A DNA stretch of 64,000 nt from Bryobacteraceae bacterium (GTDB lineage: Bacteria > Acidobacteriota > Terriglobia > Bryobacterales > Bryobacteraceae): contig BPGE01000001.1 of NCBI GenBank assembly GCA_026002875.1, positions 3,906,001 through 3,970,000 on the forward strand, in the 5' to 3' direction. Position 1 is the first letter of the stretch. Each line of letters begins with the position of its first letter. The notes under the pieces are model-generated. The model searched no databases, had not been told where the DNA came from, and worked only from the letters and a program-made list of their open reading frames with translations. Positions 1 through 64,000 of this stretch are shown here, one piece after another. A program made the position numbers and the translations under genes.

Positions 1-2935
<2,935 letters not shown>

Positions 2936-2939
<4 letters not shown>

Positions 2940-3796
2940 GCGCGGCCTCCAGCGCCGCCCGGCTGCAGGGCGAGCATTTCGACCAGCGACGAGAGAATCT
3001 CGGAGCGGTCCGCCCCGGACAGGGCCAGAGCGAGCTGTGCGTGCAGCAGGCCGTACCGCGCGCCCAGATCGTACCGGCGGTCCTGCATCTCCAGCGCGAG
3101 GTAGCGCTCCGAACGGGCCAGCGCATCGAGCGCGGCGGAGACGGAACACGGCCCCGGGGCGCGCGCCAGCAGTTCTTCCACGAGATCCATTACCGCGGGC
3201 GTGAAGACGTGCAGTCCGAAGAAGCAGAGGTAGTGCCCCGCCCGCAGTCCGGGGACGAACAGGCGCTGCTCGGCTTCCGTCGGGGTGGGCTTTTCGAGCA
3301 CGGCGTCGATGCGGTAGAGGCCCGGCTTGCCGTGCACGGGCTGGCCGCCGATGGCGCCGAACTGCGTGATCTGGCCTTCGCGCGTGGCCTGCACCGCCGA
3401 GATGGAGCAGTCCTCCTGTTCGGCGAGAGCCACCAGGCGCGCCGCGCAGCCGCTGCCGCCGGAGCTCACGAAGAGATGATCGCCCACCATGTGCAGGAAC
3501 GGCTCCCCCGCGGTGAAGCCGCGGGCGCAGGCCAGGGCGTGGGCGTAGCCGCGCGGCTCGGGCTGCTCGATGAACCGCACGCGCGCTGCGTGTTCGCCGG
3601 CCACGGCGGCGTAGGCTTCCGCATCGCCGGGACAGACGATGACGGCGATCTCTTCCATGCCCGCCCGCGCGGCTTCCTCGAGCAGAATGGCGAGGACGCT
3701 GCGCTCGACGCCGTCGCGGTCGATCAGCATCTGGACGGGGAGGCGGCGCTGGGAGGGGGCGGCCGCGGTGAGGACGCACTTCTTGACCCGCATCAT
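2936..3796 (-). CDS. UTP-glucose-1-phosphate uridylyltransferase-like protein
   Basis: 286 residues. Overall layout fits the GalU/RmlA nucleotidyltransferase fold: beta strand, then a long alpha/beta Rossmann region with FLHMVGDHLF near residue 105 in place of the usual metal-binding Asp segment. The N-terminal loop is odd: it reads LTAAAPSQRRLPV where active enzymes carry a G-x-G-T-R signature before the Pro-x-x-K. The signature glycines are absent, so activity on UTP is doubtful; it could be a regulatory partner of the downstream fusion protein. First gene of a two-gene operon (4-bp overlap). ATGATG at 3796 gives two adjacent starts; the first is used here. Confidence 0.7.
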
Positions 3797-3810
3797 TCCT
3801 TGTGTACCAT
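3783..3810 (+). promoter_or_regulatory. Putative promoter of the YbaK-like gene, possibly leaderless
   Basis: TTGACC at 3783-3788 and TACCAT at 3805-3810 are 16 bp apart. The -10 ends 7 bases before the ATG at 3818, so transcription could start at or next to the start codon. It lies inside and just upstream of the divergent GalU-like gene. Prediction only. Confidence 0.35.
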
Positions 3811-3817
3811 CGAATCG

Positions 3818-4300
3818 ATGTCCGCGCCGAAGACCAATGCCATGCGGCTGCTCGACAGCCTCGGCATCGCCTACGAGGTCCGGACCTACGAAGTCGATCC
3901 CGACGACCTGTCGGCGGAGTCCGTGGCCCGCAAAATCGGCTTCCCTCTGGAGCAGACGTTCAAGACGCTGGTGACGCGGATCGATGATTCCGAGGTTTGC
4001 CTGGCCGTCATTCCGGGCGGCGCGGAGCTCGACCTGAAAGCCCTGGCGCGCGCCGCTGGCGGCAAACGGGCGGAGGTGGTTCCCCTGAAAGAAGTGCAGC
4101 CGTTGACGGGATACGTGCGGGGCGGGGTGACGGCGCTGGCCTGCAGGAAGGACTACCCGGTGTTTCTCGACGAATTCGCGCAGCTCTACGAGCGGATTTC
4201 CGTTTCGGCCGGAGCGCGGGGCATTCAGGTGCTGTTGAGCCCGGAGGATTACGTGCGGGCCACGGGCGCGCAGTACGCAGCGCTCGCGAAAGACAGGTAA
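3818..4300 (+). CDS. ybaK: YbaK/ProX-type aminoacyl-tRNA deacylase
   Basis: 160 residues, the usual size for the YbaK/EbsC family, which hydrolyses mischarged aminoacyl-tRNAs such as Cys-tRNA(Pro) in the cytoplasm. The N-terminus (TNAMRLLDSLGIAYEV) and the segment EQTFKTLVTR with its conserved lysine near residue 50 are typical, as are the later CLAVIPGG and a Gly-Gly near TGYVRGGVT. The ATG at 3818 was chosen because the family starts about here; no Shine-Dalgarno is visible and a -10-like TACCAT lies just upstream. It is divergent from the nucleotidyltransferase operon with 21 bp between starts, and convergent with the beta-lactamase-like gene. Confidence 0.85.
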   Translation: MSAPKTNAMRLLDSLGIAYEVRTYEVDPDDLSAESVARKIGFPLEQTFKTLVTRIDDSEVCLAVIPGGAELDLKALARAAGGKRAEVVPLKEVQPLTGYVRGGVTALACRKDYPVFLDEFAQLYERISVSAGARGIQVLLSPEDYVRATGAQYAALAKDR

Positions 4301-4307
4301 CGCGGGG

Positions 4308-5216
4308 TCACGCCACGGGAGGCTGGATCAACAGCTCGAAAAGCATCCGGGCCAGCCGCGCGATCAGCAGCAGTCCGGCGTTGTCTTCGGTGTAGTCCAC
4401 CTTCTTCATGCCGTCCACGGTGATGGCCATGGCGACCTTGCCCTGCGGGGCGGACACGATTCCGACGTCGGAGCGCAGCGCATCGAGCGCGCCGCTCTTG
4501 CTGGCGACCTTGTACTCGGAGAGCTTGCGGCCGATGCCGTCCTTGTACTGCTGGCGCTCGAGAATGGCGAGCATTTCACGCGAATCTTCAGGGGAGACCA
4601 CCTTGCCCTGGTCGAGCAGCGCCAGCAGCTCCACCATCTCGCGCGAGGTGGACACGCCCAGGCCGAAGCGGCGGTTCTCCTCGATCTGTCCCGCCCGGCT
4701 CCAGCCGGACGGCGCCTTCAGATTCGCGCCGTCGCCGCGCACCTTGCGCAGCGAGCGGGTCTGTTTCAGCCCCAGCGTGTCGAGGAAGTCATTGACGGCG
4801 TCGGCGGTGATGCGGTCCAGCACCAGATTGGTGGCCGTGTTGTCGCTGACGACGATCATCAGGTGAACGAGATCCCGCAGCGGGAGCTGGACCCCGTGCG
4901 ACAGCTCCTGCAGCACGCCGGAGCCGGAGACCTTGTCCTGATCGCGCAGCTCGATCCGTTCACCCCACCGCGCCTCGCCCTTGCGCACTTTGGCGAACAC
5001 GGCGGCCATGATGGGGAGCTTGATCGTGCTGGCCGTGCGGACGCGCTCGTCTTCGCGCCAGCCGAATGACGCGCCAGTCTCCAGATTGCGGGCGTAGAGG
5101 AACACGTCGGCGTCGAAGGACAGGATTTCGCGGAGGATGGCATCGCGGAGACCTGCGGCCTGGCGCGCAGCGGCGGCGGTGGCGGCAGGCAGGGAAAGAA
5201 ACGTTCTGCGGCGCAT
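4308..5216 (-). CDS. Class A beta-lactamase-like serine hydrolase
   Basis: 302 residues with a short RRRTFLSL start that looks like a Tat or Sec export signal, followed by an Ala-rich segment. The three penicillin-recognising motifs are visible: STIK (nucleophile Ser63, Lys66), SDN at 124-126, and KSG at 240-242. A Glu pair at 179-180 sits where the omega-loop general base is expected, but the surrounding E-x-x-L-N signature is not clear. It is therefore a class A-fold enzyme that may be a true beta-lactamase or a related peptidase. Stands alone, convergent with the YbaK-like gene 7 bp away. Confidence 0.8.
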   Translation of the reverse strand: MRRRTFLSLPAATAAAARQAAGLRDAILREILSFDADVFLYARNLETGASFGWREDERVRTASTIKLPIMAAVFAKVRKGEARWGERIELRDQDKVSGSGVLQELSHGVQLPLRDLVHLMIVVSDNTATNLVLDRITADAVNDFLDTLGLKQTRSLRKVRGDGANLKAPSGWSRAGQIEENRRFGLGVSTSREMVELLALLDQGKVVSPEDSREMLAILERQQYKDGIGRKLSEYKVASKSGALDALRSDVGIVSAPQGKVAMAITVDGMKKVDYTEDNAGLLLIARLARMLFELLIQPPVA

Positions 5217-5275
5217 GGCTTTCTGCCATCATGCCACTCGAGCGCAGAGCGCAGGGGCGGCGTCAGCGCGGACGG

Positions 5276-5590
5276 CTACTTTCTGCGGGCGGATTTGGCC
5301 GCCTGTTTTGCAGCGGGCCTGGCTCCGGCCGTCTTTTTCGGCTTTTCCGGCGCCGCCGGAGCCGGCGGCGGAGAAGCCTGTTCCAGCATCTGCTTCATCA
5401 GCGCGGCCTTCTGCAGCTCCCGTTTGGAAGGCGGCACGACGCAGCGGCGGTAGGGGCCCTCGTTGTAGCAGCTCCGGCAGCGGACCTTGACGGGTTCGCC
5501 ATCGACGATCGCCAGGATCGAGTGGTTGGTGACGCGCTTGCACTTGATGCAGTAGTCGTCGATGTCGTCGCCGAGCCGCAGGCTTGCCAT
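5276..5590 (-). CDS. Small zinc-ribbon protein with Lys/Ala/Pro-rich tail
   Basis: 104 residues. Residues 14-42 carry two cysteine pairs, YCIKC and RCRSC, spaced like a treble-clef or zinc-ribbon nucleic-acid-binding module. The second half is low complexity, rich in Pro, Ala and Lys, and ends in KSARRK, which suggests nucleic-acid contact. Function not known; I recognise no named family. The ATG at 5590 is the only reasonable start. It lies between the beta-lactamase-like and sulfatase genes on the same strand, with 59 and 66 bp gaps. Confidence 0.7.
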   Translation of the reverse strand: MASLRLGDDIDDYCIKCKRVTNHSILAIVDGEPVKVRCRSCYNEGPYRRCVVPPSKRELQKAALMKQMLEQASPPPAPAAPEKPKKTAGARPAAKQAAKSARRK

Positions 5591-5656
5591 CGGTGGCTCC
5601 TTCCCGCTGAGCGTATCACCGCCGGGGCGCCCGGTTCAAACAGCGGCCGCCCCTGC

Positions 5657-7075
5657 TCAGGCGGCGGGCGTGGGGGGCTCCGCTCCCGTCAGTCCGAGTC
5701 CTGGCCAGGACGGATCGGCTGCAGGATTCGGCTGGGGCAGGCGGGCGTCGGTCTGGCGCAGCCACTGATGCAGAGCGAGACCGAGCTTTTTCGCCACGGC
5801 TGGCTGGCTGGCGGCAAGATTGCGCGTTTCGCCCGGATCGTTCCGCAGGTTGAACAGCTCGCGCCGGCCGCCGTGGTAGAACTCGATGAGCTTCCAGTCG
5901 CCGTCGCGGATGGCGCTTGAGGGTTCTCCGCCCTGGTTCGAGTAATGCGGGTAGTGCCAGAACAGCTGGCGGGGGCGCAGGGGTTCTCCCCGCAGCAGGG
6001 GCAGGAGGCTCGACCCGTCGACGTTGCGCGGGCGGAGCCCGGCGGCCTCGCAGAGCGTGGGGAACAGGTCGACGCTGGAGACCGGCGCATCGATCGTCGC
6101 ACCGGCGCGGACGGCGCCGGGATAGCGCAGCAGGAAGGGCACGCGGATGCCGCCTTCATACAGGTGCCCCTTGCCGGCGCGCAGCGGGGCGTTCGTGGTG
6201 ACGCGTTCTTTCGACGTTCCCTCGAAGCAGAGGCCGCCGTTGTCGGAAAGGAAAACGACGACCGTGTTGCGCGCGAGCCCCGTTTCCTCCAGCGCGTCCA
6301 TCACGCGCCCCACGCTCTGGTCGAGGGTTTCCACCATCGCCGCGTACACCGGATGATAGCGGTCCCCGGCGCGGGCGCGGTGCTTTTCCACGAGATCCTG
6401 CGGGGCGCTCAGCGGGATGTGGACGGTGAAATGGGACAGCAGAAGAAAAAACGGATTCTGCCGGTTCTGTTCGATGAATCGGACCGCCTCGCCCGTGAGT
6501 TTTTCGGTCAGGAACTCGCCGTCTCCGGCTTTCATGCCGGGCAGTTCGAAGGGGCCGAAGTAAGGACGCGGGCTGCGCGGCGGGCTGCCGCTTTCCGTGC
6601 CCGCGATGTTGAGATCGAAGCCCTGATCGCCCGGCAGGAAGCCCGCGCCGCCGAGGTGCCATTTGCCGATGCTGGCCGTGCGGTAGCCGGCCTGGCGCAG
6701 CTGTTCGGCCAGCGTGATCTCTTCCAGCCGCATCTGGCGGGCCGTGGCCGGCGTGACGAGCGGTCCGTCTTCCGGGGACGGCCTGCCGGGAATCCAGTCG
6801 GTGATGCCGGTGCGCGCGGGCCAGCGTCCGGTGAGGATGCTGGCGCGGGTAGGCGAGCAGACGGGCGAGGCGGCGTAGGCGTGCGTGAAGCGCGCGCCCT
6901 CCGAGGCCAAGCGGTCGATGTGGGGCGTCGAATGATGCTCGTTGCCGTAACAGGCCAGATCCCGCCAGCCGAGGTCGTCGGCGAGGATCAGGACGATGTT
7001 GGGCCTTTGGCCGCGGGGCTGGGCCTGCAGGAGGCCGCCTCCCGCAGCGGCGATCCATTCACGGCGGTTCAGCAT
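5657..7075 (-). CDS. Type I sulfatase (arylsulfatase family), exported
   Basis: 472 residues. The N-terminus LNRREWIAAAGGG looks like a Tat signal. The core starts RPNIVLILADDLGW, where the two Asp bind the metal, and the active-site motif CSPTR lies at 73-77, with Cys73 the residue expected to become formylglycine. Downstream GKWHLGG and the C-terminal SDNGG and metal-binding segments are also typical. Such enzymes hydrolyse sulfate esters of polysaccharides in the periplasm or outside. No maturation enzyme is seen in the window. A strong GGAAAAGG Shine-Dalgarno precedes the ATG. Confidence 0.92.
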   Translation of the reverse strand: MLNRREWIAAAGGGLLQAQPRGQRPNIVLILADDLGWRDLACYGNEHHSTPHIDRLASEGARFTHAYAASPVCSPTRASILTGRWPARTGITDWIPGRPSPEDGPLVTPATARQMRLEEITLAEQLRQAGYRTASIGKWHLGGAGFLPGDQGFDLNIAGTESGSPPRSPRPYFGPFELPGMKAGDGEFLTEKLTGEAVRFIEQNRQNPFFLLLSHFTVHIPLSAPQDLVEKHRARAGDRYHPVYAAMVETLDQSVGRVMDALEETGLARNTVVVFLSDNGGLCFEGTSKERVTTNAPLRAGKGHLYEGGIRVPFLLRYPGAVRAGATIDAPVSSVDLFPTLCEAAGLRPRNVDGSSLLPLLRGEPLRPRQLFWHYPHYSNQGGEPSSAIRDGDWKLIEFYHGGRRELFNLRNDPGETRNLAASQPAVAKKLGLALHQWLRQTDARLPQPNPAADPSWPGLGLTGAEPPTPAA

Positions 7076-7118
7076 CCTTTTCCTGCCTTCCCGGCCGGCA
7101 GCGGCAGCGCGCGCGGAG

Positions 7119-8069
7119 CTACAGTCCGGCCAGCGTCTCCAGATCGACGTTGCCGCCGCTCAGGATGATCCCGATGCGATGGAACCTCTGCGGCAGCTTC
7201 CCTGCGAGCACGGCGGCGGCTGCCACGGCGCCGCTCGGCTCCACCACGAGTTTCATGCGCGTGAGAATGAATTTCGCCGTCTCGCGAATCTCGTTTTCGG
7301 TGACCAGCAGCACGTCGTCAACGAGCCGCCGGATGATGGGGAAATTCCACTGCCCGGGCTTTGTCGTGCGCAGCCCGTCGGCGATGGTCGGCGGTGGGGG
7401 GATCTCCACGGGTTCGCCTTTCCGCAGCGACAGCCAGTAGTCGTTGGCGGCTTCCGGCTCGACGCCGAAGACGCGGATCTGCGGGCGCAGGGCTTTCGCG
7501 GCGGTGGCGCAGCCGGCCAGCAGTCCGCCGCCTCCCAGGCAGACCGCGAGGGCGTCCAGGTCCGGCTGCTGTTCGAGCAGCTCGAGAGCGCATGTTCCCT
7601 GGCCCGTGATGATCCACGGATGATCGTAGGGCGGCACAAGCGTCGCGCCGGTTTCCCGGGCGATGCGCCGTCCGATCTCTTCGCGTGATTCGCGCAGGCG
7701 GTCGTAGAGGACAATCCGCGGTCCCTGCGCCCGGGTGGCTTCCAGCTTCGAGCGGGGCGCATCGGCGGGCATCACCAGCGTGGCGGGGATGCCCGCATGG
7801 CGCGCGGCGATGGCCACCGCCTGCGCGTGATTGCCGGAAGAAAATGCGACGACGCCGCGCGGGCGGTCCGCTTCCGGAATGGAAAAGATGAAATTGGCCG
7901 CGCCGCGGATCTTGAACGCGCCGCCCGTCTGGAGGTTCTCGCACTTGAAGTACGCCTCGCAGCCGGCGAGCGCGTCGAAACTGCCGGAGCGCCAGACGGG
8001 CGTGCGCTGCGCCAGAGGCGCAATGCGCGAGGCGGCGGCGCGGATCGCGTCCAGCGTGATCTCTTCCAT
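7119..8069 (-). CDS. Threonine/serine dehydratase family, PLP-dependent
   Basis: 316 residues, fold type II PLP enzyme. GGAFKIRGA contains the PLP lysine (K53), FSSGNHAQ binds the substrate carboxylate, and the glycine-rich GGGGLLAG binds the phosphate. There is no C-terminal ACT regulatory domain, as in catabolic threonine dehydratase, serine racemase or threo-3-hydroxyaspartate ammonia-lyase; I cannot tell these apart. The start at 8069 was chosen over an upstream one because the family begins here and its ATG overlaps the preceding stop by one base (TGATG). It is coupled to the 2-hydroxyacid dehydrogenase gene, suggesting one amino/2-oxo acid pathway. Confidence 0.85.
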   Translation of the reverse strand: MEEITLDAIRAAASRIAPLAQRTPVWRSGSFDALAGCEAYFKCENLQTGGAFKIRGAANFIFSIPEADRPRGVVAFSSGNHAQAVAIAARHAGIPATLVMPADAPRSKLEATRAQGPRIVLYDRLRESREEIGRRIARETGATLVPPYDHPWIITGQGTCALELLEQQPDLDALAVCLGGGGLLAGCATAAKALRPQIRVFGVEPEAANDYWLSLRKGEPVEIPPPPTIADGLRTTKPGQWNFPIIRRLVDDVLLVTENEIRETAKFILTRMKLVVEPSGAVAAAAVLAGKLPQRFHRIGIILSGGNVDLETLAGL

Positions 8070-8998
8070 CAGTACCCCGCCTCTTTGTCCACGATGTTCT
8101 TCAGGGGCTCGCCTTTGACGTAGCGCTCGAAGTTCTCGACAAAGAGCTGCATGGCCTCGTCGAGCCACGTGGGCGTGTTGTCGGCGCAGTGAGGGCTGAG
8201 CAGGACGTTCTCCATCGACCAGAACGGATGGTCCGCCGGCAGAGGCTCTTCGTCGTAGACATCGAGCACGGCGCCGCGGATGCGGCCGTCGCGCAGGGCG
8301 GCGATCAGCCCTTCTTCCTGCACCACCGGCCCGCGCCCTACGTTGATGAGCACCGCCCCGGGCCGCATCCGGCGGAATTCGGACTCGCCGATCAGCCCGC
8401 GCGTCTCGGGCGTCAGCGGCGCGCTGACGAGGATGAAGTCGCTGGCTGCGATGACCTCGTCGAACTCTTCGCGCGGCGATCTCCGTCCGACGCCGATCAC
8501 CTTCATGCCGAACGCCGTGGCCAGCGCGGCCACCGCGCGCCCGATCGAGCCATGGCCGATGATGCCCAGCTGCCTGCCGTGCAGTTCTTCAACGGTGAAC
8601 TTCTCCCATTTCCGCTCCCTTTGCTGCCGCCGCATGCGGCGGATGTCCTTGGCGAACCAGAGCATGCCGGCGATGACGAACTCCGCCAGCGAGCGCGCGA
8701 ACACGCCGCGCCCGTTGGTCAGCGTCACCGGGCTTTGCGCAAGCGCCGGAAACAGCAGCGAATCGAGCCCCGCCCACATCACATGGACCCACTCGAGCCG
8801 CGGCGCCATGGCGAAGACCTCTTCGAAGAGCTCGCGAGGAACCGCGCCCACCAGCATCACGTCGGCTTCCGGCGCCGCCTGACGGAACGCCTCGGCCGAG
8901 GCGCCGGCGGCGATCCGTGTTCCGGCGGGCAGTCTGTCCAGCCACTTCAGGTGGGGCGCAGCCGGGTCGTTGAGGACGAGAAGCGTCGATGCTTTCAT
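8069..8998 (-). CDS. D-2-hydroxyacid dehydrogenase
   Basis: 309 residues. The Rossmann NAD-binding loop GHGSIG is at 148-153, preceded by the NGRGVFARSLAEF helix typical of this family; the catalytic His appears in LSPHCADNTP near the end. Family members reduce 2-oxoacids to D-2-hydroxyacids with NAD(P)H in the cytoplasm. It is most like the short phosphoglycerate-dehydrogenase-related members without extra domains. AAGGC lies a few bases before the ATG. First gene of a two-gene unit with the dehydratase, so it may act on the 2-oxoacid the dehydratase releases; that link is inference. Confidence 0.85.
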   Translation of the reverse strand: MKASTLLVLNDPAAPHLKWLDRLPAGTRIAAGASAEAFRQAAPEADVMLVGAVPRELFEEVFAMAPRLEWVHVMWAGLDSLLFPALAQSPVTLTNGRGVFARSLAEFVIAGMLWFAKDIRRMRRQQRERKWEKFTVEELHGRQLGIIGHGSIGRAVAALATAFGMKVIGVGRRSPREEFDEVIAASDFILVSAPLTPETRGLIGESEFRRMRPGAVLINVGRGPVVQEEGLIAALRDGRIRGAVLDVYDEEPLPADHPFWSMENVLLSPHCADNTPTWLDEAMQLFVENFERYVKGEPLKNIVDKEAGY

Positions 8999-9070
8999 GC
9001 CTTGATTCCCAGAATAATCCCCCGCGCAGGTTTCTTGCCCCGGCGAAGCCGCTTACGGGAAACTGAAGGC

Positions 9071-9727
9071 GTGGAGACATTCTGCACCTGCGGGGCCAGG
9101 CTGGTGGAAGATGCCCTGTTCTGCCACCGCTGCGGCCGTCCCTTGCGGGAACTCGTGGCGGAGGAGCCGGCGCAGGCCGAAGTGCAGGAAGAGCCTCAGC
9201 CCGAACCGGCCGGACCGCAGCCGGTTGCGGCGGAGCCGCAGGCGCCCGCGTTCCAGAGCCAGACGGCCGTCCGCGTCGGCTTTCTGGCGGCGGTGCTGGT
9301 GCAGCTGGCCTCGATCCTCAGCGCCCTGGCCGGCGCTTCCCTGCTGATGCCCCTGCTGCTGATCGGCGGCGGCTTCTACGCCGCCGTTCTCTACATGCGG
9401 CGGACCGGCGAGCCGCTGACCGCCGCGGAAGGCGCCCGCGTGGGCTGGATCACCGGCATCTTCACGTTCGTCATCGCGACGGTGTTCTTCACCGCGGGCA
9501 TGGCGCTGCTGTCTTCGAGCGGCGAACTGATGAAGGCTTACGAAGAGAGCCTCTCCCGGATGAACCTCCCCGCCGATTCCGCCGAGCGGCTGCGGCAGCT
9601 TCTGGCCGACCCGAAGACGTTTGCGATGACAATGATCGCCGGACTCGTGTTCCAGTTCCTCTTCCTGACGATCTTCTGTTCGCTTGGAGGCGCGCTGGGA
9701 GCGAGGCTGCGCAGCCCGCGCCACTGA
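9071..9727 (+). CDS. Zinc-ribbon membrane protein, unknown function
   Basis: 218 residues from a GTG start, the only in-frame start close to the zinc ribbon. Residues 5-22 hold two cysteine pairs (CTC and CHRC) of a zinc-ribbon type seen at the N-terminus of many membrane proteins. A Pro/Glu/Ala-rich linker follows to about residue 60, then four hydrophobic segments: around 70-90, 92-110, 125-150 and 190-210. It would sit in the inner membrane with the zinc ribbon in the cytoplasm. Function unknown. Divergent from the dehydrogenase operon and convergent with the EamA gene 3 bp away. Confidence 0.75.
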   Translation: METFCTCGARLVEDALFCHRCGRPLRELVAEEPAQAEVQEEPQPEPAGPQPVAAEPQAPAFQSQTAVRVGFLAAVLVQLASILSALAGASLLMPLLLIGGGFYAAVLYMRRTGEPLTAAEGARVGWITGIFTFVIATVFFTAGMALLSSSGELMKAYEESLSRMNLPADSAERLRQLLADPKTFAMTMIAGLVFQFLFLTIFCSLGGALGARLRSPRH

Positions 9728-9730
9728 GCG

Positions 9731-10648
9731 TCAGCGCCGGTCCTGCATGCGCTTCACCAGCGCGACGCCCAGGAAGATGACCAGCATGGCGGCGGCCTCG
9801 CGCCAGCCGAACGGCTCGCGGTAGAAAATCCAGCCCAGGATCACGGCCACCACGGGGTTGATGTAGTTGTAAATCGAAACGACGGCGACGGGCAGCCGCT
9901 CCAGGGCGACGATGTAGCTCGAGTAGCCCACGATGGAGCCGAACACGACGAGATACAACAGCGCTCCCAGGCCGCGCTCCGAGAACTGGATCTGGCCGGG
10001 CCACAGCAGCGAAGCCGGAATGAAGGCGAGCCCCGCAGCCAGCTGCTGGATGCCGCCGGAAACGATCGGATGGGAGCGGGTCGGCAGCCGCTTCTGCAGC
10101 AGGGAGCCGAGCGACCAGCTGACGCAGCCCACCTGCAGCACGAGCGCGCCCTTCAGCATGGCTGCGCCTGCCGCGCCTCCCTGCCATGCGCCCGGACCCA
10201 CCAGCAGCACGGCGCCGCACAATCCGATGGCCATGCCCAGCAGCGTGGGCGGATGGAGCGGCTCGCGCGGCGGCAGCAGCGCATTCAGCCCGACCATCCA
10301 GAACGGGCTGACCGTGATGATCAGGGCGGCCATGCCGCTGGGAATCCACGTTTCGGCCAGCACCAGCGCGCCGTTGCCGACGCCCAGAATGACGACCCCG
10401 TAGAGAGCCGTCAGCGCCAGCTCGCGCCCCCGCGGAATTTCCGCTTTTAGCAGCAGGGCGCCGGCAAGGAGAATTCCGCCGGACAGCAGAAAGCGCACGG
10501 AGACCAGGGTCATCGGCGGCCACATCTCCAGCGCCATGCGGATGCCGAGGTACGTGGTGCCCCAGAAAAAACAGACTGAAATCAGGGCTGCATAGGCCCA
10601 GAATTGCGGATGGCGTTTCAAATGCCCAATGTAACACCGGCCGCGCAT
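9731..10648 (-). CDS. EamA-family drug/metabolite transporter
   Basis: 305 residues with about ten hydrophobic helices in two homologous halves, each an EamA domain. SVCFFWGTTYLGIR in helix 1 and the second-half NYINPVVAVILGW are typical of RhaT/YdcZ-like exporters of amino acids or metabolites. The ATG at 10648 is only 18 bp from the divergent PfkB start; a TTG at 10621, giving an N-terminus beginning KRHPQFW, would leave room for a promoter and is a real alternative. Substrate cannot be inferred. Confidence 0.85.
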   Translation of the reverse strand: MRGRCYIGHLKRHPQFWAYAALISVCFFWGTTYLGIRMALEMWPPMTLVSVRFLLSGGILLAGALLLKAEIPRGRELALTALYGVVILGVGNGALVLAETWIPSGMAALIITVSPFWMVGLNALLPPREPLHPPTLLGMAIGLCGAVLLVGPGAWQGGAAGAAMLKGALVLQVGCVSWSLGSLLQKRLPTRSHPIVSGGIQQLAAGLAFIPASLLWPGQIQFSERGLGALLYLVVFGSIVGYSSYIVALERLPVAVVSIYNYINPVVAVILGWIFYREPFGWREAAAMLVIFLGVALVKRMQDRR

Positions 10649-10660
10649 TCACGATAAAAT
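10631..10660 (+). promoter_or_regulatory. Putative promoter of the PfkB-like gene, leaderless
   Basis: A good -10, TAAAAT, at 10655-10660 ends 6 bases before the TTG start at 10667; a weak -35, GTAACA, lies at 10631-10636 with 18-bp spacing. Transcription would begin at about the start codon. GAGG at 10661-10664 is too close to the TTG to serve as a normal ribosome site. Confidence 0.4.
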
Positions 10661-10666
10661 GAGGCG

Positions 10667-11599
10667 TTGATCCTCACGCTGACAGCCAACCCCGCCATCG
10701 ACCGCAATGTGACGGTCGACCGTCTCGTCTTCGACGACCGCGCCTATATTCTCGACACGCGCAAGTCGGCGGGCGGGCGCGGCATCAACGCGTCCTGCGT
10801 GATCCACGCCTTTGGCGGCAAGACGCTGGCGATCGCCATCTGCGGCGGCAAGGCGGGAAAGCAGCTGGAGGAGTACCTCGGCTGCTGCGGGTTTCCCTGC
10901 GAACTCGTGCGGGTGCGCAGCGAGATCCGCACCAATCTCACGATCGCCGACAGGCACGGCCTGGCCATCAAGCTCAATGAAATCGGGCCGGAGCTGAGCG
11001 CGGCGGAGGTCGCCCGGCTGGAAAAGACCGTGCGGTCGAAGCTCGCCGGCGCCGAGTGGCTGATGCTGTGCGGCTCGCTGCCTCCGGGAGTTCCGGCGGA
11101 CTTCTACGCCCGGCTGATCCGCGCAGCCGAAGAGGCGGGCGTGCGGACTCTGCTGGACGCGGACGAAGGAGCCCTGGAAGCGGCCATGGAAGCGCACCCG
11201 ACCGTGGTCACGCCGAACCAGCAGGAAGCGGAGCGGCTGCTGAGCCGGGCGCTGCTGACGCGCGCTCATTTCCAGGAGGCGGCCGAACGGATCCGCGGCA
11301 TGGGCGCGCGCAACGTCGTTCTCTCGCTGGGGGCGCGCGGCGCGGTCGGAGCGTTCGAGGATGGCTCCGTCTGGGAGGCGATCCCGCCGCGGGTGGAGGC
11401 GCTGTGCCCCATCGGCGCGGGCGACGCGCTGGCGGCCGCCTTTGTGTGGGCTCTCACGCAGGAGGCCACGCGGCCGGAGGCTCTGCAGTGGGGCGTCGCA
11501 GCCGGAACGGCGTCCGCCCGGCTGCCCGGCGTCAGCTTCGCGACTCTCGAACAGACCCGGGAGATCCTCGCCCGCGTCACGCTGGAACGCGCCGCCTGA
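10667..11599 (+). CDS. PfkB-family 1-phosphofructokinase / hexose kinase
   Basis: 310 residues. The N-terminus ILTLTANPAIDR and the segment KSAGGRGINAS are signatures of the 1-phosphofructokinase/tagatose-6-phosphate kinase branch of the PfkB family. The C-terminal IGAGDALAAAF, near residue 250, carries the catalytic Asp. The enzyme transfers phosphate from ATP to a sugar phosphate in glycolytic sugar use. The start is TTG; it matches the family's N-terminus exactly (normally M-I-L-T-x-T), so an ATG further upstream is unlikely. No phosphotransferase partner gene is nearby, so the substrate is open. Confidence 0.85.
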   Translation: MILTLTANPAIDRNVTVDRLVFDDRAYILDTRKSAGGRGINASCVIHAFGGKTLAIAICGGKAGKQLEEYLGCCGFPCELVRVRSEIRTNLTIADRHGLAIKLNEIGPELSAAEVARLEKTVRSKLAGAEWLMLCGSLPPGVPADFYARLIRAAEEAGVRTLLDADEGALEAAMEAHPTVVTPNQQEAERLLSRALLTRAHFQEAAERIRGMGARNVVLSLGARGAVGAFEDGSVWEAIPPRVEALCPIGAGDALAAAFVWALTQEATRPEALQWGVAAGTASARLPGVSFATLEQTREILARVTLERAA

Positions 11600-11610
11600 C
11601 GGGCGCCCCT

Positions 11611-11868
11611 TCAGGATGGCGCGCCTCCGTCCTGGTTCTGCGGCTTCGGGCGGCGTTTGACGAGAAACTCGCGCGGCTTGACCCAGAGGAACAGCACCAG
11701 CCCGAAAACGGCGCCCAGCGTGAGGAACGTCGCCACCGATCCGATGACCAGATAGTCGATCTGGGTGCGCGGTTCGGGAGTCAGGCGCAGCCCCGCCGCC
11801 ACGGCGCCGGCGAACACGGCGGCGGCGATCAGAGCCACGATCAGCACGCGCCGCGGGGAATCGCCCAT
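11611..11868 (-). CDS. Small two-helix membrane protein
   Basis: 85 residues. A short charged N-terminus is followed by a hydrophobic segment at about 9-28, an arginine-containing loop, and a second segment at about 40-66, then a basic tail (KPREFLVKRRPKPQ) that should be cytoplasmic. Family unknown. It lies 11 bp behind the flavin reductase gene on the same strand and so is probably the last gene of that operon. Convergent with the PfkB gene. Confidence 0.65.
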   Translation of the reverse strand: MGDSPRRVLIVALIAAAVFAGAVAAGLRLTPEPRTQIDYLVIGSVATFLTLGAVFGLVLFLWVKPREFLVKRRPKPQNQDGGAPS

Positions 11869-11879
11869 CAGCTTTGATT

Positions 11880-12569
11880 CTAGTCGTATTTCTCGACGAT
11901 GATCTGACGGCGCTCGAACCCCCGCTCCTTGAGCATCCGGCGCACGTCCTCGACCATCTCCTTCAGCCCGCAGATGTAGACGTCGACATCGGTGCGCCCT
12001 TCCAGCGCCTCGTCCAGATGCGCCTGCACCCTTCCGGTGCGGCCGGTCCAGCCCTCCGGCGGCCGCGTCAGCGTCGGCAGGTAGCGGAAGCGCGGCATGC
12101 GGCGCTCGAGATCCTCGAACTCGCTCCGGTAGAGGAGCGACTCCTCGTATCGGGCGCCGAACAGGAGCGCGATCCGGGCGCCGCTCTGAAGCACTTCCTC
12201 CGATTGCAGAAACGCGCGGAACGGCGCCACGCCCGTGCCCGTGGCCACGAACACGGAATCGCGGAAGGGCCTCCGCGGCGTGAAGTAGCCGAGCGGACCC
12301 TTCATCGCGACCGTCTGCCCGGGCAGGAGTTCGAACAGCCACGGGGAAAACAGCCCCTCCCGGACGCGGTTCAGGCAGAGTTCAAACCGGTTGCCCCGCG
12401 GCAGTCCGGCCAGCGAGTACGGGCGCGTGACGCGTCTGCCCTTGACTTCGCCCGTGAACGAGACGAACTGCCCGGGTTGCGCCTGCAGCGTGTCCGCCCC
12501 GGCAGCCTCGAACACGAAATGGCGCACTTCGGGGCCGATGTCGGAGTACGAGACGAGCCGCGCTTCCAT
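11880..12569 (-). CDS. Ferredoxin-NADP reductase-type flavoprotein
   Basis: 229 residues. RPYSLAG near residue 49 is the FAD-binding R-x-Y-S motif, GPLGYF follows, and GTGVAPFRAFL near residue 112 binds the nicotinamide nucleotide. The C-terminal CGLKEMV and the ending EKYD, with a penultimate aromatic residue, are typical of the FNR/flavohaem-reductase fold. It would shuttle electrons between NAD(P)H and an unknown partner in the cytoplasm; the ferredoxin gene at 26.2 kb is a candidate but not linked. It lies in an operon with the zinc-finger protein upstream (27 bp) and a small membrane protein downstream. Confidence 0.85.
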   Translation of the reverse strand: MEARLVSYSDIGPEVRHFVFEAAGADTLQAQPGQFVSFTGEVKGRRVTRPYSLAGLPRGNRFELCLNRVREGLFSPWLFELLPGQTVAMKGPLGYFTPRRPFRDSVFVATGTGVAPFRAFLQSEEVLQSGARIALLFGARYEESLLYRSEFEDLERRMPRFRYLPTLTRPPEGWTGRTGRVQAHLDEALEGRTDVDVYICGLKEMVEDVRRMLKERGFERRQIIVEKYD

Positions 12570-12596
12570 GGAGAGCCTGACTTCAGTACAGATGCC

Positions 12597-13238
12597 TCAG
12601 GCGAGGACGGGATTCTGCGGCGGCGGGGGAGGAGGCAGGATGCCGGCCAGGCTTTCGATGAACGCGCGCCCTTTGCGGCGCCCGTTGTTCCGCTGCCATT
12701 CCATCCGCTGCCAGAAGACGAGGGAACCGAGCACGTCCTGGTCGCGGACGCTGTGCACGCCGGTCTGCTGCGCCACGCGTTCGCGGAAATCGGCCATCTC
12801 CTTCTGGAAGCGCTCCACGATGGCGTCGGCGATGCGGTTGGCCGGACGGCTCTCGTAAATCAGTCCGCTGGACGCGGTGCGGTACGTGCGCGTCAGCGAA
12901 TCCAGCGCGTCCCGCACGTCGGAGTCGACGGCGCCGGGCGTCTGCAGCGCAGCCACCGCCAGGATCCTGCCCGCCAGCACCACCAGCGGTTCGTTTTCGG
13001 CGAGGAAGCGCTCCGTGACCTCGATGTCGCTGTTGGGCAGCGTCTTCGGGTCGCGCTCGGGCGGCTTCTCGTGCAGCCGGGCATCGCGGAGGTGCGGGCA
13101 ATCGAAGGGGCAGTCGATGGTCTCCTCCCGGTGCTGTCCGCAGCAGACGGCGCAGATGTCGCGGCCGAGAGCGGGACAGGCGCGGCGGGGAGGCCTGGCC
13201 TCGCACAAATGGCATTTGACGCGCTGCATCGCTTTCAT
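12597..13238 (-). CDS. Cysteine-rich zinc-binding protein (CPALGR family)
   Basis: 213 residues from ATG at 13238 (a second ATG at 13229 is possible). The first 55 residues hold clustered Cys/His: CHLC, then CPALGRDICAVCC, then CPFDCPHL, which probably bind one or two metal ions. The rest is helical with a Pro-run (PPPPPP) near the C-terminus. I recall this CPALGR-ICxVCC arrangement as a recurrent uncharacterised family in Acidobacteria; the recollection cannot be verified here. Function unknown. First gene of a three-gene operon with the flavin reductase. Confidence 0.7.
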   Translation of the reverse strand: MKAMQRVKCHLCEARPPRRACPALGRDICAVCCGQHREETIDCPFDCPHLRDARLHEKPPERDPKTLPNSDIEVTERFLAENEPLVVLAGRILAVAALQTPGAVDSDVRDALDSLTRTYRTASSGLIYESRPANRIADAIVERFQKEMADFRERVAQQTGVHSVRDQDVLGSLVFWQRMEWQRNNGRRKGRAFIESLAGILPPPPPPQNPVLA

Positions 13239-13246
13239 CGTATCAT
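13216..13246 (+). promoter_or_regulatory. Putative leaderless promoter of the 53-residue gene
   Basis: TTGACG at 13216-13221 and TATCAT at 13241-13246, 19 bp apart, match the consensus in five of six positions each. The -10 ends 7 bases before the ATG at 13254. The -35 falls inside the divergent zinc-finger gene. Confidence 0.45.
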
Positions 13247-13253
13247 TCGTTCC

Positions 13254-13415
13254 ATGAACGCCGTGGATATTTACCTGAAAGTGGAAGCGGATCTGGATGA
13301 AAGCGAAAATGCCCGGCGCTTCGCCGCCGAACTGTGCCGGATTCTGGAGCGCGTCTACGGCGTGCGCCGCGCGGAAGTGATGAGCGTCCACGAGGACGAA
13401 AAAGGCGGGAAATAG
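13254..13415 (+). CDS. Small conserved-looking hypothetical protein (53 aa)
   Basis: 53 residues, predicted to be alpha/beta, starting MNAVDIYLKVEADL and ending in charged residues. Base composition by codon position looks like its neighbours, and the promoter just upstream fits the ATG, which supports a real gene in spite of its length. No family recognised. It is divergent from the zinc-finger gene with 15 bp between start codons, so both promoters must lie inside the opposite gene, and convergent with dgt 16 bp away. Confidence 0.55.
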   Translation: MNAVDIYLKVEADLDESENARRFAAELCRILERVYGVRRAEVMSVHEDEKGGK

Positions 13416-13431
13416 GGAGAAATCCTCTGCT

Positions 13432-14544
13432 TCAGCCGAGCAGGCGGCGGACGGTGCGGCGGAAATACCCGTCGGTCATTCCCGCAATATAATCGCAAAC
13501 CACCCGGTGCAATGAGAAATTTTCCAGCCTTTGCCTGTGGTTTTCAGGCAATTCGTCCGTGTTTTCCATGAAAAACCGGAACAGCGCGGCGATCTGCTCC
13601 ATCGCACGGCGGCGCTCCTCCGCCAGCATCGGGATCGAGTACAGATGCTCGAAGAGGAAGCGCTTCAGGGCGCGGTTGGTCTCCGCCGCAGCGGGCGTCA
13701 TCGCGGCCAGGCGCGGCAGGCGGCGCACGTCGTCCACGGTTTCCGCGCCGCTGGCCGCCGCGCCCGCCGCCGTTCCTTCAATCAGCGCGGTGGCCAGGTA
13801 ATCGATCAGGCGGCGCTGCGACTCGAGAAACAGCATCTTCCCGGAAGCCCGGGGGAACAGCCGCCGGGTTTCGGCGGCGATCTCCGCGTAGCCCGGCACG
13901 GCGGCTTCGATCTGCTCCATCGTGAACAGGCCGGCGCTCCAGCCGTCGTCGAGGTCCGCCGTGTTGTAGGCCACTTCGTCGGCCAGATCGATCAGCTGGG
14001 CTTCCAGCGGCGGCCGCTGCCCCGGCAGGTATTCGTCGAACTCGGGATGCTCGCCGGGCTCGAAGTCGCGGGAGTGCTTCACGATGCCCTCGCGGACCTC
14101 GAAGGTCAGGTTCAGGCCGGGGAACGCGGCGTAGCGCTGCTCGAAACTCTCCACCAGCCGGAGGGCGTTCACGTTGTGATCGAAGCGCTCTCCATACTGG
14201 CGCATCTGCGCATCGAGAGCTTCTTCGCCCGCATGGCCGAACGGAGGGTGCCCGATGTCGTGGGCGAGGGCAAGCGCTTCGGTAAAGTCCTCGTCCAGCC
14301 CCAGCGCGGAAGCCACGGTGCGGGCGATCTGGGCGACTTCGATCGTGTGGGTCAGGCGGTTGCGGAAGTGGTCGCTGAGGCGCTCTCCGAACACCTGGGT
14401 CTTGTCTTCCAGCCGCCGGAAGGCGCGGGCGTGGACGATGCGGTCGCGGTCGCGCTGGAACTCGTTGCGGTAGGGGTGCGGGGCTTCCGGATACCGGCGT
14501 CCCCGCGAGGCGTGCAACGGGAACCGGAGTCGGGAAAGGGTCAC
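13432..14544 (-). CDS. dgt: Deoxyguanosinetriphosphate triphosphohydrolase-like HD protein
   Basis: 370 residues, the length of the short (type 2) dGTPase family. The N-terminal RDRDRIVHARAFRRLEDKTQVF segment is characteristic. Metal ligands of the HD domain are visible: His66, and LAHDIGHPPFGH with His95-Asp96; a later Asp in LADEVAYNTADLDD completes the set. It hydrolyses dNTPs to deoxynucleosides and triphosphate. Its ATG overlaps the stop of the upstream tetratricopeptide gene (ATGA), so the two are co-translated, although no functional link is obvious. Confidence 0.9.
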   Translation of the reverse strand: MTLSRLRFPLHASRGRRYPEAPHPYRNEFQRDRDRIVHARAFRRLEDKTQVFGERLSDHFRNRLTHTIEVAQIARTVASALGLDEDFTEALALAHDIGHPPFGHAGEEALDAQMRQYGERFDHNVNALRLVESFEQRYAAFPGLNLTFEVREGIVKHSRDFEPGEHPEFDEYLPGQRPPLEAQLIDLADEVAYNTADLDDGWSAGLFTMEQIEAAVPGYAEIAAETRRLFPRASGKMLFLESQRRLIDYLATALIEGTAAGAAASGAETVDDVRRLPRLAAMTPAAAETNRALKRFLFEHLYSIPMLAEERRRAMEQIAALFRFFMENTDELPENHRQRLENFSLHRVVCDYIAGMTDGYFRRTVRRLLG

Positions 14545-15251
14545 GATCCCTGTTTGCGGCTCAGCTCCGCCAGAACGCTGGCGGCGGCGCGCCCGACAGC
14601 GCCCGGCTTGCTGACCAGGGGGCTGATGAGCTTGCGCGCCTCCTCCGGGTTCTTCCGGGCAAGGATCCTCGCCAGCTCGATCTGAGCCTGGTCCGCGGTC
14701 ACCAGCACGGTGGGCTTGCCAGCCAGCTCGCGCAGGATCTTCTCGGCTTCCGCATCCTTGCGCTGGGAGGCGTACAGCTGCGCCAGAGAGAACTGAGCCA
14801 GCGACCGGAATTCGCGGCTGCCCTCGGCGGCTGCCTTCCTGAAATACCGCTCCGCCGCGTCCACGTCGCCCTGGTCCGCCGCGTGGCTGCCCAGCAGCAT
14901 CGTGGCCATGGCGGCTTCTTCGCTGCCGGGGTACTTCTCGATGATCTCGTTGCAGCCCTTGACGACGGCTTCGTCCTTCTCCTGCTCCGTCCGGAAGGCC
15001 ATGAACTCCGCGGGCGGAGGATCGATGACCGGGGCGTTGTAGATCTCCATCACCCGCCCCAGCGCCTGCTGCCGCTCCGAACGCTTGGCGCGCAAATAGC
15101 CGTATCCGGCCAAGGCCACCACGATCGCAACCAGCGCGATGACTCCGTACCGGATGATCGCCTGGCGGTGCGCTTCGAGGAAGTGAACGGTTTGACCGAC
15201 CTCTTCCACGAACTTGTCAGTCTTCAGTTCATGTCTTGTCAGACGATCCAC
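14541..15251 (-). CDS. YfgM-like membrane-anchored tetratricopeptide protein
   Basis: 236 residues: a cytoplasmic helix of about 30 residues, one transmembrane helix at about 34-54 (IIRYGVIALVAIVVALAGYGY), then periplasmic helical repeats. GSHAADQGDVDAAERYFRKA is a clear TPR-like unit. The layout matches the YfgM/Tpr_21 family, which associates with the Sec translocon and periplasmic chaperones in other bacteria. GGAG precedes the ATG. First gene of the unit with dgt. Confidence 0.8.
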   Translation of the reverse strand: MDRLTRHELKTDKFVEEVGQTVHFLEAHRQAIIRYGVIALVAIVVALAGYGYLRAKRSERQQALGRVMEIYNAPVIDPPPAEFMAFRTEQEKDEAVVKGCNEIIEKYPGSEEAAMATMLLGSHAADQGDVDAAERYFRKAAAEGSREFRSLAQFSLAQLYASQRKDAEAEKILRELAGKPTVLVTADQAQIELARILARKNPEEARKLISPLVSKPGAVGRAAASVLAELSRKQGS

Positions 15252-15363
15252 AAAATTCTCCGCAACTCAAACCTTCAATTTTAGCATGCGCCTTCCGGCC
15301 GCCCGGACGCACGCCGCGGCGGCGGATGGCGGACAATAGAGTTTTCGACCCGGAGAGCCGTCT

Positions 15364-17367
15364 ATGGATTCCGTCTGGTTTGAGAATGTGAACCGCCGGG
15401 TGACCCGACGCACCGTTTCCGTCGCCGCCGCGACCCGGCAGAGCCTCGCGCAGGCGTGCACGCAGACGCTGCAGCGCGCCGGCCAGGCTCTGCTCGACCT
15501 GCAGAAGCCGGAAGGCCACTGGTGCGGGGATCTGCTGGCGGACACGACGCTGGAGTCCGACTACATTCTGCTGCAGCTCTGGCTCTATCCCCCGGATTCG
15601 GCGGGCTGGAATCCGCCGGCGAAGGCGCGCATCGAAAAGGCCGCGCGGTCGATCCTGCGGCGCCAGCTCCCCGGCGGCGGTTTCGACATCTACCCCGGGG
15701 GTCCGCCCGATCCGAGCGCCAGCGTGAAAGCCTATGCCGCGCTCAAGCTGGCGGGCGTCGATCCCGCCAGTCCGGAGATGACGCGCCTGCGGCAGTGCAT
15801 CCTCGATCTGGGCGGCGTGCAGGCGGCCAACAGCTACGTCAAGATCAATCTCAGCCTCTTCGGCCTGTATCCCCGCGAGCACGTGCCCACCATCCCGCCC
15901 GAGCTCGTGCTGCTGCCGGGCGGCGTGCTGTACGAAATGTCGTCCTGGACGCGGGCCATCGTCGTGCCGCTGTCGATCGTGCAGGCGCGCGGCGGAACGC
16001 GCCCCGTGCCGCCGGGCTTCCACCTGAACGAGATCGTCGCGCCCGGCAAGAGCTTCCGCCTGCCGCGCCGCGACAAGCTTTCCTTCCTGTTCTACGGCAT
16101 CGACCGCGGCCTGAAGATCTGGCAGGACCGGGGCAACGCGCGCGTGAAGAACGCGGCCATCCGCGCCGCCGAAAAGTGGATGCTCGACCACACCCGGTAC
16201 TCTGAAGGGCTGGGCGCGATCTACCCGTCCATGATGTACCTGATCATGGCGCTGGATGCGCTCGGCTATCCGCGCGATCATCCCGATCTGATCGATGCGA
16301 TCCGGCAGTTCGAGGCGCTGCTGACGGACCGCGGCGACGAGTTCTATTTCCAGCCCTGTTTCTCGCCGGTGTGGGACACTGCGTACGCAGCCTTCGCCCT
16401 CGGCGAGATGGGACAGGCGCCCGAGGACCGGCTGCGCCGCGCAGCCGACTGGCTGATCGCCCGCGAAGTGCGCCGCAAGGGCGACTGGAGCGTCAAGCGC
16501 CCCGATCTCGAGCCCTCCGGCTGGGCGTTCGAGTACGCCAACGAGCACTACCCCGACATCGACGACACGGCCATGGTGCTGCTGGCGCTGCTGCACGCGC
16601 GGGCCACCGACCGCGAGGCGCAGGCCCGCTGCGAGCGCCGCGCAGTCAACTGGCTGATCGGCATGCAGTCGAAAGACGGCGGATGGGCGGCGTTCGACGT
16701 CGACAACGACTGGCAGCTGCTGAACAAGGTCCCCTTCGCCGACCACAACGCCATGCTCGACCCGACATGCCCGGACATCACGGGGCGCGTGCTGGAGTCG
16801 CTCTGCCGCCGCGGCCTGGTGCATTCCCACCCGACCGTGCGCCGCGGCGTCGACTATCTGCTCAAGACGCAGGAGCGCAATGGAAGCTGGTACGGACGCT
16901 GGGGCGTGGATTACATCTACGGCGCTTTCCTCGCCATGCGCGGGCTGAAATATTCCGGCGCGCCGAACGTGCAGGAGGCCGTGCGCAAGGCCGCCCGCTG
17001 GCTCGCCGCCGTCCAGAATCCCGACGGAGGCTGGGGAGAGAGCTGCGCCAGCTATCTGGAAGACCGCTTCGTGCCCGCCCCGAGCACGCCATCGCAGACG
17101 GCGTGGGCGTTGCTGGGGCTTCTGGCTGCGGGCGAGTCCTACTACGACGGCGTGCGCCGCGGCATCGAGTATCTGATCGAAACCCAGCAGCCCGACGGAA
17201 CCTGGAGGGAAGATCTCGCCACGGGCACGGGCTTCCCCAACGTGTTCTACCTGCGGTACACGCTGTACAGCAAGTATTTCCCGATCCTGGCTCTCACGAT
17301 GGCGCGCCGTGCGCTGGGCCGCGACGAGCCTGAAGTGCTCCACGCCGCGGCGGGTCTGCCCAGCTGA
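15364..17367 (+). CDS. shc: Squalene-hopene cyclase
   Basis: 667 residues, the normal length. Many QW repeats are visible (for example QKPEGHW, QSKDGGW, QERNGSW, QNPDGGW, QQPDGTW), which brace the alpha-barrels, and the acid motif DIDDTA near residues 399-402 supplies the proton that starts cyclisation of squalene. The N-terminal GDLLADTTLESDYI and central LEPSGWAFEYAN are also typical. It works as a monotopic inner-membrane protein making hopanoids. GGAGAG lies about 7 bases before the ATG. No other hopanoid genes (hpnC/D/E or hpnH) adjoin it here. Confidence 0.95.
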   Translation: MDSVWFENVNRRVTRRTVSVAAATRQSLAQACTQTLQRAGQALLDLQKPEGHWCGDLLADTTLESDYILLQLWLYPPDSAGWNPPAKARIEKAARSILRRQLPGGGFDIYPGGPPDPSASVKAYAALKLAGVDPASPEMTRLRQCILDLGGVQAANSYVKINLSLFGLYPREHVPTIPPELVLLPGGVLYEMSSWTRAIVVPLSIVQARGGTRPVPPGFHLNEIVAPGKSFRLPRRDKLSFLFYGIDRGLKIWQDRGNARVKNAAIRAAEKWMLDHTRYSEGLGAIYPSMMYLIMALDALGYPRDHPDLIDAIRQFEALLTDRGDEFYFQPCFSPVWDTAYAAFALGEMGQAPEDRLRRAADWLIAREVRRKGDWSVKRPDLEPSGWAFEYANEHYPDIDDTAMVLLALLHARATDREAQARCERRAVNWLIGMQSKDGGWAAFDVDNDWQLLNKVPFADHNAMLDPTCPDITGRVLESLCRRGLVHSHPTVRRGVDYLLKTQERNGSWYGRWGVDYIYGAFLAMRGLKYSGAPNVQEAVRKAARWLAAVQNPDGGWGESCASYLEDRFVPAPSTPSQTAWALLGLLAAGESYYDGVRRGIEYLIETQQPDGTWREDLATGTGFPNVFYLRYTLYSKYFPILALTMARRALGRDEPEVLHAAAGLPS

Positions 17368-17418
17368 CGCCCCCGCCTGCAGGCTCCAGGCGTGTCCCGG
17401 CTGAGGATCTGCGCCAGA

Positions 17419-17826
17419 TCAGCGCCGCCGCGCCGCCGGGTAATACTGCATCAGCGATCCGGCGAATGCGCCCAGAGCCGCGAACGCCAGCCATGCCACC
17501 GACTTGGCCTGGTCCGCCGAGTAGAACCGGTAGACCGGGCTGACGAAAAACCCGTACACGAGCAGGGCGAAGCAGACGAACGTGAAAGCCACCAGCAGGG
17601 GCTTCAACTTGCCCGCGAAGGCCAGCACCGCCGCCAGGACGCCGATGAGGCCGGCGCAGAGCAGGACGTACAGAACTGCGTCCCCTTTCACCCACGGCAC
17701 CATGTCGAACCGGTAGTTGGTGGCGCCGCTCAGCAGCAGCACGGCCGCGATGCCTGCAACGAAGAGTCCGAATACGAGGGAAAAAAGATAGCTGTAGAAC
17801 CGCAACACCATGGCGAACAACTTCAC
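17419..17826 (-). CDS. Four-helix integral membrane protein
   Basis: 135 residues with four hydrophobic segments at about 8-32, 48-68, 72-95 and 108-126, and an Arg-rich C-terminus that should face the cytoplasm. No motif recognised. It stands between shc (convergent) and the acyltransferase gene (same strand, 124 bp upstream gap). The ATG at 17826 sits directly before the hydrophobic helix. Confidence 0.65.
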   Translation of the reverse strand: MKLFAMVLRFYSYLFSLVFGLFVAGIAAVLLLSGATNYRFDMVPWVKGDAVLYVLLCAGLIGVLAAVLAFAGKLKPLLVAFTFVCFALLVYGFFVSPVYRFYSADQAKSVAWLAFAALGAFAGSLMQYYPAARRR

Positions 17827-17950
17827 ACTGCCTCCACAGGCCGCCAGAACGGCAAGCGTTCATTCTATCAATATGCGCGGCGCGGCCTGTTGCAGCCCCT
17901 GAGCGCAGCCCCGTGCAGGCGGCGTCCCTGCGCCTTGCCCGCGCGCGTCT

Positions 17951-18703
17951 TCACCGGACCGTTCCGGGCTCTGCCAGCAGCGCGCGGACCCGCTCCTCCA
18001 GCAGCCGGGTGAATTCGCCGCGGTCCCGGAGCGTGAAGCCTTCCGGAGGCAGCGGTTCGCCGATGCGGACTTCGACATCGCCGGGCAGGATGCAGGAGTC
18101 AAGGGCGGGCAGGACGCGGTCCGTGCCAAGGATGGCGGCGGGAACGGCCTGCGCGCCGGATTCGATGGCCAGCCACGCCGCGCCGTCCTTGAACGGCTGC
18201 AGCGTTCCGTCCGGGCTGCGGCGGCCCTCGGCAAAAATCAGAACCGACAGGGAATGTTCCCGGATCAGGCGCGCGGCCTCGTTGAGGCTTTCAATCGACG
18301 AGCGCACCGAGCGGCGGTCGACAGTGAGGTGCCCCGCGCGGCGCAGATACCAGCCGATGAACGGGACGCGGAGCAGCTCCCGCTTGGCCAGAAACTTGAA
18401 GGGAACCGGCAGCGCGTGGAACATGACGGGCGTGTCGGCCAGGGACAGATGGTTGGAGACGAAGACATAGTGGCCGCGGGGATCCAGGCGCTCCGCTCCG
18501 CGGACGCGCACGCGCGCGCCGAAGAGGAAGAGCACGGCGCGGGCCCAGAGCCGGTACAGGCGCTCCTGCCACGGGCCGGAAGGAGCGAACGGCGACGTGG
18601 CGATGGCGATGGTGATCAGAACCGCAGTGACGGCGCTGGCGGCCGGGATGGTCCAGAGCCACGAGCGGAGATAGCCGCTCCAGGGCCGCCTCCGGAAATC
18701 CAT
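17951..18703 (-). CDS. plsC: 1-acyl-sn-glycerol-3-phosphate acyltransferase (PlsC family)
   Basis: 250 residues. One or two N-terminal membrane helices (about 18-36 and 52-62), then the catalytic HX4D motif in SNHLSLAD (His85, Asp90), FKFLAKREL, and EGRRSPDG near residue 150, which binds the glycerol phosphate. It moves an acyl chain to lysophosphatidic acid at the inner membrane in phospholipid synthesis. The start at 18703 was chosen because the next in-frame residues upstream run into the CDGSH gene, which ends at 18718, giving a tight two-gene unit. Confidence 0.88.
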   Translation of the reverse strand: MDFRRRPWSGYLRSWLWTIPAASAVTAVLITIAIATSPFAPSGPWQERLYRLWARAVLFLFGARVRVRGAERLDPRGHYVFVSNHLSLADTPVMFHALPVPFKFLAKRELLRVPFIGWYLRRAGHLTVDRRSVRSSIESLNEAARLIREHSLSVLIFAEGRRSPDGTLQPFKDGAAWLAIESGAQAVPAAILGTDRVLPALDSCILPGDVEVRIGEPLPPEGFTLRDRGEFTRLLEERVRALLAEPGTVR

Positions 18704-18717
18704 GGGGCTGCGCCCGT

Positions 18718-18957
18718 TCAGGGCTTGGGCGCGGGGGGCGGCAGTTCGCGCGCCTCGCACGCGCTCTGGAATCCCTGGCGGCCGTGCGCGCCGTCGCAGA
18801 ACGGCTTGTTGGCGCTGAGCCCGCAGCGGCACAGCGAAATCACTCTGCGCCCGGCGAGGCCGTATTCCTTCCCCTGGGCGTCGCAAATGGCGAACTCGCC
18901 GGGTTCGCCTTCAATGCGGATGGGACCGTTGTTGATCACGGTGACTTTGACCGGCAT
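18718..18957 (-). CDS. CDGSH-type [2Fe-2S] protein
   Basis: 79 residues. The iron-sulfur motif CRCGLSANKPFCDGAH gives the three-Cys-one-His ligand set (Cys43, Cys45, Cys54, His58) of the CDGSH/MitoNEET family; a beta-rich segment with INNGPIRIEGE precedes it, as in the bacterial zinc-finger-CDGSH proteins. Likely a small cytoplasmic redox or cluster-transfer protein. Upstream gene of a unit with plsC. A TATCAT -10-like hexamer lies 10 bases before its ATG. Confidence 0.85.
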   Translation of the reverse strand: MPVKVTVINNGPIRIEGEPGEFAICDAQGKEYGLAGRRVISLCRCGLSANKPFCDGAHGRQGFQSACEARELPPPAPKP

Positions 18958-18990
18958 GGCAGAAGCGATGATAGCAGAGCCGGGTGTTCC

Positions 18991-18996
18991 TATACT
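18991..18996 (+). promoter_or_regulatory. -10-like element, leaderless start of the secreted protein gene
   Basis: TATACT ends 6 bases before the ATG at 19003. The -35 is weak. The divergent CDGSH gene has its own TATCAT on the opposite strand within 30 bp, so the two promoters overlap. Confidence 0.35.
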
Positions 18997-19002
18997 TGAG
19001 AC

Positions 19003-20277
19003 ATGAAGCAGGGGCTGGCGGCTGTGGTCCTGTGCTGCATGGCGGCGGCGCAGGAGCCTTACGATCCGAAGAAGCCGCTCGGCGCGGAAACGATTCTTCT
19101 GGCGCGCATCCGCAATGTCGTCCATGAAAACCTGTCGCGCCTGCCGAATTTCACCTGCGTCCAGACCATCGAGCGGTCCCAGCGGCTGCCCGGGGCGAAG
19201 CGCTTCCGTTTCGTGGACAACATCCGCCTGGAGGTGGCCCTCGTGGAGGGCAAGGAGCTGTACGCCTGGCCGGGCTCGCCGAAATTCGAAGAGCGCGAGC
19301 TGCGCGACATGGTGGGCGGCGGCGCCATCGGCACGGGCGACTTCGCCCTGCACGCCAAGAGCATCTACCTCAGCAATACGGCGCGCTTCACTTATCAGGG
19401 CACGGAACAGCTGCGCGGGCGCAGGGTCCATGTGTTCCATTACCGCGTGCCCATGGAGTCGAGCCGCTACATGATGCGGATCGAAAAGGTCGAAGGTCCC
19501 GTGGGCTATCAGGGCCGCGTGTACAACGACGCCGAGACGCTCGAAATCGCGCGCATCGAGATCCACATCGACGAAGTGCCGCCCTACCTGCCCCTGAAAG
19601 AAGGCCACAAGTCGATCGATTACGCGCCCATGGACATCGGCGGCGTGCGTCACGTCCTGCCGGCAGCGATGGAGATGACGCTGGTGGACCTCAACGGCGG
19701 GGAGAGCCGCAACCGCGCGGTCTTCAGCGGCTGCAAACAGTATCAGGGAGAAAGCCGCCTGGTCTTCGAGGATCCGCCGCCGGAGGAGACTCCTCAGGAG
19801 ACGCCTGTCGAATGGCGGCTGCCGGAAGGCCTCGATGTGCGGCTGAAGCTGGCGGAAACGCTGGATCTCTCGAAGGCGGCGATGGGCGATCCCGTGGTGT
19901 TCGAGGTCTCCCGCGACTCCGCGCGCGCCGGCCAGGTCTGGCTGCCCCGCGGCGCGCGCGTCACCTTCCGGCTCGACCATATCGCCTGCCGCGACTATCC
20001 CATCAGCCATTGCTTCTTCGCGCTGGTTCCGGGCCGGTTCGCGTTCCAGAACAAATCCGGCGAATTCCGTGCGGAGCTCGTGCAGCCGGATCTGGCGCGC
20101 TCCATGGACATGCTGTTGCGCAACGTCCGGCCGCAGCTGCGCACGATCCCCGCCGAGATCGGACAGGCGCCGCAGGAGGCGGCCATCCTGCTGGTGAGCG
20201 GCGCGCGCGGCAAAGTGCCGAGCGGCTTTCAGACTGTTTGGCGTACCCTGAAGACACGGGGAGATCAACAGCCGTGA
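19003..20277 (+). CDS. Secreted protein of unknown function, acidobacterial type
   Basis: 424 residues. A short signal peptide (about residues 1-17, ending AAAQ) is followed by a mixed alpha/beta exported domain. The stretch LPNFTCVQTIERSQR near the N-terminus resembles a family of secreted acidobacterial proteins that I recognise only by pattern. A Pro/Glu-rich linker near residue 265 separates a C-terminal half that looks beta-rich (RAGQVWLPRGARVTF), like proteins that carry a TrbI/VirB10-type barrel. Its stop overlaps the GTG of the GH88 gene by four bases, so the two are co-translated; a role in polysaccharide use is inference from that. Confidence 0.7.
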   Translation: MKQGLAAVVLCCMAAAQEPYDPKKPLGAETILLARIRNVVHENLSRLPNFTCVQTIERSQRLPGAKRFRFVDNIRLEVALVEGKELYAWPGSPKFEERELRDMVGGGAIGTGDFALHAKSIYLSNTARFTYQGTEQLRGRRVHVFHYRVPMESSRYMMRIEKVEGPVGYQGRVYNDAETLEIARIEIHIDEVPPYLPLKEGHKSIDYAPMDIGGVRHVLPAAMEMTLVDLNGGESRNRAVFSGCKQYQGESRLVFEDPPPEETPQETPVEWRLPEGLDVRLKLAETLDLSKAAMGDPVVFEVSRDSARAGQVWLPRGARVTFRLDHIACRDYPISHCFFALVPGRFAFQNKSGEFRAELVQPDLARSMDMLLRNVRPQLRTIPAEIGQAPQEAAILLVSGARGKVPSGFQTVWRTLKTRGDQQP

Positions 20278-21434
20278 TCCAGTTCGGTCCGGAAATCGAC
20301 CGCGGTCTGATGGAAGAGGCGCTGGCTTTCGCCGAGCGCCAGGTGACCCGCCTGATCGAGAAGCATCCGGGGTTTTACCCCGTCTACACGAAGAACGGAA
20401 AGTGGAAGCATGAAGGTCCGGCGTGGACCCACTGGTGCGACGGGTTTCTGCCGGGGCTCATGTGGATCTTCCACAAGCGGAGCGCGGAAAACGGCGGCGC
20501 CGGCGCGTTCTGGATGGAGAAGGCCATCGAGTACTCGCGCCCTCTCGAGCCGCGGCAGTTCGACCGCGACGTGCACGACCTGGGCTTCATCTTTCTTTCC
20601 AGCTATTACCGCTGGTATCAGGCGACCCGCGATCCGAAGCTGAACGAGGTGCTGATCCAGGCGGGCAAGACGCTGTCGCAGAGGTTCGTCGAGAAAGGCC
20701 AGTACCTGCGGTCGTTCGTCAGCGAAGACTCGCTGTTCATCGACATCATGATGAACGTCGGGCTGATCTTCTACGCCTCGCGCGAAACGGGCGACCGGCG
20801 GCTGCGCGACATCGCCATCCGGCACGCGCTCACCACGCGGCGCTATCTGGTGCGCGGCGACGGCTCCACGGCGCACGAAGGAATCTTCGACGTCAGAACG
20901 GGCGAGTTCCTGCGGCACTCGACGCAGCAGGGCTGGCGCGCGGACTCCTGCTGGGCTCGCGGTCTCACCTGGGCGCTCTACGGATTCGGCAGCTGCTACG
21001 AATACACGCGCGATCCGCGGTTCCTCGACACCGCCGAGCGCTGCGCCGATTACTACCTCACGCACACCAACGCGGACGGCATTCCGCCGTGGGACTTCCA
21101 GGCGCCGGAAGATTCGCGCAGAATGGTGGACACCTCGGCGGCAGCCATCGCCGCCAGCGGGCTGTTGCGGCTCTGCCGCATGCTGCCCGATCCGGTGAAA
21201 GGCTTCTACTACTGGTCCAGCGCGCTGCACATCCTGCGCAGCCTGTGCGAGAAGCACACGGCGAAAGACGACCCGCAGTGGGAAGGCATCCTGAAAGGCG
21301 GCGTCTACCACGTGCACAAGAATCTCGGCGTCAACGAGAGCGTGATGTGGGGCGAATACTTCTTCTGCGAAGCTCTGGAGAACGCGCTGCGGCACACGCT
21401 TTCCAATCAGGCCCGCAAGTCCAACGGAAAATAG
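20274..21434 (+). CDS. Unsaturated glucuronyl hydrolase (GH88 family)
   Basis: 386 residues starting with GTG at 20274, which overlaps the upstream stop (GTGA); GGGGAG lies 10 bases before. The fold is an alpha6/alpha6 barrel. DVHDLGF (Asp102) and SLFIDIMMN (Asp157) fit the two catalytic acids of GH88, and WARGLTWALYGF is a strongly conserved helix. The family removes the 4,5-unsaturated uronic acid left by polysaccharide lyases, using water addition to the double bond. No signal peptide is seen, so it should act in the cytoplasm on imported oligosaccharides. Confidence 0.88.
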   Translation: MIQFGPEIDRGLMEEALAFAERQVTRLIEKHPGFYPVYTKNGKWKHEGPAWTHWCDGFLPGLMWIFHKRSAENGGAGAFWMEKAIEYSRPLEPRQFDRDVHDLGFIFLSSYYRWYQATRDPKLNEVLIQAGKTLSQRFVEKGQYLRSFVSEDSLFIDIMMNVGLIFYASRETGDRRLRDIAIRHALTTRRYLVRGDGSTAHEGIFDVRTGEFLRHSTQQGWRADSCWARGLTWALYGFGSCYEYTRDPRFLDTAERCADYYLTHTNADGIPPWDFQAPEDSRRMVDTSAAAIAASGLLRLCRMLPDPVKGFYYWSSALHILRSLCEKHTAKDDPQWEGILKGGVYHVHKNLGVNESVMWGEYFFCEALENALRHTLSNQARKSNGK

Positions 21435-21449
21435 CGCTCCGGCTGCGCC

Positions 21450-23804
21450 TCAGCGCGCCGCCGGGGCGGACCGGCGCGTGGCCGCGATGATGGCCAGCGC
21501 GGCTGCGTACAGCAGGGCCCCGGCCAGCAACGTCAGGCGCAATCCCAGAGCGACGGCCGCGAAGACGGCTGCGCACGAACCCAGCACGCTGGCGGCGGCG
21601 TTGATCGACCACGCCCACTTCACCGCTTCCGGCTGCCAGCGGTCCAGCCGCGCGAGGCCGGACGGGAAAGCCATCCCCATGGCGAAGGCCGGCGGCGCCA
21701 GCAGCAGCGCCGTGGCCAGAAGTTTCCAGGGCAGCTCCCACGACGCGCCCGCGCCGGCGAAGCGGCCGATCGCAGCCGCCGCCGCGGCGATCAACGCAGC
21801 CGCAGCCGCCAGCGCGATCATCAGCCTCTGGTCGTCATCCTGCACGATCCTCCGGCTGAAGAAACTGCCCAGCCCGCTCCACAGCAGCATGGCGAAGATC
21901 ACCACCGTCAGTGCATAAGTCGGGTGGCCGAGCACCATCACCAGCCGCTGGATGAGGCCCACCTGCACAATCACGTACCCGGCGCCGAGACACACGAAGT
22001 AGAGCAGAAACAGGCGCACGCCCGCGGCGGGCCGAAGACGCGCGCGCAGCACGAGCGGCGGCAGCGCCAGCGCAATCAGGGTGGCGGCTGTGCTGACCGT
22101 CAGCAGCGAGAACAGGTTGAGCGCCATGGCTTCGCTGCGCGGGTCGGCCGGCTTCCGCGCAGGCTGGAAGAACCGGTCCAGCCGGGACGTGAAAAAGAAA
22201 AACGGCCTGTCGTCCGTGACGGGGCGGACATCGTAGGCATATCCGCTGTAAAACCGCGACGGATCCGGTTGCGTGAGGACTGCGGAGAACAGCGAGTCCT
22301 GCGCCTGCCCGGGCATGTAGAGGATCTCCAGCCCGCCGCGCATCGCCTCCAGCGCAGCCCGCTCCAGTTCATCGACGGGCAGCGGCGAGCGGCTGATCAC
22401 CACCGTGTCCAGCGCGCCGCTGGCCGGCGGCTCTTCCTGCTCTTCGCGCAGCACGATGACGTGGCGCCAGGGTTCGCGGTAGCGTGCGCTCTCCAGAGCC
22501 GCGCGCGCCAGCGCCGCCAGCCGCAGGGACTCCCGCGGAGGATCGAACCCCCAGTGCGTGAACGACAGCAGCCCGTCCGGCGTCAGGCGCGACAGGTAGT
22601 CGCGGAAGGCTTCCACCGTGTAAATGCTGCTCTCGTTCAGCGCGTGCGTGCCCGCGGCGGCCGAGGCGCGCGTGTCGACGAGCGTCGCCAGAATCAGATC
22701 GAACCGCTCCCGCGTGCGCCGGACGAAACTCCGCCCGTCTTCCACTACAGGCCGCACCTCGGGACGGCTGTACAGCCCGCGGCTTTCCTCCCGGAAGCGC
22801 CCGCGCATGATGGCGTCGACGATGATCGGATTGATCTCCACCGCCGTCACGTTCCGCGAGCCGCTGGCCAGCGCCAGCGCCACGTCCCAGCCGCCGCCCG
22901 CGCCCAGAATCAGAGTCCGCCCCGACGGGCGCAGCCGCAAGGCGTAGCCAGGCCCGTGCTGCAACAGGCGGTTCTTCTGCTCCGGCGTCAGCTCCAGAGG
23001 ATCGAACGTGGGAATCCGGCTGCTCGAGCTCGCGTCGACGAGAATGAGTGGGGACGCCCCGTCCTTCATCACGCTGACGCGGGAAAAGCTGTTCCATTGC
23101 ACGAACAGCTCGCGGCGCAGATCCATCCCCTTGGCTGCCGAAACGTCGATCAGCCGTGCGCTCTTGTTGACGACGATCAGGCCCACGAGCGCCAGCGCCA
23201 CCGCCGTGGCCGCCACCCTGCCCGCCCACGCCCCGGCCAGCCCGAACCAGACGCCCGCGGCGGCCGCCAGCAGAACGGCCGCGCCAAGAATGGCGCCCGG
23301 GCCGCCCATCACGTTCAGAAACGGAATCACCAGCAGACAGCCCGCGGCCGCCCCGCACAGATCGAAAAAGTAGACCTTCTCCACGCGGGCGATTGTGTCG
23401 GCGATCACCAGCGACAGCGTGATGCCCGTGCACACGAAAGGCAGCGCCGCCGCAAAGTAAACAGCACCAAAGGTCCAGAGCCGCATCGGCCAGGCGCCAG
23501 CCTGCACGGCGACCAGCAGCGCGGCCGCGAGAGCCGCCGCGTTGAGCAGCGACATCCGGCCCAGCCGCCGGTACAGCGCCGTTCCCCGGACCGAAAGCGC
23601 ATAGGACAGAATCCCGCCCGCGCTCAGCCCGAACAGCGCGATCGAGACGGCGAGGAAGGAGGAGTGATAGTGGAAAATCACCGAGAAGATGCGCGTCAGG
23701 GCGATCTCGGTGATCAGCGCCGCGGCCGCCGTCAGCACGACGGCGGCATACAGAAACGCCCAGGAGGTCCGGTTTCCGGCGAACGGCGTGGAGACGACCG
23801 ACAA
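21450..23804 (-). CDS. Polytopic membrane protein with spermidine synthase-like methyltransferase fold
   Basis: 784 residues. About six hydrophobic helices (residues 15-235), a soluble Rossmann domain at about 290-480 with ILGAGGGWDVALA and TAVEINP, like spermidine synthase and class I methyltransferases, then six or more further helices (about 560-780). This membrane-fused layout is a known but little-understood family; the decarboxylated-SAM specificity of true SpeE cannot be assumed. The start is TTG at 23804, chosen because the protein begins just before helix 1 and a TATCAT hexamer lies 6 bases upstream. Convergent with the GH88 gene. Confidence 0.78.
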   Translation of the reverse strand: MSVVSTPFAGNRTSWAFLYAAVVLTAAAALITEIALTRIFSVIFHYHSSFLAVSIALFGLSAGGILSYALSVRGTALYRRLGRMSLLNAAALAAALLVAVQAGAWPMRLWTFGAVYFAAALPFVCTGITLSLVIADTIARVEKVYFFDLCGAAAGCLLVIPFLNVMGGPGAILGAAVLLAAAAGVWFGLAGAWAGRVAATAVALALVGLIVVNKSARLIDVSAAKGMDLRRELFVQWNSFSRVSVMKDGASPLILVDASSSSRIPTFDPLELTPEQKNRLLQHGPGYALRLRPSGRTLILGAGGGWDVALALASGSRNVTAVEINPIIVDAIMRGRFREESRGLYSRPEVRPVVEDGRSFVRRTRERFDLILATLVDTRASAAAGTHALNESSIYTVEAFRDYLSRLTPDGLLSFTHWGFDPPRESLRLAALARAALESARYREPWRHVIVLREEQEEPPASGALDTVVISRSPLPVDELERAALEAMRGGLEILYMPGQAQDSLFSAVLTQPDPSRFYSGYAYDVRPVTDDRPFFFFTSRLDRFFQPARKPADPRSEAMALNLFSLLTVSTAATLIALALPPLVLRARLRPAAGVRLFLLYFVCLGAGYVIVQVGLIQRLVMVLGHPTYALTVVIFAMLLWSGLGSFFSRRIVQDDDQRLMIALAAAAALIAAAAAAIGRFAGAGASWELPWKLLATALLLAPPAFAMGMAFPSGLARLDRWQPEAVKWAWSINAAASVLGSCAAVFAAVALGLRLTLLAGALLYAAALAIIAATRRSAPAAR

Positions 23805-23810
23805 ATCACT

Positions 23811-23816
23811 ATGATA
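23811..23816 (-). promoter_or_regulatory. -10-like element, leaderless TTG start
   Basis: On the minus strand TATCAT ends 6 bases before the TTG at 23804. No clear -35. The same geometry is seen before several other genes in this window. Confidence 0.3.
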
Positions 23817-24019
23817 TCCGCTCGCCCGTCAGGCCCTGCCGCGCTCGGGCTTCGCACCGCAGGCCCCGATAACCCGGCGCGGCATCAGCATCGATGAAAA
23901 TGGCGGCGGGTTCAGTGCCGCAAGCGACGAGGCCGCAGGCCGCGAGAGCGAGCGGCCCCCTCGCGGCCCGCTGGCGAACGGCGATTTTCGGGCGGGCGCG
24001 GCCTCCCGGCCGGCGCAGT

Positions 24020-26050
24020 TTACACAATGGCTGCGGGCGGCGCGGGCTCGTCCGGGCTGCCGGCCTTGGCCAGCGGCCAGCGGATCATGATGAGCGCCAG
24101 CAGGACCAGCACGGCGAGGCCTGCCGCCACCGGCGGCTTGTCGAAGAAGCTGAGGATGGAGGAAAGCGGCCTGTCGCCGATGGCGAAGCCCGCCTTCACC
24201 ATGCCCATCAGCGCCTCGCCGGCGATCAGCCCCGAGGCGATCAGAACAGCGGCGTTTTCGATCCGCGCCTTCTGCGGCTCGTTGAAATTGCTCCGGTCGC
24301 GCGCCCGCTCCATCAGCCAGCGGATCACGCCGCCGGTGAAGATGGCGAACGTCGTTTCCAGCGGCAGGTACATGCCCACGGCGAACAGCATCGGGCTGCG
24401 CACCTGCAGCAGCACCAGCGCCAGCCCCATGCAGATGCCGGTCAGCACCAACGGCCACGCCATCGAGCCGCCCACGATGCCCTGGCTCAGCATCGCCATC
24501 AGCCCTGCCTGCGGCGCCGACAGCTTCGGATCTCCAAAGCCGATGCCGCCCTCTCGGATGTTGCCCTCATGCAGGATCCACAACGGGAAGAACAGCAGCA
24601 GCCCGCTGATCAGGATGCCAATCAGGTCGCCGATCTGCATCGAACGCGGCGTGCCTCCGAGAATGTGGCCAACCTTCAGATCCTGGAGCATCTCGCCCGC
24701 CACGGCGGAGGAGACGCAGACCACCGCCGCGACGCCCAGCACCGCCGCCACGCCGGACAGCCCTTTCACGCCGATCGCCACCATCAGCAGCGCGGCCACG
24801 ATCAGCGTCGACAGCGTGAGGCCGGAGATCGGATTGTTCGACGAGCCGATGATGCCTACCAGGTTGCCGCTCACCGCCGCAAAGAAGAAGCCAAGCACGA
24901 TCATCACGACGGCGGCCACTACGGCGCCGGCCAGCGACTGCGAAAAGAACTCGTACAGCACAACCATGGCGATGAACGTCGCCACCAGCCCAGGCAGCAC
25001 GACCTTGAAGCTCAGGTCCTGCTGCGTGCGGTCGACGGCTTCCGCCTGCCCGCTGGCCTTCTTCAGATCGGCCACCGCGCGCTGCAGTCCCGCCGCCAGC
25101 GACTTGCGCATGCGGAACATCGTCGTGGCCGCGCCCACCAGCATGCCGCCCACCGCGATCGGCCGGACGATGTTGCGCCACACCTGGCTGGCGATGCCGT
25201 CCCACGCTTCATGGCCGGCGCCCTCGGGAATGTTCTTCGCCAGCTCGGGTCCCAGGAAGTAGACCAGCAGCGGCACCAGCAGCCCCCACGCCGTCAGCCC
25301 GCCGGCGAAGTTCAGCGCGCCCAGCCGCGGACCGATGATGAAACCGACGCCCAGATACGCCGGGGCGATGGCGGGCAGAGAGAACTTCGTCCATCCGCCG
25401 GTCGCCGCCTCTCCCGCGGCCCCCAGCTTCACGGCGCTCTTGCCGAGTTCGCCCACCTTCAGCAGGAATTCCCTGCTGGCGGAAAACAGCCGGAATTCGC
25501 CCAGCAGATAGATGAACGCACCGACGCCCATCGCCTGGAACAGCGTCTTGGCGGCGTCGGCGCCGCGCTGCCCGGCCTTGTGGATCTCGGCCGCGGCCTT
25601 CGATTCAGGGAACGGCAGCTCCGGGTCTTCCACCATCACGCGCCGCAGCAGCGTCACGAACAGAATGCCCAGCGTGCCGCCCACCAGCATCAGGGCGCTG
25701 GATTGCCAGTACGCTTCAAACGTGTCAAAACGCTGCCAGGCGCCCACGATGACGAAGGCGGGAATCGTAAAAATCGCGCCGGCGGCCACGCTCTCGCCGA
25801 TGCTGCCCACCGTGCGGGCCATGTTTTCCTCGAGAATCGAGCCGCGGAACAGCCGCAGCACCGCCATGCTGATCACCGCCGCCGGATACGTGGCGGCGAT
25901 CGTCTGCCCCGCGCGCAGCCCGAGGTAGGCGTTGGCGGCGCCCAACACGACCGTCATCACGAGACCGAGCAACACGGCCCGGAACGTGAATTCGGACATC
26001 TTCATGTCAACGGGGACGAAGGGTTTGTACGAGTTCTGCTGGTTCGCCAT
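24020..26050 (-). CDS. OPT family oligopeptide/metal-chelate transporter
   Basis: 676 residues with roughly 14-16 hydrophobic helices. The start FTFRAVLLGLVMTVVLGAANAYLGL and GQTIAATYPAAVISM are signature segments of the OPT family (prokaryotic branch); SIGESVAAGAIFTIP follows. These are inner-membrane symporters for oligopeptides or metal chelates driven by protons. The N-terminus MANQQNSYKPFVP is a short cytoplasmic tail. Single gene; 215 bp separate it from the membrane protein gene at 21.4-23.8 kb, and that gap shows no other feature. Confidence 0.9.
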   Translation of the reverse strand: MANQQNSYKPFVPVDMKMSEFTFRAVLLGLVMTVVLGAANAYLGLRAGQTIAATYPAAVISMAVLRLFRGSILEENMARTVGSIGESVAAGAIFTIPAFVIVGAWQRFDTFEAYWQSSALMLVGGTLGILFVTLLRRVMVEDPELPFPESKAAAEIHKAGQRGADAAKTLFQAMGVGAFIYLLGEFRLFSASREFLLKVGELGKSAVKLGAAGEAATGGWTKFSLPAIAPAYLGVGFIIGPRLGALNFAGGLTAWGLLVPLLVYFLGPELAKNIPEGAGHEAWDGIASQVWRNIVRPIAVGGMLVGAATTMFRMRKSLAAGLQRAVADLKKASGQAEAVDRTQQDLSFKVVLPGLVATFIAMVVLYEFFSQSLAGAVVAAVVMIVLGFFFAAVSGNLVGIIGSSNNPISGLTLSTLIVAALLMVAIGVKGLSGVAAVLGVAAVVCVSSAVAGEMLQDLKVGHILGGTPRSMQIGDLIGILISGLLLFFPLWILHEGNIREGGIGFGDPKLSAPQAGLMAMLSQGIVGGSMAWPLVLTGICMGLALVLLQVRSPMLFAVGMYLPLETTFAIFTGGVIRWLMERARDRSNFNEPQKARIENAAVLIASGLIAGEALMGMVKAGFAIGDRPLSSILSFFDKPPVAAGLAVLVLLALIMIRWPLAKAGSPDEPAPPAAIV

Positions 26051-26239
26051 GTTCCGTGCTCCGGAGAATCGCCCTAGATCATACCCGTTTCGGGGCAGTT
26101 TCCGCTAGTGGGCGAAATGCCCCACGCGCGGCGCAACCTCCGGCCGGTGGTGAATCCGGCCGCGTTGAAAATGGACGGGTTAGTTCGTGGCTCCGTTTGG
26201 CATGTCAGTTGCTCGATTCAGGCCGGAGCCCAAAAAACC

Positions 26240-26491
26240 ATGGCCTACGTGATCGTTGACACCTGCACGAAAGACAACCACTGCATCGAAGCCTGCCCGG
26301 TCAACTGCATTCACCCGACGCCGGACGAGCCGGGCTACGACGAAGTTCCCCAGCTCTACATCCACCCGACCGAGTGCATCGACTGCGGCGCCTGCGTTCC
26401 GGTCTGCCCCACAAACTCGATCTATATTCTCGACGAGCTTCCCGCGGATCTGGCGCACTTCGCGGAAAAGAACGCCGCCTATTACAACTAG
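26240..26491 (+). CDS. fdxA: Ferredoxin with two iron-sulfur clusters (FdxA type)
   Basis: 83 residues. CTKDNHCIEACPVNC and CIDCGACVPVCP supply ligands for two clusters. The first loop (C-x5-C-x3-C-P) differs from a regular C-x2-C-x2-C-x3-C-P, as in 7Fe ferredoxins where the first cluster is 3Fe-4S. The order and the C-terminal extension (DLAHFAEKNAAYYN) fit the FdxA family found in many aerobes. The ATG at 26240 is the family start. It is a soluble electron carrier; its partner is not in the immediate neighbourhood. Confidence 0.9.
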   Translation: MAYVIVDTCTKDNHCIEACPVNCIHPTPDEPGYDEVPQLYIHPTECIDCGACVPVCPTNSIYILDELPADLAHFAEKNAAYYN

Positions 26492-26519
26492 TTTTCAGCC
26501 CGATCTGCTCCTCCACACA

Positions 26520-26555
26520 GGCGCCGGGCGATTCTCTCCTCCTCCGCCCGGCGCC
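26520..26555. terminator. Hairpin between convergent genes
   Basis: Perfect 11-bp inverted repeat GGCGCCGGGCG / CGCCCGGCGCC with a 14-base loop, between the ends of fdxA and the thioesterase gene. No strong T-run follows on either strand, so it is a likely bidirectional transcription stop but not a classical intrinsic terminator. Confidence 0.5.
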
Positions 26556-26562
26556 GCCTGCC

Positions 26563-27270
26563 TTATGCGGCGCCGTTCGCCCGCCGCCGCTGCAGCGACG
26601 CGCAGACTCCCTTCGGTCCCTGGATCCGCTGCAGGACGCTGCCGTCCTCCAGTTTCCATGTCTGCACCCGGATCTGCTCGCCCGGCAGGGCTTCCTCGAG
26701 GAAATCCGCCTGAAGAAGACACGGGGGCTCGACGTCTTCTTCCGCTTCCGCCCAGGCGAGGTAGGCCGCGTTGTTGGCGTGGTTGTTGATGTCGAGGTCT
26801 TCCGGACCGACGATCCGCACGGCAACCCGCGGCGGCGCCTGCGGAGGCTGCGGCACGGGAGCGAATGTCACGCGCGTGTCCCGGGGCGGAAACTCCAGTG
26901 CATGGAGAAACCGGGGCAGCCGCACTGGCCTGCGGCTCTTCAGGTCGGCGATCAGCCACACGGACGCGGCCTCGATGAGGGTTTCCCCCGAACTCGACGT
27001 CAACTCGTATTCGCGCCAGGCGCGCGCGCCCGCGGTGCGGCGCGACGGCCAGGTGGCGACCTCCACGGCCTCTCCCGGCTCCGGCCACCGCCGGACGGCC
27101 ATGCCAAGCTGCACGAGCATCCACGCCTGGCCCTTGGCCCGCAGGTCCCCGATCCCCACGCCCAGCGCGGCCGCGTGCGGGCCGGCCGCCTGCTCGAACA
27201 GCCGCGCCACCGCTGCGGCCCCGCGCCCTCCAGCCCGGCCTGAAATGCGGTAGATCAGCTCCCCGGGCAT
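26563..27270 (-). CDS. Acyl-ACP thioesterase-like double hotdog protein
   Basis: 235 residues, the size of bacterial FatA/FatB-like acyl-ACP thioesterases, which contain two hotdog folds. DLDINNHANNAAYLAW near residue 160 holds the Asn-x-His catalytic signature; the N-terminal half contains the matching WPSRRTAGARAWREYEL. It would release fatty acids from acyl carrier protein, or act on a CoA ester; substrate unknown. Its ATG overlaps the upstream stop by one base (TGATG), so it follows yqeY in one operon. Confidence 0.8.
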   Translation of the reverse strand: MPGELIYRISGRAGGRGAAAVARLFEQAAGPHAAALGVGIGDLRAKGQAWMLVQLGMAVRRWPEPGEAVEVATWPSRRTAGARAWREYELTSSSGETLIEAASVWLIADLKSRRPVRLPRFLHALEFPPRDTRVTFAPVPQPPQAPPRVAVRIVGPEDLDINNHANNAAYLAWAEAEEDVEPPCLLQADFLEEALPGEQIRVQTWKLEDGSVLQRIQGPKGVCASLQRRRANGAA

Positions 27271-27716
27271 CAGCCCAGCCGCGCCTTCACCAGGTCGCTC
27301 AGCCGCTTGCCGTCGATCCGCTTTCCCGCCAGCTTCGCGCGCGCCGCAGCGATCACCTGCCCCATTTGCCGGCTGCTCGTGGCGCCGGTCTCCGCAACGG
27401 CCGCCTCCACCGCCGCGGCCATTTCCTCTTCCGTTGCGGCGGCGGGCATGTAGCTCTCGATCAGTTTCATCTCCGCTTCTTCTTTTTCGGCCAGCTCCGG
27501 CCGCCCGCCCTGACGGTACATTTCCGCCGCGTCCTTCCGCTGCTTGATCAGCGAATTCAGGACTTTCAGCTCGGCCGCTTCGTCGAGTTCCTTCATCGAA
27601 TCGACCTTCTCTTTCATCAGCGCCGACTTCATCATCCGGAGCGTGGCCAGGCGCGCTTCGTCGCGGCTCTTCATCGCCGCCGCCATGTCTTTCTGAAGCT
27701 GATCGAGTAGCGCCAT
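27270..27716 (-). CDS. yqeY: GatB/YqeY domain protein
   Basis: 148 residues, the full length of the YqeY family. LDQLQKDMAAAMKSRD at the start and KQRKDAAEMYRQGGRPELAEKE in the middle are typical of this all-helical protein, which resembles the tail domain of GatB amidotransferase and is thought to bind tRNA. The Gln-Met-Gly-Gln segment near residue 117 (RQMGQVIAAA) is also conserved. Cytoplasmic. First gene of a two-gene operon and divergent from the aminotransferase gene. Confidence 0.88.
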   Translation of the reverse strand: MALLDQLQKDMAAAMKSRDEARLATLRMMKSALMKEKVDSMKELDEAAELKVLNSLIKQRKDAAEMYRQGGRPELAEKEEAEMKLIESYMPAAATEEEMAAAVEAAVAETGATSSRQMGQVIAAARAKLAGKRIDGKRLSDLVKARLG

Positions 27717-27761
27717 CTCTGGTATCCTGAAAACCTATTTCCCTCTGATTTTCCCATAGCC

Positions 27762-28919
27762 ATGCATGTCAAGAAGCAGCGACTCCTGACCCCAGGGCCG
27801 ACGCCTCTTCTGCCTCGCGCCCTGCACGCCATGATGGCGTCCGACATTCATCACCGGACGCAGGACTTCATCCAGCTGTATCCGCGCGTGCTCGCCGATC
27901 TCAAAGAGGTCTACGGCACGCAGAACGACGTTCTCATCACCGTCAGCTCCGGCACCGGCGCCATGGAAGCCGCGGTCTCCAATTTCTTCAGCGAAGGCGA
28001 CAGGGTGGTGGTTCTCTCCGCCGGCAAGTTCGGCGAGCGATGGGTGGATCTGGCCAAAGCCTACCGCCTCAACCCCGTCGTCCTGACAGCCGAATACGGC
28101 GACGTCGTCAGCCCCGAGCGCGTCGCCCAGGCTCTGAAAGAAAACCCGGACGCGAAGGGCGTTTTCTTCCAGGCTTCGGAAACCTCCACGGGCGCGGCGC
28201 ACGACGTGCGCTCGATCGGCGAGATCGTCAAACAGACGCCCGCCCTGTGCATCGTCGATGCGATCACCGGTCTCGGCACCATGCCGCTCGACATCGACGG
28301 CTGGGGGCTCGACCTCGTGATCGGCGGCTCGCAGAAAGCGTTCATGATCCCTCCGGGGCTGGCCTTCATCAGCGTCAGCGCCAAAGCGTGGGCGCAGAAT
28401 GAAACGGCGCGGCTGCCGCGGATGTACTTCGACCTGAAGCGCGAGAAGAAAATGGCCGACAAGGGCGAGAGCGCCTGGACGCCGAACGTCAGCCATATCC
28501 TGGCGCTGGCCGAAGCGCTCGCATACATCAAGCAGCTCGGCATGGCGAAGCTCGTCGAGAACGCCCAGTGGCTGGCCCGCGCCACGCGCGCCGCCGCCGT
28601 CGAGCTCGGCCTCGAACTGTTCGCCCCCGGCTCCCCGTCCTCCTCCGTGACTGCGATCAAGGCCCCTGCCGGCATGGACTCGGGCGAAATCGTCAAGGGC
28701 TTCCGCACCCAGTTCGGCTCCATCATCGCCAACGGCCAGGGCACGATGAAGGGCAGGATCTTCCGCATCGCGCACCTCGGCTACTTCGACTTCGCCGACC
28801 TGTTCGCCGTCATCGCGGAACTCGAGCTGATCCTCCACCAGAAGGGCCTGCCTGTCACCCTCGGCAAGGGCGTGGCCGCGGTGCAGAGGACCTATCTGGA
28901 GGCCCAGAGCGGGAATTGA
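27762..28919 (+). CDS. Class V aminotransferase (serine-pyruvate/alanine-glyoxylate type)
   Basis: 385 residues. TPGPTPLLPRAL starts the fold; SSGTGAMEAAV binds PLP phosphate; and GGSQKAFMIPPG holds the PLP lysine. The family includes alanine-glyoxylate, serine-pyruvate and a branch that acts as phosphoserine aminotransferase in bacteria lacking SerC. It lies only 4 bp before serA, so a phosphoserine aminotransferase role, coupling SerA product to glutamate, is the best guess. Confidence 0.88.
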   Translation: MHVKKQRLLTPGPTPLLPRALHAMMASDIHHRTQDFIQLYPRVLADLKEVYGTQNDVLITVSSGTGAMEAAVSNFFSEGDRVVVLSAGKFGERWVDLAKAYRLNPVVLTAEYGDVVSPERVAQALKENPDAKGVFFQASETSTGAAHDVRSIGEIVKQTPALCIVDAITGLGTMPLDIDGWGLDLVIGGSQKAFMIPPGLAFISVSAKAWAQNETARLPRMYFDLKREKKMADKGESAWTPNVSHILALAEALAYIKQLGMAKLVENAQWLARATRAAAVELGLELFAPGSPSSSVTAIKAPAGMDSGEIVKGFRTQFGSIIANGQGTMKGRIFRIAHLGYFDFADLFAVIAELELILHQKGLPVTLGKGVAAVQRTYLEAQSGN

Positions 28920-28923
28920 AGCC

Positions 28924-30516
28924 ATGAAGATTCTGGTTGCAGAACCGATGTCTCCGGCGGCCATCGAGCTGCTGCGCCGCCAGCCCGGCTTCGAGGTGAT
29001 CGAGTCCAATCCGAAAGAGTACGAGCAGCACCTCGGCGATTGCGAAGCCATGCTCGTCCGCAGCGCCGTCAAGGTGAAGGCCGACACGCTGGCCAAAGCC
29101 CCGCGCCTCCGCGTCATCGGCCGCGCCGGCGTCGGCGTCGACAACGTCGATCTCGCCGCCGCCACCGCCGCGGGCGTGCTCGTCATGAACACCCCCGGCG
29201 GCAACGCCGTCAGCGTCGCCGAACACACGCTCGCCCTCATGCTCGCCCTCGCGCGCATGATCCCCGAAGCCAACGCCTCCACGCGCGCGGGCAAGTGGGA
29301 AAAGAAAAAGTTCCTCGGCAACGAGCTCCGCGGCAAGACGCTCGGCATCGTCGGCCTCGGCAACATCGGCCAGGAGGTGGTCCGCCGCGCCCGCGGCTTC
29401 GAAATGCGCGTCATCGCTTCCGACCCGTACGTGAATCCCGCCACCGCCGCCGATCTCGGCGTGGAGCTGCTGCCGTTCGACGAGCTGATCGCGCAGTCCG
29501 ACTACATCAGCCTCCACGTGGCGCTCACGCCGGAAACGAAGCACATGATCAACGCGCAGACGATCGCCCGCATGAAGCCGGGCGTGCGCATCATCAACTG
29601 CGCGCGCGGCGAACTGATCGACCAGGACGCCCTCCTCGAAGCCTTGAACTCCGGCAAAGCCGCCGGCGCCGGCCTCGATGTCTTCTCGCCGGAGCCGCTG
29701 CCCGAAGGCCATCCGCTGCTCTCCGCGCCCAACCTCATCGCCACGCCCCACATCGCCGGCTCCACCGAAGAGGCGCAGGAAATCGTCGGCATCCGCATCG
29801 TCGAGCAGCTCGTCGAGTACCTCCTGCACGGCGTCGCCATCAATGCCGTCAACATGCCCGCCGTGGCGCCCGAGCAGTACCGCGCCATCAGCCCCTACAT
29901 CGAGCTCGCCGAGCGGCTCGGACGCTTCGCCGCCTTCATCGCCGCCGACAACCCGCAGGCCGTGCGCATCACCTACCGCGGCCGCATCGCAGAGCTGAAC
30001 ACGAATCTGCTCCGCAACGCCGCTCTGGCCGGCGTGCTCAGCCGCAGCCTCGCCTCGCGCGCCAATCTGGTGAACGCCATGCAGCTCGCCTCGCAGCGCA
30101 ACCTCACCGTCACCGAGGCGCATCAGCCGCGCGGCGGCGCCACGGATTCCATCCAGGTGGAAATCATCGCGCCCGCCTCGGCCACCTCGGTCACGGGCGG
30201 CGTCGTCATGGACAAGCCGCGGCTGCTCTCCGTCGACGGCATCCCCGTCGAAATCACGCTCGCCGGGCACCTGATCTACATGCGCAACATCGACGTCCCG
30301 GGCGTCATCGGCCACGTCGGCGGCATCCTCGGCCGCAACCAGATCAACATCGCCAATTTCTCGCTCGGCCGCCAGGAGACCCCGCCGGCGCAGGGCCAGC
30401 CTCTCGAAGCCGTCGCCCTCGTCGAGGTCGACACGCCTGTCAGCGAGGCCATCCTGGCCGAGCTGCGCTCCCACCCGGCCGTGCGTCTCGCCGTCACCGT
30501 GGAACCCGCCGGCTGA
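28924..30516 (+). CDS. serA: D-3-phosphoglycerate dehydrogenase, long form
   Basis: 530 residues: substrate-binding domain, NAD-binding Rossmann domain with GLGNIGQEV near 148, the RGAGVGVDNVD-like RAGVGVDNVD and catalytic Arg/Glu/His (INCARGELID, TPHIAGSTEEAQ), an intervening ASB domain at about 315-450, and an ACT domain at the end (IPGVIGHVGGILG-like sequence). This long form oxidises 3-phosphoglycerate, the first step of serine synthesis, and is usually inhibited by L-serine through the ACT domain. Operon partner of the aminotransferase upstream. Confidence 0.95.
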   Translation: MKILVAEPMSPAAIELLRRQPGFEVIESNPKEYEQHLGDCEAMLVRSAVKVKADTLAKAPRLRVIGRAGVGVDNVDLAAATAAGVLVMNTPGGNAVSVAEHTLALMLALARMIPEANASTRAGKWEKKKFLGNELRGKTLGIVGLGNIGQEVVRRARGFEMRVIASDPYVNPATAADLGVELLPFDELIAQSDYISLHVALTPETKHMINAQTIARMKPGVRIINCARGELIDQDALLEALNSGKAAGAGLDVFSPEPLPEGHPLLSAPNLIATPHIAGSTEEAQEIVGIRIVEQLVEYLLHGVAINAVNMPAVAPEQYRAISPYIELAERLGRFAAFIAADNPQAVRITYRGRIAELNTNLLRNAALAGVLSRSLASRANLVNAMQLASQRNLTVTEAHQPRGGATDSIQVEIIAPASATSVTGGVVMDKPRLLSVDGIPVEITLAGHLIYMRNIDVPGVIGHVGGILGRNQINIANFSLGRQETPPAQGQPLEAVALVEVDTPVSEAILAELRSHPAVRLAVTVEPAG

Positions 30517-30599
30517 GCTCCTGCGCCTCCCGGATCCCGCGGCCATCTGACAGTCTGGGCGGCCCAGGAAACAGGCGCCGCGCGTCCCGCCTCGCTCAA

Positions 30600-30770
30600 G
30601 GCCGCCCGGACCCGGCAGCCGGCTCCGGGCCGCGGGCTTCCCCTCGCGCTTGCGCGAGGGCCCAACTGTGCCCGGTTCCCCTTCTCCAGCGGGTTTCCCC
30701 TCGTCCCTCCCCCGGGTTTCCCGCCGCCCTTGCGCGGCGGCTGCATCCCAACCGTTTGGCCCTGACTTCG
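30600..30770. repeat. Dispersed hairpin repeat, copy 1
   Basis: The 372-bp gap after serA holds no gene. Its centre carries units of a repeat family that also occurs at 43.1-44.1 and 44.6-44.8 kb: TTCCC, then a hairpin (CCTCGCGC-TT-GCGCGAGG, or CCGCCGCCC-TT-GCGCGGCGG), then CTGCATCCCAAC. Two full units and some degenerate ones are present. No transposase or inverted ends are seen. Confidence 0.6.
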
Positions 30771-30888
30771 ACACCAGGCGGTCCCATCGCGGTCCGTGTG
30801 CCGCGGGCGCGGGACTGAAGGTCCGTCCCCGTGAAGGCGCTCCGCCTCTTCCTGTCGCCCCAGCGGGCGGCCGCGCGCAGCCTGCCGG

Positions 30889-32283
30889 TTACTCCTCCGG
30901 CGGCGGCTCGCCCAGGTCTTCAGCCAGGTTTTCGAATTTCGTGTACTTGTGGAGGAACACGAGGTTCACGACGCCGGTGGGGCCGTTGCGCTGCTTGCCG
31001 ATGATGACCTCGGCCTTGCCTCGCAGGTCCTCGCGGTCCTTGTGATAAACCTCGGGGCGGAAGATGAAAGCCACCATGTCGGCGTCCTGCTCGATGGAGC
31101 CGGACTCGCGCAGGTCGCTCAACTGCGGGCGGTGGTCGCCTTCGCGCTGGTCGGGCGCACGGCTCAGCTGGCTGAGCACCAGGAAGGGCACGTCCAGATC
31201 CTTCGACAGCAGCTTCAGCCCGCGGCTGAGCGCGCTGACTTCCTGCACGCGGTTGGCGTTGCGCCCCAGAGAGGGCGAAGGCATCAGCTGCAGGTAATCC
31301 ACCACCACCAGGCCCAGCGGGGCGCTGATGGAATGCTTGAGCTTGCGCACCTTGGCGTTGATGTCGAGCAGCGTGGTGCCGGACGTGTCGTCGATGAACA
31401 GCGGCGCCTCGTAGATGTCGGCGGCGGCGGCGGCGAGGCGCGCTCGGTCCTCGCGGCTGATGTAGCCCGTGCGGAAGTGGTGCTGATCGACGCGGGCGCG
31501 GGAGCAGATCAGGCGCGTGAGCAGCGAGTCCTTCGACATTTCGAGCGAGAAGATCACCACCGCGCGCGGCGCCTGCCGGTTGGTGGCGACGTGCAGGGCG
31601 ATATTCAGCGCCAGCGCGGTCTTGCCCATCGCGGGGCGGGCGGCGAGGATGATGAGCTCGCCCGGACGGAAGCCGCCGGTCATCTCGTCCAGCCGGATGA
31701 AGCCCGTGCTGACGCCCCGCACCCGGCGCGACGGATCGAGGAAGCTGTTGATGCCTCCTTCGGCGGCGTCGAAGATCTGCTGGGCGCTGGCCAGGGTGTT
31801 CTTGGCCTGGGCTTCGCCGATGCTGAGGAGGCGCTCTTCAGCAGCCGAGAGGATCTGCACGGGATCGTCCTCGGCGAGCATGCAGCGCTGGATGGTCTCC
31901 TGCGAGGCGGCGATCATCTTGCGCAGCAGGCTCTTGTCGCGGACGATGTTGACGTAGCTCTCGAGATGGAAGATCTCCGGCAGCCCTTCGTCGAGAGAGG
32001 CGATGTAGGACAGGCCATCGACGGACTCGAGCTCGCCGTGGCGCATCAGCTCGTTGGCCAGCGTCACGCGGTCGATGCGCTCGTCGCGGTTGTGCAGGTC
32101 CATCATCCGCTGGAAGATGATCCTGTGCTTGTCGAGCGCGAAGTCGCCGGGCGCCAGGGCGGCGGCGGCGGTGACGAAGGCGTTCGGGTTGAGCAGGATG
32201 GTGCCGAGCACCATGCGCTCGGCGTAAATGTTGGCCGGAAGGCCGCGTTCGTATTCAGCGTCGATTTTGACTGTGGTCGACAT
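30889..32283 (-). CDS. dnaB: Replicative DNA helicase
   Basis: 464 residues. N-terminal primase-interacting domain (AERMVLGTILLNP) followed by a RecA-like motor: Walker A in ARPAMGKTALALN near residue 215, and Walker B-type LVVVDYLQLM, then SALSRGLKLLSKDL and the arginine-finger region near the C-terminus. The P-loop reads ARPAMGKT where many DnaB have GAPSVGKT, a conservative change. It unwinds the replication fork as a hexamer. Start at 32283 is the first ATG compatible with the family's N-terminus. Single gene; 162 bp upstream are unoccupied. Confidence 0.93.
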   Translation of the reverse strand: MSTTVKIDAEYERGLPANIYAERMVLGTILLNPNAFVTAAAALAPGDFALDKHRIIFQRMMDLHNRDERIDRVTLANELMRHGELESVDGLSYIASLDEGLPEIFHLESYVNIVRDKSLLRKMIAASQETIQRCMLAEDDPVQILSAAEERLLSIGEAQAKNTLASAQQIFDAAEGGINSFLDPSRRVRGVSTGFIRLDEMTGGFRPGELIILAARPAMGKTALALNIALHVATNRQAPRAVVIFSLEMSKDSLLTRLICSRARVDQHHFRTGYISREDRARLAAAAADIYEAPLFIDDTSGTTLLDINAKVRKLKHSISAPLGLVVVDYLQLMPSPSLGRNANRVQEVSALSRGLKLLSKDLDVPFLVLSQLSRAPDQREGDHRPQLSDLRESGSIEQDADMVAFIFRPEVYHKDREDLRGKAEVIIGKQRNGPTGVVNLVFLHKYTKFENLAEDLGEPPPEE

Positions 32284-32445
32284 TTCCGCGGGCAGGGTGC
32301 TCTTCCAAGGTACGCATGGCCGCCGCCGGCCCGCAAGCCGCATTTGCAGCCCGTCGGCGCTTCAGGCAGTTAGGCTGTGGACTATCTGTGAAATAGGCGA
32401 GAACGTGATGACGGACGCTGCGCCGTCCGCGTCCAACAGGGTGCC

Positions 32446-32847
32446 ATGAAGACGCTCAACACTCTGCTGAACGATGAATTGACCCTGTATCTGCAGACCT
32501 GGAACGCCCACTGGAACGTGGAAGGCCCGCACTTCGCGGCGCTGCACCAGCTGTTCGCGCAGCAGTACGGGGAGTTGGCCGGCCTGATCGACGAGATCGC
32601 CGAGCGGATCCGCGCGCTCGACGGACGGGCCGAGACCCGCGTGAGCGTGGAGCAGGCCGGCGCCGCTGGCGCGGCGGAGATGCTGCAGGCTCTCGAGCAG
32701 GCTCACACGGCCCTGAGCCAGAGGATCCGCCAGCAGGCGATCCCCGAGTTCGAAAAGGCCGGCGACCCCGGCACGGTGGATCTGCTGACGCGGACCGTGC
32801 AGTTCCACGACAAGGCGGCCTGGATGCTCCGCGCGTCGGCGCGCTGA
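32446..32847 (+). CDS. dps: Dps family ferritin-like protein
   Basis: 133 residues. The helical signature NAHWNVEGPHFAALHQLF with DEIAERIRALDG is that of Dps: His and Asp/Glu residues from two subunits bind iron at the shared ferroxidase site. The 12-subunit shell stores iron and protects DNA from peroxide. Length is slightly short of usual (about 150), lacking the extended N-terminal Lys-rich tail used for DNA binding in E. coli, so DNA binding may be weak. ATG at 32446; GTGCC precedes, with no strong Shine-Dalgarno. Confidence 0.88.
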   Translation: MKTLNTLLNDELTLYLQTWNAHWNVEGPHFAALHQLFAQQYGELAGLIDEIAERIRALDGRAETRVSVEQAGAAGAAEMLQALEQAHTALSQRIRQQAIPEFEKAGDPGTVDLLTRTVQFHDKAAWMLRASAR

Positions 32848-32900
32848 GCCGAAGGGCGCCCGCCCCGCCCGCCTCGTGCGCGGCGTCCCGTCCGGACGCT

Positions 32901-35009
32901 TCACAGATCCAGCGCAAGCACGTCGTAGAAAGCGATCGGCGGCGTCCGGGTCGCCAGCACGCCGTTGCGGTATTCGAAGCGAGCCTCGCCGCCCTGCCAG
33001 AGCCAGCGGGCGCGGCGGGGCCGTTGCGGACAGCGCACGGCAAGGCGTTGCGGCGGCAGCGGGATGTGCTCGCGGATGGGGCCCTTCATCGCGTAAGGGT
33101 TCGTCAGGTTGACCAGATGCACGGTCAGCGATCCTGCCTGCTTCCAGACGGCCGCATCCACCAGCCCCGGACCTTCCAGCTCGAGAACGGGCTCTTCGTT
33201 CAGCGCCCAGCGGACGGCGTTGGCGAAGAGGCGCCCGTGATCGGGCGACAGCACCTCCCAGAACGTCCGGTCGATGTCCCAGGGAAAGTAAACCACGCGT
33301 CCCTGTCCGGACGACCGGCACAGAACGGCGGGAATGCGGGTGGGCGGCTGGCGCACGTACACCTCTTCCATGGGCAGGTCCGGATAGGAAGGCATGGTCG
33401 TGAGCGGCGGAAGCTCGCTGCCGTGCGGAGCAATCTCGACGCGGCGGACGCCGTGAATGAAGCGTCCGGCATCGCGCAGACCGTCGAGCAGCGGATGCTC
33501 GCGCACGCGGATGTCGATATACGCGTTCTGCTGCCGCGCGATGGTCGCGCCCGCGTAGGAGCAGCCGAACAGATCCGCCAGTCCGAAGTCCGGACGGCGC
33601 CGCCCGGCTTCGTCATACAGCGAGGTCTCATGCGTGGCGAGGATCGAACCGCCGGACTGGACAAAAGCGCGGATCTGCGCGCATTGCGCATCGGACAGGG
33701 CGGCGAGATTCGGGAGAATCAGCGTGCGGAAGGGGCGGAGCCGCTCCGCATCGAGCAGTTCGTCGTGAACCATTTCGAAAGGGATGCGGGCTTCGATCAG
33801 GGCGTGGAAGGCGCCGCGGATGAAGTCGTCGGCATCAGGCGCCACGCGCAGGGCCGTCTGCTGTGAAAACACAATGGCCACGCGGGCGAGGTTGGCTTCG
33901 TTTCGAAAATAGCGATCGTGCGCGGCGTGCCAGGCGAAGAGTTCCTCGACGGGCCTGAACCAGCGCGAGTCGAGCGGCTTGGCGTTGAACTTGGTGACCC
34001 AGGGGCGCATGCCGTGGGCGATGCCTTCGGCCATCCAGAGCTGGATCTCCTGCGGCTGCTGCACGGAGTCCTTCCAGCGGTATGGCGCCTCGAGCCCGAC
34101 GGAGACGAGCCCGGCGGCGGGCTTCGCCCCCAGCGCGGCGCGGTACTCGCGGGCGTTCTTGCCGTTGGCCCAGGCCAGCTGCAGGCCATAGCGCGCCTGA
34201 CGGTCGGCGACCAGGAAAGGAGCGCGCCGGCCGGCCCGCTTCATGTCGATCTCGGCATTGGCGCCGCCGCCCGTGTTGGGAATGAACGCCGCCTCGGGAC
34301 GGACGCTCTGCACCGCCTGCTCAAGCACGTCCCATAACTGAAAGAGGCGTTCGTTCTGAAACTCGCGCCACCGGATCCAGGCGGGATCGGAGCGGTCCGC
34401 CGTGCGCGGCAGATCGCGGCCGGCGAAGGCGCGGAAGTTGCGGCGGCAGTGATCGCACCAGCACATGCCGGAGCCGGACCAGCGGTTGGAAAAAATGCCG
34501 TCGATGTCATAGCGCTCCGCGATCTCGCGCACCACATCGCGCATGAACTCGAAGTTGTACGGGCCGAGGCCGCAGGTGACCCAGTAGTCCGGCATGGCCC
34601 AGTGGCGGCGGGGACGGCCTTCCGGATCGCGCGCGATCCAGTCCGGGTGGGCCTGGAAGACGTCATCGTGAGCGGCGTGAGGATCGACGCGGGCGAGAAT
34701 CGCGAGGCCCATGCGGCGGCATTCGGCGACGAGTTCGCCGAAGGGATCCTGCCCTTCTTTCATGAACCGTGACCTGTAGTGCAGCGGGATGCGGGTGGGG
34801 TAGAACGCCACGCAGCCGCCCGCGGACAGGCAGACGCCTTCCGCGCGGATGCGGCGGATGTAGTCGAGCCAGAACCCCATGTCGTAGTTGCCGGGGTCGT
34901 CCTCGACAAAAGCCAGCTGGAGCCAGCGCATCGGGCGGGCGAGCCGGGACCCGGGCTGGACGCGGAACGCGCCCATCAGCGGCGCGGCGGCGAATTCTCT
35001 GCGCGTCAT
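32901..35009 (-). CDS. Exported glycoside hydrolase-like protein with GATase1-like domain
   Basis: 702 residues. The N-terminus TRREFAAAPLMGAF has the RR pair of a Tat signal. Residues 25-330 look like a TIM barrel of the glycosidase superfamily (GFWLDYIRRIRAEG, ERYDIDGIFSNRWSG, CWCDHCRRNF). Residues 400-560 resemble the trimerisation or GATase1-like domain of GH42 beta-galactosidases (RTLILPNLAALSDAQ, GSILATHETSLYDE). C-terminal beta domain ends the protein. The catalytic acid pair cannot be assigned with confidence, so substrate and activity are open. AGGAG lies 9 bases before the ATG at 35009, which decides that start over longer frames. Confidence 0.7.
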   Translation of the reverse strand: MTRREFAAAPLMGAFRVQPGSRLARPMRWLQLAFVEDDPGNYDMGFWLDYIRRIRAEGVCLSAGGCVAFYPTRIPLHYRSRFMKEGQDPFGELVAECRRMGLAILARVDPHAAHDDVFQAHPDWIARDPEGRPRRHWAMPDYWVTCGLGPYNFEFMRDVVREIAERYDIDGIFSNRWSGSGMCWCDHCRRNFRAFAGRDLPRTADRSDPAWIRWREFQNERLFQLWDVLEQAVQSVRPEAAFIPNTGGGANAEIDMKRAGRRAPFLVADRQARYGLQLAWANGKNAREYRAALGAKPAAGLVSVGLEAPYRWKDSVQQPQEIQLWMAEGIAHGMRPWVTKFNAKPLDSRWFRPVEELFAWHAAHDRYFRNEANLARVAIVFSQQTALRVAPDADDFIRGAFHALIEARIPFEMVHDELLDAERLRPFRTLILPNLAALSDAQCAQIRAFVQSGGSILATHETSLYDEAGRRRPDFGLADLFGCSYAGATIARQQNAYIDIRVREHPLLDGLRDAGRFIHGVRRVEIAPHGSELPPLTTMPSYPDLPMEEVYVRQPPTRIPAVLCRSSGQGRVVYFPWDIDRTFWEVLSPDHGRLFANAVRWALNEEPVLELEGPGLVDAAVWKQAGSLTVHLVNLTNPYAMKGPIREHIPLPPQRLAVRCPQRPRRARWLWQGGEARFEYRNGVLATRTPPIAFYDVLALDL

Positions 35010-35076
35010 GCGGATACACTCCTGACGGGATGTTGTCCGGTCACGGGGAAGCATACACTGGAGCGAGGAGAAACGC

Positions 35077-37773
35077 ATGGCCCGCGCCACGATCCTGATC
35101 GTTCTTCTTCTGCTGCTGGCGAGCGCCCGGTGGATTGCAGGCTTCGCCATTGAATATCAGTGGTGGAAGGAAATGCAGCAGGTGGAGACCTGGCTGCAAA
35201 TGCTGTCCTATAACATTCTTCCGGTGGCGGGAGCGGCGGTGCTGGCATTTGCAGCGCTCTGGGTGGCCCACGCGCGGGGGATGAAGAGCGCGGGCACGGG
35301 GCTGCGGCAATATCCCCTGTACGCGCAGGTGTCGACCGGGGCGCTGTTCCTGGTGGCGCTGCTGCTCGCCACGGCGACGGTGGACGGCTGGACGATCGTG
35401 CGATGGGCGGGCAGCCGCGGCGCGGCGACGGGATGGACGGATCCGGTTTTTGGCAATCCGCTGAATTACTACTTCTTCGAGCTGCCGTTCTACCGCGTGG
35501 TGCTGCGGTTCGTGCTGGCGGTTTCGTTCGTCACAGCGCTGGTGTACTGGGCGGCGGCGCGGTTCTGGGAGCTGCGGAACCGGACGTGGTTCGCCGAGGA
35601 GACAGGCTTCCGGTACGAGCTGGATCTGCGGGACCTGGCCGGCTCGTTCGACGCAAGGTTTCTGCGCGCGGCGGCGGCGCTGTTTTTCGCGGCCTGGGCG
35701 GTGTCGATCTGGCTGAGCCGGTACGATCTGCTGTTCGAAGATCACGGCTCGCTGGTGGGGGTGGACTGGACGGCGGAAAACGTGAGCCTGCCGCTGTTCT
35801 ACCTGAAAAGCGCAGCGGCCCTGGCGGCGGGCGCCGCGTTTCTCGTGGGGCGGTACAGGTGGGCGCTCGTGTTCCCGGCGGCGCTTGTGCTGGGAGCGGT
35901 GCTGCCGCCGCTGTTCAGTTCGCTCTATGTGCGGCCAAGCGAGATCACGATCCAGCGGCCCTACATCGAGCGGCACATCGCTGCGACAAGGGCGGCGTAC
36001 CGGCTGGACCGGCAGACGGTGGAAGTGGACTTCCCCGCGGTGCTGGAGGCGCCGATCGACCGCAACCGCCACCGGGCGCTGTTCGACAACGTGCGGCTGT
36101 GGGACTGGCGGGCCTTCCACGACACGGTGACGCAGATCCAGGCTCTGCGGCCGTATTACGTGTTTCAGGACACCGACGTCGACCGTTACATGATCGACGG
36201 GCAGTTGCGGCAGATTCTGATCACGCCGCGCGAGATCGACGTGGCCCAGCTTCCGGCCGACGCGCGGGCGCGGTGGATCAATCCGCACTTCGTCTACACG
36301 CACGGCTACGGCATGGTGGCTGCCGAGGCCGCGCGCATCACTCCGGACGGGCTGCCCTACCTGCTGATCCAGGACGCTCCTCCGGTGGTGCGGACGAAGT
36401 CGCTGAAGCTGACGCGGCCGGAGATCTACTTCGGCGAGGTTTCCCACGAGCCGGTGTTCGTGCACACGAAGCAGCCGGAGTTCGACTATCCGTCGAGCGC
36501 AGGCAATGTCGAGACGCGCTACGCGGGCCGGGGCGGCTTTCCGATTTCGTCCATGCCGCTGCGGATCGCCGCCGCCCTGAAGTACGGCGACTGGAACATC
36601 GTGCTGACGTCCTACATGACGGAGCAGAGCCGGATGATCATCCGCCGCAAGGTGCGCGAGCGGCTCAACGCCCTCGCCGAGTTCATCCACTGGGATCCGG
36701 ACCCCTATCTGGTGATCACCGATGAAGGCCGCCTCGTCTGGATGGTCGACGGCTACACGGCAAGCGCGGACCACCCCTACTCGCGTCTGCTCCGCCTGCA
36801 GGGACCGGGGCTGCTCAATTACATCCGCAACTCGGTGAAAGCAACCGTGGACGCTTACGACGGCACCGCGCGGATCTATGTCTTCGACGAGGAAGACCCA
36901 ATCCTGGCCTCTTACCGGAAGCTCTTTCCGAAGCTGTTCACGCCGAAGAGCGGCATGCCGGCAGACCTCCGCGCGCACGCCCGCTATCCCGAGACCCTGT
37001 TCCGCGTGCAGGCAGAAATCTACCGCACCTATCACATGACGGACCCGGAGGCCTTCTACAACAAGGAAGACGTCTGGGATCTGGCGCGGAACATGAACAG
37101 CCCCGGCGGGCGCCCGCAGCCCGTGACGCCGACCTACATCGTGGCGGCGCTGCCCGGCAGCGATACGCCCGAGTTCCTGCTGATGACCACCTTCACGCCG
37201 CGGAACAAGGACAATCTGATCGGGCTGATGGTGGCGCGGTGCGACGGAGAAGCCCTGGGCGAGCTCCATTTCCTGCAGCTTTCCAAACAGCAGCTGATCT
37301 TCGGACCCATGCAGATCGAGGCGCGCATCAACCAGGACCAGAACATCAGCAAGGATCTGACGCTCTGGAACCAGCAGGGCTCCCAGGTGCTGCGCGGGCA
37401 GATGCTCGTGCTGCCGGTGGAGAACACCCTCGTCTACATCGAGCCGATCTACATCCAGGCGGCGGAGGCGCGCATGCCGCAACTGAAAAAAGTGGTGGCG
37501 GCGATGGGGAACCGCCTGATCTACGCCGATACGTATGAGGACGCCCTCGCGCAGCTGACCGGACAGGCAGCCCCGCCGGCCAGACCCGCGGAAGCAGGCG
37601 CTCCGGCTGTCGCCTCGGCGCCGCTTCCGGGCAGGGACGAACGGCGGCAGTTGCTCGAGGAGATATCACGGAGACTGCAAAGGTACAAAGAGCTGATGGG
37701 ACAGGGCAGGTTCGCCGACGCCGGCAGGGAAATTGAAGCGCTGGAGCGGCTGGCGGCTCAGCAGAAGCCCTGA
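35077..37773 (+). CDS. UPF0182 family membrane protein
   Basis: 898 residues. N-terminal 300 residues hold six or seven hydrophobic helices; the rest is a large soluble domain expected outside the cytoplasm, with EITIQRPYIERHIAATR at the junction and NPHFVYTHGYG, typical of UPF0182. A short Pro/Ala-rich linker and an amphipathic helix form the C-terminus. The family is widespread in Actinobacteria and Acidobacteria; its function is not known. GAGGAG lies 8 bases before the ATG. Divergent from the glycosidase-like gene. Confidence 0.9.
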   Translation: MARATILIVLLLLLASARWIAGFAIEYQWWKEMQQVETWLQMLSYNILPVAGAAVLAFAALWVAHARGMKSAGTGLRQYPLYAQVSTGALFLVALLLATATVDGWTIVRWAGSRGAATGWTDPVFGNPLNYYFFELPFYRVVLRFVLAVSFVTALVYWAAARFWELRNRTWFAEETGFRYELDLRDLAGSFDARFLRAAAALFFAAWAVSIWLSRYDLLFEDHGSLVGVDWTAENVSLPLFYLKSAAALAAGAAFLVGRYRWALVFPAALVLGAVLPPLFSSLYVRPSEITIQRPYIERHIAATRAAYRLDRQTVEVDFPAVLEAPIDRNRHRALFDNVRLWDWRAFHDTVTQIQALRPYYVFQDTDVDRYMIDGQLRQILITPREIDVAQLPADARARWINPHFVYTHGYGMVAAEAARITPDGLPYLLIQDAPPVVRTKSLKLTRPEIYFGEVSHEPVFVHTKQPEFDYPSSAGNVETRYAGRGGFPISSMPLRIAAALKYGDWNIVLTSYMTEQSRMIIRRKVRERLNALAEFIHWDPDPYLVITDEGRLVWMVDGYTASADHPYSRLLRLQGPGLLNYIRNSVKATVDAYDGTARIYVFDEEDPILASYRKLFPKLFTPKSGMPADLRAHARYPETLFRVQAEIYRTYHMTDPEAFYNKEDVWDLARNMNSPGGRPQPVTPTYIVAALPGSDTPEFLLMTTFTPRNKDNLIGLMVARCDGEALGELHFLQLSKQQLIFGPMQIEARINQDQNISKDLTLWNQQGSQVLRGQMLVLPVENTLVYIEPIYIQAAEARMPQLKKVVAAMGNRLIYADTYEDALAQLTGQAAPPARPAEAGAPAVASAPLPGRDERRQLLEEISRRLQRYKELMGQGRFADAGREIEALERLAAQQKP

Positions 37774-37853
37774 CGGCACGCCGCCGGGAACGGCAGGAAA
37801 TTCCTATTCCATCGGGCGGCCCGGTTCCGTACAATACGGCAAGGATCTTGGGA

Positions 37854-38234
37854 ATGACACCAAAAGACCGGCATCGCATCCTGGTGGTGGATGACGATCC
37901 CGGCGTGCGGGATGTCATCCGCAGCATGCTGGAGGCATCCGGCTATTCGGTCCTGCTCGCCGAAAACGGCAAGGAGGCCATGCGCCTGCTCAAGACGGAG
38001 CGGGCGGACCTGATTCTCACGGACCTCGTGATGCCGGAACAGGAGGGGATCGAGACCATCAAAGCCCTGCGGCGCGAGTACCCCAGCCTGAAGGTCATCG
38101 CCATGAGCGGCGCTTTCGGGGGAGACTATCTGCGCATTGCCGCCTATCTGGGCGCGCACGCCACGCTGGCCAAGCCGATTCAGATGGAAGCGTTGCTGAA
38201 ACTGGTGGAGGAGACGCTGGGCCGGGAAGGGTGA
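37854..38234 (+). CDS. Single-domain response regulator
   Basis: 126 residues, a stand-alone CheY-like receiver. Acidic pocket DDD at 13-15, phospho-acceptor Asp57 in LILTDLVMP, Ser/Thr in AMSGAF and the switch Lys in TLAKPIQ are all present. There is no output domain, so it would act by protein contacts. No histidine kinase is adjacent. The ATG at 37854 was chosen over the TTG at 37848 because AAGGA lies 8 bases upstream of the ATG; a TACAAT -10-like hexamer at 37830-37835 fits a short leader. Confidence 0.88.
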   Translation: MTPKDRHRILVVDDDPGVRDVIRSMLEASGYSVLLAENGKEAMRLLKTERADLILTDLVMPEQEGIETIKALRREYPSLKVIAMSGAFGGDYLRIAAYLGAHATLAKPIQMEALLKLVEETLGREG

Positions 38235-38251
38235 GGCGCGGGCGGGCCGCG

Positions 38252-39037
38252 TCAGGGGCCGGGAAGCGGGCGGCGGGAAAGGCGGGGATTCGAAGGCTCC
38301 TGCTGGCTCCTGGGCGGCACGATGGCCGTACGGCCCGGAGTGGCAGGCAGCCCCTCGAGTTCGCTTTCCTCGAACTTCAGCGTGCGGTCCAGCACCATCT
38401 CCACCGTCGAGCCGCGCTCCAGAATCGCGTCAGGACCCCGCGTCAGCATGACCCCGACCAGACCGGCGGCGGCGCCCGCGGCGGCGCCGATCCCCGCGCC
38501 CTTCCCCGACCGCGCGGCCACGCCCCCGATCATCGTGCCCCAGCCCGCGGCTTCGCCCACTTTCACCGCGTCGCCCGTCTTGTTCGATTCGCCTTCCACT
38601 TTGCCCTCGGTGCGGTCGACGCGCCCGGGATTGGAGGCGTCCAGAGTGTGCACGGCGGCGCGGAAATCGCGGGTCACGCCATTCGGCAGTGTGAGGGAGT
38701 CGAACCGGACATAAAGCTCCGCGCGGCCTTTCACCTTCCCGCCCCGCTTCACCTGCGTCACCGTGCCCGTGACGTAGGAGCCGGGCGGAATGACGATGCG
38801 GCCGCCCGACAGCACCGGAAACGCGGTCTGCAGATACACGCGGTCCCCGATCGCCGCCGTTTTCGTGCTGACGCTGTTGATCAGCTGCAGCGGGATCTTC
38901 GTCCCCTCGGGCACCGTGTACGTCTTTTCCGCAAGCGCCGGAGGCTCGGTCTGGATCTCTGCCTCCTGCTGCTGGGCGGTCGCCGGCAGGCAGACCGATC
39001 CCAGGAAGATCGCCGCGGGGAGAAACAGGGTGCGCAC
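38252..39037 (-). CDS. Secreted glycine-zipper/TrbI-like protein, unknown function
   Basis: 261 residues starting with GTG at 39037, preceded by AAGGAGGCGTT, a very strong Shine-Dalgarno that decides the start. A signal peptide (about residues 1-21, ending ATAQ) leads to a beta-rich domain (TYTVPEGTKIPLQLIN, GRIVIPPGSYVTG) that resembles the C-terminal barrel of TrbI/VirB10 proteins, then a glycine-zipper segment (GIGAAAGAAAGLVGVML) near residue 175, which could span a membrane. The end is low complexity. Function unknown. Confidence 0.7.
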   Translation of the reverse strand: MRTLFLPAAIFLGSVCLPATAQQQEAEIQTEPPALAEKTYTVPEGTKIPLQLINSVSTKTAAIGDRVYLQTAFPVLSGGRIVIPPGSYVTGTVTQVKRGGKVKGRAELYVRFDSLTLPNGVTRDFRAAVHTLDASNPGRVDRTEGKVEGESNKTGDAVKVGEAAGWGTMIGGVAARSGKGAGIGAAAGAAAGLVGVMLTRGPDAILERGSTVEMVLDRTLKFEESELEGLPATPGRTAIVPPRSQQEPSNPRLSRRPLPGP

Positions 39038-39087
39038 AACGCCTCCTTTTCCAAGGCTAACGCAGATTGGCGGCCCCGGCGCCGCCG

Positions 39088-39930
39088 TCACTGTGTGGAA
39101 CGCGCCCGCGCCTCCGGCGGTTGCGCCCGCGATGGATCCACGCGGAGGCGCAAGCCCTCCTGGCTGAAGCGGCCGTTGATGGAAATGCGGATCTCGGGAT
39201 CGGGGGGCGTCCAGGCGGGCAGCCGGAACCGCAATTCGTAAATCGCGGCCGTTCCCGGAGACACCCCGGCGTACAGAATGTGGTCCCGCGGCGCCTCCAC
39301 CCCGTCGAGGTAGACCGACACCGTGTCCCGCGCCCGCAGCTCGGTGCGCTGGCTGGCAGGCTGAAGATTGACCGCCCGGCGCAGCGTCTGGCCCCATCCC
39401 GTGCCGTACAGCACGATCTCGTCTCCGGGCGCCGCCGGACTGTCCGGATGGCGCCAGTCCATCGTCTGCGCGTCCCGCGCGAGCGCCCACTCCGACTCCA
39501 GCGGCAGCAGCCCCGGCGCATGCTCCTGCAGCTGAACCCTCACCGTGGGGCCGTTCACGCCGTTCCTCGTCAAAACAATGGAGACGGTCCCTGGAACGAA
39601 CTCCGGAGGAACGATGAACACCACTGCCTCCGGCGATGCATATTCGATCGCCGCCAGAACGCCGTTCACCTTCACCGTCACCCCGGTTCCGGGCAGCGTG
39701 GTGGGCAGAATCGCGGCATTGGGCGCCGCTTCGATCCGCGAAGCTGCAATGGAACTGAGATTCTGGCCGTAGATCACGGCCAGCGTGTTCGGAGCCAGCT
39801 CCGGCAGACCGCTGGCCAGATTCAGGATCCAGGCCTGGCTGTATGCCGGCGCCCACCGTTCGCCCGGCGGAGCGGCAAGCACGGCGGATGCCGCCGCGGC
39901 GAACAGGGCGCAGAACCGGCGCCCCAGCAT
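39088..39930 (-). CDS. Secreted protein with Solibacter-type C-terminal domain (TIGR03437-like)
   Basis: 280 residues. Signal peptide at about 1-19. The body consists of beta-sandwich-like repeats with YGQNLSS, VTVKVNGVLAAIEYASP, GDEIVLYGTGWG and VYLDGVEAPRDHILYAGV, a pattern that I recognise as the domain first defined as a C-terminal domain of large proteins of Solibacter usitatus. Here it stands almost alone, without a large preceding region. The role is unknown; it probably mediates binding or surface display. It is the best taxonomic marker in the window. Confidence 0.8.
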   Translation of the reverse strand: MLGRRFCALFAAAASAVLAAPPGERWAPAYSQAWILNLASGLPELAPNTLAVIYGQNLSSIAASRIEAAPNAAILPTTLPGTGVTVKVNGVLAAIEYASPEAVVFIVPPEFVPGTVSIVLTRNGVNGPTVRVQLQEHAPGLLPLESEWALARDAQTMDWRHPDSPAAPGDEIVLYGTGWGQTLRRAVNLQPASQRTELRARDTVSVYLDGVEAPRDHILYAGVSPGTAAIYELRFRLPAWTPPDPEIRISINGRFSQEGLRLRVDPSRAQPPEARARSTQ

Positions 39931-40094
39931 CGCCCACCATCCTACGGCCGGCCGGGGAAAGAGTCGATATCCCCCCCGCAGCCCGGGATTAGCCCGGCGG
40001 CAGGAGGCAGCCCGCCAGCAGCCCGGGAGGCTGGCGGCGCTAGACTGGGAATGCCGCGCGTCCGGCGGGCGCGGGCAGAGAGGATCATTCGGCC

Positions 40095-41696
40095 ATGGAC
40101 GAGAAGATGTACGGCCAGATCATCGACAACTTCTTCACCTGCGATCCGGAGCTGATCACGTCCATCTTCCGCGAGTTTCTGCTCGCCGTTCAGGCAGAAT
40201 CGTCGCTGCCTCCCTCGGCCCACATGGCGCAGAACTATGAAACCGCGCAGGCCAACCCCGAGATCCACGTCCTGCCGGGCAACCTCAAGGACGCGCGCGA
40301 CGCCGTGTTCCCCTACTTCTGGGGCACCGACGGCTGGTTCAGCCCGCTGCACCTGGAAAACGTCAAGGGTCCCGCCAACTACGCTTCCCTGGTCGGCGCG
40401 CTCGCCTGCCTGCTGAAGAACCCCAACCTCTGCACGGACACCTACAGCCAGCGCTCGAACGAGCTCGAAATCAAGGCCGTCACCGCCCTCGCCAATCTGC
40501 TCTTCTATCACATCGAGGATCCGTGGGGCGTGTTCACCATGGGCGGCACGATCTCCAACCTTTACGGAGCGAAGCTCGGCATCGAAAAGACCTGCCCCGG
40601 CGCAATGCACAACGGGCTCGACGGAACAAAAATCGCCGGAATTGTTTCCGAGGCGGCCCACTATTCCAACCTGACGCTCGCCGGCTGGCTCGGGCTCGGC
40701 ACGCGGAACCTCCATGCGGTGCCCGCCGGCGAAACCTTCGCCATGCGCCTCGACCTTCTCGAAGAGAAGCTCGAGGAACTGCACGCCGCGGGCGTGCGCG
40801 TCGCCTTCGTGACGGCCACGTTCGGCACGACGGACTCCTCGGGCATCGACGACATCGCGGCGATCCGGCAGATCCTCGATTCGTTCGCCGCGCGCCACGG
40901 CGTGCCGCGCCCGCAGCTGCACGTGGACGCCGCCGTCGGCTGGGTGCTGAGCTTCCTGACAGCCTATGACACGGCGCAGAACAGCCTCGGATTCTCGCCG
41001 TCCACGCTGGCGCTCGTCGAGCGCGCGCAGCGCGCCACCGCCGGACTGCGGCTGGCCGACAGCATCACCATCGACTTCCACAAGATGGGCTGGGGCCACT
41101 ATCCGGCCAGCGCGTTTCTCGTGAAAAGCCGTCAGGACCTGCGCTACCTGTCCCGTTCCACCGAGGACATGCCGTATTTCTCCGAAGCCGACGGGCGCCG
41201 CGACCCGGCCGTCTTCACGCTCGAAACGTCGCGCCCCGCCCTCGGCCCTTACACCGTCATGGCCTCGCTCAACGGCATCGGCCTGGCTGGCTGGCAGCTG
41301 CTCGTGGCGCGGGCGCTCGAGCTCGCCGAAGACCTCAAGCAGCGGCTGGAACGGCTCGACTACTGCAAGGTCCTCAACCTGGGAACCATCGGCCCCAGCG
41401 TCGTCTGGTGGGTGCTTCCCAAGGGCCGCAACGCGAAAGAGATCTACCAGCGCACCATCGACGGGCAGATGCCGGCGGACAGGTTCGCCCGTTACGCCGC
41501 CGAAATCCGCCGCCTCTTCGAGAAGCGGGAGAAGAACCTCGACCCGCGCCTCGACGCCAGGCTCAGCTTCACGCTCAACGCCGGCCACAAGGCCCACGGC
41601 CTTGCCCTCCCCGCCTGGAAGGCCGTGTTCTTCAACCCGATGACCGATGCCGCCGTTCTCGACCGTCTGATCTACAGCATCGAAGAGCTGCTGTAG
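40095..41696 (+). CDS. Group II PLP-dependent decarboxylase
   Basis: 533 residues. NYASLVGALACLL and GGTISNLYGAKLG bind PLP and the substrate; HVDAAVGW holds the Asp that pairs with the pyridine nitrogen; DFHKMGWG holds the PLP lysine. The protein belongs with glutamate, aspartate and aromatic amino acid decarboxylases. Which amino acid is used cannot be read from the sequence. It has about 80 residues N-terminal to the core, a normal extension for group II. No transporter is linked. ATG at 40095 is 12 bases after GAGAGG. Confidence 0.88.
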   Translation: MDEKMYGQIIDNFFTCDPELITSIFREFLLAVQAESSLPPSAHMAQNYETAQANPEIHVLPGNLKDARDAVFPYFWGTDGWFSPLHLENVKGPANYASLVGALACLLKNPNLCTDTYSQRSNELEIKAVTALANLLFYHIEDPWGVFTMGGTISNLYGAKLGIEKTCPGAMHNGLDGTKIAGIVSEAAHYSNLTLAGWLGLGTRNLHAVPAGETFAMRLDLLEEKLEELHAAGVRVAFVTATFGTTDSSGIDDIAAIRQILDSFAARHGVPRPQLHVDAAVGWVLSFLTAYDTAQNSLGFSPSTLALVERAQRATAGLRLADSITIDFHKMGWGHYPASAFLVKSRQDLRYLSRSTEDMPYFSEADGRRDPAVFTLETSRPALGPYTVMASLNGIGLAGWQLLVARALELAEDLKQRLERLDYCKVLNLGTIGPSVVWWVLPKGRNAKEIYQRTIDGQMPADRFARYAAEIRRLFEKREKNLDPRLDARLSFTLNAGHKAHGLALPAWKAVFFNPMTDAAVLDRLIYSIEELL

Positions 41697-41744
41697 CCGC
41701 GCCCGCCGGGGCGTGCGTGTATATTGTGGATTCGGGGCCAGACC

Positions 41745-43103
41745 ATGCCTTGCAGAACCTCTCTTGCAATCGCCGCAACCCTGCTGTTCCTCCACGCCTG
41801 CAGCGCTCCGCCGCCCCAGCCGGGAGGAGCGGAGGCGGGCGCGCGGCGCATCCTGGCGCGCGTGCATCCCTCGGGCTTCGAGCACGCGCACGACACCTAC
41901 AACGGCATGGGCGTGGCCAGCGACCGGCGCGTCTATTACGTTCTCAGCAGCGAGAAGCCCGACGTCGCCGGCCAGATGTACTTTTACGATCCCTACTCCA
42001 ACCGCGTCGGGCACGTCGGCGACCTGACGGAAGCCGCCGGCGAGAAGGGCATGAACGCCATCGCGCAGGGCAAGAGCCACGTCAATTTCGTCGAGGCGGA
42101 AGGCAAACTCTGGTTCGCCACCCACATCGGCTACTACTCGATCATCGACGACATGGAAAAGCCCGGCGTGCCGCCTCCGGGCATGAAGCCTTACCGCGGC
42201 GGACACGTGCTCGCCTACGATCTGAAGACGCAGCGGTTCGAAGACCACGGCATCGCGCCGCGCGGCGAGGGGATTCTCACGATGAACATGGACCCGCTGC
42301 GCATGCGCGTGTACGGGCTCACATGGCCCACGGGCTTGTTCTTCCGCTACGATGTGCGGCGGCGCGAGTGGAAGGAGATCGGCGCGTTCTTCGAAGAGGG
42401 CGAGAACGGGCGCGGCGCCACCTACCGCACCATCTGCCGCTCGCTCGGCATCGACCCCCGCGACGGCAGCGTGTATTTCACCGTCGGCGACGGCACGATT
42501 TTCCGTTATCGCTACGACACGGAGTCCGTGGCTCCCGTGCAGGGCGACAATCTGAAAAAGGACTACTTCGGCCAGTACGACATCACCTCCCCCGGCCACA
42601 TGGCCTACAACTGGCGCCAGGTCGTCTGGCATCCGCGCACCGGGATGTTCTATGGCGTGCACGGCAACTCCGGGTATTTGTTCCGTTTCGATCCGCGCGC
42701 CGAGCGCGTGGAGGTCCTCGATCGCATCACCAGCGAACCCTCGCGCCGCAGCGGCATGTTCGACCAGTTCAGCTACGGCTACCTCGGCTTCACGCTGGGA
42801 CCCGACCGGGAGACGCTGTATTACCTGACGGGAGGGCCGATTTACCGGGATGGCCGGCGCGTCACCGGCAAGGACGTCACCGGCAAAGGCGAGGCCAAGG
42901 GCGACGAGCACCTGCACCTGGTCACCTGGCACATCCCCTCAGGCCGCTACACCGACCACGGCGCCGTGTTTTATCAGGACGGCAGCCACCCGACCTACGT
43001 CAATTCCATCGCCGTCACCGGCGATGGCCGCGTGTTCACTCTGGCCCGCGTGCCGCAGAAAGACGGCTCGTTCCGGACCGAGCTGATCAGCTTCCGGCCC
43101 TAA
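41745..43103 (+). CDS. Beta-propeller lipoprotein, unknown function
   Basis: 452 residues. Lipoprotein signal: hydrophobic stretch to residue about 20, then LHAC, where Cys is the lipidated residue. The body repeats short beta blades (RRVYYVLSSEKP, KLWFATHIGYYSI, GHVLAYDLKTQRFEDHG, GSVYFTVGDGTIFRY) consistent with a six- to eight-bladed propeller. Outer-membrane anchoring is inferred from the lipobox. A TATATT hexamer lies at 41720-41725, about 20 bases before the ATG. Last protein gene before the 5-kb non-coding region. Confidence 0.75.
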   Translation: MPCRTSLAIAATLLFLHACSAPPPQPGGAEAGARRILARVHPSGFEHAHDTYNGMGVASDRRVYYVLSSEKPDVAGQMYFYDPYSNRVGHVGDLTEAAGEKGMNAIAQGKSHVNFVEAEGKLWFATHIGYYSIIDDMEKPGVPPPGMKPYRGGHVLAYDLKTQRFEDHGIAPRGEGILTMNMDPLRMRVYGLTWPTGLFFRYDVRRREWKEIGAFFEEGENGRGATYRTICRSLGIDPRDGSVYFTVGDGTIFRYRYDTESVAPVQGDNLKKDYFGQYDITSPGHMAYNWRQVVWHPRTGMFYGVHGNSGYLFRFDPRAERVEVLDRITSEPSRRSGMFDQFSYGYLGFTLGPDRETLYYLTGGPIYRDGRRVTGKDVTGKGEAKGDEHLHLVTWHIPSGRYTDHGAVFYQDGSHPTYVNSIAVTGDGRVFTLARVPQKDGSFRTELISFRP

Positions 43104-43139
43104 CGCAGGCGATTGAGCCGCCTCCGCCCGGCGGGGAGC

Positions 43140-44135
43140 ACCGCCCCGCCGCTCCCTCTCCCCAGGGTTTCCCCTCGCCCTCCCCAGCGCATTTCCCGCC
43201 GCCCTTGGGCGGCGGCTGCATCCCAACTGTGTTCCGCGCCCCGCTAACGGGTTTCCCCTCGCGCTTGCGCGAGGGCTACCGCAACCGCACCCGCGGCTGC
43301 CACCGGCAGTTCACGAGCGCTTCATCCCAACCGTGCCCCCCTCGCCCTCCCCAGCGGGTTTCCCCTCGCCCTCCCCGGCGGGTTTCCCCTCGCCCTCCCC
43401 AGCGCATTTCCCGCCGCCCTTGGGCGGCGGCTGCATCCCAACTGTGTTCCGCGCCCCGCTAACGGGTTTCCCCTCGCGGCTTGCGCGAGGGCTACCGCAG
43501 CCGCACCCGCAGCTGCCACCGGCAGTTCGCGAGGGCTGCATCCCAACCGTGCCCCACTCGCCCTCCCCAGCGGGTTTCCCCTCGCCCTCCCCGGCGGGTT
43601 TCCCCTCGCCCTCCCCAGCGCATTTCCCGCCGCCCTTGGGCGGCGGCTGCATCCCAACTGTGTTCCGCGCCCCGCTAACGGGTTTCCCCTCGCGCTTGCG
43701 CGAGGGCTGCATCCCAACCGTGCCCCCCTCGCCCTCCCCAGCGGGTTTCCCCTCGCCCCTCCCCAGCGCATTTCCCGCCGCCCTTGGGCGGCGGCTGCAT
43801 CCCAACTGTGTTCCGCGCCCCGCTAACGGGTTTCCCCTCGCGGCTTGCGCGAGGGCTACCGCAGCCGTACCCGCAGCTGCCACCGGCAGTTCGCGAGGGC
43901 TGCATCCCAACCGTGCCCCACTCGCCCTCCCCAGCGGGTTTCCCCTCGCCCCTCCCCACCGCATTTCCCGCCGCCCTTGGGCGGCGGCTGCATCCCAACT
44001 GTGTTCCGCGCCCCGCTAACGGGTTTCCCCTCGCGCTTGCGCGAGGGCTGCCGCAGCCGCACCCGCGGCTGCCACCGGCAGTTCGCGAGGGCTGCATCCC
44101 ACCCGTGTTCCCCTCGCCCTCCGAATTCCCCTCGC
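43140..44135. repeat. Cluster of G+C-rich hairpin repeats
   Basis: About 1 kb of imperfect direct repeats. A long block, TGCATCCCAACTGTGTTCCG, recurs at about 43217, 43433, 43650, 43796 and 43988. Between them sit shorter units that pair a hairpin (CCGCCGCCC-TT-GGGCGGCGG or CCTCGCGC-TT-GCGCGAGG) with flanks TTCCC and CTGCATCCCAAC. Copies also occur at 30.6 and 44.6 kb. No gene product is expected; frames here are Pro/Arg-rich artefacts. Confidence 0.85.
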
Positions 44136-44242
44136 CTGCCCGCGACCGAACCCAGATTTTCCACAGCGTTCTGCCAGCCCTTGGGAATCCCGTCTCCGAA
44201 GATGACACCCCCGCAATCCATCCGGCGGAAACGACCCCATGC

Positions 44243-44283
44243 GAAACGGCCCACCGGAGGAGGAAACCGGTGGGCCGCGTTTC
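44243..44283. terminator. Hairpin, possible transcription terminator
   Basis: GGCCCACCGG at 44248-44257 pairs perfectly with CCGGTGGGCC at 44267-44276 around a 9-base purine loop, and flanking GAAAC/GTTTC extends the stem. No T-run follows. It could stop transcription from the repeat region in either direction. Confidence 0.4.
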
Positions 44284-44590
44284 AGGAAGCGAATCGAAGG
44301 AGGGGGCTTCGATTCTTCCGGATTACTGCCCGGCCAGCTTGAAGGATCGCAACGCCGCGTGCCGGAGGAGGTGACACGGGAAATCAGCGCCGCTGGCCAG
44401 ACAGGCTAATCAGATCTATTACTACTTAATCTCAGGTTGCAGAAAAATGCAATACCGGAAGAGCGAAAATCTTCAGTTTTTCTGATTAAAGGCGCTCAAT
44501 CAGGCAGCCGCAGACAAAGAACCCCAGGATTCAGCGATCCGGCTGTTGGGCTTTTCAACACCCTCTGCCGGCACTGAGGTCTCCCTCGGG
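44284..44590. other. Non-coding stretch with an A+T-rich island
   Basis: No gene is seen. Positions 44400-44500 are markedly A+T-rich for this genome (TCAGATCTATTACTACTTAA), which hints at a past insertion or a lost gene. Nothing else is recognised. Confidence 0.5.
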
Positions 44591-44785
44591 GAATCGGAGA
44601 CTGCAGCCGGCTTCCCCGCCAGCGGATTTCCCGCCGCCTTCAAATTCCCCGCGCGCTTCTCGAGGGCTGCATCCCACCGCGGCCCCCCTGCCCTGCAGAT
44701 TCCCCGCCCTCCTCCCCAACGGGTTTCCCCTCGCGCTTGCGCGCCGGCTGCATCCCAACCGTGCCCGCTCCCGCAAGCGCTTGCC
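44591..44785. repeat. Dispersed hairpin repeat, copy 3
   Basis: Degenerate units of the family at 43.1 kb: TTCCCCGCGCGCTTCTCGAGG and TTTCCCCTCGCGCTTGCGCG, each followed by GGCTGCATCCCA. The palindrome GCAAGCGCTTGC at 44773-44784 closes the block. 44786-45000 holds nothing recognisable. Confidence 0.6.
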
Positions 44786-45000
44786 TCGCATCCCCCGCCC
44801 AACCCCAAACCGCAATCTTCCGAAACGAACCGAAACCCGCCCCGCGCAAACAGAGCCGCGCGGGAGCAGCCCGAAGGGCTGCGACCAAGCGGTTCAAACA
44901 CAACCTCCCCCACCCTCCGACACCCCCCTCGCGCCGCAGGCGCGGCCAGGCCGCCGCCGCACTTTCCCGGGCAGACCGCCCCAATCGAACCGCTATGTGA

Positions 45001-45170
45001 ATGAAAACACTTGACATCACGCCACGACTATGGCAAAGTTGAGGGCATGCGGGACGGCCGCAATCGTAGATGGGAGGTCGAAACAAATTCACCCAACTAT
45101 GTTTTTTCCGAAAAAATTGTCAACGGCCTCTGCAACTCGTTGTGCGGCGCGAACTTAACCAGGGGGGTCG
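45001..45170 (+). promoter_or_regulatory. Putative CRISPR leader
   Basis: A+T-rich for this genome (for example TATGTTTTTTCCGAAAAAAT near 45101-45120) and directly before the first repeat. The polarity is supported by the repeat's ATTGAGAC end, like the ATTGAAAC handle of other systems, and by a block of variant repeats next to it. TTGACA at 45011-45016 could be part of a promoter, but no well-spaced -10 is seen. Confidence 0.65.
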
Positions 45171-47944
45171 GTCAGACCTGAGCCCCGTTCAAAAGGGGAT
45201 TGAGAATGCTTCAGGCTTTCGTAGTTCGGCGCGTCCAAGTCAGACCTGAGCCCCGTTCAAAAGGGGATTGAGAATTGTCACTCCGATGTTAGAGTGACCG
45301 GCCAGCTGTCAGACCTGAGCCCCGTTCAAAAGGGGATTGAGAATAGTTACCGGAGCCACAGTGTCAATCCACTGCAGTCAGTCAGACCTGAGCCCCGTTC
45401 AAAAGGGGATTGAGAATCGTGTATGCAATTACCAGCAACACTTTCAGTCAGACCTGAGCCCCGTTCAAAAGGGGATTGAGAACGCGAAACCCACTCACTT
45501 TTCTATTGACAAACGTCAGACCTGAGCCCCGTTCAAAAGGGGATTGAGAACTTATGCGCCGCTTTTGGTTTCAGTTACGGCAGTCAGACCTGAGCCCCGT
45601 TCAAAAGGGGATTGAGAACGGTCTGGTTCAGCGGATAGGACGGGCTGCTGTCAGACCTGAGCCCCGTTCAAAAGGGGATTGAGACGAATACACATTAGCA
45701 ACTCTAAGAGTAATCTCGTCAGACCTGAGCCCCGTTCAAAAGGGGATTGAGACAATTTTTAGGAAAAAACCGCCGTGTTTTCAGGTCAGACCTGAGCCCC
45801 GTTCAAAAGGGGATTGAGACAAAATAGTCTTCCCGTTTAACAATATTGACAGTCAGACCTGAGCCCCGTTCAAAAGGGGATTGAGACAGGTCGCGTTTTT
45901 TCATTTTTGCCTCCTTTAAGTCAGACCTGAGCCCCGTTCAAAAGGGGATTGAGACACTTCTTGACACGCATCTTCCGTTGTTTCCAAGTCAGACCTGAGC
46001 CCCGTTCAAAAGGGGATTGAGACCCTTGTCCTTGTAAATATACTCAGTTATCTGAGTCAGACCTGAGCCCCGTTCAAAAGGGGATTGAGACTGAGCTCTT
46101 CGGCCTCGTACGCATCCAGAGGCGTCAGACCTGAGCCCCGTTCAAAAGGGGATTGAGACAGCCTCGTACCGGGCGCCTTTCCCGTCCAAGAGGTCAGACC
46201 TGAGCCCCGTTCAAAAGGGGATTGAGACTCATCCAAAATCACAACCTTCAACCCGCCATCTGTCAGACCTGAGCCCCGTTCAAAAGGGGATTGAGACGCA
46301 GAATTCAAACAAATTTTCTTAGTATTTTGTCAGACCTGAGCCCCGTTCAAAAGGGGATTGAGACATGCGGTGTACATAATAACCTCCATTTTTATTTTGT
46401 CAGACCTGAGCCCCGTTCAAAAGGGGATTGAGACGGCCGAATCAACCAGCCTGGCCCCGTTCTTGCGTCAGACCTGAGCCCCGTTCAAAAGGGGATTGAG
46501 ACACAGCCGCACTCGGCGGTAGCCGCCTGGGCTAAGTCAGACCTGAGCCCCGTTCAAAAGGGGATTGAGACACATAGCACCTCCAGCATGGAGGTGCCAG
46601 TTCCTGTCAGACCTGAGCCCCGTTCAAAAGGGGATTGAGACTCTTTAATAGTTCAATCATAGAGTCTCCTTTGTCAGACCTGAGCCCCGTTCAAAAGGGG
46701 ATTGAGACATTCTCCATTCGCGCCCGTTCTTGACAACTGTGTCAGACCTGAGCCCCGTTCAAAAGGGGATTGAGACAGATGCCCCGTTTGTCCCTATTCC
46801 ATTTCCTAGGTCAGACCTGAGCCCCGTTCAAAAGGGGATTGAGACTTTATCGGGTCCACAACGATTGCACCTGAAAGCGTCAGACCTGAGCCCCGTTCAA
46901 AAGGGGATTGAGACGGGGGGTGATGGACGTGAGAGCTCCGAACCAGTCGTCAGACCTGAGCCCCGTTCAAAAGGGGATTGAGACTGGCCTCCCAGGCAGC
47001 GTCGGCCTTCTCTTTCGTCAGACCTGAGCCCCGTTCAAAAGGGGATTGAGACGAGATTTCAGAATCACTTGCCGGCCGGCTTTGTCAGACCTGAGCCCCG
47101 TTCAAAAGGGGATTGAGACATGAGAGCGACAAACACGGTTGAGTTCCACAGGGGTCAGACCTGAGCCCCGTTCAAAAGGGGATTGAGACTCGTGGGTCTT
47201 TCATTTTCACCACTCTACCCAGTCAGACCTGAGCCCCGTTCAAAAGGGGATTGAGACAGATTTTGCTGTTCATTTGTGTTCTCCTGCCTGTCAGACCTGA
47301 GCCCCGTTCAAAAGGGGATTGAGACCGGGACCAACGCCGTTGTCCCACTCATCCCAGTCAGACCTGAGCCCCGTTCAAAAGGGGATTGAGACATGTCGTG
47401 GCTCCATGCCTCTTTCTTGGTCTTCATGTCAGACCTGAGCCCCGTTCAAAAGGGGATTGAGACGCCTACACCTATCAAGACGACAAAGGATTTTTGTCAG
47501 ACCTGAGCCCCGTTCAAAAGGGGATTGAGACCCTCAACCCATAAGAAAAGGGGGGCGCAAGCGTCAGACCTGAGCCCCGTTCAAAAGGGGATTGAGACCT
47601 TCCTTTTCTATATAATTTCGCACCATCTTCAGTCAGACCTGAGCCCCGTTCAAAAGGGGATTGAGACCCAGTCGGCCAGCAGATTTGTCACTTCTGCCAG
47701 GTCAGACCTGAGCCCCGTTCAGAAGGGGATTGAGACCCGCAGATCGGGCAGTACTCGCCCGTGTATTCGTCAGACCTGAGCCCCGTTCAAAAGGGGATTG
47801 AGACGCGGCCCAGGACCTGAGCACGAGCAGGACCGGTCAGTCAGACCTGAGCCCCGTTCAAAAGGGGATTGAGACTGTGTAGTATCCGGGCTTGAGCGCC
47901 CAGTATCCGTCAGACCTGAGCCCCGTTCAAAAGGGGATTGAGAC
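45171..47944 (+). CRISPR. CRISPR array: 41 repeats of 36 bp, 40 spacers
   Basis: Repeats begin GTCAGACCTGAGCCCC, have a GTTCAAAA loop between CCCC and GGGG, and end GGGGATTGAGAC. Repeats 1-7 (45171-45618) end GAGAA; repeats 8-41 end GAGAC; repeat 38 (47701) has one A-to-G change in the loop. Spacers are 30-37 bp, mostly 31-34. No two spacers are the same. Transcription is taken as left to right. No cas gene lies within 45 kb to the left or 16 kb to the right in this window, so it is orphan here. The reverse complements of many spacers look like gene starts (see findings). Confidence 0.98.
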
Positions 47945-48236
47945 GACCTGGTGATGCCACGGGAGGCGGACGCGCGCGGAGCGCCCATGGCCCCGTTGAA
48001 CCGAGCGCGATCGTTGGGTTTCCCGGCTCTGCATCGCCGCCCGCCCCCGCGCCGGGGGCCGCGTCTCCCGCACCGCTGTTGCCGTCCTGTTGAAGCGCGC
48101 AGGACTGAGCCGAAGCTCCGGATTCCCGGCAAACGCACGGCAGCGGGGCAAAGCCGCGGTCTGGAGTGGTTTCCGCGGCAAGGGTCAGGTGAATTCCCGG
48201 TCTGGATCCTGAAGGTGTGGAGTATGATGGGGGCAG

Positions 48237-49817
48237 ATGAGCCTGATCTCGCAGCGCCTGCAACTGGGAGTCAAGCAGCAGCAGATCCTGACGCCTGGAC
48301 TGGTGCAGATGGTCACCGTGCTTCAGCTGAACAAGCTGGAGCTGCGGGAGAAGATCGTGCAGGAGATCGCATCGAACCCGGTGCTGGAAGTCAGCGATGA
48401 AGGAGAAGAGCTGACGCCGGCCGAGGTTCAGGCGATGCTCGAAGCGGAACGCGCGCCGGAGCCGTCGGACAGGGAAGTCCTGCAGGTGACGATGGCGGCT
48501 GCCGAAGAGGCGGCGGCGGAGGCGGGCGAGCGTCTGACGGCCGAGGAGACGGCCACGGATGCGGCAGCGGCTGAACCCGCGGCCGAAGAAGAGCCGGCCG
48601 CGGCCAGCGCCGCGGAAAAAGCGGCCGACCCGTTCGAGCAGGTCGACTTCGGGGACTACTTCGACGAGTGGATGGATCCGGGTTTCCGGACGCAGGCGGC
48701 CGAAGACAGCGAGAAGCCGTCGTTCGAGCTGTTCCTGTCCGCTCCGGTGACGCTGAGCGAGCACCTGCGGCAGCAGCTGGCCCTCGTCGTTCTGGACGAA
48801 GAAGTGCGGGCGGCGGCCGATGCGATCATCGGCAACCTGGACGAGACGGGCTACCTGTCCGTGCCGCTCGAGGAGATCGCGCAGTCGGAGGGATTCTCCG
48901 AAAAAGCCCTGAAGGAAGCGCTGGCGGCGGTGCAGCGGCTGGATCCGGCCGGCGTGGGGGCGCGCTCGCTGCAGGAATGCCTGCTGCTGCAGCTGGACAG
49001 CCGCGGGGCGCGGGGCGGCGTGGCGTGGCAGATCGTGGAGAACCACCTGAAGCTGGTCGAGTCGCGCAGCACGAAGGAGCTGATGCGGCTGCTGGGCCGG
49101 CCGCAGGAGCACATCGAGATCGCGCTGGAGGTGATCCGGCACCTCGACCCGAAGCCCGGGCTGAAATACTCCGGTCCCGGGGCGCGGCAGGTGGAGCCGG
49201 ACGTCTTCATCACGAAGAACGGGGACGAGTACGTCATCCAGATCGCGGACGAGGATCTGCCCCCGCTGCGCATCAACGGCAGCTACCGGCGGCTGCTTGA
49301 TCCCGGACAGGGCGCCGACAAGGAGACGAAGAACTACGTCAAGGAGCGCTATCAGTCGGCGCTGCAGCTGATCCGGAACATCGAGCAGCGGCGGCAGACG
49401 ATCCTGAGGGTGTGCGAAGCGATCGTGCGCCGGCAGCGCGAGTTTCTGGAGAACGGCATCGACGCGCTGCGGCCGATGATGATCAAAGAGGTGGCGGAGG
49501 AGATCGGGGTGCATCCGTCGACGGTGAGCCGGGCGGTGGCCAACAAGTTCGCGCACACGCCGCAGGGCGTGTTCGAGCTGCGGTTTTTCTTCTCCGAAGC
49601 GGTGCAGGGCCCGTCGGGCGGGTCGATTCCGCTGCTGACGCTGAAGCGGATGGTGAAGAAGATGATCGAAGAGGAGGACAAGAGGAAGCCTCTGACCGAC
49701 GATCAGATCGCCGCCGCGCTGCAGAAGCAGGGCATCCAGGTGACCCGCAGGACGGTGGCCAAGTACCGGGAGGACATGAAGATTCCCTCGACGCACCACC
49801 GCCGCGCCAGGGACTGA
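48237..49817 (+). CDS. rpoN: RNA polymerase sigma-54 factor
   Basis: 526 residues. Region I is Gln/Leu-rich (SQRLQLGVKQQQILTPGLVQ), region II is acidic and unusually long (about residues 55-165, rich in Glu and Ala), region III includes the core-binding and HTH parts, and the RpoN box RRTVAKYRE lies near residue 505. It directs transcription at -24/-12 promoters with enhancer proteins. The 292-bp gap between the CRISPR array and this gene shows no feature; a TATGAT hexamer ends 8 bases before the ATG. First gene of the rpoN-hpf-rapZ cluster. Confidence 0.95.
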   Translation: MSLISQRLQLGVKQQQILTPGLVQMVTVLQLNKLELREKIVQEIASNPVLEVSDEGEELTPAEVQAMLEAERAPEPSDREVLQVTMAAAEEAAAEAGERLTAEETATDAAAAEPAAEEEPAAASAAEKAADPFEQVDFGDYFDEWMDPGFRTQAAEDSEKPSFELFLSAPVTLSEHLRQQLALVVLDEEVRAAADAIIGNLDETGYLSVPLEEIAQSEGFSEKALKEALAAVQRLDPAGVGARSLQECLLLQLDSRGARGGVAWQIVENHLKLVESRSTKELMRLLGRPQEHIEIALEVIRHLDPKPGLKYSGPGARQVEPDVFITKNGDEYVIQIADEDLPPLRINGSYRRLLDPGQGADKETKNYVKERYQSALQLIRNIEQRRQTILRVCEAIVRRQREFLENGIDALRPMMIKEVAEEIGVHPSTVSRAVANKFAHTPQGVFELRFFFSEAVQGPSGGSIPLLTLKRMVKKMIEEEDKRKPLTDDQIAAALQKQGIQVTRRTVAKYREDMKIPSTHHRRARD

Positions 49818-49869
49818 AGAGCAGTCTGCGGCGCGGCCGCACTCGCGCCGGGAATGGAAAGGCAAGTCC

Positions 49870-50484
49870 ATGAAAATCACATTCACCGGAAAGCAGGACA
49901 AGCTGACTCCCTCGCAGGAGCGGAAGCTCGCCATGGCGTTCGCGCGCCTCTCGAAGCTGCTCGAGCGGCGGGGCGAGAAGGGAGCCCAGGTCATCTTGAG
50001 CGAAGAGCGGCACCTCCGCCACGCGGAGGTGCGGGTGAACTTCTACGATCACGCGCTGTTTGGCAAGGGATCGGCGCCGGACCAGTTCACGGCGATCATG
50101 GACGCGGTCGAGAAGGTGGAGAAGCAGGCGCAGCGGCTGCTGGAGAAGAAGCGCGAGAAGAAGCGCTCGTCGTCGCCGCGCAAAGAAGCGGCGCTGGCCG
50201 CGGCCGAGTCCGTGGAAGAGTTCGGCGCGGAAGCCGCCGCCCCGCGGAAGGCGAAAAAGGGAAAGCGGCAGGCGGCGGCTGAAATCGAAGAGTCCGAGGC
50301 GGCGCGGCCGGCGCGCGTGGTGCGGGCCGCATCGCGCGCCAACGGCAAGCCGATGACGCTGGAAGAAGCGATGCTGGCCATGGAGGACGGGCGGGACTAC
50401 CTGCTGTACCGCGACGCGGACACGGACCGGCCGCACATCCTGATCCGGCGCAGCGACGGGGCGGTCGATCTCGTGGAAGCCTGA
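49870..50484 (+). CDS. hpf: Ribosome hibernation promoting factor, long form
   Basis: 204 residues. N-terminal HPF/YfiA domain (residues 1-100, KITFTGKQDKLTPSQERKL) binds the 30S decoding site; a long Lys/Ala/Glu-rich linker (105-155) leads to a C-terminal dimerisation domain ending PMTLEEAMLAMEDG...DYLLYRD. Long HPF can make 100S ribosome dimers alone. The place behind rpoN is conserved in many bacteria, hence its old name sigma-54 modulation protein. Only 2 bp separate its stop from rapZ. Confidence 0.92.
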   Translation: MKITFTGKQDKLTPSQERKLAMAFARLSKLLERRGEKGAQVILSEERHLRHAEVRVNFYDHALFGKGSAPDQFTAIMDAVEKVEKQAQRLLEKKREKKRSSSPRKEAALAAAESVEEFGAEAAAPRKAKKGKRQAAAEIEESEAARPARVVRAASRANGKPMTLEEAMLAMEDGRDYLLYRDADTDRPHILIRRSDGAVDLVEA

Positions 50485-50486
50485 CC

Positions 50487-51356
50487 ATGACCGCCGCCAG
50501 CCGTTCGCCCGAGCTGGTCATCATCACCGGCCTGAGCGGCTCGGGCAAGGGCACGGTGCTCAGAACGCTGGAGGACCACGGCTACTACGCCGTCGACAAC
50601 CTGCCGCTCGGGCTGATCGAAACGTTCGCGGAGCTGACGCAGGACTCGCCGAACATCCGCCGGGCGGCTCTCGTGGTGGACATCCGCGAGCGCGAGCAGC
50701 TGCAGCAGCTGCCGGACATCGTGGCCAAGCTGCGCAAGAAGCTGCGGACGCGGCTGCTGTTTCTCGACGCCGACGACGAAGCGCTGGTGCGCCGCTACAG
50801 CGAGACGCGGCGGCCGCATCCGCTGGGCGGGCACCGCAGCGTGCTGCGCAGCGTGCAGCTTGAGCGCAAACAGCTTGCCGGCATCCGCGCGCTGGCCGAT
50901 TTCGTGCTCAACACGAGCGAGCTGAACGTCCATCAGCTGCGCAAGCGGGTGGGCGAGATCTTCGGCGCGCCCGACGACGCGGGGCTGCAGGTCCACGTGA
51001 TGAGCTTCGGCTTCAAGCACGGGCTGCCGCCGGAAAGCGATCTCGTGTTCGATGTCCGGTTCCTGCCCAACCCGAACTACATCCCCGAGCTCCGCAAGCT
51101 CACCGGCAAGCATGCGGGCGTGGCGCGCTACGTGCGCAGCTTCCCGCAGACGCAGGAGTTTCTGGACCGGATCACGGGGCTGCTGCTGTACCTGATGCCG
51201 CACTATGTGGCGGAGGGGAAGAGCTACCTGACCATCGCGTTCGGCTGCACGGGCGGGCGGCACCGCTCCGTGATGATCGCCGGAGAGGTGGCGCGGCGGC
51301 TGAAAAAAGCAGGCTATTCCGTCCGCACGGCCCATCGCGACATCGAAAAAGAGTAG
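50487..51356 (+). CDS. rapZ: RNase adapter / nucleotide-binding protein RapZ
   Basis: 289 residues. P-loop ITGLSGSGKG near residue 13-22 (here SGSGKG rather than the usual SGAGKS), then EDHGYYAVDNLP, and the C-terminal domain with FGCTGGRHRSV, the signature of the RNA/metabolite-binding part. In E. coli RapZ directs RNase E to a small RNA that controls amino-sugar synthesis; in other phyla its role is less clear. Follows hpf closely. The usual neighbours ptsN and hprK are absent. Confidence 0.93.
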   Translation: MTAASRSPELVIITGLSGSGKGTVLRTLEDHGYYAVDNLPLGLIETFAELTQDSPNIRRAALVVDIREREQLQQLPDIVAKLRKKLRTRLLFLDADDEALVRRYSETRRPHPLGGHRSVLRSVQLERKQLAGIRALADFVLNTSELNVHQLRKRVGEIFGAPDDAGLQVHVMSFGFKHGLPPESDLVFDVRFLPNPNYIPELRKLTGKHAGVARYVRSFPQTQEFLDRITGLLLYLMPHYVAEGKSYLTIAFGCTGGRHRSVMIAGEVARRLKKAGYSVRTAHRDIEKE

Positions 51357-51413
51357 ACGGCCGGGCGCGTTTCACCCGGTTGTTACAATGAAGACACAGG
51401 GCCCGAGCGGGAG

Positions 51414-52343
51414 ATGCCTGCCGTTACCGCCATTGCCGAAGAGATTCTCGAGCTGAAGAAGCAGCGCAACGCGATCCTGCTGGCGCACCACTATCAGGAG
51501 AGCGAGATTCAGGAGCTCGCCGATGCGGTGGGCGACAGCCTGGAGCTGGCGCGCCGCGCGCAGAGCTTCGACGGCGAGGTGATCGCCTTCTGCGGCGTGT
51601 GGTTCATGGCGGAGACGGCGAAGATCCTGAACCCGTCGAAGACGGTGATCGTGCCCGACGCGGAAGCCGGCTGCAGCCTTGTGGATTCGTGCCCGGCGGA
51701 GCAGCTGCGGGCGTGGAAGCGGAAGCATCCGGATCACGCCGTGGTGAGCTACATCAACACGTCGGCGGAGGTGAAGGCGGAGAGCGACATCATCTGCACG
51801 TCGCGCAACGCGGTGCAGGTGGTGGAGTCGATTCCGGCGGACCGTCCGGTGCTGTTCGCGCCGGACGTGAACCTGGGCCGGTGGGTGCAGCAGCAGACCG
51901 GGCGCGCGAATCTGACGCTCTGGCAGGGCGCCTGCATCGTCCATGCGACGTTTGCGGCGCGGCGGCTGACGGCGGCGAAGATGGAGCATCCCGAAGCCGT
52001 GATAGCCGCGCACCCCGAGTGCCCGCCCGAAGTGCTGCGCATGGCGGAGTTCATCGGCTCGACCTCGGCGATCATCGACTGGGTTGTGGCGCACCCGGCG
52101 CGCGAGTTCATCGTGATGACCGAGAGCGGCGTGCAGCACACGCTGAAGCGGCGGGCGCCGGAGAAGCGGTTCTACTTCGTGCCCAACGAGCAGTGCAACT
52201 GCAGCGAGTGCCCGTACATGAAGCGGAACACGCTCGAAAAGCTGCGCGACGCGCTGGCGAGCCTTTCGCCGCGCGTGGAACTCAGTCCGGAGCTGATCGA
52301 GCGGGCGCGGCTGCCGCTCGAGCGAATGCTGGCGCTGCGGTAA
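51414..52343 (+). CDS. nadA: Quinolinate synthase
   Basis: 309 residues. ILLAHHYQESEIQELADAVGDS binds the substrate; cysteines in GCSLVDSCPAEQ and in ECPPEV and CNCSECPYM are candidates for the three ligands of the [4Fe-4S] cluster. It condenses iminoaspartate with dihydroxyacetone phosphate to quinolinate in NAD synthesis. Start at 51414 follows a GGGAG site; TACAAT at 51384-51389 is a -10 candidate. nadB and nadC are not in the window. Confidence 0.93.
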   Translation: MPAVTAIAEEILELKKQRNAILLAHHYQESEIQELADAVGDSLELARRAQSFDGEVIAFCGVWFMAETAKILNPSKTVIVPDAEAGCSLVDSCPAEQLRAWKRKHPDHAVVSYINTSAEVKAESDIICTSRNAVQVVESIPADRPVLFAPDVNLGRWVQQQTGRANLTLWQGACIVHATFAARRLTAAKMEHPEAVIAAHPECPPEVLRMAEFIGSTSAIIDWVVAHPAREFIVMTESGVQHTLKRRAPEKRFYFVPNEQCNCSECPYMKRNTLEKLRDALASLSPRVELSPELIERARLPLERMLALR

Positions 52344-52373
52344 ACTTTGATTTGCGCATTTCGCGGCGCCTTC

Positions 52374-53378
52374 ATGGAGAGCCACGGCACATCCCTGATC
52401 GACGGCTACGGCAGGCTGCACGACAATCTCAGAGTCAGCGTCACGGACCGCTGCAACATCCGGTGTTTCTACTGCATGCCGGAGCGGGACGTGGAATACG
52501 TGCCGCGGGCGGAGATCCTGACGTTCGAGGAGATTGAACGGTTCGTCCGGATCGCCGCCTCGCTGGGCGTGCGGAAGGTGCGGCTGACGGGGGGCGAGCC
52601 GCTGGTGCGGCGGAACCTCGACGGGCTGGTGCGCAGGCTGGCTGCGATTCCGGGCATCGAGGACCTGGCGCTGACGACGAACGGCGTCCTGCTGGCTGAT
52701 CAGGCGGAGGCGCTGCGGCGGGCGGGGCTGAAGCGGCTGAACGTGCATCTGGACACGCTGGACCGGGCGAAGTTTTGCGAGATCACGCGGCGCGACGAGC
52801 TGCCGCGCGTGCTGGCGGGAATCGAGGCGGCGCGGCGGGCGGGGTTCGATTCGATCAAGATCAATGCGGTGGCGGTGAAGGGGCTGTGCGAGAGCGATGT
52901 CGTGCCGCTGGCGCATTTCGGCCGCGAGCACGGTTTTCAGATCCGCTACATCGAGTTCATGCCGCTGGACGCGCAGGGCATCTGGGACACGGGCAGGGTG
53001 CTCCGGATGGAAGAGATCCTGCGCCTGCTGGGCGAGGAGTTCGGACCGCTGGAGCCGGTGCCGGATCCTGACCCGCGGGCGCCGGCGCTGGAATACCGGT
53101 TTGCCGACGGGCGGGGCTCGGTGGGCTTCATCGCCAGCGTCAGCCGGCCGTTCTGCCTGAACTGCAACCGCATCCGGCTGACGGCGGACGGACATCTGCG
53201 CTACTGCCTGTTCGCCATCGAAGAGACCGACATCCGGGGGCTGATGCGGGGCGGAGCAGACGACGGACAGATCCGCGAGGCGATCCGGCGGACGGTGGCG
53301 GCGAAGTGGCTGGGGCACGAGATTCAGCAGCCCGGGTTCGTGCCGCCGCCCCGGCCGATGTATGCGATTGGAGGTTGA
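52374..53378 (+). CDS. moaA: GTP 3',8-cyclase, molybdenum cofactor synthesis
   Basis: 334 residues. Radical SAM motif CNIRCFYC (Cys27, Cys31, Cys34) binds the first [4Fe-4S] cluster; C-terminal CLNCNRIRLTADGHLRYC (C-x2-C-x13-C) binds the second, and the protein ends in GG, which is needed for activity in the family. The ATG at 52374 fits the family better than the ATT-preceded start at 52347. Converts GTP to the cyclic precursor of molybdopterin. Its stop overlaps the ATG of the following membrane protein by one base. Confidence 0.95.
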   Translation: MESHGTSLIDGYGRLHDNLRVSVTDRCNIRCFYCMPERDVEYVPRAEILTFEEIERFVRIAASLGVRKVRLTGGEPLVRRNLDGLVRRLAAIPGIEDLALTTNGVLLADQAEALRRAGLKRLNVHLDTLDRAKFCEITRRDELPRVLAGIEAARRAGFDSIKINAVAVKGLCESDVVPLAHFGREHGFQIRYIEFMPLDAQGIWDTGRVLRMEEILRLLGEEFGPLEPVPDPDPRAPALEYRFADGRGSVGFIASVSRPFCLNCNRIRLTADGHLRYCLFAIEETDIRGLMRGGADDGQIREAIRRTVAAKWLGHEIQQPGFVPPPRPMYAIGG

Positions 53379-55003
53379 TGCCGTTGCGCAAGCGCCTGCC
53401 GTGGGCCGCCGCGTTGCTGCTGTGCGGCTTCTTCGTGATGGCGGGCCTGTGGTTTCTTCCCTACCCCGGAGCGCAGTACGACGAGCTGCTGTTTCTGAAC
53501 GGCGTGGTGCGGCCGGAGGTGGCGGAGTTCTGGGCGGAGCTGCCGTGGGCGGGGCGCGTGCCGACGATGCAGATGAGCTACCTGGGCACGGTGAAGGCTC
53601 TCGTGTACCGTCCGGTGTTCCGCGCGTGGGGTTTCAGCGACTGGTCGCTGCGCGTGCCGGTGCTGCTGCTGGGCGCGGCGTCCGTGTGGCTCTTTTTTCT
53701 GACTGCGCGGAGGCTGGGCGGAGCGAAGGCGGCGGCGGCCGCTACGGCGCTGCTGGCGACGGATGCGTGCTACCTGCTGACGTCGGTGTTCGACTGGGGT
53801 CCGGTGGCGATCCAGCATTTCTGCCTGACGGCGGGGCTGTATGCGATGGTGCGGTTCGCGCAGGAGAAGCGGGCGGGGTGGCTGTTTGCAGGCGCCTTGT
53901 TTGCGGGTCTCGGACTGTGGGACAAGGCGCTGTTCCTGTGGGTGCTGGGCGGGATGGGGCTGGGCGTTCTGCTGGTGTTTCCGCGGGAGACGTGGCAGGC
54001 GGCGCGGCAGTGGCGGCTGGCGGGCGCGGCGGTGCTGGGGTTCGCGATCGGCGCGGCGCCGTTCCTGCACTACAACCTCTCGACCGGGTGGCGGACTTTC
54101 CAGGGCACGGCGCGGCGGGATAGCTGGAGCGCGCTGTTCCAGAAAACAGTGGTGCTGGACCGGACGCTCGACGGCGGCGGGCTGCTGGGCTATCTGGTGC
54201 GGGACGCGTCCGAGGGCGAGCCGGCGGACCTGACGGAGCGGGAGAAAACGATCCTGGCCATTGCGCGCCGGCTGGGGATGCCGCGGCAGAGCTGGCAGGC
54301 GCTGCTGCTGGTGCTGGCGCTGGCTGCCGCTCCCGTGCTGAACTGGCGCACGCCGCGGAGGCGCGTGGCGCTGCTGGGGAGCGCGGCCATCGTGGCCGCA
54401 TGGGCGCAGATGGCTGGCACGAGGGAGGCGGGAGGAAGCGTGCACCACGCGATTCTGCTTTGGCCGCTTTTTCACCTGCAGGCGGCGCTGGCAGCGGCGG
54501 CGGTTCTGGAGCGGGCGCGGCGGAAGGCTGCCGTGGCGGTGATGGCTGTGTTTGGTTTCTGCGCGCTGTCGAACGGCGCTGTGCTGGCCACATACGCGGG
54601 GCACTTTATCGCCTACGGTCCGCAGCCGGTCTGGACGGACGCTTCACGGACGCTGGTGCAGTTTCTGGAGGCGCAGCCTGGGCGGGCGGCGTTCGCCGCG
54701 GACTGGGGCATCCTGCACGAGATCATTTTCTACGGCAGGAACCGCATCCCGATGATCGGCCATGCGGACGGGATCGTGATGCGCGTGGACGAGGACCCGA
54801 ACGCAGCCAAAGAGCTGGAAGCGGCGCTCGCCGATCCGAAGCAGCTGTTCATCACGTTTACCGAAGGCAGGGACGTGTTCCCGGACACGCGCCGGAAGCT
54901 GATTGCGTTTGCGGAGGCGCGCGGATACAGGCGGCGGTCCGTGGCGCTGATTGCGGACCGGCACGGCGTGCCGATTTTCGAGATCCATGAATTCACCCGA
55001 TGA
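53378..55003 (+). CDS. GT39/PMT-like membrane glycosyltransferase
   Basis: 541 residues with about ten hydrophobic helices. The first external loop after helix 1 carries YDELLFL, where Asp-Glu is the likely catalytic acid pair of the C-type glycosyltransferase fold (ArnT, PMT, dolichyl-P-sugar users). The C-terminal 100 residues are soluble. It would transfer a sugar from a polyprenyl phosphate to a lipid or protein on the outer face of the inner membrane. Coupled to moaA by TGATG, though the pathways are unrelated, and overlaps the Smr gene by 17 bp. Confidence 0.75.
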   Translation: MPLRKRLPWAAALLLCGFFVMAGLWFLPYPGAQYDELLFLNGVVRPEVAEFWAELPWAGRVPTMQMSYLGTVKALVYRPVFRAWGFSDWSLRVPVLLLGAASVWLFFLTARRLGGAKAAAAATALLATDACYLLTSVFDWGPVAIQHFCLTAGLYAMVRFAQEKRAGWLFAGALFAGLGLWDKALFLWVLGGMGLGVLLVFPRETWQAARQWRLAGAAVLGFAIGAAPFLHYNLSTGWRTFQGTARRDSWSALFQKTVVLDRTLDGGGLLGYLVRDASEGEPADLTEREKTILAIARRLGMPRQSWQALLLVLALAAAPVLNWRTPRRRVALLGSAAIVAAWAQMAGTREAGGSVHHAILLWPLFHLQAALAAAAVLERARRKAAVAVMAVFGFCALSNGAVLATYAGHFIAYGPQPVWTDASRTLVQFLEAQPGRAAFAADWGILHEIIFYGRNRIPMIGHADGIVMRVDEDPNAAKELEAALADPKQLFITFTEGRDVFPDTRRKLIAFAEARGYRRRSVALIADRHGVPIFEIHEFTR

Positions 55004-55310
55004 CGATCCGCCCTTCGGGGAAGCCGTGCCGCTGGAGATCACGGACGTGCTGGACCTGCACGCGTTCGCTCCACAGGACGCGAAAGCGGCGCTGGAGGCA
55101 TGGCTTGAGGAAGTGCGGGCGCGGGGATACCGTCACGTGCGGGTGATTCACGGCCGCGGCATCGGCGTGCAGCGGGAGATGGTGCGGAAGGTGCTGAGCC
55201 GGCGCCCGTTCGTCGAGTGGTTCGGCGACGCGCCCGCGGAAGCGGGCGGCTGGGGGGCGACGCTCGTCACGCTGAAGGCCGGCGGAGAGCCAGAAGAGCC
55301 TCGACCGTAA
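54987..55310 (+). CDS. Smr domain protein
   Basis: 107 residues. LDLHAFAPQDAKAALEAWL and VRVIHGRGIGVQREM are the two signature parts of the Smr (small MutS-related) nuclease domain: His of LDLH and the H-G-R-G loop. Stand-alone Smr proteins nick DNA or cut RNA, for example at stalled ribosomes. The start at 54987 overlaps the glycosyltransferase end by 17 bp. Its 3' end overlaps the convergent membrane protein gene by 44 bp. Confidence 0.85.
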   Translation: MNSPDDDPPFGEAVPLEITDVLDLHAFAPQDAKAALEAWLEEVRARGYRHVRVIHGRGIGVQREMVRKVLSRRPFVEWFGDAPAEAGGWGATLVTLKAGGEPEEPRP

Positions 55311-55716
55311 GCCACGAGGCGGCGATCACGAGCAGCGGCGCGGTCAACACGCCGGGGATGGCTTTCTCGAGATAGATGGCGAAGCCGAGCTTGGCGGCGG
55401 CATACAGGAACATCACCTCGGCGTAGGCGATGGCCGCCCAGATGATCCAGCGGGCGTTGTATGCCGCGAACCAGGTCATGCCGTACAGCACACCGAGGAT
55501 GACAATCCAGCCGCCGAGCCACGCCGCGAGAGTGAAGGTGGGCATCCATGTCCACAGCAGCGTGTCGCGCAAAGACATGGCGAGGGGGTTGTAGAAGCTG
55601 AGATAGTCGCGCAGCGCTCCTTCAATGATGTGGAGCGTCAGGACGACCGTCAGCGCAAGCCAGGCCTGCGAGAGGCGCGAGCGGCGGAGAGGCGGCATGG
55701 GAATCCCGTCCAGCAT
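55267..55716 (-). CDS. Four-helix membrane protein
   Basis: 149 residues; hydrophobic segments at about 15-35, 55-75, 78-100 and 112-135. An earlier ATG (55743) would add nine residues; 55716 fits better ahead of helix 1. Aromatic-rich (SFYNPLAM, WTWMPTF), reminiscent of small sensors or channels, but no motif is decisive. Function unknown. Convergent overlap of 44 bp with the Smr gene. Confidence 0.6.
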   Translation of the reverse strand: MLDGIPMPPLRRSRLSQAWLALTVVLTLHIIEGALRDYLSFYNPLAMSLRDTLLWTWMPTFTLAAWLGGWIVILGVLYGMTWFAAYNARWIIWAAIAYAEVMFLYAAAKLGFAIYLEKAIPGVLTAPLLVIAASWLTVEALLALRRPSA

Positions 55717-55760
55717 TCTACGTCCTGGAACCGGACGGGGCAAAGGCTGGCGCGGCGAGA

Positions 55761-55793
55761 AAAAAGGCCGGCGGCTTGCGGCCGCCGGCCTTT
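55761..55793 (-). terminator. Intrinsic terminator of the Spy/CpxP-like gene
   Basis: Perfect 13-bp stem AAAGGCCGGCGGC (55763-55775) with 55781-55793, five-base loop. Read on the minus strand the stem is followed by TTTTTT, the classical intrinsic terminator form, 35 bp after the stop of the gene at 55829. Confidence 0.85.
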
Positions 55794-55828
55794 ATCGACG
55801 GAGTCTGCACGGTCGTGGAATCTGGGGG

Positions 55829-56431
55829 TCAGATCCAGCCGCCCGCGCGGCCCGGCCGCATCATGCGCATTCCGGGGCGGAAGCCGAGGCCCGGCGCATC
55901 CGGACGTTCCGGAGGGGCGATGAGACCGAGCCCCGCAGCCTGCCGCGCGGCGCGGGCCAGGGACAGGGCTTTCTCCAGATCAGCCAGCTTCGTGCGCTGC
56001 TGGGCCGTCAGGACGGTCTGCGTCTGCGTGCGGAGCTGCTCGAGCCGGGCGAGCCTCTGCTGGTGCAGCTTCTGGATGTCGAGATGGAGCTGGCCGATTT
56101 TGGCCGGGTCCGGGTTGGCGGACTTCATCAGGTTGGCGATTTCCTGCCGTTTGGCCCGGATCTGTTCGGCGACGGCCCGGTTGTCCTCGGCGGCTTTCTT
56201 CCGCATCTCGATCAGCTGCTGCACCTGGGCGTCGGTGAGGTCCAGGGCGTCCTTCAGGGGGGCGAGCGCCTCAGGCCGGGCGGCCCACGCCGCGCCCATG
56301 CCCGGCCCCGCACCCACGCCGGGGGCGGCAAAGCCTGCGCCAGGGCCCGGACCGAACGGCTGCGCCGCCGCCGGCGCGGCGAGCGCGAACAGCAGGCTCC
56401 AGACCGCGATCCAGATCGATGATTCCCTCAT
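55829..56431 (-). CDS. Spy/CpxP-like periplasmic protein
   Basis: 200 residues. Signal peptide at 1-23 (ending AAAQ). A Gly/Pro/Ala-rich stretch follows, then a long helical hairpin with the two LTxxQ motifs, LTDAQVQQL and LTAQQRTKL, that define the Spy/CpxP/ZraP family of ATP-independent periplasmic chaperones and metal-responsive regulators. The tail is Arg/Pro/Gly-rich. Strong AGGAGAG-like site precedes ATG. Intrinsic terminator follows. Confidence 0.85.
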   Translation of the reverse strand: MRESSIWIAVWSLLFALAAPAAAQPFGPGPGAGFAAPGVGAGPGMGAAWAARPEALAPLKDALDLTDAQVQQLIEMRKKAAEDNRAVAEQIRAKRQEIANLMKSANPDPAKIGQLHLDIQKLHQQRLARLEQLRTQTQTVLTAQQRTKLADLEKALSLARAARQAAGLGLIAPPERPDAPGLGFRPGMRMMRPGRAGGWI

Positions 56432-56520
56432 GGTTGTCTCTCCTTTCCGTTGTCCTTTCTTCTCCGCTGCCTCTCACTCCCTATTGACGGGGGATTGCGG
56501 CCCGGGTTTACGGCCGGAGG

Positions 56521-56580
56521 CGGAATTCCGCGTCAGCCGGACGCCGGAATTCCGTATTCGAGTGCGGAGGGAATTCGGTT
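56521..56580 (+). promoter_or_regulatory. Triple 24-bp-spaced GAATTC operator array
   Basis: CGGAATTCCG at 56521-56530 and 56545-56554 are identical perfect palindromes, and GGGAATTCGG at 56569-56578 is a degenerate third copy. The GAATTC centres are 24 bp apart in both steps. The array ends at TAGACT (56580-56585), a -10-like hexamer of the kinase gene. Likely cooperative binding sites of an unknown regulator. Confidence 0.55.
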
Positions 56581-56598
56581 AGACTGGTGCGACAGGGG

Positions 56599-58359
56599 AT
56601 GCAGCTGGGGCAGTACCAGGTCTGGGAAGAAATCGGCCGCGGCGGCATGGGCGTGGTCTATCGAGGCTACGACCCGCTGATCGGGCGCGAGGTGGCGCTG
56701 AAAACCATCCATCTGTACGCGATCGCCGATCCGCGCGAGCGGCAGGAGATGCAGGAGCGGCTGCAGCGCGAGGCGCAGTCGGCCGGGAGGCTGTCGCATC
56801 CCAACATCGTGACGATCTACCAGATCGGCTACGCGGAACTGCATCCGGGGCAGACAACGGCGTTTCTGGCGATGGAGTTCGTGCCGGGACCGAATCTGTC
56901 GGCGCTTCTGGAGACGCTCCGCTGCGGCCCGCCGGAGATGATCGTGGCGTACCTGAGGCAGGCGGCGGCGGCGCTGGACTATGCGCACAGCCGGGGCGTG
57001 ATCCACCGCGACATCAAGCCGGCCAACCTGCTGGTGACGCCGGAAGGCGTGCTGAAGATCGCCGATTTCGGCGTGGCGAAGATCGTGACGCAGACGGTGA
57101 CGATGACGGGCACGGTGCTCGGGTCGCCCGCCTACATGTCGCCGGAACAGATCAAGGCGGAGAAGATCGACGGGCGCACGGACCAATACTCGCTGGCGGT
57201 GGTGGCGTACGAGTTGTTCAGCGGGCGGAAGCCGTTCGAGGCAGAGACGCTGTCGTCGCTGGTGTACAAGATCGCGCAGCAGCCGCCGCCCCCGCTGGAG
57301 AGCGTGCCGCCGCAGCTGGCGGGGCGGGTGGGACCGGTGCTTTTCCGGGCGCTGGCGAAAGAGCCGGAGGCGCGGTACCGGACCTGCATGGAGTTTGTCG
57401 CCGCGCTGGAAGAGAGCCTTCGCGCGCCGGCATACGCAGCCGCGAGGGTCTCAGCGGCGCCGCAGGCGGAGATGCCCGCGCCGCAGGCGGAGATGCCCGC
57501 ACCACCGCCGCTGAAGCCCAGGCCGAAGGTGCGGGTTTCGCCGCGGCTGCTGGGGGTGGCGGCTGCGGTGTGCGCGGGGATCGCAGTGCTCGGGTGGATG
57601 GCCGTGACGCTGCGGGAACCGGCGCCGAAGGCGCAACTGGCGGCGACGGCGCAGACCGGTTTTCCGCAAACTGCAACGGAGCAGGAGGCGGAGCTGCGGA
57701 CGGCTTCCATGGCGGCTGCGCCGGAGGCGAAGCCTGCCGCGGCGTCTTCCGGCGGGCGGATCTCCGCGGCGCTGCCGGCTGCGCCGGGCGGAAGTCCTGC
57801 GACCGCACAGAAGGGTTCGCCGTCCCCGCCGCCCGCCGGGGCGAAGACTGCCTCTGCCGTGAACGCGAGCGCGCCGGCTGGAGTTCCGAAGGGTTCGTCC
57901 CTGCCTCAGGCAAAAACCGGGCCGCCGCAACAGCCTCTGCCGGCGGCGCCGGAGGCCAAAACCGAGACGCCGAAGACGGCAGCGGCGCAGCCGGAGCCCG
58001 AACCGGCGCCGCCTGCTCCTGCGCCGGCTCCGGCGCGCGAGCCAGTGCGCACGCCGCCGCGCGCGGTGCAGACCGCTCCCGCCGCCTATACGCCGGAAGC
58101 CCTGCAGCAGGGGATCGAGGGTTCCGTGCTGCTGTCGGTGGACATCGACGAGCAGGGCGTGCCGCGGCGGGCGCGGGTGCTGCGGTCGCTCGAGCCGGGG
58201 CTCGACCGCAAGGCGATCGAGTCGCTGGCGGGCTGGCGTTTTGCGCCCGCGACCGAGGATGGCAAAGCGGTGCCTTCCACGGCGAACGTCGAAGTGAACT
58301 TCCAGCTGGTGGGCGCTCCCCGCCGGACGCCGCCTTCGCTGAAGAGCCTGAAGAGATAG
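56599..58359 (+). CDS. Ser/Thr protein kinase with TonB-like C-terminal domain
   Basis: 586 residues. Kinase domain at 5-270: GRGGMGVVY loop, Lys35 in EVALKTI, HRDIKPANL (136-144), DFG (156-158) and SPE. One transmembrane helix at about 315-335, then about 150 residues rich in Ala/Pro/Glu, and a C-terminal domain (about 495-580) like TonB (EGSVLLSVDIDEQGVPRRARV, GWRFAPA). The kinase would be cytoplasmic and the TonB part periplasmic. A GTG at 56587 is an alternative start, but it is only one base after the -10-like TAGACT. Confidence 0.85.
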   Translation: MQLGQYQVWEEIGRGGMGVVYRGYDPLIGREVALKTIHLYAIADPRERQEMQERLQREAQSAGRLSHPNIVTIYQIGYAELHPGQTTAFLAMEFVPGPNLSALLETLRCGPPEMIVAYLRQAAAALDYAHSRGVIHRDIKPANLLVTPEGVLKIADFGVAKIVTQTVTMTGTVLGSPAYMSPEQIKAEKIDGRTDQYSLAVVAYELFSGRKPFEAETLSSLVYKIAQQPPPPLESVPPQLAGRVGPVLFRALAKEPEARYRTCMEFVAALEESLRAPAYAAARVSAAPQAEMPAPQAEMPAPPPLKPRPKVRVSPRLLGVAAAVCAGIAVLGWMAVTLREPAPKAQLAATAQTGFPQTATEQEAELRTASMAAAPEAKPAAASSGGRISAALPAAPGGSPATAQKGSPSPPPAGAKTASAVNASAPAGVPKGSSLPQAKTGPPQQPLPAAPEAKTETPKTAAAQPEPEPAPPAPAPAPAREPVRTPPRAVQTAPAAYTPEALQQGIEGSVLLSVDIDEQGVPRRARVLRSLEPGLDRKAIESLAGWRFAPATEDGKAVPSTANVEVNFQLVGAPRRTPPSLKSLKR

Positions 58360-58399
58360 TTCCCCTGAGAAAATTCGTTCGGCGGGGGCACTGTTTCAT

Positions 58400-58639
58400 G
58401 TGCGGTCCGACTCCGCAGCCCAACCGGCGCGCCTGCCCGAGGAGCCTTTGCTCGACCAGATCGAGCGGTTGAGCGGCTGGATCGCCGCCCGCGACCAGGA
58501 ACTGCAGCGGCTGCGCGAGGAACTGGCCATCCGGGACCGCTACATCGACGAGCTGCACGCGGCGCTGCGGAGACAGGCGGAGCGGCTGGAGCAGATCGAG
58601 AAGCGCATTCTGGCTCTTGTGCCGCGGGCGGAGGACTGA
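58400..58639 (+). CDS. Small coiled-coil protein
   Basis: 79 residues from GTG at 58400. Residues 18-72 show heptad Leu/Ile spacing (LDQIERLSGWIAARDQELQRL), a likely coiled coil. No domain is recognised. It starts 40 bp after the kinase gene and may belong to that transcript. Convergent with the membrane protein at 58671. Confidence 0.55.
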   Translation: MRSDSAAQPARLPEEPLLDQIERLSGWIAARDQELQRLREELAIRDRYIDELHAALRRQAERLEQIEKRILALVPRAED

Positions 58640-58670
58640 GCAGGCTGCCGGCGGTTTGCGCCGCGGACAT

Positions 58671-59036
58671 TCATCGGGATGACGAGTGGCTCCGGGCGGC
58701 GCGCCAGGACACGAAAAAAAGGGCCGCCACCACCAGAAGCGGACCCGCGAGGATCAGGCTCCAGTCCCAGTGCCCGCGCCGCAGGGAAAAGACGCTGTAG
58801 GCGAGAGCCAGCGCGAGGTAGCCGACCGCGCCTGCCAATGGGCGGCGCCAGGCCAGAACAAGGATCAGGATCAGAACATAACCAGGGATCAGGTGGACGA
58901 GCAGGGCGCCAAGGACTTCCGTCCAGGAGCGCCCCTCCCCGAAAACATCGAGCGCGAACATCGAGACGAAGCCGATAAACAGGATCGACAGGATGCGGGG
59001 CGTCCAGACGATCCAATTTGCACGGTTGACGGTCAT
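58671..59036 (-). CDS. Small four-helix membrane protein
   Basis: 121 residues. Hydrophobic helices at about 12-30, 38-58, 65-83 and 90-110; RR and HSSSR at the end. Two in-frame ATGs lie at 59042 and 59036; AGGAG touches the first and is 6-7 bases from the second, so the second is chosen. It sits 9 bp after the lipoprotein gene in the same operon. Family not recognised. Confidence 0.65.
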   Translation of the reverse strand: MTVNRANWIVWTPRILSILFIGFVSMFALDVFGEGRSWTEVLGALLVHLIPGYVLILILVLAWRRPLAGAVGYLALALAYSVFSLRRGHWDWSLILAGPLLVVAALFFVSWRAARSHSSSR

Positions 59037-59045
59037 GGGCATCTC

Positions 59046-59501
59046 CTATTTTCCGGCAGAGCCGCGCCGCTGATCCCGCTCGCGCAGGCTCCGGGCGACG
59101 CGACGGGTGGACTGACGGGCGGAAAGCGCGCCCGGCAGGTGCGGCGTCACGCCGACAGTTTCGGCGCCAGGGGGCGGATCGAGCGCGACGCGGTTGACGG
59201 GGGCGCGGGCAGCCGCTTCGGGCAGGAGCGGCTGAAGCGCCTCCCAGATGCTGTCAATCGGCGCCTTGCCGGCGAGCTGCCGGAAGCCGCGCCCCCAGCG
59301 GTCCAGTTCAGCGGCTTTGCGGCGGCCGCCCGCCTTTTTCGCTGCATCCATCGCCTCCTTCCGCTCGAGCACCTGCCGCGGCCAGAGCTCTGAACAGCAG
59401 AATGCGACGACGATCGAGGGACGGTGGAACACGCCCACGCGCTCAGGAGGCTGGCAGGCGGCCAGGGTCAGGGCGCAGAGGGCTGCCGGGCAGATCCACA
59501 T
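59046..59501 (-). CDS. Small lipoprotein, unknown function
   Basis: 151 residues. N-terminus CPAALCALTLAAC has a lipobox (LAAC), so the mature protein is lipid-anchored from Cys16. The remainder is Arg/Ala-rich with two short helices and no known domain. First gene of a two-gene operon with the membrane protein at 58671. Alternative: the frame could be chance in high-GC sequence, but the lipobox and operon spacing argue for it. Confidence 0.55.
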   Translation of the reverse strand: MWICPAALCALTLAACQPPERVGVFHRPSIVVAFCCSELWPRQVLERKEAMDAAKKAGGRRKAAELDRWGRGFRQLAGKAPIDSIWEALQPLLPEAAARAPVNRVALDPPPGAETVGVTPHLPGALSARQSTRRVARSLRERDQRRGSAGK

Positions 59502-59607
59502 TGCATTGCCTCCAGGATCAGCGTGCCCGGGGAGAGGCGCGAAAGGAGCTTCGGAATTGTTTCGGATTCCTTTCCGACAGCGCTGGGGGGTTGCGATTCT
59601 GGAAGGC

Positions 59608-60444
59608 TCAGCGGACCGAAGCTCCAGCGACGGCGCTCGAGGGGGCCGGCGGGGACATCCAGTGGCGGAGCACGCGGACCTGATGGAGCGCCTTCGCCTC
59701 TGCTTCCGTGAAGGGGTGGTCGAGTTGGCCTGCGGCCTCGAGTTCGCGGTGGCGGGCGAGGAAGGAGTCGATCACCTCCGCCGACTGAAGCCGCAACTGG
59801 CGGTCGAAGCGGAAGATCGTGGCGCAGTCCCTGTCTGCGGAGTGCTCGGCCGTGCCGAGCTGGAAGTGGTCTGGATGCACGATCAGCCCGAGCGGACGGC
59901 TGTAGGGATCGAACCGGCGGCTGATGCAGGTGCGGGGCATCAAAATCCGCGCCAGTTCGCAATCCCTGCCGGGGAAGTCCAGCTGGTAGCCGGGATGCTC
60001 CTGTTCATCGGAAGCGCAGCCCAGATTGTCCGGGTCCAGCGCGACGAGCGTCGTGGTTCTGTGGGAGTTGCTGATGCCCGCCAGCAGGACGCTCGAGCCG
60101 CGCCGTCCGTCCAGCCCCGCGATTTCCCCGAACAGGAAGTGCCCTGAATGCCAGTACTCGCCCAGCAGCTGGCCGCGCGGAGAAAGCCGCGCCACCTGCG
60201 ACGGGTAATAGCTGACATGATGCGAGACGTAAAGGACGTGTCTCATGCCATCCGGTCCTGCGGGCAGGGCCAGGACGAAGCTCGCGAGATACGGGGGGAA
60301 GAACGTCTCCGCGGGTGTCGAGACCGTCTTTTCCGTCCGGTATTGCCAGAGCACGCTGTGGAGGGGTGGGAGAAACTCGGGCCATGTTGGTAAAAACAGG
60401 GCCGTAAGCTGTCCGAAAACCGGGCTGGAATCGGGTTTTTTCAA
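59608..60444 (-). CDS. Beta-rich hypothetical protein, possibly N-terminally truncated
   Basis: 278 residues from a TTG at 60444. Sequence blocks such as HVLYVSHHVSYYPSQVARL and LLGEYWHSGHF read like the C-terminal part of a beta-propeller or WD-like domain. A stop codon (TAG) lies two codons upstream in frame, and the first 40 residues look unlike the rest. The gene ends next to the border of the phage-like region. It may be the remnant of a longer gene cut by an insertion; equally it may be complete. Low certainty on the start. Confidence 0.5.
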   Translation of the reverse strand: MKKPDSSPVFGQLTALFLPTWPEFLPPLHSVLWQYRTEKTVSTPAETFFPPYLASFVLALPAGPDGMRHVLYVSHHVSYYPSQVARLSPRGQLLGEYWHSGHFLFGEIAGLDGRRGSSVLLAGISNSHRTTTLVALDPDNLGCASDEQEHPGYQLDFPGRDCELARILMPRTCISRRFDPYSRPLGLIVHPDHFQLGTAEHSADRDCATIFRFDRQLRLQSAEVIDSFLARHRELEAAGQLDHPFTEAEAKALHQVRVLRHWMSPPAPSSAVAGASVR

Positions 60445-60623
60445 AGTCTAGTAAGCGCTGGTGTATCGTACAGTGAAACAAAGTTTGTATCACTGGGAGC
60501 AACAAAAGGGAGAGCAGAGGGTGGTAGGGATGCTAGGCGGGGCGGCGAAGGATCGAGACGAGGCGCGCCGGCATGGGCTAAAGGAAAACCCCGGAGCGCG
60601 CAAGGCATGCCGAGGTGTCTGGC

Positions 60624-61100
60624 ATGGCTTCTGAATGGATCCAGCCAGACGAACTGGACCCTGAACTCCGGCGGCTCGTGGATCTGCTGAACCTGATCGA
60701 AGGGGTTGAGACGAGCAGCTCATGCATCGGTCATGGCATAACAAGCCCAACGGCCGAAATTGATTTCGCTGTTGATGACCTCGAGACATTGAGGCGTGTT
60801 CTACAGGCACTACCATTCCTAGGCGCGCGCGGCAGGATCGTGAACGACCCAGTGCTTGAGTCGATTCAGGTTGTCGCCGGGCTGAAAGATGGCCAGATGT
60901 CGTTCAGGCTTCTGATTTCCGCCGCTCCGCCGGCGGCCAAGCTGGACCTGGTACGGGAGGTGGAGTGCGCTATCGCTGGGATCCTGGGAGAGCAAGCCAG
61001 GCATTGTCCCTGTTCCAGACCTGGGAGATCTGACAATACGGACAGACGGCCCGCATGTCCGGGATTGTTGCATGCTCGTAATGCTTCTGGGTCGTCGTGA
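60624..61100 (+). CDS. Hypothetical protein, doubtful C-terminus
   Basis: 158 residues from ATG 60624 (GAGG 8 bases before; GTG at 60615 also possible). Residues 1-120 look ordinary (LDPELRRLVDLLNLIEG, VESIQVVAGLKDGQM-like). From about 120 on the sequence becomes Cys/Arg/Pro-rich and overlaps the 3' end of the XRE gene by 131 bp, which has a more convincing C-terminus. The natural end may have been lost. No family known. Confidence 0.5.
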   Translation: MASEWIQPDELDPELRRLVDLLNLIEGVETSSSCIGHGITSPTAEIDFAVDDLETLRRVLQALPFLGARGRIVNDPVLESIQVVAGLKDGQMSFRLLISAAPPAAKLDLVREVECAIAGILGEQARHCPCSRPGRSDNTDRRPACPGLLHARNASGSS

Positions 61101-61701
61101 AGCCGGTCCAGAAGGGCTTCTTATCGTAGTAGCAGTAGGTCATGACCCATAGGATCTGGTTCTCGTAGCGCGGGTCATCCTTGCTATATGGCGGACCGCC
61201 GGGCTCCGGAGGCGGAATATACTTCGGCTGCCGCAGCGGCCGGCGGCCGAGCCTGTGCTCCAGCTCGCGGTCGACGAATTGGGTGAGACGCGACCAGAAG
61301 TCCGAGAAGCGGGGATCGGAGCCATGCTTTTCCCAGAGATCGAGCAGATCGAGCAGGATTGGATAGACGTCCATCTTCCGTTGGACGAAGCTGCGCAGAC
61401 ATTGCGCCAGCCTGACCACGCCTTCCGGCACGTCCTCATCTTCGTTGACCACGACCCCGAGCATCCGCATAGCATCGTCGGCAGTATGAACGCCCTTACG
61501 ATGCAGTTCCTCCATGATCGGCTGCCGCTCTTCGCCTTCTGCCATGGCCAGCAGGAGCAGGAGCACCTTCGGACTTGGCTTCGCCTTGCCGCTCTCATAT
61601 TGAGACACAGTTGGGTTTTTCACGCCCAGATCCAGTGCCAACTGGACGAGGGTCTTTCCAGTGCGTCGGCGGATTGAGCGGATAGCTTCAGAAAGATTCA
61701 T
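60970..61701 (-). CDS. XRE-family transcriptional regulator with C-terminal zinc finger
   Basis: 243 residues. HTH of the Cro/CI type at 5-55 (RRRTGKTLVQLALDLGVKNPTVSQYESGKAKPS). The middle is helical. The C-terminus holds CPYCQISQ, with other Cys/His that could bind zinc. It likely represses its own and the divergent promoter through the dyads at 61711 and 61734. No protease-type cleavage domain as in lambda CI is obvious. Confidence 0.75.
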   Translation of the reverse strand: MNLSEAIRSIRRRTGKTLVQLALDLGVKNPTVSQYESGKAKPSPKVLLLLLAMAEGEERQPIMEELHRKGVHTADDAMRMLGVVVNEDEDVPEGVVRLAQCLRSFVQRKMDVYPILLDLLDLWEKHGSDPRFSDFWSRLTQFVDRELEHRLGRRPLRQPKYIPPPEPGGPPYSKDDPRYENQILWVMTYCYYDKKPFWTGFTTTQKHYEHATIPDMRAVCPYCQISQVWNRDNAWLALPGSQR

Positions 61702-61710
61702 CTAGGTATA

Positions 61711-61751
61711 TCAAGATTTCTCTTGACATCTCTTCTAGGTGCTCCTAGAAT
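61711..61751 (+). promoter_or_regulatory. Dyad operators and consensus promoter of the divergent switch
   Basis: Two perfect 16-bp dyads: TCAAGA-TTTC-TCTTGA (61711-61726) and TCTAGG-TGCT-CCTAGA (61734-61749). They overlap TTGACA (61723-61728) and TAGAAT (61746-61751), which are 17 bp apart. The -10 ends 6 bases before the ATG at 61758. A lone TCTAGG half-site lies at 61701-61706. Repressor binding would block the rightward promoter. Confidence 0.7.
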
Positions 61752-61757
61752 CCAGGT

Positions 61758-62000
61758 ATGGACCGTAGGAATTACGACACTTCAGAGTACCGCAAAGCGA
61801 TCCGCGAGGAGATGAAGGCGCGCGGTCTGACGGTCACCAAGATCGCCGAGATCCTCAAGGCGGACCGGGCCTTCGTCTCCAACATCCTGAATCTGCGCAA
61901 GAAGGGCTGGCGGCTGCGTGCCCGCATGGTGCGGGAGCTCGGATTCCCGCTGTGGCTGCTGGACGATCCGAACGACGCCGGCGTGCGGCGCGCCGCATGA
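61758..62000 (+). CDS. HTH DNA-binding protein of the switch
   Basis: 80 residues. EEMKARGLTVTKIAEILKADRAFVSNILN is a helix-turn-helix of the XRE/Cro type; there is no other domain. Divergent from the larger regulator with shared operators, as in the cI/cro pairs of phages. The promoter places the transcript start at its ATG, so translation is probably leaderless; only AGG is present upstream. Confidence 0.72.
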   Translation: MDRRNYDTSEYRKAIREEMKARGLTVTKIAEILKADRAFVSNILNLRKKGWRLRARMVRELGFPLWLLDDPNDAGVRRAA

Positions 62001-62078
62001 TCACCTCCTGAGCCCATGATGGGGCCGGCTGGCCCCGATTGGAACGAAAACATTGGGATTTGTTTTTCAGGAGGCTGC

Positions 62079-62528
62079 ATGGGTGAGTTAAGGAGTGTGA
62101 TCAAGCGGACGATCCTCGGCTCCAAGAAGAGCGTGGCCCAGATCGCGGACGAGATGGGCTGCTCTGAATCAATTCTCTACCGGTATGGGCTGGATGGAGA
62201 GAGCGGGGCGGAGATGCCGCTGAGCCGCCTGATCCCTCTCATGCGCGCCACGGACGACTACCGGATCCTGCGCCACATCGCCGCCCGATGCGACCACGTC
62301 GCAGTGAAGGTCCGGCGCGTGGCCGCGCTGAAGAAGAAAGATCCGGCCATCCTCAATGAGATCCAGGGCCGCTTTGCAAAGATGATGGCTGATTTCTGCG
62401 CGTACACAGCCGAGGCCAGTGAGGCGGAGACGCTCGGGCTGCTGGACACGATTGCCCGCCACCTGGCGGACGTGGCGGCTATGAAACGGGCGGTGAAGGA
62501 CTACCGGCAGGAGGATCTGTTCGCATGA
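62079..62528 (+). CDS. CII-like phage regulatory protein
   Basis: 149 residues. GSKKSVAQIADEMGCSESILYRY is a predicted HTH, and the layout resembles the phage CII/CP76 family of P2-like phages, which act as activators or repressors early in infection. AGGAGG lies 6 bases before the ATG at 62079. The stop overlaps the ATG of the next small gene (ATGA), starting a chain of overlapping genes. It would not work on lambda-type promoters, by family knowledge. Confidence 0.65.
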   Translation: MGELRSVIKRTILGSKKSVAQIADEMGCSESILYRYGLDGESGAEMPLSRLIPLMRATDDYRILRHIAARCDHVAVKVRRVAALKKKDPAILNEIQGRFAKMMADFCAYTAEASEAETLGLLDTIARHLADVAAMKRAVKDYRQEDLFA

Positions 62529-62749
62529 CGGGGCTGGCGGGGTTCCTGATGCTCGTCGGTGGGGCGGCGGCCGTGCTGGCGCTTGGCGCGGCGCTGTCGC
62601 CTGAAATCTGCCGCCTGCTGGCGGCGGCGCTGCTGACGGAAGCGGAAACGACGGAGGCCGCGCGCGCATTCCGGCGCCGCGCGTGGGCGCGGAACGAGCG
62701 CCGGCTGGGAGTGAAGCTGACACGAAAGGAGGCCGTGCGTGGGCGTTGA
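62525..62749 (+). CDS. Small membrane protein of the element
   Basis: 74 residues: one or two hydrophobic helices (residues 3-38), then a basic Arg-rich tail. ATG overlaps the upstream stop by four bases. No family known. Typical of small anchoring or immunity proteins in phage early operons, but that is only analogy. Confidence 0.55.
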   Translation: MTGLAGFLMLVGGAAAVLALGAALSPEICRLLAAALLTEAETTEAARAFRRRAWARNERRLGVKLTRKEAVRGR

Positions 62750-62963
62750 GACATTGACCCGGATCACGGTGGATGCGATCGCGCGGAACGAGGCGGTCGC
62801 CACGGCGGACAAGGTGAACGGGAAGTGGGCCGGCTATGTGATGGTGCGGGCCGAGGGAGGCAACTGGATGCTGGCGGTGTCGACCGGCCACCGTTACGAC
62901 AGCTATGACGCCGCGCGGGCCGCGATGGAAGAGCTGATCGAGGAGGCGAGGCGGAGGCGATGA
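62739..62963 (+). CDS. Small hypothetical protein of the element
   Basis: 74 residues from GTG at 62739; AAAGGAGG lies 6 bases upstream, inside the previous gene, and decides the start. Mixed alpha/beta with a beta pair (WAGYVMVRAEGGNWMLAVS) and a C-terminal helix. Overlaps both neighbours (11 bp and 4 bp). Unknown function. Confidence 0.6.
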   Translation: MGVETLTRITVDAIARNEAVATADKVNGKWAGYVMVRAEGGNWMLAVSTGHRYDSYDAARAAMEELIEEARRRR

Positions 62964-63211
62964 CGGACGGGTTCGAGAGCCTGCGCAAGGGGCTCGAGCT
63001 GATCGAGCTGGCGGGCCGGATCGGCGGGCTGCGGGTCACGGTGGTGGCCGGGCAGCTCGGCTGGACGAGGGCGCAGGCATCGAGATACCTGCGGGCGCTG
63101 GCCCAGATGGGCTGGCTCCGCGATGTGGGCGTCGGGCCGCGGCGCCCGGTGTGGGTTCTCGGGCCCAAGGCCGTGCGCCTGTTGCCGGAGGTGAGGCTGG
63201 AAAAACCGTAA
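62960..63211 (+). CDS. Winged-helix DNA-binding protein
   Basis: 83 residues. LRVTVVAGQLGWTRAQASRYLRALAQMGWL is a winged-helix of the MarR/IclR N-terminal type, with RPVWVLGPKA forming the wing. No effector domain. The stop TAA at 63209 lies inside the 26-bp palindrome that precedes the next gene. Possibly the regulator of that gene. Confidence 0.68.
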   Translation: MTDGFESLRKGLELIELAGRIGGLRVTVVAGQLGWTRAQASRYLRALAQMGWLRDVGVGPRRPVWVLGPKAVRLLPEVRLEKP

Positions 63212-63288
63212 ACATGTTTACGGTTTTATCCCGTGTAAGTCCTTTGTTTTCAATGAAACGTTCACAAAAAACCGTAAATTTTTTACGG
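63202..63288 (+). promoter_or_regulatory. Two dyads with CCGTAAA half-sites
   Basis: A perfect 26-bp palindrome at 63202-63227 (left arm AAAACCGTAAACA) and a second dyad CCGTAAA-TTT-TTTACGG at 63272-63288. Their centres are about 65.5 bp apart, near six helical turns. They flank the start region of the 63297 gene and may be its operator or a partition site. Confidence 0.6.
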
Positions 63289-63296
63289 GAGGCGAG

Positions 63297-64000
63297 ATGG
63301 AAGACGGAAGGAAAGCGCTCCAGATGGCTGGCGAAGCGATCGACGAGTCGATGATGGAGGTCATTCAGATGGGCGAGCTGAGCGGGGCGTCGAAAATGGC
63401 GACCCACATCGCGCAGTACTGCACCTACGCCCAGGCGATTGCACTCAAGCGCCTGAAGGACAGCGGCGCTTACAGGAGGCTGGGCCTGGACTGGGAGCAG
63501 TTCTGCCCGGCTTACCTCGGCCGTACCAGGCCTGTTATCGACGCCATCATCAAGGATCTGGAGCAGCACGGCAAGAAGATCTTCGAGCTGGCCGAGTCCG
63601 CCGGCTGCCGCGTGCCGGGCGAGGTTTACCGGTACATGGACTTCAACGACGACGGCAAGCTGATGATCGAAGGCGAAGAGGTGGATGTCACGCGGGCGAA
63701 CGCGGAGAAGATCCGGGCCTATGTGAAGCAATTGAAGGCGGAGGTGCGGCGGGAGAAGGAGGCGCACCAGAAGTCGGCCAAGCGGCTCACGGAGGCCCTG
63801 GAGGAGAAGAAGGCGCTCGCCAAGGAGGGCGAGGAGCGGGTGCAGAAGCTGCAAGAAGCGCTGGAGCAGGAGCGCAATGCGCAGTACCGCTGGACAAAGG
63901 ACCCGCTGCATTCACGGATGCTGGACATCCAGACGCAGCTTCTGTTGCAGGCGACGAGGCTGCGGGGGCTGTTGAAAGAGGAACTCAACGAGCGGCAGAT
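63297..64000 (+). CDS. Coiled-coil DNA-binding-like protein, partial
   Basis: At least 234 residues; runs off the right edge. GGGAGG lies 5-6 bases before the ATG. Residues 1-120 carry RLKDSGAYRRLGLDWEQFC and YLGRTRPVIDAII, a helical pattern like DUF3102/KfrA-type plasmid DNA-binding proteins. From about 140 on there is a long charged coiled coil (KAEVRREKEAHQKSAKRL). Most likely a DNA-binding partition or regulatory protein of the element; identity is not settled. Confidence 0.6.
   Translation, partial: MEDGRKALQMAGEAIDESMMEVIQMGELSGASKMATHIAQYCTYAQAIALKRLKDSGAYRRLGLDWEQFCPAYLGRTRPVIDAIIKDLEQHGKKIFELAESAGCRVPGEVYRYMDFNDDGKLMIEGEEVDVTRANAEKIRAYVKQLKAEVRREKEAHQKSAKRLTEALEEKKALAKEGEERVQKLQEALEQERNAQYRWTKDPLHSRMLDIQTQLLLQATRLRGLLKEELNERQ

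What the first reader, a model, noticed from the sequence alone, without database searches (positions are those of the whole stretch)
45888..47631. CRISPR spacers antisense to translation start sites
The reverse complements of spacers 11, 18, 21, 22 and 31 (45888-45919, 46365-46398, 46572-46605, 46642-46672, 47258-47289) each contain AGGAG or GGAGG followed after 4-7 bases by ATG. Examples are AAAGGAGG-CAAAA-ATG and AAAGGAG-ACTCT-ATG. Spacers 12, 30, 33 and 36 are weaker cases. On the plus strand I find no clean case. A rough count at equal base use predicts well under one by chance in 40 spacers. Since the array is read left to right, crRNAs would base-pair with mRNA start regions. This is expected for RNA-targeting type III systems, or for spacer capture from RNA by RT-Cas1; both are inference. 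It could also reflect selection for silencing of gene starts. Spacers 25 and 38 reverse-complement to CxxC coding sequences.
Basis: partly seen in the sequence, partly recalled or inferred. Interest (0 to 1): 0.8.

Follow-up and report, generated by a model that had tools for sequence, protein, structure and literature searches.

The report
CRISPR guides aimed at gene starts
A bacterial CRISPR memory of the kind that attacks RNA holds guides that would pair with messenger RNA, with more of them at the starts of genes than expected; the strand preference is already known for this kind of system, and the gene-start surplus is a weaker result that still needs its targets found.

Summary
In detail: 5 of 40 spacers of the window array carry AGGAG/GGAGG plus ATG on the antisense strand, 0 of 40 on the sense strand (shuffle mean 0.20; none of 1000 reached 5). 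The array shares repeat and leader with an array beside an RT-less type III-A locus elsewhere in the genome, so crRNAs most likely read left to right. Held-out tests are mixed: the two sister arrays give 0 of 61, a congener's array 10 antisense to 1 sense of 280. A codon model that needs no start motif finds spacers antisense to coding sequence in type III arrays (249 of 385 in this genus), not in type I arrays (117 of 260). This strand bias is known for type III. The less expected part is a surplus of gene starts: 16 of 385 spacers, both strands, against 0.5-2.1% in eight phages and 3 of 260 type I spacers. RT is not its cause here: none in the genome, and a type III array class with RT-Cas1 at two of three tested loci gives 1 of 181. 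No protospacer was found, so no target gene is proven.

The parts
45171..47944 (+). CRISPR array C: 41 repeats (GTCAGACCTGAGCCCCGTTCAAAAGGGGATTGAGAC), 40 spacers, crRNA strand most likely plus
44971..45170 (+). leader; last 200 bases 97.5% and 97.0% identical to the leaders of arrays A and B, while the 150 bases after the last full repeat agree by 25-45% only
45171..45619 (+). seven leader-end repeats with 37-nt variant ends (GAGAAT in repeats 1-4, GAGAAC in 5-7); polarity marker
45888..45919 (-). spacer 11; reverse complement AAAGGAGG-CAAAA-ATG AAA AAA CGC GAC
46365..46398 (-). spacer 18; reverse complement TGGAGG-TTATT-ATG TAC ACC GCA
46572..46605 (-). spacer 21; motif present but inside a perfect 8-bp hairpin, a doubtful case
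   Evidence: hairpin read from the sequence
46642..46672 (-). spacer 22; reverse complement AAAGGAG-ACTCT-ATG ATT GAA CTA TTA
47258..47289 (-). spacer 31; reverse complement GCAGGAG-AACACAA-ATG AAC AGC AAA
47393..47427 (-). spacer 33; reverse complement opens with ATG and an open frame MKTKKEAWSHD, no SD inside the spacer
47599..47631 (-). spacer 36; frame KMVRNYIEKE, weak case
46846..46878 (-). spacer 25; CxxC frame AFRCNRCGPDK
47737..47768 (-). spacer 38; CxxC frame EYTGEYCPIC

Best explanation
The array is one of three arrays that share a repeat and leader, one of them beside a type III-A CRISPR locus without reverse transcriptase. Its crRNAs (plus strand; the handle ATTGAGAC is named from recalled type III practice) would pair with invader mRNA; about nine in ten spacers of the genus are estimated to be antisense to coding sequence. 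The strand bias most likely arises because only crRNAs that pair with transcripts let the Csm-Cas10 complex act, so spacers of the wrong strand give no protection and are lost (published for type III; inferred here). A surplus of these spacers spans ribosome-binding sites and start codons, four to five times the median rate in eight phages. Most likely cause: Cas1-Cas2 of this III-A kind takes up start-proximal sequence more often, as reported for the RT-less III-A system of Streptococcus thermophilus, and selection then sets the strand; easier pairing with weakly folded start regions may add to it. Shown: motif, array polarity, subtype of the locus, absence of RT, codon bias. Inferred: targets, acquisition, selection. 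The confidence is for the whole picture; I hold the orientation at above 0.9 and the uptake step well below that, and the rivals overlap with it.
For: Subtype and link: the listed places of the repeat fall in three arrays; array A lies beside Cas2, Cas1, a second Cas1, two CARF proteins, Cas6, Cas10/Csm1 with HD and GGDD, Csm2-5, Csx1; leaders 97% identical. Controls: the type I-E array of the same genome 26 of 48, type I-C-like arrays of relatives 91 of 212 by the codon model. Start surplus: both strands together 16 of 385 (4.2%) against 0.50-2.13% (median 0.83%) of 33-mers in eight phages and 3 of 260 type I spacers (Fisher 0.03). No RT. Precedents: PMC8482600 (65% coding strand in type III), PMC7515739 (strand bias by selection without RT), PMC9048733 section 11 (start-proximal, coding-strand uptake by RT-less III-A).
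Against: Arrays A and B have no strict case in 61 spacers. The array beside the III-A locus of another genus (G077) gives 1 antisense, 1 sense of 111. Without array C the start surplus is 11 of 345: p 1.8e-4 against the median phage but 0.12 against the most SD-rich one (phiFa), and 0.11 against type I. With the loosest motif the III-A-like and 'CCCC..GGGG' classes do not differ (p 0.39). No protospacer is known, so SD use of the true targets is unknown. In G002 the strand bias is alike in newer and older halves (91 of 142, 87 of 143), which gives no sign of loss with age; in array C it is 11 of 20 and 17 of 20. I-C-like spacers lean to the other strand (p 0.046).
Confidence: 0.72

Rival explanations
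1. Ordinary antisense type III array with no positional preference: the spacers are drawn evenly along transcripts, and the targeted phages simply have short genes with strong Shine-Dalgarno sites, so start sites are hit often.
For: Strand bias alone is well supported. The most SD-rich phage in the panel reaches 2.13% on both strands, and the held-out 11 of 345 is not clearly above it (p 0.12). Arrays A and B show no surplus.
Against: The panel median is 0.83% and the own prophage region 0.95%; type I spacers give 3 of 260, of which the same genome's I-E array 1 of 48; 'CCCC..GGGG' type III arrays share the strand bias and give 1 of 181.
Confidence: 0.3
2. Selection rather than uptake: crRNAs aimed at ribosome-binding regions work better, because these stretches of mRNA are little folded or because binding there also blocks translation, and they are kept.
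For: Targets with the looser motif (4 bases, ATG) are less folded (mean -4.3 against -7.3 kcal/mol, 31 against 354 spacers, p 2.6e-5) and lower in GC (0.496 against 0.588). Selection is the published source of the strand bias (PMC7515739, passages read).
Against: The folding difference follows in part from the AT-richness of any start region. No change of strand bias with spacer age in G002. The other type III class, which needs RNA pairing as well, shows no surplus with the strict motif (1 of 181).
Confidence: 0.25
3. Capture of spacers from RNA by RT-Cas1.
For: Antisense orientation and gene starts could come from mRNA fragments.
Against: No RVT_1 match in the complete genome, while the same search rings in 3 of 14 control genomes; none in G002. 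Of three Cas1 ORFs tested beside 'CCCC..GGGG' arrays two are RT-Cas1 fusions; the 39 spacers of those two genomes hold no strict case though 26 of 39 look antisense, and the whole class gives 1 of 181.
Confidence: 0.03
4. Chance find in one array, picked out of many possible patterns.
For: Pattern chosen after reading this array; 0 of 61 in the sister arrays; one of the five is a hairpin.
Against: The congener array repeats it with the same motif, 10 to 1 of 280, and the codon model, blind to the motif, agrees on orientation.
Confidence: 0.05

Closest known systems
Type III strand bias in natural arrays (Vink et al. 2021, PMC8482600; passages read)
   Same: On average 65% of type III spacers match the coding strand so that crRNA pairs with mRNA; type I-E prefers the template strand.
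   Different: That work mapped protospacers; here orientation is inferred from codon composition and start motifs. Position within genes is not treated in the passages seen: 'start codon' and 'gene start' occur 0 times and 'translation initiation' only in the reference list.
RT-less type III-A adaptation in Streptococcus thermophilus (Zhang et al. 2021, seen only through the review PMC9048733, section 11 read whole)
   Same: No RT; spacers enriched about 10-50 bp downstream of start codons and on the coding strand; preference for stem-loop DNA.
   Different: New uptake from host genome and plasmids in another bacterium; here old arrays against unknown invaders, with the site spanning the ribosome-binding site itself.
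Thermus thermophilus type III adaptation to phage (Artamonova et al. 2020, PMC7515739; abstract and passages read)
   Same: No RT-dependent uptake; antisense bias explained by selection of protective spacers.
   Different: The positional bias reported there is to the early region of one phage; the passages seen do not treat gene starts.
RT-Cas1 type III systems (relatives G186 and G041 here; Silas et al. 2016 seen only as cited in the review)
   Same: Antisense bias is present in the 'CCCC..GGGG' array class (120 of 177).
   Different: RVT_1 absent from this genome; no start-site surplus in that class with the strict motif.

Membership tests
Type III-A CRISPR-Cas | Cas10/Csm1 with palm GGDD and HD | tested here: met
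   L007:8569-11067, PF22335 2.5e-32, PF18211 2.4e-16, HD at 18 and GGDD at 642
Type III-A CRISPR-Cas | Csm2, Csm3, Csm4, Csm5 beside it | tested here: met
Type III-A CRISPR-Cas | the window array belongs to this locus | tested here: inconclusive
   array A beside the locus has the identical repeat and a 97% identical leader; nine ORFs within about 8 kb of the window array match no Cas family and no Cas1 lies in the window, so use in trans is inferred
Type III-A CRISPR-Cas | crRNA made and loaded, cOA signalling | not testable with these tools
   needs RNA and biochemistry; CARF proteins are present
RT-Cas1 spacer capture from RNA | reverse transcriptase fused to or beside Cas1 | tested here: not met
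   0 matches to PF00078 in the 4.86 Mb genome
Start-proximal type III-A adaptation (S. thermophilus kind) | new spacers enriched just downstream of start codons on the coding strand | tested here: inconclusive
   old spacers enriched at SD-start sites, but targets unknown and no acquisition data
Gene-start silencing | crRNA lowers translation of the target | not testable with these tools
   no target identified

The most novel reading that the evidence does not exclude
Two separable layers shape type III memory: selection fixes the strand in all type III arrays, while the RT-less III-A Cas1-Cas2 (here with a second, diverged Cas1) by itself draws spacers from translation-start regions; RT-Cas1-linked arrays have the first layer and lack the second.
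Probability: 0.3. Interest if true: 0.65.

Novelty: new member of a known kind. Interest (0 to 1): 0.45.

Why it matters
How systems without reverse transcriptase come to prefer transcribed or start-proximal sequence is left open in the review read (PMC9048733, section 11). Natural arrays with several hundred spacers, with a type I array in the same genome as control, let this be tested by sequence alone. If the start-site surplus is an uptake preference, it would say what DNA structure or transcription state Cas1-Cas2 sees.

Tried and rejected
Protospacer search: eight start-spanning or coding spacers as partly degenerate exact patterns in IMG/VR gave 0 hits for 8 of 8 patterns; four array stretches against phages (C, B, two of 8000 bases from G002) and one against plasmids (C) gave only chance-level hits, best E 0.2; all spacers against the stretches over 4 kb held at that time gave at most 19-base matches, with each spacer's own array region, and for G002 and G001 spacers the whole loci of their arrays, left out. 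Array A and part of the G002 array were not sent to phages. RT-Cas1 was rejected. Chance in one array was rejected. A hairpin preference was looked for: mean folding z -0.34 in 385 genus spacers (p 8e-7) against -0.18 in 189 type I spacers (p 0.08); a small effect, left open. No base preference at spacer ends stood out. The one genome-contig scan, with Cas1, gave one locus at 40% identity, used only as a subject. Taxon was not determined.

Choice of arrays and dropped rows: the repeat-end pattern matched 57 of 400 relatives but its places were listed in part, so I fetched arrays whose places were listed there or; 32 genomes outside the genus enter the counts, and larger matches such as G271, G351 and G032 were not fetched. 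In one search the array on L158 (2 spacers) was dropped by script; L126 and L128 (4 and 2 stretches, repeat edge unresolved) were left out but stand; spacers outside 24-46 bases were not counted; the G005 array gave no chain and was not used; G031 and G106 arrays were fetched in part. G176's four spacers stood in the first III-like class and were moved. One search counts some duplicate spacers (592 in class III-A-like). The 'own genome stretches' contain arrays A and C and the I-E array.

Full report
What is there. Window 45171-47944 holds 41 copies of a 36-nt repeat and 40 spacers. The window is G000:C1:3906001-3970000 of a one-contig genome of 4.86 Mb. With up to 3 mismatches the repeat occurs 105 times in the genome (41 forward, 64 reverse); the listed places fall in three arrays: A (28 full repeats, about 2.114-2.116 Mb), B (35, about 2.587-2.589 Mb) and C, the window array; these make 104, and one reverse match is not in the list. 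The leaders are 97% identical over 200 bases, the far ends not alike. The first seven repeats of C carry stepwise variants at the leader end. So C is most likely transcribed from left to right; no RNA data were available. A pattern scan marks no plus-strand promoter in the leader and one on the minus strand. Nine ORFs near the array match no Cas family in Pfam or PADLOC.

Which system. Array A lies beside Cas2, Cas1, a diverged second Cas1, two CARF proteins, Cas6, Cas10/Csm1, Csm2-Csm5 and a further Csx1. Csm1 has HD and GGDD. This is type III-A. A type I-E locus with its own 53-repeat array lies at about 1.57-1.58 Mb. No reverse transcriptase of PF00078 is in the genome, nor in congeners G001, G002, G004 or in G077; G003 has one and G031 two.

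Test of the observation. Held out, A and B have 0 and 0 of 61. Congener G002 has 10 antisense and 1 sense of 280 distinct spacers, and none of 300 shuffles reached 10; with a looser motif (4 bases, ATG) 23 and 4. Over the genus: 15 and 1 of 385; looser 31 and 4. The I-E array gives 0 and 1 of 48.

Orientation without the motif. A codon model trained on long ORFs of six of the eight phages tells the coding strand of a 33-mer in about 70% of cases (leave-one-phage-out, 67-77%). It calls the antisense strand coding in 28 of 40 (C), 43 of 61 (A and B), 175 of 280 (G002), 249 of 385 (genus, p 9e-9); scaled for its accuracy, about 0.87 of genus spacers. After removing every spacer with a loose SD-start on either strand it is still 198 of 309. 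Type III-like arrays of other genera give 130 of 204 and 120 of 177 in two repeat classes; type I gives 117 of 260, and type I-C-like alone 91 of 212, which leans to the other strand (p 0.046). The I-C label rests on repeat form, the III-like label on repeat form except where loci were tested.

Are starts in surplus? Orientation cannot change the sum over both strands, so that sum tests position. It is 16 of 385 (4.2%) in the genus and 11 of 345 (3.2%) without C. Eight phage records give 0.50-2.13%, median 0.83%; own genome stretches 0.77%, own prophage region 0.95%, stretches around relatives' terminases 0.50%. Type I spacers give 3 of 260 (Fisher p 0.03 with C, 0.11 without). So a surplus is likely but rests in part on C, and the true targets are unknown.

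RT is not the cause. The 'CCCC..GGGG' arrays of relatives share the strand bias. Of this class three loci were tested by domain search: G186 and G041 have RT-Cas1 fusions of 714 and 820 residues, beside III-D-like and III-C-like effector genes; a Cas1 ORF beside a G057 array has no RT in the same frame, and an RT elsewhere in G057 was not looked for. The class gives 1 strict case in 181, against 25 of 592 in the III-A-like class (p 0.016; antisense only 0.024; without C 0.057); with the 4-base motif p is 0.036 and 0.012; the loosest motif shows no difference (p 0.39). The two genomes with RT-Cas1 shown hold 39 of these spacers: 0 strict cases, 26 antisense by the codon model. Several comparisons were made, so these p values are guides only. 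G031, which contributes 5 of the 25, has III-A-like repeats but no homologue of seven III-A proteins within the 60 kb looked at.

Mechanism. Known: type III complexes need RNA pairing, and strand bias can arise by selection without RT (PMC7515739, PMC8482600, passages). Known through a review: an RT-less III-A system takes up more spacers 10-50 bp downstream of start codons and from the coding strand (PMC9048733, section 11 read whole; the original was not held under the DOI I recalled). My reading joins the two: uptake sets position, selection sets strand. Selection for weakly folded targets is a live rival: start-spanning targets fold less (-4.3 against -7.3 kcal/mol), though their lower GC explains part of it.

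In print. Searches turned up the strand bias and the S. thermophilus result; in their listings, and in the passages read of four papers (PMC8482600, PMC7515739, PMC9048733, PMC6452263), I saw no report of Shine-Dalgarno-spanning spacers in natural type III arrays. The library lacks most subscription journals, so this is no proof of novelty.

Noticed in passing
L124:1397-3538 (G186) and L121:2355-4814 (G041): RT-Cas1 fusions of 714 and 820 residues beside type III arrays of relatives, with III-D-like and III-C-like effector genes.
   Followed up: partly
L007:3670-4416 (genome about 2118670-2119416): A second, diverged Cas1 right after Cas1 in the III-A locus; the locus of G077 has the same pair.
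   Followed up: partly
L008:13413-13964 (genome about 978.4-979.0 kb): A lone 184-residue protein with only the N-terminal part of Cas1; the simple repeat finder saw no array in the 30 kb held there.
   Followed up: no
L010, L011; genome 1580369-1583563: A type I-E array of 53 repeats with 48 distinct spacers among 52, beside Cas3, Cas5 and Cas1 of type I-E.
   Followed up: yes
window 45171-45619: Leader-end repeats gained one base (GAGAC to GAGAAC, then GAGAAT), a clear time mark inside one array.
   Followed up: partly
array A spacers 11 and 15; array B spacers 31 and 32: Duplicated spacers; A11/A15 in reverse complement reads GGGAGGAAAGCC-GTG, a possible GTG start.
   Followed up: partly
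genome 1586632-1587034 and 2589777-2590290: Short-period GC-rich direct repeats (TGGGATGCAGCC...) near the I-E array and array B; similar words stand at window 44640-44760.
   Followed up: no
window 48237-51353: Sigma-54 factor gene (PF04552, PF04963, PF00309), then an S30AE ribosome-associated protein and a RapZ-like gene, right after the array.
   Followed up: partly
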